Below are positions 1 to 38,490 of a stretch of DNA of 38,490 nt, piece after piece (position 1 is the first letter of the stretch; every line of letters starts with the position of its first letter). The DNA is taken from positions 185,001 through 223,490 of the forward strand of contig NZ_FOSN01000006.1 of NCBI RefSeq assembly GCF_900114285.1. Reading direction: 5' to 3'. The position numbers and the translations under genes are program-made. The notes beneath the pieces were generated by a model. The model was not told where the DNA came from. It made no database searches and was given only the letters and a program-made list of their open reading frames with translations. Origin of the DNA: Methylocapsa palsarum. Lineage in GTDB: Bacteria; Pseudomonadota; Alphaproteobacteria; Rhizobiales; Beijerinckiaceae.

Positions 1-336
1 AGCGTGCTTGTCCGCGCCACTGTTCCCAATCCGCGAGGAAGGTTGATCGACGGTCAATTGGTGAAAGTCTCGATTGAGGGCAACGCGCCGGCAGAAAAGA
101 TTCTTGTTCCACAAGCCTCGCTCATCGCCGATCAACAGGGCGTTTACGTTTTTATTGTCGAGGACGGCAAGGCTTCCGTGCGGAGACTCAAAATCGGCGG
201 CGAGAGCGGGGCGAGCGTCATCGTCGACTCAGGGCTCGATGGCGGCGAGCAGATCGTCGTCGAAGGCATGGAGGCGCTGCGTCCAGGAGCGCCGGTGACC
301 GCCTCGCCGGCGGCGAAAACGCCCGGACGGAGCTGA
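1..336 (+). CDS. RND efflux membrane fusion protein (HlyD/AcrA family), C-terminal part
   Basis: The gene runs in from the left edge, so only the last 111 codons are present and the true start is outside the window. The fragment carries the closing beta-barrel and membrane-proximal part of a periplasmic adaptor: a segment like '[19 protein letters not shown]', then '[18 protein letters not shown]', then a V/G-rich tail ending in '[11 protein letters not shown]'. This is the usual C-terminal layout of AcrA/MexA-type adaptors, which link an inner-membrane RND pump to an outer-membrane channel. The stop codon is four bases before the pump gene, so the two are co-transcribed. Substrate cannot be read from this fragment. 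Confidence 0.9.
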
Positions 337-340
337 ACTC

Positions 341-3300
341 GTGATCTCCTCCGTTTTCGTCGACCGGCCAAGACTCGCCATAGTCATTGCGCTGGTGACG
401 CTCATCGCCGGTCTTGTGTCGCTGCTCGTGATTCCGGTCGCGCAATATCCCGACATCGTCCCGCCTCAGGTTTCGGTTTCGACCGTCTATCCGGGCGGTT
501 CCGCCGCGGTCGTCGAATCGACCATCGCGCAGCCGCTCGAAAGTCAGATCGTCGGCGTCGACAAGGCGATCTATATGAAGAGCGTCAGCGGCAACGACGG
601 CAGCTATTCGCTGCTCGTGTCGTTCGAACTCGGAACCAATCCGGACATCAACGCGGTCAATGTCAACAACAGGGTGCAAGTCGCCCTGTCGAAACTTCCA
701 GAGGATGTCCAGCGTCAGGGCGTGAAAGTCAAGAAGCAGTCATCCGCTCTCCTCGGCGTCATCGCGGTTTATTCGCCAAAGCGCACGCACGACCAGCTGT
801 TCATCTCCAATTACGCGACGATCAACCTCGTCGACGACATCAAAAGCACCCCCGGCGTCGGCGACGCGATGTTGTTTGGTCCTCAGGATTACGCCATGAG
901 GATCTGGGTCCAGACTGACCGGCTGACCGGACTTGGCCTCACCTCGGCCGATGTGATCCAGGCGATCAAGAGTCAGAATGTGCAGGCCGCCGTAGGGCGC
1001 ATCGGCGCGCGGCCGGTGTCCGACGATACGCAATTACAGCTCAACATCCAGACCAAGGGCCGATTGTCGTCGATCGAGGATTTCAACAAGATCATCATCC
1101 GCACCAACGCGGACGGCTCGGTGCTCCGGCTCTCCGATATCGCCCGCATCGAACTCGGGGCGGCGAACCTTGATCGCGACACGCGCCTCAATGGCGCGCC
1201 GGCGAGCCTCATCGGCATTTATCAAGCGCCCGGCGCCAACGCCCTGCGGACGCTGGCTGCGGTCAAGCAACGCCTCGCCGACGCCGCCAAGGTTTTCCCC
1301 GAAGATCTCGAGTGGAAAGTCACCTACGATCCGACGACGTTCGTCTCGGCGACCATCGAGGTCGTCAAGCACACGCTGCTCGAGGCCTTCGCCCTCGTGG
1401 TGCTTGTCGTCTTCCTGTTTCTCGGCAATCTGCGCGCGACGCTTATCCCGACCATCGCCGTGCCGGTGAGCCTCATCGGAACCTTCATCGTTCTGAACGC
1501 TATCGGCTATTCCGCCAACACGGTTTCGCTGCTCGCAATGGTGCTTGCGATCGGCATCGTCGTCGACGACGCCATCGTCGTCGTCGAGGCGGTCGAGGCC
1601 AAAATGGAAGAAAACCCCGAGCTGACGCCGGCGGACGCGACCAAGGCGGCGATGGGCGAGATCACGGCGCCGATCATCGCCATCACGCTGGTGCTGCTTT
1701 CCGTGTTCGTGCCGGTGGCGTTCCTGTCGGGGATCACCGGCGAATTGTTCCGGCAGTTCGCTGTCACCGTCGCGGTGTCGATGTTCCTCTCGGCGATCAA
1801 CGCCCTGACGCTTTCGCCCGCGCTTTGCGCCTTGTTGCTGAAGCCGCATCATGGCCCCCGCCGAGGCCTGCTCGGTGTGGTCATGCGCGCGATCGACGCT
1901 GTCCGCGACGCGTATGGCGCGACGGTGGCCCGGCTGGTGCGAATCTCCATCATTGGGCTCGGCATGGTCGCCGTTTCGATCTTCGGCGTCGCGGTCCTGA
2001 ACAAGATCACGCCGACCGGATTCCTGCCCGAAGAGGATCAGGGCGCCTTCTTCGTCGTCGTGCAAACTCCGGACGGAGCCTCGGTCGGGCGCACCGGCGA
2101 AGCCGTCGCCAAGGTCGAGGATCTTCTGAAGCAGGAGACGGCGATTTCCGACTATTCATCGATCGTCGGCCTCAATTTCATCGACAATTATTCGCAGCCC
2201 AACGCGGCTTTCCTGATCGTCTCTCTGAAACCTTTCGACGAACGCGAGGATAAGGCGGATTCCGCCTCCGCCATCATAGCGAGGCTTGGACCGAAATTGG
2301 CCGGGGTCAAAGGCGCGCGCGCGATACCGCTTGGTCTTCCGCCGATCATCGGGCTTGGCAGTGGCGGCGGTTTCGCCTACGTCCTGCGCGCGCTCAACAG
2401 CAGCGATCCCAAGTCCTTGTCCCAGGCGCTTCGCGGCCTTCTTGTCGCCGCCAATCAGGATCCGCGACTGTCACGCGTGTTCAGCACCTTCTCGGCCAGC
2501 AATCCCTCGATCTATCTCGACATCGATCGCGACAAGGCGCAGATCCTCGGCGTCGACATCAACGACATCTTCCAGGCGATGCAGACTTCGCTCGGAGGCA
2601 TGTACGTCAATGACATCAATCTGTTCGGCCGGACCTGGCAGGTTCAGGTGCAGGCCGAGGCGGCCGACAGAAATTCGATCGACGATATCGACCGCATCAA
2701 CGTTCGCAGCAAGGACGGTCAGATGATCGCGCTCCGCAGCCTCGTGGAGCCAAAAATCGTCATCGGTCCGCAGGCGCTGATTCGTTACAACAACCGCCTC
2801 GCCGTCACCGTGCAGGGCGCTCCCGCTCCAGGCGTTTCGTCGGGTCAGGCGTTGAACGCGATGGAGAGCGTCGCCGCCAAGGCGCTGCCTCCAGGCTATG
2901 GGGGAGAATGGACGGACATATCGTTTCAGGAAAAACGCTCCGAGGGGCAGATGCCGGTCATCCTCGGCTTCGCTCTGCTGTTCGCCTTCCTCTTCCTCGT
3001 CGCCCTATATGAAAGCTGGACCATTCCGGTGCCGGTGCTTCTCTCCGTCACGGTGGGAATTCTGGGCGCCTTCGCCGCCATCGTCGCGGCGCGGCTGACG
3101 CTCGATCTCTACGGGCAGATCGGCATGATCGTGCTGATTGGCCTCGCCGCCAAGAACGGCATCCTCATCACCGAATTCGCCAAGGAACGGCGCGAGCGCG
3201 GCGTGCCCCTGCTCGAGGCCGCGACCGAGGGCGCGCGGCTGAGGTTCCGCCCGGTCATGATGACCTCGTTCGCGTTCATTCTTGGCCTTGTCCCCCTCGT

Positions 3301-3484
3301 CTTCGGAACCGGCGCGGCGATGCTCGCGCGCCGCAACGTTTCGACGCCCGTGTTCGGCGGCATGATCGCCGCCTCGTTTATCGGAATTTTTGCGATTCCG
3401 CTCCTGTATGTGACCTTCCAGGGCATGCGCGAAAAATTGAAGAGCGGTTTTACGAAAAAGGCGTCCGCCGCTCCGGAATCGTGA
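341..3484 (+). CDS. RND multidrug efflux pump, AcrB/MexB (HAE1) type
   Basis: A 1047-residue inner-membrane pump, the normal length for HAE1 RND transporters that export hydrophobic or amphiphilic compounds through a tripartite complex using the proton gradient. The start is GTG at 341, with GGAG eight bases upstream. The N-terminus '[18 protein letters not shown]' is the typical first transmembrane helix. The proton-relay aspartate pair is in '[15 protein letters not shown]', and the relay lysine in '[14 protein letters not shown]' near the C-terminus. Two large periplasmic loops follow helices 1 and 7. The gene lies directly behind the adaptor gene, and no outer-membrane channel gene follows. 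Family assignment is secure; drug range is unknown. Confidence 0.96.
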
Positions 3485-3492
3485 GTTCCTAA

Positions 3493-3607
3493 GAGCATAT
3501 TTCGATCGGAGTGAATCAATCCAATCGACAACACTATGCTCAGGCTTTTGACTCTGAAGCGATTTCTCATCGATCGCATGACTTCATGCGATCGGAAAGC
3601 GCTCTAA
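3493..3607. repeat. Dispersed 115-bp intergenic repeat, copy A (two hairpins)
   Basis: This 115-bp block recurs at 27363-27477 with 105 identical positions and no indels (hand alignment). It holds an 11-bp perfect inverted repeat, CGATCGCATGA / TCATGCGATCG, separated by two bases. A weaker dyad lies at the left side (GAGCATAT ... TATGCTC). It sits between the convergent pump and SulP genes. Its right end supplies the last seven sense codons (LERFPIA) and the TGA of the SulP gene. The shape resembles short palindromic intergenic repeats of Hyphomicrobiales genomes. It may act as a bidirectional transcription end or stabilise mRNA ends, which is inference. Confidence 0.85.
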
Positions 3608-5395
3608 AGGCGAGGAAGCCGCTTTCGGGTCCGGCGGCCCTTCATGCGCCGCGGCAATCGCCTTGTGAAGGGTCCAAAAAATATATTGTTCGCCCAGCAC
3701 GGCGGTGATGCCGTGGCGATCCAGGTCGGAGCGGAGATATTCGCTGACCCGGGCGAAGATGGGCCGCACTCCCTTGCTCCGGAGTTCGGTGATCAGATCG
3801 CGCAGCGACCGGGCGGCGGAATAGTCGAGATTCGTGATGGCGGTGGCGTCAATCACGAACCAGCGGACGGGCGCCGGCGCGTGTTCGACAAGGGCGCGCA
3901 CCTCGTCGCCGAACCGGTTGTCGTTTGCATAAAATAGATCCGAGGCGAAACGATAGACGATCAGCCCCGGTTCGGTCTCCGACCCCGGCGTCGCGGGCTC
4001 GGGCGACCATTGCCCGTCCGGCAGCCTCGTCAGCACGTTTGAATGGGGATGGTAACTGTTCCGCACATGGCGGAGGAGGGAGAGGGCGATCGCCGTCAGG
4101 ATGCCCTGCTCAACGCCGATCACAACGACCGAGGCGGCCGTGAAGACCGCGAGCAGAAACTCGCCCGGACTTTCGCTGCGGATCGCGCGAAGGCTCCGAA
4201 CGTCGATCATCCCGATCGCGATGGTGAACACGATGCTGGCCAGCACGCAGCGAGGCAGATATTGCAGCGGACCAGTAAGATAAAGCAACACCAGCGCCGC
4301 TATTCCCGCGAAGGCGAGCTGCGCAACCTGACTGCGCGCTCCCGCGCTTTCCGCCATGGCGGTCTGGGTCGGGCTGCCGTTGACGACGAAGGTTCCGCTG
4401 AGCGCGGCGGCGGCGTTCGCGGCCGCCAGCCCCAGAATGTCTGCGTTGGCGTCGGCGCGTTCGTGGTTCTGCACGGCGAACACGCGCGAGGTGGCGGAGC
4501 TTTGCGCGATAATCATCACAAAACAGGACGCGGCCACAGGAAAGGTCGCAAGGGTCTCGTCCCAACTGACCTGAGGAAACCCGATCGACGGAAGGCCGCC
4601 CGGAACCGGACCAATCACCGCGAGTCCATGCGCGCTGAAATGAAACCTGGCGCTCGCCGCAATCGTTGCGATGACCGCGACCAGCGCCACGGGAAAGCGC
4701 GGGGCGCGTCGGCGCCCCAGCATGATTGCGCCGACGACGAGCGCCGAGAGCCCAAGGGCCTGAAGATTGGTCCCGTGCAGGCCCTTGATAATCTCCTCCG
4801 CCTGAACGAGCGTCCGGCGGGACGTCGAGGCGATGCCGAGCATATCGCCGAACATGGCGACCCCGACCTGAACGCCGACGCCGGTCAGAAACCCCGTTAG
4901 CACCGTCCGGGACAGAAAGTCCGCGAGGAATCCCAATTTGAAGATCCTCGCGAGCAGCAGCAGTCCCGCGGTCAGCATCGCCACCATCCCGACGAGGGCC
5001 ATGTATTTTTCGCTGAGCGGGGGCGCCATCTGGGACAGTGAACCCGAAAAAATAGCAGCTGTCGCCGAATCCGCCGCCACCACGAGATGACGCGACGAAC
5101 CGAACAATGCGAAGGCGACGAGCGGCAGCAGCACCGTATAGAGGCCGGTGACGACAGGAGTTCCTGCGATGCGGGTGTAACCGAGCACCTGGGGAATGTT
5201 CATCGACGCCAGCGTGACGCCCGCAAGAGCGTCGCGCGCCGCCTGTTTCGGGCTGAAAGGCCGCAGGCCCTGGAACAAGGCCTGGAAAATCTTCAAGCGG
5301 ATCACGAGGCTGGATCTCCGCGGATTGAGGCTCGGCCGCGCATCAATAGCGCCCTCGTCCGCTGCGTTCTTTGTTGCTAACGGATTCCCGGCCAT
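3584..5395 (-). CDS. SulP-family anion transporter with C-terminal STAS domain
   Basis: A 603-residue inner-membrane transporter of the SLC26/SulP family, which moves sulfate, bicarbonate or other anions. It has the standard order: a cytoplasmic N-terminus, the SulP signature ('DALAGVTLASMNIPQVLGY'), about a dozen hydrophobic segments, then a STAS domain from about residue 480. The STAS phosphosite region reads 'NLDYSAARSL' instead of the common D-S/T-S-G. I chose the ATG at 5395; an in-frame TTG lies two codons upstream and neither has a strong ribosome-binding site. The final codons are contributed by the dispersed repeat (copy A), so the C-terminal LERFPIA is probably not ancestral. Substrate cannot be told from sequence; neighbours give no clue. 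Confidence 0.93.
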   Translation of the reverse strand: MAGNPLATKNAADEGAIDARPSLNPRRSSLVIRLKIFQALFQGLRPFSPKQAARDALAGVTLASMNIPQVLGYTRIAGTPVVTGLYTVLLPLVAFALFGSSRHLVVAADSATAAIFSGSLSQMAPPLSEKYMALVGMVAMLTAGLLLLARIFKLGFLADFLSRTVLTGFLTGVGVQVGVAMFGDMLGIASTSRRTLVQAEEIIKGLHGTNLQALGLSALVVGAIMLGRRRAPRFPVALVAVIATIAASARFHFSAHGLAVIGPVPGGLPSIGFPQVSWDETLATFPVAASCFVMIIAQSSATSRVFAVQNHERADANADILGLAAANAAAALSGTFVVNGSPTQTAMAESAGARSQVAQLAFAGIAALVLLYLTGPLQYLPRCVLASIVFTIAIGMIDVRSLRAIRSESPGEFLLAVFTAASVVVIGVEQGILTAIALSLLRHVRNSYHPHSNVLTRLPDGQWSPEPATPGSETEPGLIVYRFASDLFYANDNRFGDEVRALVEHAPAPVRWFVIDATAITNLDYSAARSLRDLITELRSKGVRPIFARVSEYLRSDLDRHGITAVLGEQYIFWTLHKAIAAAHEGPPDPKAASSPLERFPIA

Positions 5396-5414
5396 TGGCA
5401 AAGAGCAAGTGGCC

Positions 5415-5443
5415 TTGGCGTCAGCATTGGCTTCGAATATGCT
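5415..5443 (+). promoter_or_regulatory. Candidate sigma-70-type promoter for the glycan/E1 cluster
   Basis: TTGGCG (5415-5420) and TATGCT (5438-5443) are spaced by exactly 17 bases in the divergent gap between the SulP gene and the first gene of the plus-strand cluster. The -10 element ends 27 bases before the GTG at 5471. Hexamers match consensus only partly, so this is a candidate. Confidence 0.35.
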
Positions 5444-5470
5444 TGGCGGTCGTACGATCTGGAGGCGTTG

Positions 5471-6268
5471 GTGGCGCGGTTAGCGATTTTTGCCAAGGGC
5501 AACCTCGACGTCAAGAACTCGCTTCATTCCTATGTCCAGGGCGATAAGGTTCTCTGGAACGGAATCAATGAAATCGTCCGGCGCCTGTATCCTGGCGCGG
5601 CAGTCCATGTTCAGCACGAGACGTGGACGCGATCGGACGCGCTTTTGATGTCGGACGGCGTTGTGCCCGCCGAAATCGAATCGCGGAGCCTTTCCCTGGG
5701 CTCCTATACGGCGGCGGCGCAGTTTAGCCAGAAGCTTTTCGCGGTGGAGTGCGCTGCTATTGTGCTTTCCATCCAGACCGACCTGACGACGTCTCTGTTG
5801 CGTCGCCGGGGCTGCGGCTATTTTTTTTATCCCAACCAATCAAAGACGTGGTCTTCTGACGACAGGAATTGGATGCGCGAAAATTTCGAGCGTCTTGGTC
5901 CGCTGACGCCTGAAGAATCCCTGCAAAATTATTTTCAGATCGTCGAGAAGATCCGGCGGAGGACGCAGGCCCCCATTCTCGTCTATAATGTTTCGGCCGT
6001 TGTCCCAGGGGAAGATGTTCACTGCTATGAAGGCATGGAGGAGAGCTTCGCCACGAGAATCCGCCGTTTCAATCTTGGATTGGTGGAACTGTCGGAGCGC
6101 ACCGGAATAGATATTATTGACGTTGATCGGATTGTCGCGCGCGCCGGCGCCGACAAACTCAAAAGCGACGCGCTCCACCTGACGGCCGAGGGATACGAAC
6201 TGATCGCGCAAGAAGTTGTTCGCGTGCTCGACGATCATGGCTGTTTTCCGCCGGCGCGGGCGATGTGA
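5471..6268 (+). CDS. SGNH/GDSL-hydrolase-like protein 1
   Basis: A 265-residue protein without signal peptide. The GTG at 5471 is chosen because GGAGG sits five bases upstream. The N-terminal strand runs into 'AKGNLDVKNSLHSY', where an SGNH hydrolase would carry its first block, but no canonical GDS is present. The C-terminal third has a helix with 'FNLGLVELSERTGIDIIDVDR', then Asp233 and His236 in 'SDALHLTAEGY', the classic D-x-x-H block V. The fold assignment is reasonable; activity (esterase, acyltransferase or none) is open. It is the first gene of the plus-strand unit and its TGA overlaps the ATG of the glycosyltransferase by one base. Two further proteins in this cluster share the C-terminal pattern. 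Confidence 0.8.
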   Translation: MARLAIFAKGNLDVKNSLHSYVQGDKVLWNGINEIVRRLYPGAAVHVQHETWTRSDALLMSDGVVPAEIESRSLSLGSYTAAAQFSQKLFAVECAAIVLSIQTDLTTSLLRRRGCGYFFYPNQSKTWSSDDRNWMRENFERLGPLTPEESLQNYFQIVEKIRRRTQAPILVYNVSAVVPGEDVHCYEGMEESFATRIRRFNLGLVELSERTGIDIIDVDRIVARAGADKLKSDALHLTAEGYELIAQEVVRVLDDHGCFPPARAM

Positions 6269-7296
6269 TGCGGGTCAGCGTCGTGATCCGCTCGAAGGAT
6301 GAGGCCGACCGCCTCCGCCTGACGTTGCATTCCCTTTCTTGTCAAACGACGCCAGCAGAAATTGTCGTCGTCAACGACGGCTCCAGCGACCACACCCGCG
6401 AGGTGATCGAGGAGGCGGCCAAAAGCGCGCCCCTCGCCGTGGCGCATCACCGGGCGCCGCGCGGGCGGTCCGCCGCGGCGAATGCAGGCGTCGAAATCGC
6501 CAGTGGAGACATTGTCCTGTTTCTGGACGGCGATACGCTCGCGGCGCCCGATCTTGTGGCGCGCCACGCCAGTGTCCACGCCGAAGATGCGGAAATCGTC
6601 GGACGCGGCGAGACGCATCATCTCAGGGGAACCCGGTTTTTCCTCGATCCTGAGAAGGGAACGCCAAAGCCCGGCGAGGAAGCTCGCGTCGCACGGTTGT
6701 CGCCGGCGGAGATGACCAGGATGTGCGTCACTCGCGCGGAGATCCGTGAAAATTTCGCGGCGATCGATCTGCGGTCGCAGGCCGGAGTTTATCCGGGCGC
6801 AGGCGCTCGCGCTCTCTACGAGCTTGAAATGGACGCCTTGCGCCATCATCCGAATTGCGCCGTGCTGTGGGCGGCCGCCAGCGGCAGCAACATGTCCGTT
6901 CGCCGCGCCTCGTTCCTGCGTGAGGGCGGATTCAACGCAGGCGTCGATATCAACGAGCATAGGGAGTTGGCGTTGAGACTCACGCAGGCGGGCGCGCGGA
7001 TGACGGCTGTAGACGGCGCCCGTACATATCACCTCACTCACCGCGCCGGCTGGCGCGATCCGTTGAAGGATACAGGTTGGGAAGATGTTTTCTATCAGGC
7101 CCATCCGATCCCCGACGTCAAGCTGCTGGCGGTTTTGTGGGCGAGTTTGTCCGATGCGGCAGGCTTGCCCGCAAAATATCGGATATTCTCGCTTCCGGAA
7201 TTGGAAAAAGCCGCGCGTAGGGATTCAGGTTTTGATTGCGACGCCGCCCGGAGCCACATTCCGGGTTTTACAGGAAGCAACGCGTCGCCGACATAA
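6268..7296 (+). CDS. Glycosyltransferase family 2 protein
   Basis: A 342-residue GT-A fold enzyme that should transfer a sugar from a nucleotide donor. Start ATG at 6268 overlaps the previous stop as TGATG, typical of translational coupling; a GTG one codon upstream is possible. Visible motifs are 'VSVVIRSKDEADRL' at the N-terminus, 'VVVNDGSSDHT' (nucleotide binding), 'FLDGDTLAAPDLV' (the D-x-D-like metal site), and 'ASGSNMSVRRASFLREGGF' (acceptor region). There are no transmembrane segments, so it is a soluble or peripheral enzyme. The context (SDR on activated sugars, a second GT2) suggests assembly of a glycan or glycosylated small molecule. Donor and acceptor are unknown. Confidence 0.9.
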   Translation: MRVSVVIRSKDEADRLRLTLHSLSCQTTPAEIVVVNDGSSDHTREVIEEAAKSAPLAVAHHRAPRGRSAAANAGVEIASGDIVLFLDGDTLAAPDLVARHASVHAEDAEIVGRGETHHLRGTRFFLDPEKGTPKPGEEARVARLSPAEMTRMCVTRAEIRENFAAIDLRSQAGVYPGAGARALYELEMDALRHHPNCAVLWAAASGSNMSVRRASFLREGGFNAGVDINEHRELALRLTQAGARMTAVDGARTYHLTHRAGWRDPLKDTGWEDVFYQAHPIPDVKLLAVLWASLSDAAGLPAKYRIFSLPELEKAARRDSGFDCDAARSHIPGFTGSNASPT

Positions 7297-7341
7297 TTTC
7301 TTAATGACTATTCGAACATGCCTGCGGGCCTGGAGTCGATC

Positions 7342-8175
7342 GTGATTGCGTCATCGCCGGTTTTGGTTGAGGCTGTGGTTTCAGATACGGAGCGTCCGGG
7401 AGTGACGGCTGCTTTTGCGCGGCTTTCGGAATGTCTGCAAGAAACGACCGGCGCTCCCTTTACGGTGGAGTTGAAATTCGCCGACTCGTTGTCGGCTTGT
7501 GGATTGTCCGAACGGCCAACAGTCATTCTCGCCTCGCTCCTCGGCGAAATCGAGAACGGGGATAGCCTTGACGTTATACGGCGGCGCTGGACAGAGGCGT
7601 TTTCCGCGATCGCAAGGCGCGGCTTCCACATCTGCTTCGTCTGCACCATTTTTCGTCACGTCGCCGGCGCCGATGCGAACGCCGTCTATGCGACGCGCGA
7701 GCGAATTCGCCGGCTGAACCTCTTTTCCGCGGACCTGTCGCAGGAAACCGGCGTCAACGTCATCGATCTGGACCGGTCCTTCTCCCATCTGGGCGCGCGA
7801 GCGCTTGCGACAGATTTCCAGCTTGCAGGTCCGCACGCTTCGGCGGCCTTCGCCGACGCGATCGCTTCCGCGCTTCTCACGATTGGCCTCGATGACATCG
7901 TTCCGTTCGAAATTCTGGAGCGAGCCCTTGTCGCTCACAGCGAGCGAAAGGCGCAGCCGTCGGCGTCCCAGATATCCATGTCCGCCGATCTGCTGGGATA
8001 TGACGCGATTCAAAAGGACAAGCGGCGGCAGACGTTTTCCCGTGTGCCGGTCGCTCTCACGCCGACAACCGTCGGTCAGCTGCTCAGCGATCTGAGGCGT
8101 CGGCGCATTTCCTGGACTCTCGCCTCGCAGATCATTCTCAGAAAAGTGCGTCGGCTCCGTGGACGCCGGGCATGA
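7342..8175 (+). CDS. SGNH-hydrolase-like protein 2 (degenerate)
   Basis: A 277-residue soluble protein of no named function. I prefer GTG at 7342 because GGAG lies six bases before it; an in-frame ATG at 7318 has no ribosome-binding site and would add eight residues. The C-terminal half shows the same pattern as the SGNH-like proteins at 5471-6268 and 11362-12735: 'RLNLFSADLSQETGVNVIDLD' followed by a D...H region. Here the spacing is D-F-Q-L-A-G-P-H rather than D-x-x-H, so a normal catalytic pair is doubtful. The last 50 residues are basic (repeated Arg/Lys). It sits between the glycosyltransferase and the SDR on the same strand. Homology to the SGNH fold is inferred from shared pattern, not proven. 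Confidence 0.72.
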   Translation: MIASSPVLVEAVVSDTERPGVTAAFARLSECLQETTGAPFTVELKFADSLSACGLSERPTVILASLLGEIENGDSLDVIRRRWTEAFSAIARRGFHICFVCTIFRHVAGADANAVYATRERIRRLNLFSADLSQETGVNVIDLDRSFSHLGARALATDFQLAGPHASAAFADAIASALLTIGLDDIVPFEILERALVAHSERKAQPSASQISMSADLLGYDAIQKDKRRQTFSRVPVALTPTTVGQLLSDLRRRRISWTLASQIILRKVRRLRGRRA

Positions 8176-8221
8176 TTGCGCCGCGTCAGCGATATGCTCG
8201 CCGGATGAGACGCGAGGGACG

Positions 8222-9115
8222 ATGGTGACAAAACATTTGCCCACAGTTCTGATCACCGGCGCGTCCGGCATTCTCGGCCAGAAGCTTCGGCGTCATTTCT
8301 CGTCACTTGGATGGAGGCTGAAGTTGATCGACATCGACGACTTCGGCGACCCGGCTGTGATCAAGGCGGATCTTTCCGTCCGCGACGAAGCCTGGACGCG
8401 CCATTGCATCGGCGTCGACGCCATCATCCATCTTGCGGCGCAAACCCGTCCGGATGCGCCATGGGACGCGGTCGCCCGGAGCAATGTCGCCGCGACCCAA
8501 AATGTTTACGAAGCGGCGCGCCAGGGGCCCCGGAGGGTTGTGTTCGCCAGTTCGAACTGGGTGATGGCGGGCTATCGCTATCGCGACGGCAAATTAACGA
8601 CCGATTTGCCTCCGGCGCCGATCAATCCGTATGGCGTTTCAAAATTGATAGGGGAGAGCCTTGGCCGTTTCTATCATGAGCGCTGGGGGCTTTCCACGAT
8701 CTGCTTCCGGATCGGATATTGCCTTCCCGGCGAGAACCTCCCGGGACAGTGGATGGACCTTGGCTTCTGGGGGCAGCTTATGTGGCTGTCCGACCGCGAT
8801 CTGTGTCAGGCCATGGAGCGCGCGGTGTTGGTTGACGATGTTGGATTCGCCATTTTGAATCTGGTGAGCGACAATCCCGGCATGCGTTGGGACATCGACG
8901 CAACCCGAACGCTGATAGGCTATCGGCCGCTCGACGGAGCGATCCCTGTGTTGCCGCTTCGAACGCGGATGAGGGAGGCCATCGCATCGTTGGCGCGGCG
9001 AAACTTCTCTTTCGCCAACACGTGGCGCCCCCCCTATGAAGCTGTAGATTTCGCGGCGCCAGCGGATCTTTCGCAATCTTCTCCAGAACGGTGCGATCTC
9101 AATGGCCACAGATAA
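8222..9115 (+). CDS. NAD(P)-dependent sugar epimerase/dehydratase, uronate-dehydrogenase-like extended SDR
   Basis: A 297-residue extended short-chain dehydrogenase. The ATG at 8222 is chosen for GAGGGA five bases upstream. The Rossmann dinucleotide motif is Gly13-A-S-G-I-L-Gly19; 'IIHLAAQTRPD' follows, then 'ASSNWVMAGY' and the catalytic pair Tyr137-x3-Lys141 ('YGVSK'). The layout 'SSN...YGVSK...FRIG' is that of uronate dehydrogenase and related NDP-sugar or aldose enzymes. It would oxidise, epimerise or reduce a sugar that feeds the glycosyltransferases. The last 14 bases overlap the E1 alpha gene, tying it to the ThDP enzyme in one mRNA. The exact substrate is not readable. Confidence 0.85.
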   Translation: MVTKHLPTVLITGASGILGQKLRRHFSSLGWRLKLIDIDDFGDPAVIKADLSVRDEAWTRHCIGVDAIIHLAAQTRPDAPWDAVARSNVAATQNVYEAARQGPRRVVFASSNWVMAGYRYRDGKLTTDLPPAPINPYGVSKLIGESLGRFYHERWGLSTICFRIGYCLPGENLPGQWMDLGFWGQLMWLSDRDLCQAMERAVLVDDVGFAILNLVSDNPGMRWDIDATRTLIGYRPLDGAIPVLPLRTRMREAIASLARRNFSFANTWRPPYEAVDFAAPADLSQSSPERCDLNGHR

Positions 9116-10055
9116 GCGCGGAGGGAGATTGGACAGGGTTTTGCTCCTGCGGTCGATGATGCTGATTCGCGCCTTCGAGGCCGCGCTGCTCCGAAATCCA
9201 GGCCATGGCTTTCAACTCCTGTCGAGCGGCGAGGAAGCCGTCGCCGTAGGCTTATGCGCCGCCTTGACCGCCGATGATCAGTTGCTGACGAGCGGCCGTT
9301 CGATCGGCCCCGCCCTCGCTCGAGGGCTCGATCCGGGCCGCGTCCTCGCCGAGCTTCTTGGAAAATCGGCCGGTCCTTGTCAGGGAAAGGGCGGCCGCGG
9401 CCACATCGCCGAGCCCTCTGCGGGCTTTTTTGGCGCGCATGCTGTCGTCGGCGGCAATCTGACGATCGCCGCTGGCGTCGCGCTGGCTCTACAAAGCCTT
9501 GGATCGAAGGCAATCGTTGCTTGTCTTTTCGGCGATGGCGCCTGTGGCGGCGGCGCCCTGCACGAGACGCTGAACATCGCGGCGCTGTGGAAACTCCCGC
9601 TTGTCCTTGTTTGCGACAACAACCGATATTCTGTTTCAACTCCTCGCGCCGCGGCATTGGCGCCCGAATATCTGAGCGACATCGCCAAGCCGTTCGGCGT
9701 GCCGGGTCAAACGGTCGATGGCATGGACGTCATGGCGGTGCTTGAGGCCGCGCGGGGATTCGTGGAGCTTGCGCGCTCCGGGGGCGGTCCGTCGTTTCTC
9801 GAATGCGTCTCGTTCCGCTTCTCCAGTCATTCGACGGCGACTCGCGATACGCGAACGCCTGCCGAACTGGACGCCGCCCGAAGCCATTGCCCGATCGAAC
9901 TTATGGCGGGGCGCCTCGCGGCGGAGGGGTTGCTTGCTCCAGACGTGCGGGCCGAACTTGAACACGATGTGGCCGAGGCGGTCTCCGCAGCCGCAAGTTT
10001 CGCCGAGGCGTCGCCTTTTCCCGATCCGTCGGAGGCCTTGAGCGATGTCGCGTGA
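9102..10055 (+). CDS. ThDP-dependent 2-oxoacid (pyruvate/acetoin-type) dehydrogenase E1, alpha subunit
   Basis: A 317-residue E1 alpha subunit that, with the beta subunit, decarboxylates a 2-oxoacid on thiamin diphosphate and hands the resulting unit to a lipoyl group. The ThDP/Mg motif runs from Gly144-Asp145-Gly146 ('FGDGACGGGALHETLN') to Asn173-Asn174 ('VLVCDNN'), the normal spacing. 'GRGHIAEP' and 'GFFGAHAVVGGNL' match the conserved region before it. ATG at 9102 overlaps the SDR gene by 14 bases, and the 3' end overlaps the beta gene by 11. It is at the short end for the family. Acetoin-dehydrogenase and pyruvate-dehydrogenase E1 are not separable here. Its setting, among glycosyltransferases and with no E2/E3, is unlike a housekeeping complex. 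Confidence 0.92.
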   Translation: MATDKRGGRLDRVLLLRSMMLIRAFEAALLRNPGHGFQLLSSGEEAVAVGLCAALTADDQLLTSGRSIGPALARGLDPGRVLAELLGKSAGPCQGKGGRGHIAEPSAGFFGAHAVVGGNLTIAAGVALALQSLGSKAIVACLFGDGACGGGALHETLNIAALWKLPLVLVCDNNRYSVSTPRAAALAPEYLSDIAKPFGVPGQTVDGMDVMAVLEAARGFVELARSGGGPSFLECVSFRFSSHSTATRDTRTPAELDAARSHCPIELMAGRLAAEGLLAPDVRAELEHDVAEAVSAAASFAEASPFPDPSEALSDVA

Positions 10056-11037
10056 GCCGCAGACCCGCGTCGTCAAACTGTTCTTCCGGGAGGCGATTGC
10101 GCGCGCGCTTCGGGAAGAGATGGCTCGCGATGAGCGGATCGTCATCCTTGGCCAGGATGTGGGTTCGTTCGGCGGATCCTACAAGGAATTTCTTGGACTC
10201 TACAAGCAATTCGGCGCGGCGCGCGTGCGCGATACGCCGGTGGCGGAAGCCTCGATGGTCGGCGTCGGCGCCGGCGCGGCGGCGGCCGGCCTTCGTCCGA
10301 TCGTGAGCATCACCTACATGGATTTCCTGATGCTCGGGCTGGACCCGCTGGTCAATTATGCGGCGAAGGCGAGGTACAAGACGGGTGGTCAGCTGAGGGT
10401 TCCGCTGATCGTCAAGACAACCGCCGGGGCGAAAGGTCAGGGAGTCGCGCATTCGCAATGTCTGGAAGCCTGGCTCATGTCGGTTCCTGGCCTGAAGGTC
10501 GTCGCGCCGTCGACGCCGGCCGACGCCTACGGGCTCATGAAATCCGCGCTTCGCGAGAGCGGCCCTGTCGTCTACGTCGATCACAAGCGCCTTTTTCCCA
10601 TGGCGGGCGAGATGCCGGAAGACGAGCAAATCACGCCGTTCGGGCTCGCTAAATATCTGCGGAGAGGCGCAGACGTCACGATCGCGACCTATTCCCACAT
10701 GACGCAGGTGGCGCTCGCGGCGGCGGAAGCGCTGGCGGCGGAAGGCGTCTCCTGCGAAATCATAGATCTGCGATCGCTGGCGCCGCTCGATCTTGCGACC
10801 GTCTGCGATTCGGCCGGCCGCACCGGCGCGCTCCTCACCTTGGAGGAGGGTCAGATTGTGTGCGGGGTGGGCGCGGAGATCGCCTTCCGGGTGAGGGAGA
10901 AACTCGGCGGCGCTGTAAGGATCGATCGCGTCGGCGCCCTGGCGGCGCCCGTTTCCTCCAATCCGGTGCTGGAGGCTGCTTGCGTCCCCGATTCCGCGCG
11001 GGTCGCCCGCGCAATCCGAGGATTGCTGGCCGCGTGA
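10045..11037 (+). CDS. ThDP-dependent 2-oxoacid dehydrogenase E1, beta subunit
   Basis: A 330-residue partner of the alpha subunit, with the usual transketolase pyrimidine-binding and C-terminal domains. ATG at 10045 has GGAGG upstream inside the alpha gene. Key features are 'VILGQDVGSFGGSYK', the 'DTPVAEASMVGVGAGAA' segment holding the glutamate that activates ThDP, and 'GQGVAHSQCLEAWLMSVPGLKVV' with the active-site histidine. The C-terminal domain ends with 'VSSNPVLEAACVPDSARV', as in PdhB/AcoB. All catalytic features look intact, so I expect an active enzyme. It is followed at once by a free lipoyl-domain gene. No E2 acyltransferase or E3 flavoprotein is found in the window. Confidence 0.93.
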   Translation: MSREPQTRVVKLFFREAIARALREEMARDERIVILGQDVGSFGGSYKEFLGLYKQFGAARVRDTPVAEASMVGVGAGAAAAGLRPIVSITYMDFLMLGLDPLVNYAAKARYKTGGQLRVPLIVKTTAGAKGQGVAHSQCLEAWLMSVPGLKVVAPSTPADAYGLMKSALRESGPVVYVDHKRLFPMAGEMPEDEQITPFGLAKYLRRGADVTIATYSHMTQVALAAAEALAAEGVSCEIIDLRSLAPLDLATVCDSAGRTGALLTLEEGQIVCGVGAEIAFRVREKLGGAVRIDRVGALAAPVSSNPVLEAACVPDSARVARAIRGLLAA

Positions 11038-11048
11038 GCCATGTTTCA

Positions 11049-11369
11049 ATGGAGAAAGAGCAAGTGATTTACCAACTCGTTGTCCCAGGTCCAATCGAGG
11101 ATGTTGAAGAACTGCGCGTGCTGGAATGGCACGGCGACGTCAACCAGGAGTTCTTGGTCGATGAACTCATCGTTGAACTGGAGACGCATAAGGCGATCGT
11201 CGAAGTGCGCGCCGGACAGCGCGGATTCCTGCGTCAGGTGCTGGGAGAGGCCGGAAGCTGGGAAAAGATCGGCAAGCCGCTCGCCCTGTTGAGCGACGCC
11301 TCCGACGAGGCGATTCCCGCATCGCTCGACGGCGTCGCGCCATTGCTGGCCGCGTTTGAAGTCATGTAG
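11049..11369 (+). CDS. Free-standing lipoyl-domain carrier protein
   Basis: A 106-residue protein consisting of one lipoyl/biotinyl domain plus a short tail. The modified lysine is predicted as Lys48 in 'ELETHKAIVEV', on the beta-turn of the barrel-sandwich fold. 'VDELIVELETHKAI' matches the consensus of 2-oxoacid dehydrogenase E2 lipoyl domains. A normal E2 would continue with a peripheral-subunit-binding domain and a large catalytic domain; both are absent and the gene ends in a clean stop. I start at ATG 11049; a GTG at 11034 overlapping the E1 beta stop (GTGA) is an alternative adding five residues. It would accept the acyl group from E1 and carry it to an unknown acceptor enzyme. Confidence 0.88.
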   Translation: MEKEQVIYQLVVPGPIEDVEELRVLEWHGDVNQEFLVDELIVELETHKAIVEVRAGQRGFLRQVLGEAGSWEKIGKPLALLSDASDEAIPASLDGVAPLLAAFEVM

Positions 11370-12735
11370 GCTTCGCAGCCGAAAACCCGGCGACGCCGAG
11401 CCCGTCCAGAATGTGGAGGATCTCCGCGCGGATCTCCGCCTGCAAGGCGCCGCTCGAATGCACCCCGTCGGGAAGATGCGCCGCCCCTCCCATATCCGCC
11501 GCGATGGCGTCGACGTCCACGATCCCGATCGCGCTCTCGCGCGCCAGATCGTGCAACATAAGGTTCATTTCTTTCGCATGAATGGTGGTCAGCGTGTCGC
11601 TGAGCGGCTGGTCGAAGGCGGCGTAATTGAAAACATCCTCATGGCCGGAACTGGACATCCGGTTCATGATCAGAATTTTGGCGTCTCCATGAGCGCGGGC
11701 TGCGTCGATCAACTGCCGATAATCGTTCAGGATGTCGGCCGGCGCGCGTTTCACCTGCTCGAAAGACGAGCGCAGCCATTCGAAAAAGGCGGGGCCGGCG
11801 AATCGGCTGCGAACGCAGTGGACCGTATAGCCAAGTTCCTTGTGCCGCAGAACGACCGGCCCCTCAGCCATCAGCGACAACACGACCGCATCGGGCGGGC
11901 CCGTTCGGCTGAGCCCCGAACGCGTCAGCATGTCATAATGATCGGTCATCGGTGATTTGCCGAGGGAGGCGAGCAGGCAACCCGCGAAAATCCAGTCGCT
12001 GGCGTTCGGGACCGCCGGTCCGGCGAGCATCCCTTTCGCCAGATCGGCGGCGATCGCGCCGGCCTCCGTCTTGGAGCGAAGAATTTGTTCTTTCACGACT
12101 GCGGCGCAAGGCGATTGCGCTTCGTCCGGAATGAAAACGGCATGAGCTGGCCCAGAGACCGCATCGAACAGGTCGGCAAACGGAAGCCTGTCCCCGAGTA
12201 TGACGCCGACCTGTTCGCAAATCCCGAGGCTGAGCAGGGTGCCGAACCGTCCCTTTCCCTCGCCCCACCAGGCGCGGCTGCGCTCGTTCCAGCCCGTGAG
12301 GAACCCGGAGCGGTCTTCCGCCAGTCCCGTGGCTCTGCGCCCGGCGGCAAAAAAAAGCCGGACGTCGCCGGCGGGCTCCGTGGACGCGCCCTCGCCCTCG
12401 CATTCGATATGCCCGATGACAAAGTCGGGGCGCCATTCCTGAAAGTCGTCCATTCGGTCGAGGAATCCGCCTTGCGATGATTCATCGACGCGTCGGAGGC
12501 GCCCGCCGACAGGCGTGGCGAATCCGACCTGAAAATCTCTGGCTTCATCAGCAAAGGGCGCTGCCCGGGAGACGAGGCGAGCGACGCTGGCTCCGCCAAG
12601 GCCCAGATTGCAATAGGCGACGATGTCGCCCGCCTTGCAAAGGCGCCCGTCGTCGCAAAGCCAGCGGATCCCCGAGCGCCGCACGATAAAACCGTCGGGC
12701 GCAAGAGGTCCAAGGCGGAGGGGGACCTTTCTCAT
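11362..12735 (-). CDS. SGNH-hydrolase-like protein 3, with an unassigned N-terminal region
   Basis: A 457-residue protein. ATG at 12735 has AAGGA five bases upstream. The N-terminal region begins 'MRKVPLRLGPLAPDGFIV' and includes 'CKAGDIVAYCNLGL', which hints at half of a barrel-sandwich (lipoyl-like) fold but has no modifiable lysine motif. The C-terminal ~150 residues carry the pattern of the other two SGNH-like proteins: 'KEMNLMLHDLARESAIGIVDVD', then the D-x-x-H block in 'LPDGVHSSGALQAEI'. It is transcribed against the lipoyl-carrier gene and overlaps its 3' end by eight bases. It follows the small protein at 12748-13080 by 12 bases, so those two form an operon. Role unknown; acyl transfer or hydrolysis on the product is a reasonable guess. 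Confidence 0.78.
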   Translation of the reverse strand: MRKVPLRLGPLAPDGFIVRRSGIRWLCDDGRLCKAGDIVAYCNLGLGGASVARLVSRAAPFADEARDFQVGFATPVGGRLRRVDESSQGGFLDRMDDFQEWRPDFVIGHIECEGEGASTEPAGDVRLFFAAGRRATGLAEDRSGFLTGWNERSRAWWGEGKGRFGTLLSLGICEQVGVILGDRLPFADLFDAVSGPAHAVFIPDEAQSPCAAVVKEQILRSKTEAGAIAADLAKGMLAGPAVPNASDWIFAGCLLASLGKSPMTDHYDMLTRSGLSRTGPPDAVVLSLMAEGPVVLRHKELGYTVHCVRSRFAGPAFFEWLRSSFEQVKRAPADILNDYRQLIDAARAHGDAKILIMNRMSSSGHEDVFNYAAFDQPLSDTLTTIHAKEMNLMLHDLARESAIGIVDVDAIAADMGGAAHLPDGVHSSGALQAEIRAEILHILDGLGVAGFSAAKPT

Positions 12736-12747
12736 TTTGTCCTTGAT

Positions 12748-13080
12748 CTAGGGCCCTTGGCCCGAAAAATCGGGCTGCGCATTCCAGACGATGCCAATGG
12801 TCGTGATCCGCGCCGGCCGCGCCGGAGCGCCTTCCAGCGATTCGTCGGGCTCACTTGTCGCGAGCGCCAGCGCGGTCCCGACCTCCGGCTCGTCGCCCGC
12901 GGCCACGAGAAGGCGGCGCAGCCATAGACCTTCCCTCACGGCGAGGCGATAATGGGAGATCGGAGGGCAGTCCTCGAAACTGACGTCGCTGAGGTCTATT
13001 GTCAGGTCCAGAAACTTGGAGCCGACCTTTAAAAAAATTCCTTCGCCGGCATGGATTTTATCGATCTTGGCCGAACTCAT
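12748..13080 (-). CDS. Small protein of unknown function, possible barrel-sandwich half-fold
   Basis: A 110-residue soluble protein with no named family that I recognise. ATG at 13080 is preferred since the protein then begins 'MSSAKIDKIHAGEGIFLKV'; a GTG at 13140 would add a short hydrophobic leader, and neither start has a clear ribosome-binding site. The middle part, 'LRRLLVAAGDEPEVGTALAL', has the rhythm of the second half of a lipoyl/biotinyl domain (v...GD.v.vG..la), but there is no modifiable lysine. It is first in the minus-strand pair with the 457-residue SGNH-like protein and next to a genuine lipoyl carrier. A docking or scaffold role with that carrier is speculation. Confidence 0.65.
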   Translation of the reverse strand: MSSAKIDKIHAGEGIFLKVGSKFLDLTIDLSDVSFEDCPPISHYRLAVREGLWLRRLLVAAGDEPEVGTALALATSEPDESLEGAPARPARITTIGIVWNAQPDFSGQGP

Positions 13081-13255
13081 GAGAGGGACGATTTTCGGCA
13101 AAGACAGTACAAAAAGCAAAGGCGGCCCCGATTTTTGCACATCCGGACAAAGTATTTGATCTATAAAGAGTTTATTACTGCCGTCACATCGAGGTCAAGC
13201 TCTTTGCCGGCGGGATGCTTGCGGTTCGGCCTCGGCCGGCGGGAAAACGACCTTC
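13081..13255. promoter_or_regulatory. Divergent promoter region between minus-strand pair and transglutaminase-like gene
   Basis: This 175-bp gap separates two divergently read genes and must hold start signals for both. The section 13150-13180 is markedly AT-rich for this genome (TATTTGATCTATAAAG, TTTATTACTG). I see no clean -35/-10 pair with standard spacing, so only the region is given. Confidence 0.35.
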
Positions 13256-14539
13256 GTGACCCAGTTTACCTTTGCCCCGGATGGGCGCTATCGAGCTATC
13301 CCGGAAGGCCGCATTCTGGAGATCCTGCTCCTCTCCGGCTGGGCTTATGAAATCCGCGAAGGCGAGCGCGACGCGGCCGTGCGGGAAACCCAAAGCGCCC
13401 TTGACGGCTGGGTGGACCTCGGGCTGCCCTTCGAGCGATCCGCGCGCGGAGAGCGGCTTTTCGATCCCACGGAGGTCGTCAATTTTCTGAAATGGGCCGG
13501 GCTGTTCCACGGCGACCGGTTCTGGGAGGCGAGGTTCGTTTCAACCGGCCGCCGCCTGACGCACAGCTTTCTGTCCCCGAATTCCGCGACAAACGACCCG
13601 CCGCAGCTCTCCGATCTTCCTCCCAGAGCCTTCGCTGTCGTCTTGCGCAGGGAGTTCAATCTCGAAGGCGCGCCCTCGAGCCGGCGTCTTCGCCTGCGCC
13701 TTCCGCTCCCGATCGAGGATGACAACCTTGGGGATTTGCAAATTTCCATTTTGCCTCATGGCTTCATGGATGAATTCCGAACAATCGTCACGCCAGGACG
13801 GCTGGATGCTTTGATCCATGCGCCGATCGGTCCGGCCGTCAGCCTCGGCTTTGAAGCGACCTTCACCGCCTGCGCGGCCTCCGCCGCGCCGGGATCCCTC
13901 GCTTCGGCTGAGCGTGACCTCTACACCCGTCCAAGCGAGGGGTTGATACAACTCACCCCTCGGATCGCCGCACTCGCGGAACGGCTGGCGGGCGCGGAGC
14001 GGGAGCCTCTGAGACTTGTGGAGCGCTTCTGGTCCTATATGATCGAAAACCTGTTTTGCGGCGCCGTCCGATACGAGGAATTGCCCGCGACACGCCCGCT
14101 CGATTTCGTACTGGAGAAAGGCTGGTTCGATTGTCAGCTGGGATCCGCGCTTCTTGCGGGGCTCTGCCGGTCGCGCGGAATTCCCGCGCGCATCAACAGC
14201 GGGCATCTGCTTTATCCGCTCGCGCCGACCAACCATTATTGGGTTGAAATCTGGTGCGGGGATGCGGGGTGGCTGCCGTTTGATCTTCTCGCCTGGGATC
14301 TTTCGGCGCGCGGCCGCGATAGCGCGTGGAAAGATCATTTCCTCGGGCGCCTCGATTACCGGTTCAAGACGGAGCGCCTGCCCCGGCTGTTTACGGGTCT
14401 TAGCCCCGTCAAGCTGCCTCTGGCCTGGCGGATCCTGTTGCGCCCGCTCAAGGAAGGGGTGGAGATCGGCTTCGCCGCTCTTCCCTCGGGCGAGGCGGTT
14501 TTCACCGATCGGATCAGCGTGACCCAGACGCGCGAATGA
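13256..14539 (+). CDS. Transglutaminase-like cysteine-protease-superfamily protein
   Basis: A 427-residue protein; GTG at 13256 is the start. The C-terminal half is a transglutaminase-like (TGc) core with a complete triad: Cys293 in 'GWFDCQLGSALLAGLCR', His327 in 'TNHYWVEIW' and Asp343 in 'WLPFDLLAW'. This superfamily includes peptidases, amidases and acyl-transfer enzymes that work through a Cys thioester. The N-terminal ~250 residues are not familiar; a beta-rich segment around residues 130-200 ('RLRLRLPLPIEDDNL') resembles the jelly-roll-like leader domain often found before such cores. No signal peptide is seen, so it is probably cytoplasmic. It converges with the second glycosyltransferase, three bases apart. 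A thioester enzyme beside a lipoyl carrier suggests acyl transfer, which is inference. Confidence 0.82.
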   Translation: MTQFTFAPDGRYRAIPEGRILEILLLSGWAYEIREGERDAAVRETQSALDGWVDLGLPFERSARGERLFDPTEVVNFLKWAGLFHGDRFWEARFVSTGRRLTHSFLSPNSATNDPPQLSDLPPRAFAVVLRREFNLEGAPSSRRLRLRLPLPIEDDNLGDLQISILPHGFMDEFRTIVTPGRLDALIHAPIGPAVSLGFEATFTACAASAAPGSLASAERDLYTRPSEGLIQLTPRIAALAERLAGAEREPLRLVERFWSYMIENLFCGAVRYEELPATRPLDFVLEKGWFDCQLGSALLAGLCRSRGIPARINSGHLLYPLAPTNHYWVEIWCGDAGWLPFDLLAWDLSARGRDSAWKDHFLGRLDYRFKTERLPRLFTGLSPVKLPLAWRILLRPLKEGVEIGFAALPSGEAVFTDRISVTQTRE

Positions 14540-14542
14540 AGC

Positions 14543-15340
14543 TCACGCGCCGCCGATCGTGAACGCGGGCCCGTTGTTGCCTTGAACCCTCACTGGATCT
14601 CGACCAAAATCGAACGCGCGGAGGCCGTCGCGGATCTGAGTCTCCCGGCGCGTCAATTGTCCGCGCGAGATCGAAAGCGAGTTGGCGAGCATCTGGTGAT
14701 GATCATCCGGCCAGGTGTTGGCGCCATGGCTGATGTAAACATAAAGGTGCGGAGCGCCTTCGAGAAGGCAGACCTCTTTTTTCTCGTGCAGCTGCATCGC
14801 GACGGCGAGATCTTCGCCGCATGCGGACTGTTCTCCCGATTCAGGGTAGCTCACATTTGCGGAGCGTTTCAGCATCAAAGTCCCCGGGTGGCCCATGGCC
14901 GGCGTCGCGCGCCAGTTCATGCAATAAAGATCCCGGCGCTTGATGAAATAGTGCATCACTTCCTGCAGGTAGACGGCCTGCCGGCCTGACTCGATCAGCG
15001 CTTTCAGCTGACGCTCGAGCCGTTGCGGATGATGAAAATCGTCGTCGTCCCATTGGCAGCAAATCTCGCCGTGCGCCGCGCCCCGGCTGATGTTGCGCAG
15101 CTGGCCAAGGCTCGACGGGCGCTCGTTCTCGATGGTCGTGATGTCGTCTCTGGCGAGTTGCGCGAGATAGGCCTTGCAAATGGACTGGTCATGATGGTGA
15201 GCGCCGTCGAAAACGACGACGAGTTCTTTTCGCTGATAGGTCTGTCTGCAAAAATCCGTCACGCTTCGTTGCAGGTAGTCGAATCTTTCCCGGCCGCCTG
15301 TTGTCACGAGAAGACAGCTGATCAGGGGATCGACGTTCAT
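14543..15340 (-). CDS. Glycosyltransferase family 2 protein
   Basis: A 265-residue GT-A fold enzyme, shorter than the first one in the cluster. Motifs: 'ISCLLVTTGGRERFDYLQRS' at the N-terminus, 'KELVVVFDGAHHHDQS' (nucleotide-binding aspartate), 'CCQWDDDDFHHPQRLERQL' (an Asp-rich metal site) and 'ACGEDLAVAMQL' (the E-D general-base region). No membrane segments. ATG at 15340 gives the canonical short leader before the first strand, although no ribosome-binding site is clear. It is read on its own towards the transglutaminase-like gene, and a perfect dyad lies upstream at 15385-15412. Its sugar donor is unknown. Confidence 0.88.
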   Translation of the reverse strand: MNVDPLISCLLVTTGGRERFDYLQRSVTDFCRQTYQRKELVVVFDGAHHHDQSICKAYLAQLARDDITTIENERPSSLGQLRNISRGAAHGEICCQWDDDDFHHPQRLERQLKALIESGRQAVYLQEVMHYFIKRRDLYCMNWRATPAMGHPGTLMLKRSANVSYPESGEQSACGEDLAVAMQLHEKKEVCLLEGAPHLYVYISHGANTWPDDHHQMLANSLSISRGQLTRRETQIRDGLRAFDFGRDPVRVQGNNGPAFTIGGA

Positions 15341-15384
15341 GAACAGGCGCGCCTGCGGTTCGAAAGGGGCCGCCGCCGCTCTCT

Positions 15385-15412
15385 GTCGCGCGAGTGTATT
15401 CGATCGCGCGAC
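15385..15412. promoter_or_regulatory. Perfect 9-bp inverted repeat upstream of the second glycosyltransferase
   Basis: GTCGCGCGA (15385-15393) and TCGCGCGAC (15404-15412) form a perfect dyad around a 10-base spacer, about 45 bases before the minus-strand glycosyltransferase start. The half-site spacing (19 bases centre to centre) fits a dimeric repressor on two faces of the helix, or an RNA hairpin. No regulator gene is adjacent. Confidence 0.4.
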
Positions 15413-15581
15413 GGCGTCAATTCAGCTTGGGCGAAGTCGTAAGCAATCATCCCGTCGAACGCGTCGCGGCGCGAATGTTCGCCCAGCTCACGGAAGGCGC
15501 CGCCGCTGGAGCGGGACTCACTCGAATTCGTTAGGATGGCGCAGCGGCGCTTTGACGCCGCCTCGATGAAAGGATGCTCAG

Positions 15582-15737
15582 ATGGACGGTCAAATCTATG
15601 GAATGCTGCTCTGGATCTGGCTTCTTACGCTTCCGCTCGTGATCGGTTTCATCGATCTCATGCGCACTCCCTCCGCATCGCCCCGCGCCTTTGATCATTC
15701 GGCTGGCCGGGCGACCGAGCCCCGGACGCGCGGGTAA
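15582..15737 (+). CDS. Small single-span membrane protein (51 aa)
   Basis: A short reading frame starting at ATG 15582 with AAGGA seven bases upstream and ending at TAA 15735-15737. The product begins 'MDGQIYGMLLWIWLLTL', giving one strongly hydrophobic helix (about residues 6-24), followed by 'DLMRTP' and a polar, Arg-rich tail. The composition, ribosome-binding site and clean stop suggest a real gene, but I recognise no family. A GC-rich hairpin (15544-15561) lies just upstream. Its stop overlaps the A-tract of the opposing terminator. It could be an accessory membrane peptide of the sulfatase or glycan region; that is only position-based. Confidence 0.5.
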   Translation: MDGQIYGMLLWIWLLTLPLVIGFIDLMRTPSASPRAFDHSAGRATEPRTRG

Positions 15738-15767
15738 AAAAATCGCCGGGACGTGGATCCCGGCGAT
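15736..15767 (-). terminator. Intrinsic terminator of the sulfatase gene
   Basis: Read on the minus strand, ATCGCCGGGA (15767-15758) pairs perfectly with TCCCGGCGAT (15751-15742) across a six-base loop. The stem is followed by a run of T (15741-15736). It lies 28 bases after the sulfatase stop. Confidence 0.85.
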
Positions 15768-15795
15768 GTTGGCGTTTTCGGTTGACTCGAGGCGG

Positions 15796-17493
15796 TCAGT
15801 CGCCGCCGGGCTGCCGCATCTTTTCCAGCGCCTGATCAATCGAGAACGTCGCCGCTTTTTGGCGGGGCGGATAATCCTTGAACGTCGCGAGGAAATTCCC
15901 GACATAGGTCTGGGCAGGCACCAGCATGAACGCGTGGTCGAGCAGCCAGTCGTAATAGGTGTTCGAGGTGATGTTGGCCCGCTCGTAAGGGTCAAGCCTC
16001 AGATTGTAGATCAGCGGCACGCGCAGATTCGTGAAGGGCTCGGCCCAGACCTGAAGCGTGCCCTGAGCGCGCTGCTCGGCGAAGACGAATTTCCAGTTGT
16101 CGTAACGCAATCCCGTCAGGTCGCCCTCGTCGGAAAAATAGAAAAACTCCTTGCGGGGGCTCTTTTTCTCCTCGCCGGTCAGGTAGGGGACGAGGTTGTA
16201 GCCGTCGAGGTGCACCTTAAAAGTCGACTTGCCCGCCTTGTAGCCGGTGAGAAGCTTTTCCTTGACATCAGGGACCCCAGCCGCGGCGAGCAGGGTCGGC
16301 AGCCAGTCGAGGTGGGAGACGATGTCGTTCGACACTGAGCCGGGTTTGATCTTGCCCGGCCAGCGAACCATCGCGGGCACGCGGTAGGCGCCTTCCCAGT
16401 TCGAGTTCTTTTCGTTCCGGAACGGAGTCATCGCCGCGTCCGGCCAGGAATTCATGTGCGGGCCATTGTCGGTCGAATACATGACGATCGTGTTGTTCTC
16501 GATTCCGAGCGCCTTCAGCTTGGCGAGCACGGTCCCGACGTTCTTGTCATGATCGATCATCGTATCCGCATACGGGCCAAGCCAGCGTCCGGCCTGGCCG
16601 AGGCTCTCCGGTTTGGTGTGAGTGCGGAAATGCATATGCGTGAAATTCACCCAAAGGAAAACCGGTTTGTCCGCCTTGACCTGGCGTTCAAGAAAATCGG
16701 CGGAGCGCTCGGCGATGTCGTCGTCGATCGTCTCCATCCGCTTCTTGGTCAGCGGTCCGGTGTCCTCGATCTTCTGCGTCCCGTCGGGGTTCGCGAAGCT
16801 GTGGAGGACGCCCCGCGGTCCGAAATTCTTGCGGAAGTTGGGGAATTCCGGATCGTCGGGCTTCGGGTAATCGGGAAGCTCGGGCTCTTCTTCTGCATTG
16901 AGGTGGTAGAGGTTGCCGTAGAATTCGTCGAACCCATGCGCGGTCGGCAGCATTTCATCCTTATCGCCGAGGTGGTTTTTTCCGAACTGACCGGTCGCAT
17001 AGCCCTGCGCTTTCAGCAGTTCGGCGATGGTCGGATCTTCTTTCCGCAGGCCGAGATCGGCGCCTGGAAGACCGACCTTGCTGAGGCCGGTCCGAAAAAC
17101 GCTCTGCCCGGTGATGAAGGCCGAACGCCCGGCGGTGCAGCTTTGCTCGCCGTAATAATCGGTGAAGATGACGCCGTCGGTGGCGATGGAGTCGATGTTG
17201 GGGGTCCGATAGCCCATCAGGCCGTTGGTGTAGGCGCTGAGGTTCGACTGGCCGATATCGTCGCCCCAGATAATGACGATGTTCGGCTTGCTGCTTTCGG
17301 AAGCCTTGCCGCTCTCGGAAGCCTTGGCTGGCGCGGGAGCCTCCGCCGGGGCGGCGGCAGCGGGCGCGGCCTTTGCTGCCGGGGGCGGCGCTGTCATTTT
17401 TTTCTTGGGCTGCTGCGCGAAGGCGGGAGACAGCAGAACCCCCACGCTCACGGCAAGCGTAAACAATGGGATCGACAAATCCTTCAACCGCAT
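15796..17493 (-). CDS. Exported type I sulfatase (arylsulfatase family)
   Basis: A 565-residue sulfatase that should hydrolyse sulfate esters in the periplasm. ATG at 17493 is chosen because GGAGG lies six to seven bases upstream and it opens a clean signal peptide ('MRLKDLSIPLFTLAVSVG', cleavage near 'AFA-Q'). A low-complexity Ala/Pro/Lys linker (about residues 28-68) precedes the catalytic domain. Metal-binding 'IVIIWGDDIGQSNLSAY' follows, then the activation motif Cys119-T-A-G-R; Cys119 is converted to formylglycine by a sulfatase-modifying enzyme that is not in this window. 'YSTDNGPHMNSWPD' carries the second Asp/Asn metal pair. It is monocistronic with its own terminator. Nearby glycan genes suggest, but do not prove, a sulfated carbohydrate target. 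Confidence 0.93.
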   Translation of the reverse strand: MRLKDLSIPLFTLAVSVGVLLSPAFAQQPKKKMTAPPPAAKAAPAAAAPAEAPAPAKASESGKASESSKPNIVIIWGDDIGQSNLSAYTNGLMGYRTPNIDSIATDGVIFTDYYGEQSCTAGRSAFITGQSVFRTGLSKVGLPGADLGLRKEDPTIAELLKAQGYATGQFGKNHLGDKDEMLPTAHGFDEFYGNLYHLNAEEEPELPDYPKPDDPEFPNFRKNFGPRGVLHSFANPDGTQKIEDTGPLTKKRMETIDDDIAERSADFLERQVKADKPVFLWVNFTHMHFRTHTKPESLGQAGRWLGPYADTMIDHDKNVGTVLAKLKALGIENNTIVMYSTDNGPHMNSWPDAAMTPFRNEKNSNWEGAYRVPAMVRWPGKIKPGSVSNDIVSHLDWLPTLLAAAGVPDVKEKLLTGYKAGKSTFKVHLDGYNLVPYLTGEEKKSPRKEFFYFSDEGDLTGLRYDNWKFVFAEQRAQGTLQVWAEPFTNLRVPLIYNLRLDPYERANITSNTYYDWLLDHAFMLVPAQTYVGNFLATFKDYPPRQKAATFSIDQALEKMRQPGGD

Positions 17494-17607
17494 CAGTTTC
17501 CTCCCTCTCGAAGCCAACCTTGGCGCGAGGCCGAAGGGGCAGATTCTTAAATATTCGCAGAAAACGCAACGAAAGGCGCAGACGTCCAGAACTGAGCCTT
17601 GGGTCCG

Positions 17608-18171
17608 CTATCGCGGGCAATTGTCCCAGAAGCCGTTTCGCTGGCTGGCGTCGGTGTAATACCAGCAAAGGCCGGGCTGGGGCGGCGCGGACGCCCAGGC
17701 CGCCGCCGTCGCGGCGGTGACGAATCCGATTGCGGCGCCCGCGGCGATCGCGCCGCCGACCGGCCATCTGTAGGGTCTGACCCATGCTCCGCCGCCGTGA
17801 TAGACGCCGCCGCGATAGCCCCCGTGATAAGCCCCGCCATGACGATAGGCGCCGCCATGATACGCGCCCCCGTGATACGCGCCGCCATAATGACGGCTTC
17901 CTCCGACCGCCGCCGCGCCGCCATGAGGGCCGCGCACGACGGCCCCGCCGCGCGCTCCTCCAGCATAGGCGCCGCCTCTTTGGACGCCGCCGCCTCGGTG
18001 CATGCCGCCGCCTCTGTGCCCTCCCGCGCGCACCGGCGTCGGAGCCAGCTCCGGCTGCAGCCCGGCGACGACCGGCAAGGAGACGCCCGGCAGCGCTTGC
18101 GCCGGCGCGCTGGCGATGAAGAATGCGGCGGACAGGGCGGCGGCGAGCCGCTGGATCTTGAGGCGGCGCAT
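17608..18171 (-). CDS. Secreted Gly/His-rich repeat protein
   Basis: A 187-residue protein. ATG at 18171 is chosen for AGGAG seven bases upstream and for the signal peptide it begins ('MRRLKIQRLAAALSAAFFIA', cleavage near 'AQA'). The middle is a repeat array of G-G-A-Y-H-type units (about residues 55-125), rich in Gly, His, Tyr and Arg. A hydrophobic Ala-rich stretch follows ('PVGGAIAAGAAIGFVTA'). The end, 'CWYYTDASQRNGFWDNCPR', is a conserved tail of a family of uncharacterised alphaproteobacterial envelope proteins. His/Tyr-rich repeats can bind metal ions, so an envelope metal-binding or structural role is possible. Function is unknown. Confidence 0.75.
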   Translation of the reverse strand: MRRLKIQRLAAALSAAFFIASAPAQALPGVSLPVVAGLQPELAPTPVRAGGHRGGGMHRGGGVQRGGAYAGGARGGAVVRGPHGGAAAVGGSRHYGGAYHGGAYHGGAYRHGGAYHGGYRGGVYHGGGAWVRPYRWPVGGAIAAGAAIGFVTAATAAAWASAPPQPGLCWYYTDASQRNGFWDNCPR

Positions 18172-18285
18172 GCATTCGCTCCTGAATGGTATCGACACGA
18201 CACCCTGTCGCGTACGGAGATATAAGGGAGGGCTACAGGCTGCCGCTTTTGAACGCAAGAGCGGGATCGTGACCCGAAACTTCGC

Positions 18286-19146
18286 CTAAAAATGCTCGGC
18301 CTTGGCGATAATGGCCGCCGCCAGCTCGGCGACAGGCGCGCGCAGGCTGCGGCGCGGACGCAACAGGACGAATTCGAGATCTCCCAGAAGGGGCAATTGC
18401 CGAGCCGAATCGTCGTGAGCGGAGTAATCGATCAAGCCCTCCGGCAGGAGCTTGCGCGCATGGGCCATGATCCCGAGGCCCGCTTTCGCAGCGGCGACGA
18501 GGCCGCTGAGGCTGCCGCTGGAGCAGGCGATTCGCCAAGGAGTTCCGGCCTGCTCGAGCGCGGCCAGCGCCATGAACCTCGTAATGCTTGGCGGCGGATA
18601 AAGCACGAGCTGAACCGGCCCGTTCGCTAAGGCCTGGCTCTCTTTTGATCCGGCCCAGACGAGGGCGTCGCGCCAGACGAGTTCGCCCCGCTCCTCGCCC
18701 GGCCAGCGCTTGCAAAGCGCGATGTCGAGGTCTCCCGAGTCGAATTTTGCGATGAGGCTGTTGCTGAGCGCGATCGTGAATTCAAGGTCCACCAGGGGAT
18801 GCTCGCGCAGGAAGCCGCGCAGGACTTCAGGCAACCAGGACGACACGAGATCCTCGGAGGCGCCGAAGCGCAGGCGCCCGCGCAGCTTCGTCCCGGCGAA
18901 ATGGCGCCGTGCGCGTTCGTTGGTTTCGATGATGCGTCTTGCGAACTCGATCATCGCCTCCCCCTCGCAGGTGAGGGAAACGGAATGGGTGTCGCGCACG
19001 AACAGCCTGTGCCCCACCTCCTGCTCAAGTTTGCGGATATGATCACTGACCGTCGGCTGACCTAGGCCGAGTTTCCGGCTCGCGGCGGAAAAACTGTTTC
19101 CCTCGGCGATCAACAGAAAGGTCCGCAGGAGGATCGGATCCAGCAC
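18286..19146 (-). CDS. LysR-type transcriptional regulator of the oxalate genes
   Basis: A 286-residue LysR regulator: a winged helix-turn-helix at the N-terminus ('LRTFLLIAEGNSFSAASRKL', recognition helix 'LGQPTVSDHIRKLEQEVG') and a two-lobe co-inducer domain from about residue 90. I take GTG at 19146, preceded by AGGGG, so the protein starts 'MLDPILLRTF' as most family members do. An upstream in-frame start at 19176 would place the likely operator inside the coding region. It is divergent from the oxalate decarboxylase gene, the standard LysR arrangement, so control of that gene by oxalate or formate is likely. The inducer is inference. Confidence 0.9.
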   Translation of the reverse strand: MLDPILLRTFLLIAEGNSFSAASRKLGLGQPTVSDHIRKLEQEVGHRLFVRDTHSVSLTCEGEAMIEFARRIIETNERARRHFAGTKLRGRLRFGASEDLVSSWLPEVLRGFLREHPLVDLEFTIALSNSLIAKFDSGDLDIALCKRWPGEERGELVWRDALVWAGSKESQALANGPVQLVLYPPPSITRFMALAALEQAGTPWRIACSSGSLSGLVAAAKAGLGIMAHARKLLPEGLIDYSAHDDSARQLPLLGDLEFVLLRPRRSLRAPVAELAAAIIAKAEHF

Positions 19147-19154
19147 GAAAACCC

Positions 19155-19187
19155 CTATCGGAAAACGCGATAGCACTAATTGGCTAT
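19155..19187. promoter_or_regulatory. Probable LysR operator in the lysR-oxdC divergent gap
   Basis: CTATCG (19155-19160) and CGATAG (19168-19173) form a perfect dyad whose core is ATC-N9-GAT, the 15-bp LysR-box form. A second dyad, ATAGC-N8-GCTAT, overlaps at 19170-19187. Paired sites of this kind (recognition plus activation site) are expected for LysR regulators. They lie directly upstream of the regulator's start and about 90 bases before the decarboxylase gene. Confidence 0.55.
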
Positions 19188-19279
19188 GTGGGCGTTCAAG
19201 GCGTGAAAGGCAAATGGCAAAGTCCGTTGACCGCGGCCGCGGGGCGGCTCCAGCGGAATAAAAGGCGACGGAGGAAGCG

Positions 19280-20503
19280 ATGACTCTTTATTCGAGGCGC
19301 AATATTCTCGCGACGAGCGCTGTTGGCGGCCTCGCCGCTGTCTCGGCGACGCGCGCGCTGGCGGAAAACGGCCCGGGCGCGGCGGCGGCGATGAGCGATC
19401 CGGGGCCGCGCGATCCCGCGCAGGCGGCGATCAATCCCTATGACTGGCAATCGTTGCCGACCGATCACGGCAATCTGGGAACTTTGCGTCATTCGTTTTC
19501 GCAGGTCCACAACCGTCATACCGACGCCGGCTGGGCCCGCGAGGTGACGGTCCGCAATTTTCCGATCTCGAAGGCCATGGCCGGCGTCAACATGCGCCTC
19601 CCGCTGGGAGCCGTGAGGGAACTTCACTGGCACGTTCCGGCCGAATGGGCCTACGTGACCTATGGAACCGGAAGGATTACGGCCGTTGATTCGGGAGCGC
19701 GAAAATTTGTCGCCGACGTCAAGGAAGGCGACCTTTGGTTCTTCCCCGGCGGCGTGCCTCATTCGATTCAGGGGCTTGGCCCGGACGGCTGCGAATTCAT
19801 CCTTGTTTTCAACGACGGCAATTTTTCCGAGGACAGCACGTTCCTGATCACGGACTGGTTCAATCATACGCCCAAGGAGGTTCTGGCGAAAAACTTCAGC
19901 GTCAACGCCTCAGCGTTCGACAGGGCGGACAGGAAGGATCTCTGGATTTTCAACGCGCCAGTTCCGGGCAACCTCGCGGACGATCTTGCCCAGAGCAAAC
20001 AGCCGGAGGTTCCAAATCCGTATAAATTCTCCCTCCTCGATCAAAAGCCGGTCTTCAGTTCGCCGAGCGGAGCGGTCCGTATCGCCGACTCGAGTAATTT
20101 CAAGGCGACCACCATGGCGGCGGCGCTGGTGGAGGTTGCGCCGGGAGGAATGCGGGAGCTGCATTGGCACCCGAATTCCGACGAATGGCAATATTATATC
20201 AGCGGCACGGCGCGAATGGGCGTCTTCCACGGCGAGGGCCGCAACAACACCGTGGAGTTTCATCCCAGCGACGTGGGCTATGTGCCGCAGTCGATCGGCC
20301 ACTACATCGAAAACATCGGCAAGGACAACCTGCGCTTCCTCGAGGTGTTCACGACTCCGGAATACGCCGATATTTCGCTGGCGTCCTGGATGGCCAATGT
20401 GCCGCATGAACTTGTCGCGGCCCATCTCAATATCGACATTTCGACATTGCAGCGGCTGGCGCAGACCAAGACGCCCGTCACGCCCATTCAGGTTGGCGGA
20501 TAG
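19280..20503 (+). CDS. oxdC: Oxalate decarboxylase, bicupin, Tat-exported
   Basis: A 407-residue bicupin that converts oxalate to formate and CO2 with manganese. ATG at 19280 has GGAGG just upstream. A twin-arginine signal starts it ('SRRNILATSAVGG'), so the folded metalloenzyme is probably exported. N-terminal cupin ligands are His116, His118, Glu122 and His161; the C-terminal cupin has His295, His297 and Glu302. The lid loop reads S-E-D-S-T with Glu184 in the place of the glutamate essential for decarboxylation in Bacillus OxdC; only its neighbour Asn is changed to Asp. This favours decarboxylase over oxalate oxidase activity. Next to it are a LysR gene and an oxalate/formate-type transporter. 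Confidence 0.93.
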   Translation: MTLYSRRNILATSAVGGLAAVSATRALAENGPGAAAAMSDPGPRDPAQAAINPYDWQSLPTDHGNLGTLRHSFSQVHNRHTDAGWAREVTVRNFPISKAMAGVNMRLPLGAVRELHWHVPAEWAYVTYGTGRITAVDSGARKFVADVKEGDLWFFPGGVPHSIQGLGPDGCEFILVFNDGNFSEDSTFLITDWFNHTPKEVLAKNFSVNASAFDRADRKDLWIFNAPVPGNLADDLAQSKQPEVPNPYKFSLLDQKPVFSSPSGAVRIADSSNFKATTMAAALVEVAPGGMRELHWHPNSDEWQYYISGTARMGVFHGEGRNNTVEFHPSDVGYVPQSIGHYIENIGKDNLRFLEVFTTPEYADISLASWMANVPHELVAAHLNIDISTLQRLAQTKTPVTPIQVGG

Positions 20504-20531
20504 GGATGCGCTGTTGACGTAATCTTCGATG

Positions 20532-20575
20532 GGCGGCAAGGAGTGGATACCCGGAGGGAACCGCTCTCCGCCGCC
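20532..20575 (+). other. Possible intercistronic hairpin between oxdC and the OFA transporter
   Basis: GGCGGC (20532-20537) can pair with GCCGCC (20570-20575), and GGAG with CTCT/CTCC just inside, with two mismatches. It lies in the 127-base gap between two co-directional genes, with no T-run after it. It could protect or attenuate the mRNA between the two cistrons. The structure was judged by eye. Confidence 0.3.
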
Positions 20576-20630
20576 TGTTGATTTCGGCGAGTGGATCGCT
20601 AAAATCCGCCTTGAGCTGGGGAATATTTGC

Positions 20631-22322
20631 ATGACCAAAGGCGACGATCGGAGTCTGAATGCGGGCGCTGCGGGCGGTTTGCTGGATCGCAGCCGCACGA
20701 TTGCGAAGGCGGGCTTCAACCGTTGGCTGGTTCCGCCAGCGGCGCTCGCGATACATCTTTGTATCGGCATGGCCTATGGCTTTAGCGTGTTCTGGCTTCC
20801 GCTGTCGCGCTCGATCGGAACCGCGACGGGGCAGGTCGTCCCGTCTTGCGCCGGCGCCGCGACCACGTTCGGGGAGAAGGCGCTCGGCACGCTGAAAGCC
20901 CTGTTCGCGACCAGCTGCGAATGGTCGCAGTTTGACCTTGGTTGGATGTTCACCCTGTTTTTCGTGCTGCTCGGCTCTTCGGCCGCGATCTGGGGCGGCT
21001 GGCTGGAGCGCGCCGGTCCGCGCAAGGCCGGCGTCTATGCGGCGTTATGCTGGTGTGGCGGCCTGATGATCTCGGCTCTCGGCGTCCGCACGCATCAGCT
21101 TTGGATGCTCTGGCTCGGCTCGGGCGTGATCGGCGGCATCGGTCTCGGGCTCGGCTATATTTCCCCGGTTTCGACCCTCATCAAATGGTTCCCAGACCGC
21201 CGTGGCATGGCGACGGGTATGGCGATCATGGGTTTTGGCGGCGGAGCGCTGATCGGCTCTCCGCTCGCCAATCTCTTGATGGCGCATTACAAAACCGCGA
21301 CATCGGTCGGCGTTTGGCAGACATTCGTTGTGCTAGGGCTGGTCTATTTCGTCTACATGATGGCTGGCGCTTTCGGGTATCGCGTGCCGCCGGATGGCTG
21401 GAGTCCTCCGGGCTGGACGCCATCCAATGTCCAGAAAGCGATGATCACCACAGGCAATGTGCATCTCGACGATGCGCACAAGACCCCGCAATTCTGGTTG
21501 ATCTGGGGTGTTCTGTGCCTCAACGTTTCGGCCGGCATCGGCATTATCGGCGCGGCGTCGCCGATGCTTCAGGAGACGTTCGGCGGGGTTTTGATCGGCG
21601 ATCCCTTAGTTGGGTTCACGCATTTTACGGACGCGCAGAAGGTTCTTGCGGCCGCGATCGGCGGCGGCTTCGTCGGTCTTTTCTCGCTGTTCAACATCGG
21701 CGGCCGTTTTTTCTGGGCGACTCTGTCGGACAGGATCAGCCGGAAGACGACCTATTTCATCTTCTTCGTCCTCGGGACGATCTGCTACGCCGCCGCTCCG
21801 ACGCTCGCGAACTGGAAGGCGATGGCGATCTTCGCCGGGTCTTTCTGCATCATCGCCTCGATGTATGGCGGCGGGTTCGCGACGGTGCCCGCTTACCTCG
21901 CGGATATTTTTGGAACGCGTTATGTCGGAGCTATCCACGGCCGTCTGCTGACGGCCTGGTCAACCGCCGGCATCGTCGGCCCCGTGATCGTGAACTATCT
22001 TCACGACACCCGTGTCGCCGCGGGGATTCCCCGGGATCATGTCTATGATCTGATTTTCTATGTTCTCGCCGCTCTTCTTGTCGTGGGCTTCATCTGCAAT
22101 TCGCTGGTGGGGCCGGTTGACCCGAAATGGCTGATCAAGGAGCCGGCGGCGCCGGGATTGGCCGCGCCCGCCGGCGCGGCGGCAAAGGCAGGCGGGGCCG
22201 CCTTCGGAATTGGTCGCGGCGGTTTGGACGCAAAGGCGGCGATCGCCTGGGCTGCTGTAGGACTGCCGCTGCTTTGGGGAATCTGGAAGACGCTCGAGAA
22301 CGCGGTGAAGATCTTCCAGTAA
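20631..22322 (+). CDS. MFS transporter of the oxalate:formate antiporter (OFA) family
   Basis: A 563-residue major-facilitator protein with about 12 membrane helices. ATG at 20631 ('MTKGDDRSLNAGAAGG') is chosen over an ATG at 20529, which would add a non-helical leader through the intercistronic hairpin. OFA hallmarks include 'ALAIHLCIGMAYGFSVFWLPL' in helix 1, the helix 4-5 stretch 'GGIGLGLGYISPVSTLIKWFPDRRGMATG', and a C-terminal half with 'FGTRYVGAIHGRLLTAWSTAG'. An insert of about 40 residues after helix 1 carries two Cys residues and is longer than in OxlT. The last ~60 residues are Ala/Gly-rich with one further hydrophobic span. Paired with an exported decarboxylase, it may move formate or oxalate across the inner membrane; the substrate is inferred from context. 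Confidence 0.88.
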   Translation: MTKGDDRSLNAGAAGGLLDRSRTIAKAGFNRWLVPPAALAIHLCIGMAYGFSVFWLPLSRSIGTATGQVVPSCAGAATTFGEKALGTLKALFATSCEWSQFDLGWMFTLFFVLLGSSAAIWGGWLERAGPRKAGVYAALCWCGGLMISALGVRTHQLWMLWLGSGVIGGIGLGLGYISPVSTLIKWFPDRRGMATGMAIMGFGGGALIGSPLANLLMAHYKTATSVGVWQTFVVLGLVYFVYMMAGAFGYRVPPDGWSPPGWTPSNVQKAMITTGNVHLDDAHKTPQFWLIWGVLCLNVSAGIGIIGAASPMLQETFGGVLIGDPLVGFTHFTDAQKVLAAAIGGGFVGLFSLFNIGGRFFWATLSDRISRKTTYFIFFVLGTICYAAAPTLANWKAMAIFAGSFCIIASMYGGGFATVPAYLADIFGTRYVGAIHGRLLTAWSTAGIVGPVIVNYLHDTRVAAGIPRDHVYDLIFYVLAALLVVGFICNSLVGPVDPKWLIKEPAAPGLAAPAGAAAKAGGAAFGIGRGGLDAKAAIAWAAVGLPLLWGIWKTLENAVKIFQ

Positions 22323-22401
22323 GCGCTAGTTTCATGGCGGCGAACCGAAGTCATTTGGTTTGCCCGTTCGAAGCGATGCGTCCAAAAAGCGAAGCGCGTT
22401 A

Positions 22402-23292
22402 TTACCGCTTCGGCGTTTCTTCGCGTTCGGCGGCGGCGGCGCGGCGGAATGCGACTCCAAAGGCGTCGAGATCGGGCGCAGGCAGGTCGGAGACGGCCAG
22501 ATAGGCCCGCCCGTTGTCGGTCCAGCGCAGGATGGAATAGCCATCGCGTCTCTCTCTCCTCGGCGGGCTATTGTTCTCTCCGGCCGGGGCCGAGGTTTCG
22601 CTCAAGGCGATCTGATGCTCGCGGCGCTGATAGACGAGGGTTGGCAAAGGTGTCGCGCCGGCGACGTCGATCCTGCCGCCCACAAGCGGAAACCCATCCT
22701 TGGCGAGATCGACGACCGTCGTCGCTCCGGGGATTTTCCCGGCCAGCCACGGCTTGACCGTATGCCGGTCCGATGTCGCGACGTCGACGGACTGACCGGA
22801 AAGCCGGCCCCGGATAAATCCGGCGACGATCGCGCGTTCGACGTCGCTTCCTGATCGAGACTCAGTGAATAGCCCGGAGGCTCCGGCGCCAAGCGCTATC
22901 CCGAGCATCAATGACGCGGCAAGCGAACGATAGGGCGCATCGAGCCATCGAGACCGGTTGGACCGGGGAGCCGTTCGCCCTTCGCTCCGCGTCGGCCGCG
23001 TCATGGAAAGAACCTGCGCCGTATGAACCTGCCCGCCGTTCTGTCCAGCTTGCGCTTCGCCGCCTGTTTGCGTCATCGAGGTGATGCGGGCGCGAAGCGA
23101 GTCGGGCGCTCGCGGCCGGGACGCGCGCGCTGTGATCGAGTCGCGCAAGGCGCCGAGCCGGGCGTATTGCGCGGCCAGCGCCGGGTCGGCGGCCAGCCTC
23201 GCCTCGATTTCGATCATTCCCGCGGCGTCAAGCTCGCCGTCGAGCGCGGCCTGAAGGAGAAGCGTCGGATCAGGAGGCGGCGATGTTGTCAC
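22402..23292 (-). CDS. Anti-sigma factor, membrane-anchored
   Basis: A 296-residue protein whose GTG start shares one base with the sigma-factor stop (TAGTG), so the two are translationally coupled. The N-terminal ~90 residues form a helical segment ('LLQAALDGELDAAGMIEIEA'), as in anti-sigma domains; the C-x-x-C zinc motif of ZAS proteins is absent. A single membrane helix lies near residues 123-142 ('SLAASLMLGIALGAGASGLF'). The remaining ~150 residues would be periplasmic and resemble the sensor part of RsiW/ChrR-like and FecR-unrelated anti-sigma factors in alphaproteobacteria. It should hold the ECF sigma factor inactive until an envelope signal arrives. Confidence 0.87.
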   Translation of the reverse strand: MTTSPPPDPTLLLQAALDGELDAAGMIEIEARLAADPALAAQYARLGALRDSITARASRPRAPDSLRARITSMTQTGGEAQAGQNGGQVHTAQVLSMTRPTRSEGRTAPRSNRSRWLDAPYRSLAASLMLGIALGAGASGLFTESRSGSDVERAIVAGFIRGRLSGQSVDVATSDRHTVKPWLAGKIPGATTVVDLAKDGFPLVGGRIDVAGATPLPTLVYQRREHQIALSETSAPAGENNSPPRRERRDGYSILRWTDNGRAYLAVSDLPAPDLDAFGVAFRRAAAAEREETPKR

Positions 23293-23819
23293 TAGCGGCT
23301 CCCTAGCCTGTCAATGAGTTGCGCCCGCGCCCGCGCGAGCCGGGACATCACAGTGCCAACTGGCGCGCCGACCGCCTCGGCGATCTCGCGATAGCTCAAC
23401 CCATTGATATCGCGCATCACGACAACTTCCCTGAAAAGATGCGGCAACGCCTCGATGGCTGCGTCGAGTTCAGCTTGCCCGGCGCTCGCGATCAGTTCGT
23501 CCTCCGGATTGGCCGGGGCGCGCGTTTCCTTCGCCGCCGCCGCTTCCAGAAATTGTTCGTCGGCCGTCAGCATCACGGTCTTTGGCCGGTTTTTGGCGAG
23601 CCAGGTAAACGCCGTATTGCGCACGATGGTTAGAACCCAGGCGCGCGGCCGCTCCACAACGCCCGCGCCAAGCGCAGCGAGGGCCCTGATGCAGGCTTCC
23701 TGCACGACATCCTCGGCGTCGGTTTGATTGCCGGTGAGCCACCGAGCCAGCCCATAGGCGTCGTCGAGATGGGGGAGAACCACCTCGGCGAAACCTCTGC
23801 GCGCCTGTTCATCGTTCAC
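23292..23819 (-). CDS. ECF-family RNA polymerase sigma factor
   Basis: A 175-residue group IV sigma factor. GTG at 23819 ('MNDEQARRGFAEVVLPHLDD') is chosen because it gives the standard family length, with GGGG shortly upstream; the longer open frame adds an Arg-rich stretch unlike a sigma factor. Region 2 is 'AYGLARWLTGNQTDAEDVVQEACIRAL' in two parts around the -10 contact. Region 4 is 'LFREVVVMRDINGLSYREIA' and 'VGTVMSRLARARAQL', the -35-binding helix-turn-helix. It forms an operon with the anti-sigma gene and is divergent from a small exported protein that may be a target. The exact ECF subgroup cannot be fixed by eye. Confidence 0.92.
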   Translation of the reverse strand: MNDEQARRGFAEVVLPHLDDAYGLARWLTGNQTDAEDVVQEACIRALAALGAGVVERPRAWVLTIVRNTAFTWLAKNRPKTVMLTADEQFLEAAAAKETRAPANPEDELIASAGQAELDAAIEALPHLFREVVVMRDINGLSYREIAEAVGAPVGTVMSRLARARAQLIDRLGSR

Positions 23820-24125
23820 AATCGCCCCATGGCGCTGGTTTGACCCTTGATGGCGTTGGCCGGGCGGCCATCGACCGGCGGCGGCGTCCTCTTTCGCAAA
23901 AACCTCGCAAAAACCTCGCAAGGAAAAGACTCGCGAAGAGGCCGCTTTATTCCTGCTTTTTCGCAAAATTCCCGGGATCGGCGCAACCCGTGTGCTCTTG
24001 CGCACCCCGCTCCATCAATCGCGTTCGGGGCGCGGAATAATCCGACATCCCGACGGGTCTCCTCATCAGCGGTCCAACGCCGCCACTATAGCGGAAATTA
24101 CCGCGCCCCGTTCAATGGAGACAAG

Positions 24126-24383
24126 ATGATGAAAAACCCGAGCATCGTTTTGCTGGCCGCCAGCCTTCTCGCGTCCGGCGCCGTCACAGCGAGAGAATAT
24201 TCCGATCCTGGCGAGGGCTCGGCCAGGGAAAGGATTTTCCGTCTTGATCACGGCGGAGCTCCCCTTGGCGCCGCGCCCTCGGAAGCAGATCGGGCGGATT
24301 TCGATCATTCGGGCGCGCGGGGCCGGCAGGAATTGGGCGCGAGCCCGTATCGTCCCGATGGTCCCGGAAATTTCTCGGACTGA
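24126..24383 (+). CDS. Small exported protein of unknown function (85 aa)
   Basis: ATG at 24126 has GGAG five bases upstream; a second ATG follows at once. The first ~22 residues are a signal peptide ('MMKNPSIVLLAASLLASG', cleavage near 'VTA-R'). The mature part is short, charged and Gly/Pro/Asp-rich ('YSDPGEGSARERIFRLDHGG') with no Cys and no family I recognise. It is divergent from the ECF sigma operon, 306 bases from the chosen sigma start, and a large inverted repeat lies just after the stop. Such small secreted proteins are common ECF targets, so envelope-stress control is plausible but unproved. Confidence 0.65.
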   Translation: MMKNPSIVLLAASLLASGAVTAREYSDPGEGSARERIFRLDHGGAPLGAAPSEADRADFDHSGARGRQELGASPYRPDGPGNFSD

Positions 24384-24400
24384 AGGATGAGGTCAAGAGT

Positions 24401-24470
24401 CGGCGGTTTGATCACGGCTCTCGCTTACAGCCGCAAATTGACGCGGGCCGCCGCGGCTGTCAAACCGCCG
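24401..24470 (+). repeat. Long-loop inverted repeat after the small exported protein
   Basis: CGGCGGTTTGA (24401-24411) is repeated as its perfect complement TCAAACCGCCG (24460-24470), with 48 bases between. The loop has its own GC-rich dyad (GGCCGCCGCGGC region). No U-run follows directly, so it is not a textbook terminator. It could be an mRNA 3' structure of the small exported gene. The 140 bases to the next gene show nothing else. Confidence 0.5.
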
Positions 24471-24610
24471 CGGCTCGCTATGGCGTTATCGCAATTTTGA
24501 GCCGGGCAATGCCGCGACTTGTCGCGCGCTGCAAAAAAGTCGCGCTTGATGGCGGCATGATATTCCCAATAATGACGAAAACAAATTCCAGATGACAGCC
24601 GGGGTCCGCG

Positions 24611-25090
24611 ATGAGTTCAATCTATGATTTTTCCGCCAGGACGCTGGATGGACAGGAAAAGTCTTTCAATGATTTTTCTGGGCAGGCGCTTCTTGTCGTC
24701 AACACCGCGAGCAAATGCGGTTTTACACCTCAGTACGAAGGCCTCGAAGCGCTATTCCGGAAATACAAGGCGCAGGGATTTGTGGTGATCGGTTTCCCCT
24801 GCAACCAGTTTGGCGCGCAGGAGCCCGGAGACAGCACGGAGATCGCTCAATTCTGCTCGCGGACCTATGATGTGACCTTTCCGATGTTCGCCAAGATCGA
24901 CGTCAACGGCCCGCAGACCCATCCGATTTACGAATATCTCAAGACCAAAGCGAAGGGACTTCTCGGCAGCGAGGCGATCAAGTGGAATTTCACAAAGTTT
25001 CTGGTCGACCGGAAGGGCGACGTGATCGCGCGGTTTGCGCCGACGGCAACGCCCAGGGACATCGAGCCGGAAATCGAAAAGCTGCTTTGA
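24611..25090 (+). CDS. Glutathione peroxidase family thiol peroxidase (Cys type)
   Basis: A 159-residue GPx/BtuE-type peroxidase that reduces hydrogen or organic peroxides in the cytoplasm. The peroxidatic residue is Cys36 in 'NTASKCGFTPQY', replacing the selenocysteine of animal enzymes. The tetrad partners are visible as Gln70 in 'NQFGAQEPG' and the Trp/Asn of 'KWNFTKFLVD'. A second Cys64 in 'GFPCNQF' is at the position used as resolving Cys in many bacterial GPx. No signal peptide. It sits 51 bases before an SDR gene on the same strand and may be co-transcribed. Confidence 0.95.
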   Translation: MSSIYDFSARTLDGQEKSFNDFSGQALLVVNTASKCGFTPQYEGLEALFRKYKAQGFVVIGFPCNQFGAQEPGDSTEIAQFCSRTYDVTFPMFAKIDVNGPQTHPIYEYLKTKAKGLLGSEAIKWNFTKFLVDRKGDVIARFAPTATPRDIEPEIEKLL

Positions 25091-25141
25091 CCTTATGATC
25101 CCGGAACGCCGCCGAAGCCCGTTAGCCTTAGGAGAATTTAG

Positions 25142-25903
25142 ATGAAGATCCTTGTCACCGGCGCGACTGCGGGCTTCGGAGACGCGATCGTCCGGCGTTT
25201 CGCGGCTGACGGTCACCACATTGTCGCGACCGGGCGCCGGCGGGAGCGGCTCGACGCGCTGACGAGCGAACCGGGTCTTGCGCGCATTCATACGATTGCG
25301 CTCGATGTCCGGGACCGGACGGCTGTCGAATCGTCGATCGCGGATCTTCCTGCGGAATTCGCCGAGATAGATCTGCTCGTCAACAATGCGGGGCTTGCTG
25401 TGGGATTGGATCTCGCGCAGGACGCCGACCTCGACGCCTGGGATGCGATGGTCGACACCAACATCAAGGGCCTGATGTATGTCACGCGCGCGGTATTGCC
25501 GGGAATGGTCGCCCGCAACCGCGGGCTCATCGTCAATCTTGGCTCGACGGCCGCGATCTACCCCTATCCCGGCGGCAATGTGTATGGAGCGAGCAAAGCA
25601 TTTGTCCGGCAGTTTTCGCTTAATCTGCGCGCCGATTTGCTTGGGACCAAGGTTCGGGTCACGGATATCGAGCCGGGACTCGTGGGAGGAACGGAATTCT
25701 CGAAAGTGCGGTTTCGCGGCGACGAGACGAGAGCGGCGAAGCTCTATGAGGGCGCTGACGCGCTGACGCCGGAGGACATCGCGGAAACGGTCCACTGGAT
25801 CGCTTCCTTGCCGGCGCGCATGAACGTCAATTCGATTGAACTCATGCCGGTGACGCAGGCGTTCGGACCGCTCGCCGTGAGCCGCGATGAGCGCAACGCC
25901 TGA
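25142..25903 (+). CDS. YdfG-like NADP-dependent 3-hydroxy acid (L-allo-threonine/serine) dehydrogenase
   Basis: A 253-residue classical SDR. ATG at 25142 follows AGGAG at a seven-base spacing. Cofactor motif 'TGATAGFGDAI' with 'ATGRRRERL' (Arg residues that favour NADP), structural 'LLVNNAGLAVG', catalytic Ser in 'NLGSTAAIYPYPGG' and Tyr-x3-Lys in 'VYGASKAF'. 'DIEPGLVGGTEFSKVRF' and the C-terminal 'NVNSIELMPVTQAFGPL' match E. coli YdfG closely. That enzyme oxidises 3-hydroxy amino acids and reduces malonic semialdehyde. The in vivo substrate here is not known. Confidence 0.92.
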   Translation: MKILVTGATAGFGDAIVRRFAADGHHIVATGRRRERLDALTSEPGLARIHTIALDVRDRTAVESSIADLPAEFAEIDLLVNNAGLAVGLDLAQDADLDAWDAMVDTNIKGLMYVTRAVLPGMVARNRGLIVNLGSTAAIYPYPGGNVYGASKAFVRQFSLNLRADLLGTKVRVTDIEPGLVGGTEFSKVRFRGDETRAAKLYEGADALTPEDIAETVHWIASLPARMNVNSIELMPVTQAFGPLAVSRDERNA

Positions 25904-25950
25904 GTGCGCGCGAGCCTCGAGGATTATCGCGCGAACCTACTTGTCCGACG

Positions 25951-26055
25951 CTATGATCCTTTTATCCTTTTCACAATGCGCCGCATGCCGAGCACGCCGA
26001 AGACGCCTGTGGCGTAGCCGCTGATGATCGTAAGGACGACGAGGCTCGTTATCAT
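25951..26055 (-). CDS. Possible 34-aa hydrophobic membrane peptide
   Basis: ATG at 26055 opens a 34-codon frame ('MITSLVVLTIISGYATG...'), one membrane helix followed by a strongly basic tail (R-R-I-V-K-R-I-K). The pattern is that of a real small membrane protein, but the ribosome-binding site is weak (GGAA) and I know no family. It is the only candidate gene in the 345-base stretch 25904-26248. The rest of that stretch shows no promoter, RNA gene or repeat that I can support. Confidence 0.35.
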   Translation of the reverse strand: MITSLVVLTIISGYATGVFGVLGMRRIVKRIKGS

Positions 26056-26248
26056 GATGCGGTTCCGTGATTGGTTGGGAAGAGCGACCGTTTGTGAAAG
26101 AAGGCGATGCGCATTCCCGCGCGTTTAACAGCCGGCTCGCGTCGCCGCGACGGCTGATCGCCTTGGTCGCCGATCGGCGAAACTTCGGGATTGTTTTGGC
26201 GCAAGCCTGTCAAAAAGCTGACAAGTCTCAGGATCGCAGAGCCCCACG

Positions 26249-26563
26249 TTACAAATCCACGTAGACAAACTTCCCCGCTTTGACGGCGGGATAGTTCTCG
26301 CGCAGCGCTTTGGCGATCTTTCCTACGAGCGCCTTGTCGCTCGCCGCCGATGGGCCCACGAAGTCGGTTCCCTGCATCCATGTCTCCAGAAAACAGTGCA
26401 GGGCCTCGTCATAGTCGGCCCCGGTGGGATGCGCGGTTTTGTCAGAGAGCCTCGCGACGCCGTCGGCGCCGACCTCCAGGCGCCAATCGCGGTCGTCCGA
26501 AACTGATTCGATCAGCCCGGCGATATCGGCGTCCGTCCAGTTTTCCTTGAGATTGACAGCCAT
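26249..26563 (-). CDS. Hypothetical soluble protein (104 aa)
   Basis: ATG at 26563 is chosen for GAGGA nine bases upstream; the frame is open further but that part reads as non-coding. The protein starts 'MAVNLKENWTDADIAGLIES' and is acidic in its first half. It has no membrane segment, no signal peptide and one Cys ('ALHCFLETWMQG'). The C-terminal half, 'DKALVGKIAKALRENYPAV', looks like an amphipathic helix. I do not recognise a family. It is read in the same direction as the UPF0114 gene upstream, 138 bases away. Confidence 0.7.
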   Translation of the reverse strand: MAVNLKENWTDADIAGLIESVSDDRDWRLEVGADGVARLSDKTAHPTGADYDEALHCFLETWMQGTDFVGPSAASDKALVGKIAKALRENYPAVKAGKFVYVDL

Positions 26564-26701
26564 GACTTTCGTTCCTCTATGGATATTGATGTCGTCGCCG
26601 ACGAGGATTTCGCGGCGACGACATCCATTCCGCGGAGGAACGGGAAGCATGTAACGGGCCACGCCTCGTCGGCGCGGAAAGCGGCCTGTCGAACCGTCTG
26701 A

Positions 26702-27220
26702 TCAATGGTCCCCGTGGGCGCCTGCGTCGCTCACTCGGTCCGCGGCGGCGACGATCAGCATCGCCAAGGCGAAAGCGATCATGGCTCCGACGAGCCAGCC
26801 GAACATGACAAGATCGACTTGATGTTCGATGTCCATGAACCGCTCCAGAACGTGCACCGCCGAAATCGCGACGATCGAGCCGAGGAGCTTCTGCTTGAGG
26901 AGCGAAAATCCAATCTTGGCGAGTCCGCTCGGCATGTCAGGATGAGCGGTGCGGCTGATCGGCCGGACGAAGTTCTCGTAGCTTGAGAAGATCACGATCA
27001 GGATCAGATTGGCGGTAAGCGAAAGGTCGACCAGGCTGAGCACGCCGACGAGGGCCTCCGCATTTGGAAGCTCCCTCAAATACCAGAGAAATTCGCCCAG
27101 TTTGACGAGAAACTTGAAAAGCAGTCCGGCCAAACCAATGATGAGTCCGAACAGGAATGGAGCCGCAAGCCAGCGGCTTCCGAAAATGGCCGCCTCGATG
27201 GCGCGCTCGACCCGGTTCAT
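26702..27220 (-). CDS. UPF0114 (YqhA-like) inner-membrane protein
   Basis: A 172-residue protein with four predicted membrane helices. ATG at 27220 ('MNRVERAIEAAIFGSRW') is chosen as the usual family start, with AAGG about ten bases upstream. Family features are 'FGSRWLAAPFLFGL' in helix 1, 'VDLSLTANLILIVIFSSYENFV', and 'LKQKLLGSIVAISAVHVLERFM'. UPF0114 members are uncharacterised or weakly linked to membrane stress and to ion-channel-like folds. The upstream 296-base gap to the antiporter operon holds copy B of the dispersed repeat. Confidence 0.88.
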   Translation of the reverse strand: MNRVERAIEAAIFGSRWLAAPFLFGLIIGLAGLLFKFLVKLGEFLWYLRELPNAEALVGVLSLVDLSLTANLILIVIFSSYENFVRPISRTAHPDMPSGLAKIGFSLLKQKLLGSIVAISAVHVLERFMDIEHQVDLVMFGWLVGAMIAFALAMLIVAAADRVSDAGAHGDH

Positions 27221-27362
27221 ACTCTTTAACCTTTGTTCGCAGGCCAGCCGAATGCGCGATGCACGCGCGGAAGAAGAGGCGCCAATCTGGCGAAATGGCG
27301 CTTCATTGGCAAGTTCACCCGAGCGCTTGTCGTCCACAGATGTTCGGCGCGGGCCTGCGCTC

Positions 27363-27477
27363 GAGCATATTCCGATCGGACTGAATCAATCCCATCGAGA
27401 AGAATATGCTCAAGCTTTTGACTCTGGAGCGATTTCTGATCGATCGCATGATTTCATGCGATCGGAAAGCGCTCTAA
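27363..27477. repeat. Dispersed 115-bp intergenic repeat, copy B
   Basis: Same element as at 3493-3607, same length and same orientation, ten substitutions apart. The 11-bp dyad CGATCGCATGA / TCATGCGATCG is unchanged, and only its two-base spacer differs (TT for CT). It lies between the end of the antiporter operon and the UPF0114 gene and touches no reading frame that I accept. The conserved hairpin against freely varying flanks suggests selection or spread as a hairpin-forming unit. Confidence 0.85.
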
Positions 27478-27516
27478 GGACCGCGATGGCGAAACCGTGG
27501 AGACGTGGATCAAGTT

Positions 27517-29187
27517 TCAGAACCCTGTCGCCATCGCCGCGCCGAGGATGATCGCGATCCCCAGAAGCGCCATAGCTGCGGCCGGCCATTGCCGGATCCC
27601 GGCCTCGACCCGCTCCAGCGCGGCGCCGGCGCCGTAGCTCGCGCGAATGATTTTCTCTCCGATGACGACGATATCTCCAGCCGGCGGATGCGGCAGGCGT
27701 CCGCCCCAGCGCCAAAGGGGAAGAGCGAGCGCCGCGCCGGGCAGCATCGGCCAGAGCGATTCGCGCAATGCGGCTGGCGTGAGCGCATCCGACAGATGCC
27801 CGCCAGTGAGCGGAAAGAGCAGCCAGGGCGCGAGAATCGACGCCAGCGCCATTGCGAACCAAGCCGAGAGGAGCTGGCCGGAGGTCCTCGCGCCTCGATC
27901 CGGCGACGGATTTCGTGCAAGACGAAACAGAAAGTGCAGCATGAGAAGCGTCGTGCCGGCCGCCGAAAACGACGCCAGCGCGCCGATCGCTCCCGATCCC
28001 AACGTTCCCTTGACGGCGAGCTTCGCCAAGGCGCCGCCGGTGAAGGGCAATCCTGCGAGACTGAGCGCCAGCGCCGCCGCCGGAAGAAACGCCAGCCAAT
28101 GGCGGCGCGCGCCAGCCGCGGCGCAGGCGCCGATCGCAAGGAACAGGGCGCCTTTCACAAGAACATGGTGCGCGGCGTAAAACGCCGTGTCGAGGGGAGC
28201 CCGCAGATCTCCGCTGGCGAGACCCATCCCGGCCACGGCGGCGATCACGCCCATCTGGCTGACGCTGGAATAGGCCAGGATCGTCTTGGGATTTGTCTGG
28301 GTTATTCCGAGCGCAACCCCATAGAAAGCGGAAAACAGGCCAAGGATGGCCAGTCCTTCGCCCCATGCCGGCAGCGCGTGGCTGAAGGGCAGGAACCGGA
28401 TCAGTCCGATAACGCCCGCCTTGACGGCCGCGCCGCTCAGGACGGCCGCGGCGGGGAGAGGCGCCGCAGTGTAGGCGAGGGGCATCCAGCCGTGAAGCGG
28501 CGCGAGCCCGATCTTCATGACGAAACCCGCGACGACAAGCGCGAGAGCGGCTCCGCCCCAGGGCGAGCCGGGCAGCGCCGCGACGACGTCGCGTATTTGC
28601 AGGCTGCCGTTCGGCTCGCCAGCCGCGAGAAGCACAAAGCCCATCAGCAGGAGAGTTTCGCCGGCGACCGTGAAAGCCATATAGACGGCGCCGGCGCGCC
28701 GGGAGGCGTTGTCGTCGGCGATGATCAGGCCATAGGCGGGAAGGCTGACAAGGGCGAAGGCGAGAAAAAACGTCAGCAGATCGGAGGCGACGAATACTCC
28801 AAGGCTCCCCATCAAGGTCAACAGCCAGCTTGCCCGAAAGCGCCCGTCGCCGTCGCCGCCCCGCCCGTCGGCGCCGGCGTAAAAGGCGGCGCCGATCCAG
28901 AGCAGCGCCGCGGCGCCAAGCAGCATCGCTCCCGGCGCGTCGAGCGCGAGCGTTACATCGAACGCTCTCGACTTATACGAGAACGGCGCACCGAAGCCCG
29001 CCAGGAGCGCCGCCGCCAAGGCCGGCAGGGGAGCCAAAACCATTAGAGCCGGGCTGCGCCTTCTCCCTCGACTTATGGCGCAGGCCGCGAGGATCGCGAC
29101 AGGCGTTCCCACGGCGGCCGCAAGCAGCCCGGGACCGAAGGAGCCCGCCGCATGGGCGAGCGCGGCAAGCACTGCGGCGCCGGTCAT
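27517..29187 (-). CDS. Second proton-translocating antiporter-like subunit (NuoL/M/N-MrpA/D family)
   Basis: A 556-residue membrane protein with about 14 hydrophobic segments, last gene of the Mrp-like operon. The proton_antipo_M core is clear: 'ALVSLPAYGLII' (helix 5 glutamate replaced), 'MKIGLAPLHGWMPLAYTAAPLPAAAVLSG' with the helix 7 lysine and the loop histidine, and 'LAYSSVSQMGVIAAVAGMG' and 'AAHHVLVKGALFLAIGA' with the helix 12 lysine. It is shorter than MrpA, lacks that subunit's C-terminal DUF4040 part and is divergent from the previous gene. It starts 16 bases after it. It probably forms the second ion-translocating unit of the complex. Confidence 0.88.
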   Translation of the reverse strand: MTGAAVLAALAHAAGSFGPGLLAAAVGTPVAILAACAISRGRRRSPALMVLAPLPALAAALLAGFGAPFSYKSRAFDVTLALDAPGAMLLGAAALLWIGAAFYAGADGRGGDGDGRFRASWLLTLMGSLGVFVASDLLTFFLAFALVSLPAYGLIIADDNASRRAGAVYMAFTVAGETLLLMGFVLLAAGEPNGSLQIRDVVAALPGSPWGGAALALVVAGFVMKIGLAPLHGWMPLAYTAAPLPAAAVLSGAAVKAGVIGLIRFLPFSHALPAWGEGLAILGLFSAFYGVALGITQTNPKTILAYSSVSQMGVIAAVAGMGLASGDLRAPLDTAFYAAHHVLVKGALFLAIGACAAAGARRHWLAFLPAAALALSLAGLPFTGGALAKLAVKGTLGSGAIGALASFSAAGTTLLMLHFLFRLARNPSPDRGARTSGQLLSAWFAMALASILAPWLLFPLTGGHLSDALTPAALRESLWPMLPGAALALPLWRWGGRLPHPPAGDIVVIGEKIIRASYGAGAALERVEAGIRQWPAAAMALLGIAIILGAAMATGF

Positions 29188-29203
29188 GGCGGGCTCGTTT
29201 TCA

Positions 29204-30712
29204 TCATGGGATCGCCGTCAGGGCAGGGCGGCCAATTTGCAGGAACGCAAAAAATCCGGAGGGCGCAAAGCCCAGCAGGATCGCGCAAAGGGCAAGCGCC
29301 AGCGCGATGCGCTCGCGGTTGCGCGGCGCGGGCGCCTTGAGCGAAAGATCTGCGCTGGCGAAAGCCGGGGCGAGCACGCGGTAGACATAGCCGCCGGCCA
29401 GCAGACCGCCCGCCAGCATGACGATGGCCCATGGCCATTGTCCGCTCCTGACCGAGGCCATCAGCAACAGCCATTTCGCCGTAAATCCGCCGCTTGGCGG
29501 CAAGCCCATCAGCGAGAGCCCGCCAAGGCCCAGCACGAAAACGCTCATCGGCATCACCTTGCCGAGGCCGCGAAGGCCGGAGATGCGGTCATGCCCGAGC
29601 GTTTCGGCGACAAGACCCGCCGCGAGAAACATGGCGGCTTTCGCGAAGGCGTGGGAGAGGGTCTGGAGCACGCCGCCGCTCCAGGCGTCCGCGGTCCAGG
29701 GGTGCAGGCCGGCGGCGAGCGGAAACATCAGGAACAGATAGCCGATCTGGGCGACGGTCGAATAGGCGATCAGGAGTTTCAGCCGTTCCTGCCGCAACGC
29801 CAGCACGCTGCCGAACAGGATCGCCAGGGAGCCAAGCGTGGCGAGGATCGCGGCCGGCGTCTCGACCGGCAGGGATGGCAGCACATCGAACCAGAGCCGG
29901 ACGGTGATGAAAAAAGACGCCTTGACCACCAGCGCCGACAATATGGCGCTCGCCGCCGCCGGGGCGTTGGCGTGGGCGGGCGGCAGCCACAGATGAAGCG
30001 GGAACAATGCAGTCTTCGCCAGCAGCCCGGTCGTCATCAGGGCGGCCGCGGCCCAAACCGCGGGCGAGGCGCTGATACGCGACGACAACAGACCGATATC
30101 GAGCGTGCCGTAAGCTCCATAGAGCAAAGCGGCGCCGAGGAGATAGAGAACGGAGCCGAACAGCGCGAAGACCAGATAGCGCAACGCGGCCAGAAGCGTT
30201 TCCGCGCGGCCGTCGAGGCAGACGAGCGGCACGGCGGCGAAGGTCAAAAGCTCCAGGGCGACGTAAAGATTGAACAGGTCCCCGCCGAGGAACACCATGT
30301 TCAGCGCCGCCCATAGACCCTGGAGCAAAATCCAGAACGCAAATGGCGCCCGCGCTTCGTTCACGCCCGCAGGCGTTGGGAAATTGGCGCGGGCGAACAG
30401 TCCGGCGCAAAGAATCACAAGCGCGGTCGTCAAAAGCATGACGGCGGAGAATCCATCGGCCCGCAAGGCGATTCCGAGCGGCGGCGGCCATCCGCCAAGG
30501 AGGTAGACGAGGGGCGCGCCCGAACGCCAGACGCCGAGCGCAATCATCGCCGCCACGCCGAGACCTGCGGGCATCAGGTAAAGGGCTATCCGTTCGGCCG
30601 CGCGCCCGCCCAGCACGAAAGACAAAAGGACTCCGGCGACCGGCAGAATGATTGCGAGCGCGAGCAGGAGCCCGCCCATCGTCGCCGTTAGGGCGGTCGT
30701 GATCGCTTGCAT
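29204..30712 (-). CDS. Mrp/Mnh-type antiporter subunit D (MnhD/NuoN-like)
   Basis: A 502-residue membrane protein of the NADH-dehydrogenase ND2/4/5-like family. Key sites are the helix 5 glutamate in 'YVALELLTFAAVPLV', the Lys in 'LLAKTALFPLHLWLPPAHANAPAAASAIL', and 'LIAYSTVAQIGYLFLM' with 'LSHAFAKAAMFLAAGLVAETLG'. These are the proton-path residues conserved in MrpD and NuoN/M. ATG at 30712 overlaps the C-subunit stop by one base. It is the more canonical of the two antiporter-like subunits in this operon. Confidence 0.93.
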   Translation of the reverse strand: MQAITTALTATMGGLLLALAIILPVAGVLLSFVLGGRAAERIALYLMPAGLGVAAMIALGVWRSGAPLVYLLGGWPPPLGIALRADGFSAVMLLTTALVILCAGLFARANFPTPAGVNEARAPFAFWILLQGLWAALNMVFLGGDLFNLYVALELLTFAAVPLVCLDGRAETLLAALRYLVFALFGSVLYLLGAALLYGAYGTLDIGLLSSRISASPAVWAAAALMTTGLLAKTALFPLHLWLPPAHANAPAAASAILSALVVKASFFITVRLWFDVLPSLPVETPAAILATLGSLAILFGSVLALRQERLKLLIAYSTVAQIGYLFLMFPLAAGLHPWTADAWSGGVLQTLSHAFAKAAMFLAAGLVAETLGHDRISGLRGLGKVMPMSVFVLGLGGLSLMGLPPSGGFTAKWLLLMASVRSGQWPWAIVMLAGGLLAGGYVYRVLAPAFASADLSLKAPAPRNRERIALALALCAILLGFAPSGFFAFLQIGRPALTAIP

Positions 30713-31053
30713 CAGGCGCCGGACCCGTCGCCGGCGGCTTTGGACGGCGGATCGGCGCGCAAAGTGGAGCGGCCGGTCTCCTCGAAGAGCCGCAGAAGCA
30801 AGGCGACGGCGAGCGCCGTGGCCGAGAACGCGACGACGATGCCCGTAATGACCATCGCCTGCGGTACGGGATCCGCGGCGATCCCGGCCGCCGCGCCCCT
30901 GCGGGCGAGGACTCCGAACAGAAGGAAAACTCCGCTGCCGAGGAGATTGAAGGCGAGCAGCTTGCGCAACGGCCGCGGATTGGTGACGAGCCCGAAAAGG
31001 CCAAGGCCGACGAGAAGGGCTCCGGTGATTCCGGCAAGCGATGCTGTGTTCAT
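30712..31053 (-). CDS. Mrp/Mnh antiporter subunit C (NuoK-like)
   Basis: A 113-residue protein with three membrane helices, homologous to NuoK and MnhC. ATG at 31053 overlaps the stop of the preceding gene as ATGA. Typical segments are 'GLFGLVTNPRPLRKLLAFNLLGSGVFLLF' and 'DPVPQAMVITGIVVAFSATALAVALLLRL', the latter with the family's D-P-x-P-Q-A-x-V-x-T-G-I-V signature. The last ~20 residues are a polar tail. It packs between the antiporter-like subunits in Mrp complexes. Confidence 0.93.
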   Translation of the reverse strand: MNTASLAGITGALLVGLGLFGLVTNPRPLRKLLAFNLLGSGVFLLFGVLARRGAAAGIAADPVPQAMVITGIVVAFSATALAVALLLRLFEETGRSTLRADPPSKAAGDGSGA

Positions 31054-31994
31054 GGCTGTGGCGGTTGCTCCGGAGGTCCGGCGACGAGCATCGGGAGGGT
31101 CGCCGCGATGGTCAGCGTCATGAACGCCTCGATAAACAGGATCAGAGGCTTGGCCGAACCGGAGGGATAGGCGAGGAACCCGCCGGCGATAACGACCCCG
31201 GCAAGACCGATCGCCAGAAATACGGCGGGTCCGGAGACGAGGACGAGGCGCAGCCTGGTCGAGCTGACGGGGGGCGCTTCGGTCAGCCCGGCCATCATCG
31301 TGATCATCCACATGGCGGCGAGAATGGCGCCGCCTTGGAAGGCGCCGCCCGGTTCATCCGCGCCAACCCAGAAAATATGAATGCCGACCACGATTCCGAG
31401 CGGCGGCAGCACCTGGGCGAGGAAAGCGAGCGCGGCCTCCGGCCGCGCGGGTCGCGGCGCGCCGGGGGAGCCGCCCCAGCACGCGTCAGGCGCGAGCGAC
31501 CAAACTCCGACCACGGCGAGAACGAGCACGACCTTCTCGAGCATCGTGTCGAACGCCCGGTAGGAAATCAGCACCGCCGTGACTGCGTTGCCAAGGCCTG
31601 TCGACGGGAGGTTCCCGACCGCTTGCGGAGCCAATGTCGGCGCCGGGTCAGGCATGAGCAGTACCGTCGCCGCAAGGGCCCCCGCGACCATGGCGCACAG
31701 GACGCCCGCCAGAAAGCGCAGCGGCGGGGCGAGCGGTTCGTCCAGAGCCGGCGTCGCCCCCCTCAGCCTTGCGGCGGCGCGGATCAGAAGGACGCCCGTC
31801 ACGCCGCTGCCGATGGCGGCCTCGGTGAGCGCCACGTCCACTGCGAACAAACGGACCCAGACCAGCGAAAGCAGCAGGCCGTAAGCGACGTAGCCGACCG
31901 CGGCGGCGAAGGCCTCGCGCGCCGCGACGGTCCAGGCAGCGAGCGCCAGAACAAGAGCGGCGAGACCGATGTCCAGGGCGTTGACGACGGTCAT
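31050..31994 (-). CDS. Fused DUF4040 (MrpA C-terminal)/MnhB subunit
   Basis: A 314-residue membrane protein that combines two modules. The first ~170 residues carry a DUF4040/MbhD-like part ('FAAAVGYVAYGLLLSLVWVR', 'VDVALTEAAIGSGVTGVLLI', then an MbhE-like 'GNAVTAVLISYRAFDTMLE'). In MrpA these sit behind the antiporter domain. The rest is a MnhB domain ('PPLGIVVGIHIFWVGADEPG', 'GGAFQGGAILAAMWMI'). So the A subunit seems split, with its tail fused to B, as in MbhD/E/F- and some alphaproteobacterial Mrp operons. Start and stop both overlap their neighbours as ATGA. Confidence 0.88.
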   Translation of the reverse strand: MTVVNALDIGLAALVLALAAWTVAAREAFAAAVGYVAYGLLLSLVWVRLFAVDVALTEAAIGSGVTGVLLIRAAARLRGATPALDEPLAPPLRFLAGVLCAMVAGALAATVLLMPDPAPTLAPQAVGNLPSTGLGNAVTAVLISYRAFDTMLEKVVLVLAVVGVWSLAPDACWGGSPGAPRPARPEAALAFLAQVLPPLGIVVGIHIFWVGADEPGGAFQGGAILAAMWMITMMAGLTEAPPVSSTRLRLVLVSGPAVFLAIGLAGVVIAGGFLAYPSGSAKPLILFIEAFMTLTIAATLPMLVAGPPEQPPQP

Positions 31995-32284
31995 GTCGAC
32001 GAGCCCTTGCGCCGGATGGCTCCCGCTATGAGCTGCGCCACAGTCGCGCTGGCCAGCAGGACAAGAAACCAGACCGCGACGAGCTTCAGAACGCCGAGTA
32101 GCCCACCCGCGCGCGGCAGCAGGCCGACAACGATCAGACCAAGGCCAAGGTTATCAGCTTTTGTGAGGGCGTGCAGACGGGACAGCGGGTCGGGGAATCG
32201 CAGCAATCCCACGGTTCCGGCGAGGAAGAAAAAAAGCCCGGCCAGGATCGCGACAATCGTCAGGAGGTCCAGAGCGGCGCTCAT
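31991..32284 (-). CDS. Mrp/Mnh antiporter subunit G
   Basis: A 97-residue protein with three membrane helices. The MnhG signature is visible: 'LFFFLAGTVGLLRFPDPLSRLHALTKADNLG'. The segment R-F-P-D-x-x-x-R-x-H-A-x-T-K is highly conserved in MrpG/PhaG. ATG at 32284 overlaps the F-subunit stop by four bases. It is needed for assembly of the membrane complex in characterised systems. Confidence 0.94.
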   Translation of the reverse strand: MSAALDLLTIVAILAGLFFFLAGTVGLLRFPDPLSRLHALTKADNLGLGLIVVGLLPRAGGLLGVLKLVAVWFLVLLASATVAQLIAGAIRRKGSST

Positions 32285-32568
32285 TCGACGCCAGCTTCGT
32301 TATTGAGATTTTGTTCCGGCGGGGCGGCGCTGTTTACGAAAGCGACCGAAGCGAACGCCGCGAGGAGGGCAAGACCCAGAGCGACGTCCACAGCCCCGGG
32401 CGCGCCAGTCGCCGACGCGACCAGAAGCAGCGCTGCGGTTGCGCCCGTGCCAAGCAATTGGGCCGCCATCATCCGGTCGCAATCGCCCGGCCCGCGCAGG
32501 ATGCGGACCAGCCCCGTCGCCACTGTCAGAAGGATGAAGCCGGCGGCCGAAAGAAGAAACCCGGTCAT
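32281..32568 (-). CDS. Mrp/Mnh antiporter subunit F
   Basis: A 95-residue protein with three membrane helices. Family segment: 'VRILRGPGDCDRMMAAQLLGT', equal to the R-x-x-x-G-P-x-x-x-D-R of MrpF/PhaF. A hydrophobic helix with 'AVDVALGLALLAAFASVAFV' ends it. Both ends overlap the adjacent E and G genes by four bases (ATGA), which shows a tightly coupled operon. Confidence 0.92.
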   Translation of the reverse strand: MTGFLLSAAGFILLTVATGLVRILRGPGDCDRMMAAQLLGTGATAALLLVASATGAPGAVDVALGLALLAAFASVAFVNSAAPPEQNLNNEAGVE

Positions 32569-33077
32569 GGCCCCGAGCCCTCGATGACCGAAGCCTTGAT
32601 GAACAGGGATTCCTCCGCGGCGAGATTATCGGCGACCGGCTGATCCGTATCGAGGCAATGAACGATCATTGCTCCGTTCTCGCAGGATCCGGCGGGCAGC
32701 GTTCCGGGGAGCAGGCTGGAAAACGCGAAGAACGCGCTTCGTCCGCTGGGCGGCACGCGCAAGGGGCAAATGACGAATCCCGGACGCAGGACCAGGCGAG
32801 GAGCGAGCGCCCGCCGCGCGACGTCCGCGCCGGAAATCACCGACTGGCGGAAAAAATGCCAAAGCAGCGCGGCGAGGGCGAGCGGCCGCAGCCGTAAGCC
32901 GCTCGCGGGCAGGAGTTGCAAACTGGTCCAGGTCGCGGCTGCGGCGGCGGCGAGGCCAACCGGGAGATCCTTGAGATTGCGGCCAGAGGTCATCAGCCAG
33001 AAGCAAAGGAAAACCGCCGCCCGGACCGCAGCGGCGCCTTTGAAGCGGGGCGGGGCCGCATCGCCGGGATGCGTCAC
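32565..33077 (-). CDS. Mrp/Mnh antiporter subunit E
   Basis: A 170-residue protein, first gene of the seven-gene operon. GTG at 33077 starts it; no strong ribosome-binding site is seen. MnhE features are two N-terminal helices ('VRAAVFLCFWLMTSG', 'DLPVGLAAAAAATWTSLQLL'), then 'LLWHFFRQSVISGADVARRAL' and a soluble domain with 'SLLPGTLPAGSCENGAMIVHCLD'. The 248 bases upstream to the next plus-strand gene are a divergent promoter region without a site that I can support. Mrp systems exchange Na+ (or K+) for protons and support pH and salt tolerance; ion specificity is unknown here. Confidence 0.9.
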   Translation of the reverse strand: MTHPGDAAPPRFKGAAAVRAAVFLCFWLMTSGRNLKDLPVGLAAAAAATWTSLQLLPASGLRLRPLALAALLWHFFRQSVISGADVARRALAPRLVLRPGFVICPLRVPPSGRSAFFAFSSLLPGTLPAGSCENGAMIVHCLDTDQPVADNLAAEESLFIKASVIEGSGP

Positions 33078-33325
33078 AGCACAGGGCCGCGAACGGGTTG
33101 CGGCGACGCGGGCGCGCGATCAAGGGTCGATCGGCCTGAGCGCGCGCGGGCGCAATCATGAGGCGGCATGTCCGTTCGGCGGGCCATCGGATCTCAATCA
33201 GCTTCGGTCGGATTGGGCGAATCTAGCACGTTCTTCGTGTTCCGCCATAGTTCTCGCCCATCGGCGCCCTAATGAACCTTTCCCGTCCAGCGGGACAGAA
33301 GAAGCTGGCCGTCGGGAGAAGCATT

Positions 33326-33856
33326 TTGGCGATCAGACCCATCATCGGATTTCCTGACCCGCGGCTGCGGACGATTGCGCAAACCGTGACCAGCTTCGAC
33401 GCGGAGCTTCAGGCGCTGGCCGCTGATCTCATCGACACCATGCGGGCCGCGCCGGGGATCGGGATCACGGCTCCCCATATCGGCGTCGGAAAGCGACTGG
33501 TCGCGATCGAACTGCCGGCTTCGAATGTCGTGCGGATCTACGTCAACCCCAGGATCATCTGGGCCTCCGAGGGAACGATCTTGAGCCCGGAGGGCAGCGT
33601 TTCAATGCCGGGCGTCTTGGAGGAGATCGAGCGCCCCGCGCGCGTCAAGGTCGCCTATAGCGACCTGAGCGGGGCCGAGCGCATCGAAGAGGCGGAGAGC
33701 CTCCTCGCCGTCTGCCATCAGCACGAGATCGACCAGCTCGATGGGATCTTCTGGATCCTGAGGCTTTCGCGGCTGAAGCGGGATCGTCTGATCAGGCGCT
33801 ACGAGAAACTGCGCCGCGGTAATGGCTGGCCGCCCAAGCCGGCGGCGCGGGGATAG
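33326..33856 (+). CDS. Peptide deformylase homologue with altered active site
   Basis: A 176-residue protein of the peptide deformylase family, which removes the formyl group from new proteins. TTG at 33326 is preferred: GGAG lies seven bases upstream and all motif positions then fall at E. coli numbering plus one. An ATG at 33272 would add 18 residues. Motif 1 is 'GIGITAPHIG' with His51 in place of the conserved Gln. Motif 2 is 'EGSVSMPG' with Ser91 replacing the metal-binding Cys. Motif 3 is 'HEIDQLDG', keeping His133 and Glu134 but with Gln137 for the second metal His. Two of three metal ligands are thus lost. It is probably not a normal deformylase; a different metal site or a non-catalytic role is possible. 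Confidence 0.85.
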   Translation: MAIRPIIGFPDPRLRTIAQTVTSFDAELQALAADLIDTMRAAPGIGITAPHIGVGKRLVAIELPASNVVRIYVNPRIIWASEGTILSPEGSVSMPGVLEEIERPARVKVAYSDLSGAERIEEAESLLAVCHQHEIDQLDGIFWILRLSRLKRDRLIRRYEKLRRGNGWPPKPAARG

Positions 33857-33865
33857 AGTCTACGC

Positions 33866-34150
33866 TCACCACGTAGCGCAAATTTCTCTAATTGTTTGCC
33901 GCAGGAACTGATGCCCGGCATCCTTGTCGAAGCGGGGATGCCAGGCCTGTCCGATCACCACGGGTTCCAATGCGAACGGCAAGTCAAACGCGCGCAGTCG
34001 CGCGCCCATTTTCTCAGCGGACCGACGAACATGGTTTGCAACGGGTGCGATCAGGTCGCTTTCTGGAAGCACGGCCAGGGCGGTCTTTGGAAATGGCACG
34101 ATCAGCACAACATGCCGCTTGAGGCCGAGACTGGCCAGCGCCGGCCGGCC
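33866..34150 (-). pseudogene. LysR-type regulator, C-terminal remnant
   Basis: The minus strand encodes only the last ~90 residues of a LysR co-inducer domain: 'VVLIVPFPKTALAVLPESDL', then 'WHPRFDKDAGHQFLRQTI'. The W-H-P-R-x-D-x-D-x-x-H-x-x-L-R pattern is the well-known LysR C-terminus. The DNA-binding part and most of the effector domain are missing. At the break (about 34150) the sequence passes straight into an EmrA fragment on the other strand, so a deletion joined the two. The original was probably the divergent regulator of the Emr pump. Confidence 0.7.
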
Positions 34151-34158
34151 CGCGGCCA

Positions 34159-34516
34159 TGACCGCCGACATCTACGGTCGGCGCGGCGCATCACCTATCA
34201 TGGCCGGGTTGCGGATATCGAGACAGGCAGCGGCGCGGCCTTCGCCTTGCTCCCGGCCCAGAACGCCACCGGCAACTGGATCAAGGTCGTACAGCGCGTA
34301 CCCGTGCGCATCCGGCTCGATCCAGCCGAACTGGCACGCAACCCCTTGCGCATCGGTCTCTCCGCCAAGGTGACAGTCGATACCGGCCATTGTGATCCTC
34401 AGGCCCGACCTGACGCGCCGCAATCGGAGGACGTCGCCCTCTATGCGGCGGAGCAGCGTGAAGCCGATGCAACCGTGATCCGCGTCATTGCCGCAAACGT
34501 TGGCGGGCGGCCATGA
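34159..34516 (+). pseudogene. EmrA/HlyD-family efflux adaptor, C-terminal remnant
   Basis: The fragment starts abruptly near 'MTADIYGRR' and shows a frame change before 'ITYHGRVADIETG'. It continues 'SGAAFALLPAQNATGNWIKV' and 'VRIRLDPAELARNPLRIGLS', diagnostic of the EmrA C-terminus. About the first 250 residues of a normal adaptor are gone. The stop (34516) overlaps the EmrB start as ATGA, so the old operon spacing survives. No product that could work as an adaptor is possible. Confidence 0.8.
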
Positions 34517-35127
34517 ATGGGAAACGACCCATTGCGACATTGCGTGGCGGAAATCTTGGGTTGGCCGCCATCGCCATCGGCCTCGCTTCGTTCACGGCCG
34601 TAATGGACATCACCATTGCCAATGTGTCGGTGCCGACCATCTCCGGAAATCTTGGCGTCGGCTCCGAGGAAGGCGAATGGGCGATAACATCGTTTGCGAT
34701 CGCCAACGCCATTTGCATTCCGCTGACGGGTTGGCTGGGGCGACGCTTTGGGCAGGTAAGGCTTTTCATAGGCGCGGTGGCGTCATTCACGCTGGCGTCG
34801 TCTGCTTCCGGTCTCCAGACGGCGATCCGGATGATGTCTGGCAGTTTGATCGCCAGCCTCGCGCAGACCTTCTGGAATAATCGCTCGCGCTTCCACAGCA
34901 CGCATCTGGTCGAAAGACTCAACCCCTACGATGAACGCACGGCTGGCGTCATCGCCCTGCTGCGATCGGCCGATCTCTCGGACGATCAGGCATGGAGCGT
35001 GATCGCTCGCGCGCAGGATCTACAGGCGCGTATGCTCGCACTCAACGACTTCTTGTATTTCTCCAGTTTCGCCTTTATCGCCGCGCTCGCGATCCTCTGG
35101 TTCGCTCACGCGCCGCATAGGGCCTGA
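34513..35127 (+). pseudogene. EmrB/DHA2-family MFS efflux pump with large internal deletion
   Basis: The frame is open for 204 codons but normal EmrB has about 500 residues. Residues 1-103 match the N-terminus with helices 1-3 ('FTAVMDITIANVSVPTISG', 'ITSFAIANAICIPLTGWLG'). At about residue 104 the sequence jumps in frame to the EmrB C-terminus ('SLIASLAQTFWNNRSRFHST', 'ALNDFLYFSSFAFIAALAIL'). Around 300 central residues are missing. A four-helix remnant could still be translated, but transport is very unlikely. It belongs to the decayed LysR-EmrA-EmrB locus. Confidence 0.82.
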
Positions 35128-35139
35128 AGGATTAAACCC

Positions 35140-35605
35140 ATGCTCTCGCTTCAAGCTCGCAAGTTCCATGACGCCACCGTCATCGGCGTCGAGGACATCA
35201 TGCCCCGGATGCGGCGCGTCACCGTCGCCAGGGACTGCCTGTCGACCATCCAGCAATGTGGATGAAGCTGTTCTTCTCGCTTCCGTTCAACGTCAGGTTG
35301 CAGGAGTGCGCCTACACCATCCGCGCCCATAACGCCGAACAAGGCTGGATGGCGTTCGACTTCGCGCTACATGGCGACCAGGGGCCAGCTGCAGGGTAGA
35401 TCGCCCGCGCCCGCAAAGGAGACACGCTTCAACTTGCTGGTCCGAGGTCAGGATACCGGATTGCTTCAGACCACCATGAGCATGTTCTGATTGGCGACGC
35501 CACCGCTTTGCCGGCAATTGCCGGGATCGTCGAACGCCTTTCCACCCAGGCGCGAGCGCAGGTCTTTGTCGAGGTCGCCGATCCCGCCGAAGATCCTTTT
35601 TTCGA
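35140..35605 (+). pseudogene. Siderophore-interacting protein (ViuB-like flavoreductase), broken
   Basis: The ATG at 35140 still has GAAGGA upstream. The first frame ('KFHDATVIGVEDIMPRMRRV') hits a stop at 35263-35265. The next part is in another frame ('WMKLFFSLPF', then 'AYTIRAHNAEQGWMAFDFAL', 'HGDQGPA'), followed by an in-frame TAG at 35397. It continues as 'GDTLQLAGPRSGYR', 'LIGDATALPAIAGIVERL' and 'AQVFVEVADPAEDPF'. These are the FAD-binding and NADPH-domain signatures of ViuB/YqjH ferric-siderophore reductases (Y-T-I/V-R, D-F-x-x-H-G, G-P-R, G-D-x-T-A-L-P-A). One frameshift or deletion plus one nonsense codon make it a pseudogene. Confidence 0.8.
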
Positions 35606-35710
35606 TTTCTCTCGGAGACTATATGGAGACAGTGGGTCCCAAATTCATCGCTGTCTCCAGCGAACGTGACGCGCCATTTAAGGTACGTCACTGATTTCCT
35701 CGCGGAAATT

Positions 35711-35785
35711 TGGAGCGGGCGAAGGGATTCGAACCCTCGACCCCAACCTTGGCAAGGTTGTGCTCTACCCCTGAGCTACACCCGC
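35711..35785 (-). tRNA. tRNA-Gly (anticodon GCC)
   Basis: Read on the minus strand it starts GCGGGTGTAGCTCAG and ends CGCCCGCTCCA. The seven-base acceptor stem pairs with one G-T wobble. The anticodon loop is CTTGCCAAG (GCC) and the T-arm has GGTTCGAATCC. CCA is encoded. It adjoins the decayed efflux/siderophore region. Confidence 0.97.
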
Positions 35786-36231
35786 ATCCATGCCCTCGGC
35801 GTTTAGACCGACAGCGAACGGCTTTATTGCGCAAACGAATCCCGAATGCAACTGTCAGGAAGGCGTAAATCGATTTTGTCCCGACGCTCCAGCCGGAACA
35901 GCTCCCGTGAGCGAGCAGGCTGGAGAAAATAGTGAGTGAAGTCAATAACATGAGTGTCCTGGCGACCGGTAATGAAGCGCGCGTTGGCGCTCGCCGGAAG
36001 GATAGCCCCCAGCTCTTCAGGGCAGGGACGACGGTTTGAACCGGCTGGCGGCGCCGATCCGGCTTTCTGTTCGCGCTGTTCGGGGAGGCCCATTCGCTGA
36101 CGCGGCCGCCGCCCAATCTGGGGGGTCCAATGATTTATTGGTCCGGCCGCCGTTGCTATTGTCTCCAACTCGGGTTAGCTGCAGAGGAGAGATTGCTGGC
36201 TTCGCGCCAACCTGCTTTGAGTTGATTTCGC
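35786..36231. other. 446-bp stretch without a recognisable gene
   Basis: Between tRNA-Gly and the next protein gene I find no reading frame with a believable start and composition, no RNA gene and no repeat shared with the rest of the window. Promoters for tRNA-Gly (minus) and for the gene at 36232 (plus) should lie here. I cannot point to a convincing pair. Confidence 0.5.
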
Positions 36232-36690
36232 ATGCGCATCCGATTGGCGGCGATCCTCTTGTCTGCTCTTGCGCTGCATTTCGCAGGACCGGCTTACGCT
36301 GACCAGGACCAGGTGCCCAATTTCGACGTCGCGAAATCGTGCCGGGAAGCTCAGGATATTGGCGGCGACGCCGAGAGGCTCGCTTACAAAGGGTGCATGC
36401 AGGACGAAAACGAGGCGCGAAAGCAGCTCGTACAGAACTGGTCGCGGTTCAAGACCGCGGACCGCCGCAATTGCGTGGCGCAAGGCGCTTTCCCCATGCC
36501 CAGCTACGTCGAAATTCTGACTTGCATCGAGATGTACGACGGCGGAAGCGTGCTCAACAAGGGCCAAGTCGCGCCTCAGCTCCCGCCGCCGCAGCCAACC
36601 TTCGGCGGTGCAGGCCCGGCTGCGGTCCAGCCTGTCATCCAGCCTTCGGAGCCGGCGGCGTCTGGAGCCGGCGGCGCGATCCCGAATTAG
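36232..36690 (+). CDS. Conserved secreted protein of unknown function
   Basis: A 152-residue protein with a clear signal peptide ('MRIRLAAILLSALALHFAG', cleavage near 'AYA-D'). The mature domain has four Cys residues in a pattern I know from uncharacterised Hyphomicrobiales proteins: 'FDVAKSCREAQ', 'YKGCMQDENEARKQL', 'RRNCVAQGAFPMPSYVEILTCIEMY'. The cysteines probably form two disulfides in the periplasm. The last ~45 residues are Pro/Gly/Ala-rich and unordered. No operon partners; the 277 bases after it hold nothing that I can support. Confidence 0.8.
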   Translation: MRIRLAAILLSALALHFAGPAYADQDQVPNFDVAKSCREAQDIGGDAERLAYKGCMQDENEARKQLVQNWSRFKTADRRNCVAQGAFPMPSYVEILTCIEMYDGGSVLNKGQVAPQLPPPQPTFGGAGPAAVQPVIQPSEPAASGAGGAIPN

Positions 36691-36967
36691 GCGATGGCGG
36701 GCGAACGCGTGTCGACGCCCATGCTCGGGGGCGAACGACCCGGCACGCTGCCGCGCCGCGAATCAAAATCCGAGAATTCGCGCCGAGGCGCTTTTCGAGC
36801 CGTTTCATCCCGTCGAAACGCGCGCGACACTCGGCCGCCGGCGCCAATCGTCGGGGAAGGGCCGCATTTAACCCGCCGATCAAGGCCAAACATAATAACG
36901 CCGCCAAGGGCGGCTATCGGTCTCGATCATTAAGCCGTGTGGGCTAAATTTTTTTCGAGGGTTTTCC

Positions 36968-37471
36968 ATGAAATCATTGCGCAGGGCGGTGATTGTTGTG
37001 TTCGGGTTGGCGATTGCGATCGGAGCGGGACTTCTGATCCTGCCCGTTGCGGCCCTGGTTGATCCCGTGACCCGCAATGCGGGGTTCGCGCTTGCGGAGT
37101 TCGTCGTTTTTGCGCTGACTAGCGCCTGGGCGGACGGCTCGCCAGGGGAAGGGGACTGGGTGGTCCATCTGGGATGGGTCGCGATCGTCCTGGTCTGCGT
37201 CATGCCCCTCGTCTTCGCGGTCCTTTTGGGTGAGATCGCCCGCGTGCGCTCGTTGTTTTGGTACGCAGGCGCGACCGGACTCATTGCGGCATGCGCGCCG
37301 TGGGTCGCGCGGGCGGCGTTTCGTCTCAGCAAGGCGTCGAGCGCCAGCCCGGAGGAATTGCGTTTCGCGATCCTCTTCTTTTTCGTCGGCCTCGTTTCGG
37401 GCGGCGTCTATTGGCTTATCGCCGGAGCGGCCAGTCCCGCATTCGGCGCGAGGGCGGCAAACCGAAGCTGA
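36968..37471 (+). CDS. Four-helix membrane protein of unknown function
   Basis: A 167-residue inner-membrane protein. ATG at 36968 follows GAGGG by six bases. Four hydrophobic segments are seen: 'VIVVFGLAIAIGAGLLILPV', 'AGFALAEFVVFALTSAW', 'WVAIVLVCVMPLVFAVLLG' and 'FAILFFFVGLVSGGVYWLIAG'. There are no catalytic motifs. Similar short proteins are scattered through Hyphomicrobiales genomes without known role. It precedes tRNA-Gln by about 100 bases. Confidence 0.75.
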   Translation: MKSLRRAVIVVFGLAIAIGAGLLILPVAALVDPVTRNAGFALAEFVVFALTSAWADGSPGEGDWVVHLGWVAIVLVCVMPLVFAVLLGEIARVRSLFWYAGATGLIAACAPWVARAAFRLSKASSASPEELRFAILFFFVGLVSGGVYWLIAGAASPAFGARAANRS

Positions 37472-37574
37472 TCGCGACGGAACGGGGATCCATCCATCGG
37501 AGCGGGTTGCGGCGCGCGAACGCCCGCACTATGGTCCAGCCGCCGTGCGAGATGTCATTCGCATCCCTGCGCAT

Positions 37575-37649
37575 TGGGGCGTAGCCAAGTGGTAAGGCAG
37601 CGGATTTTGATTCCGCCACCCGGAGGTTCGAATCCTCCCGCCCCAGCCA
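37575..37649 (+). tRNA. tRNA-Gln (anticodon TTG)
   Basis: It starts TGGGGCGTAGCCAAG and ends CGCCCCAGCCA, so the seven-base acceptor stem is perfect and CCA is encoded. The anticodon loop is ATTTTGATT (TTG). The T-arm GGAGG-TTCGAAT-CCTCC is intact. Two 253-bp tandem repeats follow at once. Confidence 0.97.
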
Positions 37650-37902
37650 ACGTCTAACGTATTGATTTAACTAGTTATTTTGTCTTTACGCAAGGGCATT
37701 TTTTGTCGTGATTTCACGGTGTTGCCGGCTCGGCTGGAATGCCGAATGCCGACAGAGACGGTTCCTGACGTCTTTATCGCCTGTGTTTGCCTTAGTTTCT
37801 CTACTTGGGCATTTCGAGGTTCACTGCTTCCTGGCGTTCGACCAGCCGAAACGGGCGTCAGTGTCTCTGCATCTGATGGTTCGAATCCTGATTGACCAGC
37901 CA
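37650..37902 (+). repeat. 253-bp tandem repeat, unit 1, ending in a tRNA-Gln 3'-end mimic
   Basis: This unit starts at the first base after the tRNA-Gln CCA. It ends with GGTTCGAATCCT-N6-CCAGCCA, which equals the tRNA 3' end at 19 of 25 aligned positions (only the six middle bases differ). Hand-counted GC is about 49%, clearly below the neighbouring genes. A 71-codon open frame inside it has no ribosome-binding site or family resemblance and is not called. Confidence 0.95.
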
Positions 37903-38155
37903 ACGTCTAACATATTGATTTAACTAGTTATTTTGTCTTTACGCAAGGGCATTTTCTGTCGTGATTTCACGGCGTTGCCGGCTCGGCTGGAATGCCGAAT
38001 GCCGACAGAGACGGTTCCTGACGTCTTTATCGCCTGTGTTTGCCTTAGTTTCTCTACTTGGGCATTTCGAGGTTCACTGCTTCCTGGCGTTCGACCAGCC
38101 GAAACGGGCGTCAGTGTCTCTGCATCTGATGGTTCGAATCCTGATTGACCAGCCA
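37903..38155 (+). repeat. 253-bp tandem repeat, unit 2, ending in a tRNA-Gln 3'-end mimic
   Basis: Directly abutting unit 1, the same length, with only three substitutions in 253 bases and no indels. It ends with the same GGTTCGAATCCT-N6-CCAGCCA, after which the similarity stops abruptly. The near identity shows a recent duplication or ongoing homogenisation. Confidence 0.95.
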
Positions 38156-38424
38156 GTAGTTAGCTTTTTGATATGCAATTCCGTCATGTTGCTGGCGCAC
38201 GGGAATTTCTTAACGAATTCCGGGGGTTTGCGGACGGCGCGTTGACGGTCCGATGCGCAGAGACGGCGCTTCGCCTGATCTTTGCCAACGGCGTCCTGGA
38301 ATTCTCTCCGCGGGCTTTCAGGGGTTCACTCTTTCGCCAGCGAAACGGCGCTCAAAGCAGGCGATGCTCTTGTGATCGTACGAGATGTGATCGTCTGAGG
38401 AGTTTCGGCGCCGCCGGGGTTTGG
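38156..38424. other. Region after the tandem repeats without a recognisable gene
   Basis: About 270 bases with no open frame of believable length or composition, no RNA gene and no repeat match to the rest of the window. GC rises again to the right. It may hold debris of an inserted element behind tRNA-Gln, but no integrase or transposase part is recognisable. Confidence 0.4.
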
Positions 38425-38490
38425 TCAGCGAATGCCGAGGAGGGCTCGCTGCTGCGCCCAGTCAGGCGACAGCCTTGCCGCAAGGCGCTT
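38425..38490 (-). CDS. Possible C-terminal end of a minus-strand gene cut by the window edge
   Basis: Reading the minus strand inward from the right edge gives 21 codons without a stop ('KRLAARLSPDWAQQRALLGI...'), then TGA at 38425-38427. The composition looks like the helical end of a normal high-GC protein. The fragment is too short for a family call or for certainty that it is coding. Confidence 0.3.
   Translation of the reverse strand, partial: KRLAARLSPDWAQQRALLGIR

Follow-up and report, generated by a model that had tools for sequence, protein, structure and literature searches.

A compact set of genes in Methylocapsa palsarum, including the E1 alpha and E1 beta subunits of a 2-oxo acid dehydrogenase and a free lipoyl protein (LIP), looks like an unstudied pathway that attaches a group derived from an acid to a product that contains sugar. 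The core cassette has nine genes (SGNH1, GT2a, SGNH2, E1 alpha, E1 beta, LIP, SGNH3, SMALL, and TG); a tenth gene, GT2b, is optional. The gene set recurs in 24 other genomes (25 with its own), so the arrangement is more than chance. Our best explanation, taken as a whole, is that E1 charges LIP with an acyl group that is transferred by cassette proteins, without an E2, to a glycoside, and that this biosynthetic cassette has spread horizontally; we advance it tentatively, with a little less than an even chance of being correct. No paper describing the gene set was found in the open-access literature searched.

Gene content and conservation of the cassette

The window (the whole 38,490-nucleotide stretch of contig NZ_FOSN01000006.1 that was analyzed) contains at 5468–15340 all eleven genes named by an earlier note, that is, the E1 pair, LIP, three SGNH-like proteins, two family 2 glycosyltransferases, a transglutaminase-like protein (TG), an SDR, and the small protein SMALL. 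The glycosyltransferase that belongs to the cassette, GT2a (6265–7296, forward strand), shares 56–63% identity in 12 of the 15 loci identified by a LIP-based genome scan and 40–41% in two others (L051 and L052); in the last (L060), it is off the contig. The second, GT2b (14543–15340, reverse strand; Pfam, 5.6e-15), accompanies the cassette in seven genomes, including that of M. palsarum. The SDR (8222–9115, forward strand; NAD epimerase/dehydratase type) has no match in any other cassette locus and is, therefore, a local addition outside the conserved cassette.

All nine core genes are present in 13 of the 15 LIP-scan loci, a count that includes L052, where the GT2 shares just 41% identity, as well as two loci in which TG is cut by the contig end (L055 and L064); the remaining two (L051 and L060) are cut inside E1 alpha. 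Searches with an SGNH3 profile added nine further genomes (one new genome among 385 of its class, one among 347, and seven among 249), with exactly two matches, SGNH3 and SGNH1, in each positive genome. The other carriers are labeled alpha-, beta-, and gammaproteobacteria, together with one metagenome-assembled genome labeled Eremiobacterota; they include named strains (e.g., Gluconacetobacter tumulisoli LMG 27802, Novosphingobium flavum NBRC 111647, and Methylocella silvestris TVC). Gene order is mostly kept across the carriers; the flanks vary by genome and include glycan genes in some only. Thus, the co-occurrence proposed in the earlier note extends beyond this genome for E1 alpha, E1 beta, LIP, and the SGNH-like proteins, but its inclusion of the SDR has to be dropped.

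Several other contexts were considered and rejected. An anti-phage system was discarded, as none of ten proteins (the SDR was left out) matched PADLOC; a comparison of seven proteins with PHROGs gave one weak match (GT2b), so a phage origin was discarded; and none of 18 pattern matches to LIP in viral contigs was confirmed. A plasmid-borne cassette was also rejected: no match with at least 60% identity was found for E1 beta in the 726 plasmid records with a match or for E1 alpha in the corresponding 631. Two gene fusions, SMALL-SGNH3 (L056) and SGNH1-GT2a (L062), were apparent only, the alignments having overrun a stop codon. In 19–20 kb stretches from three relatives in the same genus only a sulfatase matched, so these do not show an empty insertion site.

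The E1 pair, its lipoyl carrier, and the search for E2 and E3

E1 alpha (9102–10055, forward strand; E1_dh, 3.6e-63) and E1 beta (10045–11037, forward strand; Transket_pyr, 9.2e-40; Transketolase_C, 6e-30) have an intact thiamine diphosphate motif and intact catalytic residues: the E1 alpha His is present in 22 of 22 readable sequences, and the E1 beta Glu and His are present in all 24 sequences. Both subunits score as PDH-like, yet below the equivalog cut-offs, as might be seen if an ordinary E1 of the PDH or acetoin kind lay in a mixed neighborhood or if the annotation were an accident. We find this hardly credible and rejected an ordinary E1 on the basis of the E1 tree and the conservation of the gene set in 25 genomes: in a tree with 17 references (AviB sequences not among them), the cassette E1s group together as one clade, with a bootstrap of 100, separate from the PDH, acetoin-type, BCKDH, and lankacidin E1s, and their mean identity to each reference is 30–42%.

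The lipoyl lysine of LIP (11049–11369, forward strand; 106 residues; Biotin_lipoyl, 5.8e-8) is Lys48, within VELETHKA, and is present in 26 of 26 sequences. E1 beta adjoins LIP at every LIP locus with two exceptions, that is, a second LIP copy in L051 that has no adjoining E1 and the locus in genome G1058. The latter retains LIP, SGNH1–3, SMALL, GT2a, GT2b, and TG, but a cassette-type E1 beta was not found among the six matches in that genome (39–43% identity); this implies either that another E1 can take the place of the cassette E1 or that the latter is not central.

Seven E2/E3 queries gave nothing in the window (tblastn, E ≤ 1e-3). In 28 loci (the 15 from the LIP scan and 13 more), with flanks in the LIP-scan loci of up to 10 kb around the match (shorter at contig ends), they matched only LIP, apart from a single match in L052 to a stretch that is alpha/beta-hydrolase-like; the E2 search recovered the control (L048), and for the two E3 queries the catalytic part lacked a positive control. 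Thus, the central observation of the earlier note, an E1 and a free lipoyl carrier without E2 or E3 in a glycosyltransferase-containing cluster, holds: its catalytic motifs and lipoyl lysine are intact at the residue level, no E2 or E3 was found in the flanks searched at the other loci, the genes are conserved as a set, and the E1s form their own clade. The interpretation built on it stands in these respects and fails in counting the SDR as a component; neither of the outcomes that the note named as speaking against it (an E1 that groups with ordinary acetoin/PDH E1s and has E2/E3 nearby, or a gene set confined to this genome) was observed.

The genome of M. palsarum encodes two E3s elsewhere (above the curated cut-off) and, on contig C47, a row of PDH E1 alpha, E1 beta, E2, and E3. 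The cassette E1 might then borrow the housekeeping E2 and E3 and produce an ordinary acyl-CoA, with the linked genes being its users or mere neighbors; also, in Thermus thermophilus (L050) and Rubrobacter indicoceani (L072) an E1 pair and a free lipoyl protein of about 80 residues, with no E2 adjoining, are located beside transporters in what look like catabolic loci. We judge such borrowing quite improbable, because SGNH1–3, SMALL, TG, and GT2a travel with E1 and LIP across classes, the core set contains no transporter, and SMALL is itself a lipoyl-fold protein (vide infra).

The conserved GT2a directs attention to carboligation. E1-like pairs occur in sugar pathways (AviB1/AviB2, accessions AAK83190 and AAK83191, for avilamycin and Pau11/Pau12 for paulomycin, as given in portions of PMC4425429), and the main text of that paper is without mention of a lipoyl component for the paulomycin system, whereas the cassette has LIP. 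By analogy, a hydroxyalkyl unit of two or more carbons bound to thiamine diphosphate could be added to a keto-sugar to give a branched-chain sugar, with LIP only setting the redox state; the SDR in the window could reduce the keto branch. This alternative is unlikely, in our view: LIP and its lysine are conserved as much as E1, LIP persists in G1058 despite the missing cassette-type E1 beta, and the SDR is absent from the conserved set.

SGNH-like proteins, SMALL, and TG

SGNH1 (5468–6268, forward strand) is an SGNH-fold protein with a GDSL_2 match (1.5e-7) just below the Pfam cut-off; its AF2 model (pLDDT 86.9) resembles GDSL esterases (Foldseek, E 3.5e-8), and no signal peptide is visible by eye. 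SGNH3 (11362–12735, reverse strand; GDSL_2, 1.8e-4, below the cut-off) is composed of an N-terminal beta domain and an SGNH-fold domain; its N-terminus, a possible third lipoyl-like domain, resembles one only weakly, with weak Foldseek matches to ODO2/ODP2 and a profile comparison limited to 19 columns at 42%. For both proteins, comparison and prediction show the SGNH fold. SGNH2 (7318–8175, forward strand) has no Pfam match of its own but is related to SGNH1 by profile comparison (96.7%), as a diverged relative. This sequence family was met only alongside the cassette in the genomes searched.

The GDS position was placed using DSSP and alignment. In SGNH1 it is occupied by K-G-N (Asn in 22 of 22 readable sequences), and Asp234 and His237 are retained (His in 23 of 23); in SGNH3 it is replaced by A-G-R-R (Arg in 22 of 25 sequences, otherwise His, Gly, or Leu), and His426 is retained (His in 25 of 25). 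SGNH2 is without the DxxH histidine. The SGNH-like proteins, therefore, seem to lack the serine nucleophile, although two of the three keep the histidine; given the missing serines in SGNH1 and SGNH3 and the missing histidine in SGNH2, they may not be catalysts.

SMALL (12748–13140, reverse strand; 130 residues; no Pfam match) is, by comparison and prediction, a second lipoyl-fold protein: profile comparison relates it to LIP (97.7%) and, over 83 aligned columns, to an independent lipoyl-domain set (95.5%; nine of its ten rows are lipoyl domains, and the other, from C. difficile, is not). The lipoyl lysine is absent, and the protein has an invariant Cys58-Pro59 (Cys in 25 of 25 sequences). In TG (13256–14539, forward strand; Pfam, 9.8e-12) the Cys-His-Asp residues are intact, with the Cys in 25 of 25 sequences.

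The invariant Cys in SMALL would also suit a role for LIP as a redox or sulfur carrier instead of an acyl carrier, as would the presence of LIP in G1058 without a cassette-type E1. Roles other than acyl carriage are known for free lipoyl proteins (e.g., LbpA in sHdr sulfur oxidation, described in sections of PMC10332631 as a GcvH-like protein that belongs to a redox system and has lipoate assembly genes of its own). Apart from the two exceptions noted, however, E1 beta adjoins LIP everywhere, and LIP matches only PF00364 (Biotin_lipoyl) and no GcvH family (E ≤ 0.001), so we consider this role improbable.

Proposed pathway and comparison with known systems

In the acyl-transfer pathway that we favor, E1 alpha/beta would use thiamine diphosphate to decarboxylate a 2-oxo acid and would then carry out the reductive acylation of the lipoyl lysine of LIP; we infer this charging from the intact residues. 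With no E2, the acyl group would leave acyl-dihydrolipoyl-LIP through the cassette's own proteins: SMALL, with its Cys, and the SGNH proteins that lack the serine but keep the histidine may be acceptor or transferase, and TG may be a cysteine acyltransferase. The final acceptor is probably a glycoside assembled by GT2a, and dihydrolipoyl-LIP would be reoxidized by a housekeeping E3. The lipoylation of LIP, the transfer by SGNH proteins, SMALL, and TG, and the glycoside acceptor are all predictions. A more specific version is somewhat unlikely in its full detail: SMALL, in which a Cys replaces the lipoyl lysine, would take the acyl group from E1-loaded LIP, and the SGNH enzymes, using histidine as base, would acylate the sugar-containing product, thereby replacing E2 without CoA.

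If correct, lipoyl carriers could serve as biosynthetic acyl carriers without E2 or CoA, comparable to acyl carrier proteins, and the cassette would provide a handle on a serine-less SGNH family and a cysteine-bearing lipoyl-fold protein. The cassette is compact, is present in named strains, and is open to direct testing.

The SGNH-like proteins share their fold with SGNH/GDSL hydrolases and acyltransferases (e.g., EstL5 and TesA), and SGNH1 also shares the Asp-x-x-His; unlike those enzymes, they have N or R, and no Ser, at the GDS position. LIP resembles LbpA, as far as the cited sections go, in being a free lipoate-binding carrier that stands apart from the 2-oxo acid dehydrogenases; LbpA is GcvH-like, and LIP is not. 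The Thermus and Rubrobacter loci share the E1 pair and the free lipoyl protein; however, the linked genes there are for TRAP or sugar ABC transport, the annotation of the stretches examined includes no SGNH, TG, or GT2, and their E1s are outside the cassette clade, as is the lankacidin E1. As in AviB-type systems, an E1-like pair is located beside a glycosyltransferase, but an SDR-type keto-reducing enzyme (with the window SDR as query) is not in the conserved cassette. Finally, the PDH, acetoin, and BCKDH complexes share with the cassette an E1 alpha/beta with thiamine and catalytic residues and a lipoyl domain with its lysine; the cassette differs in that the lipoyl protein is free, the cluster contains no E2 catalytic domain or E3, and its E1s, in a separate clade, are partnered by SGNH, lipoyl-like, TG, and GT2 proteins.

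Occurrence and composition of the cassette

All eleven genes described in the earlier note are confirmed in the window (cassette genes at 5468-15340), most neighbors overlapping or lying no more than some 50 bases apart. The predicted co-occurrence beyond this genome holds: the gene set was recovered from 24 further genomes by the LIP (free lipoyl carrier) scan and SGNH3 profile searches, so the observation is genuine and extends further than the note's author could tell. We found no published description of the gene set in the open-access literature searched.

The LIP search of the family (199 genomes) gave a close match in two, the window's own genome (4.1 Mb) and G040 from the same genus (E 1.2e-29); the next best match (E 1.4e-10) lies inside an open frame of ~400 aa, that is, of E2-like length. 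E1 beta was matched at E ≤ 1e-90 in one of 397 genomes of the order, the window's own. A scan of the genome collection, using a two-sequence LIP alignment and two short patterns only, led to 15 confirmed loci among 227 stretches; their record titles, in which MAG labels may be wrong, name Aromatoleum, Bordetella (MAG), Nevskia, Eremiobacterota (MAG), Micropepsaceae, Burkholderiales, Gluconacetobacter, Novosphingobium, two 'Proteobacteria', Methylocella silvestris (TVC, L061), Sphingomonadales, Hyphomicrobiales, Rhizobiales, and Erythrobacter. The SGNH3 profile (16 rows) was positive in 2/385 genomes of the class, 2/347 in the family of G957 (L058), and 9/249 in the family of G956 (L057); setting aside these two, the window's genome, and G1363 (gene positions as in L059), nine were new (G837, G1058, G1370, G1433, G1525, G1557, G1505, G1477, and G1548). 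The resulting total of 25 genomes is a lower bound, limited by the sensitivity of the scan, and includes the close kin G1525 and G1557 (SGNH3, 99.6%).

The nine-gene core (SGNH1, GT2a, SGNH2, E1 alpha, E1 beta, LIP, SGNH3, SMALL, and TG) is complete in 13/15 scan loci; the L051 and L060 stretches begin within E1 alpha. L051 has a second LIP, L052 has its GT2 at another position (identity only 41%), and in L059 SGNH1 is relocated behind TG. GT2b accompanies the cassette in seven genomes, the GT2a match in G1557 consists of two overlapping pieces, and the contigs of G1505, G1477, and G1548 are too short for the full set to be read in one piece. The L057 cassette is interrupted by a 4-kb stretch (L057:10725-14264) that codes for a UbiA-HAD protein, a protein of 588 aa, and a small EamA protein; next to the L059 cassette there is likewise a UbiA relative (41%), which suggests a lipid-linked sugar in some versions.

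The SDR (8222-9115), counted as a component in the earlier note, drops out: it occurs with the cassette, between SGNH2 and E1 alpha, in the window's genome only. Its match to the NAD-dependent glucose-6-phosphate dehydrogenase Azf is under the cut-off (131 bits vs 400). A sulfatase (15796-17517) adjoins the cassette; M. silvestris TVC (L043) has a copy 89-92% identical ~8 kb from its own cassette, adjoined by a second (43% identical).

The E1 pair

We concatenated the E1 alpha and E1 beta sequences of 15 cassette and 17 reference pairs (32 in all; 631 columns) and built a tree under LG+G4 with 1000 ultrafast bootstraps; neither L051 nor the nine genomes from the profile searches entered it. 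The references, a biased sample drawn from plasmid records and the window's genome, comprise its own PDH, E1s beside E2/E3, BCKDH, a pair that we take from its plasmid to be that of lankacidin, ACP-linked pairs, and two free-lipoyl pairs. The cassette pairs form a single clade (support 100, branch 0.71) outside the PDH and BCKDH references; identities are 57-81% within the clade (mean 64%) and 28-45% to the references. The window's pair groups with that of Nevskia (L053; support 90), and the M. silvestris TVC pair joins an acetic-acid-bacteria/sphingomonad group (support 100); these placements speak for horizontal spread of the cassette. The catalytic residues are retained. Two positions that are His in 15/17 references are occupied in the cassette pairs by Leu (14/15) and Ile (15/15), which points to a possible change at the substrate site.

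One genome counts against a central role of E1. In G1058, SGNH3-SMALL is found at one place and LIP-SGNH2-GT2a-SGNH1/GT2b/TG ~200 kb away; no cassette-type E1 beta was found in this genome, its six E1 beta matches being 39-43% identical (best E 5e-72), compared with 65-67% in G1505 and G1477.

Plasmids carry other E1 arrangements. Operons in Methylocystis and Cupriavidus (L069:1609-6854 and L070:1651-6813) encode acetate-CoA ligase, E1 alpha, E1 beta, an E2-like protein, and an acyl carrier protein. In Thermus thermophilus (L050:4027-6208) and Rubrobacter indicoceani (L072:2721-5042), E1 alpha and E1 beta are accompanied by a free lipoyl protein of ~80 aa, with no E2 beside the E1 genes and TRAP or sugar ABC transporters adjoining, possibly a catabolic E1-plus-free-carrier theme.

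Carriers and candidate acyltransferases

The LIP lysine is kept in 26/26 sequences, its context being ETHKA or ETYKA in a set of 17. The window's SMALL is without a Pfam match, and 14 members gave one weak match to each of two lipoyl families. Aligned over its whole length, the SMALL profile reaches 97.7% with LIP and 95.5% with a lipoyl-domain set, versus 0.1% with that set for SGNH1 and SGNH2; its eight PDB matches, all weak (E 0.45-1.6), are all lipoyl domain proteins. Between strand VDLS and the following strand, lysine is present in 0/25 members (three have one just before the VDLS strand) and Cys-Pro in 25/25.

SGNH1, SGNH2, and SGNH3 are mutually related by profile comparison. Models of SGNH1 (pLDDT 86.9) and SGNH3 (80.8) match SGNH esterases and thioesterase I, with 63 matches and one match, respectively, at E ≤ 0.001. 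With residues placed by DSSP and alignment rather than superposition, the superfamily GDS position after strand 1 is G-N in SGNH1 and G-R in SGNH3; Asp-x-x-His is kept by every SGNH1 (23/23) and nearly every SGNH3 (His 25/25, Asp 24/25), and the corresponding His occurs in 0/22 SGNH2 sequences. The SGNH3 profile has exactly two matches per positive genome, SGNH3 and SGNH1; thus, matches to this sequence family were confined to the cassette across the genomes searched.

Proposed acyl transfer and known counterparts

Charging of LIP by E1 is the likely first step, and it is plausible that cassette proteins replace E2 in passing the acyl group on; judged from GT2a alone, a sugar is a fair guess for the target. 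E2 also acts with a His base and without Ser, so SGNH proteins that have the His and appear to lack the Ser could transfer the acyl group directly. TG keeps Cys-His-Asp (Cys 25/25; His and Asp 24/24 readable), and some transglutaminase-like enzymes, e.g., AdmF of andrimid, act as acyltransferases on thioesters bound to carrier proteins.
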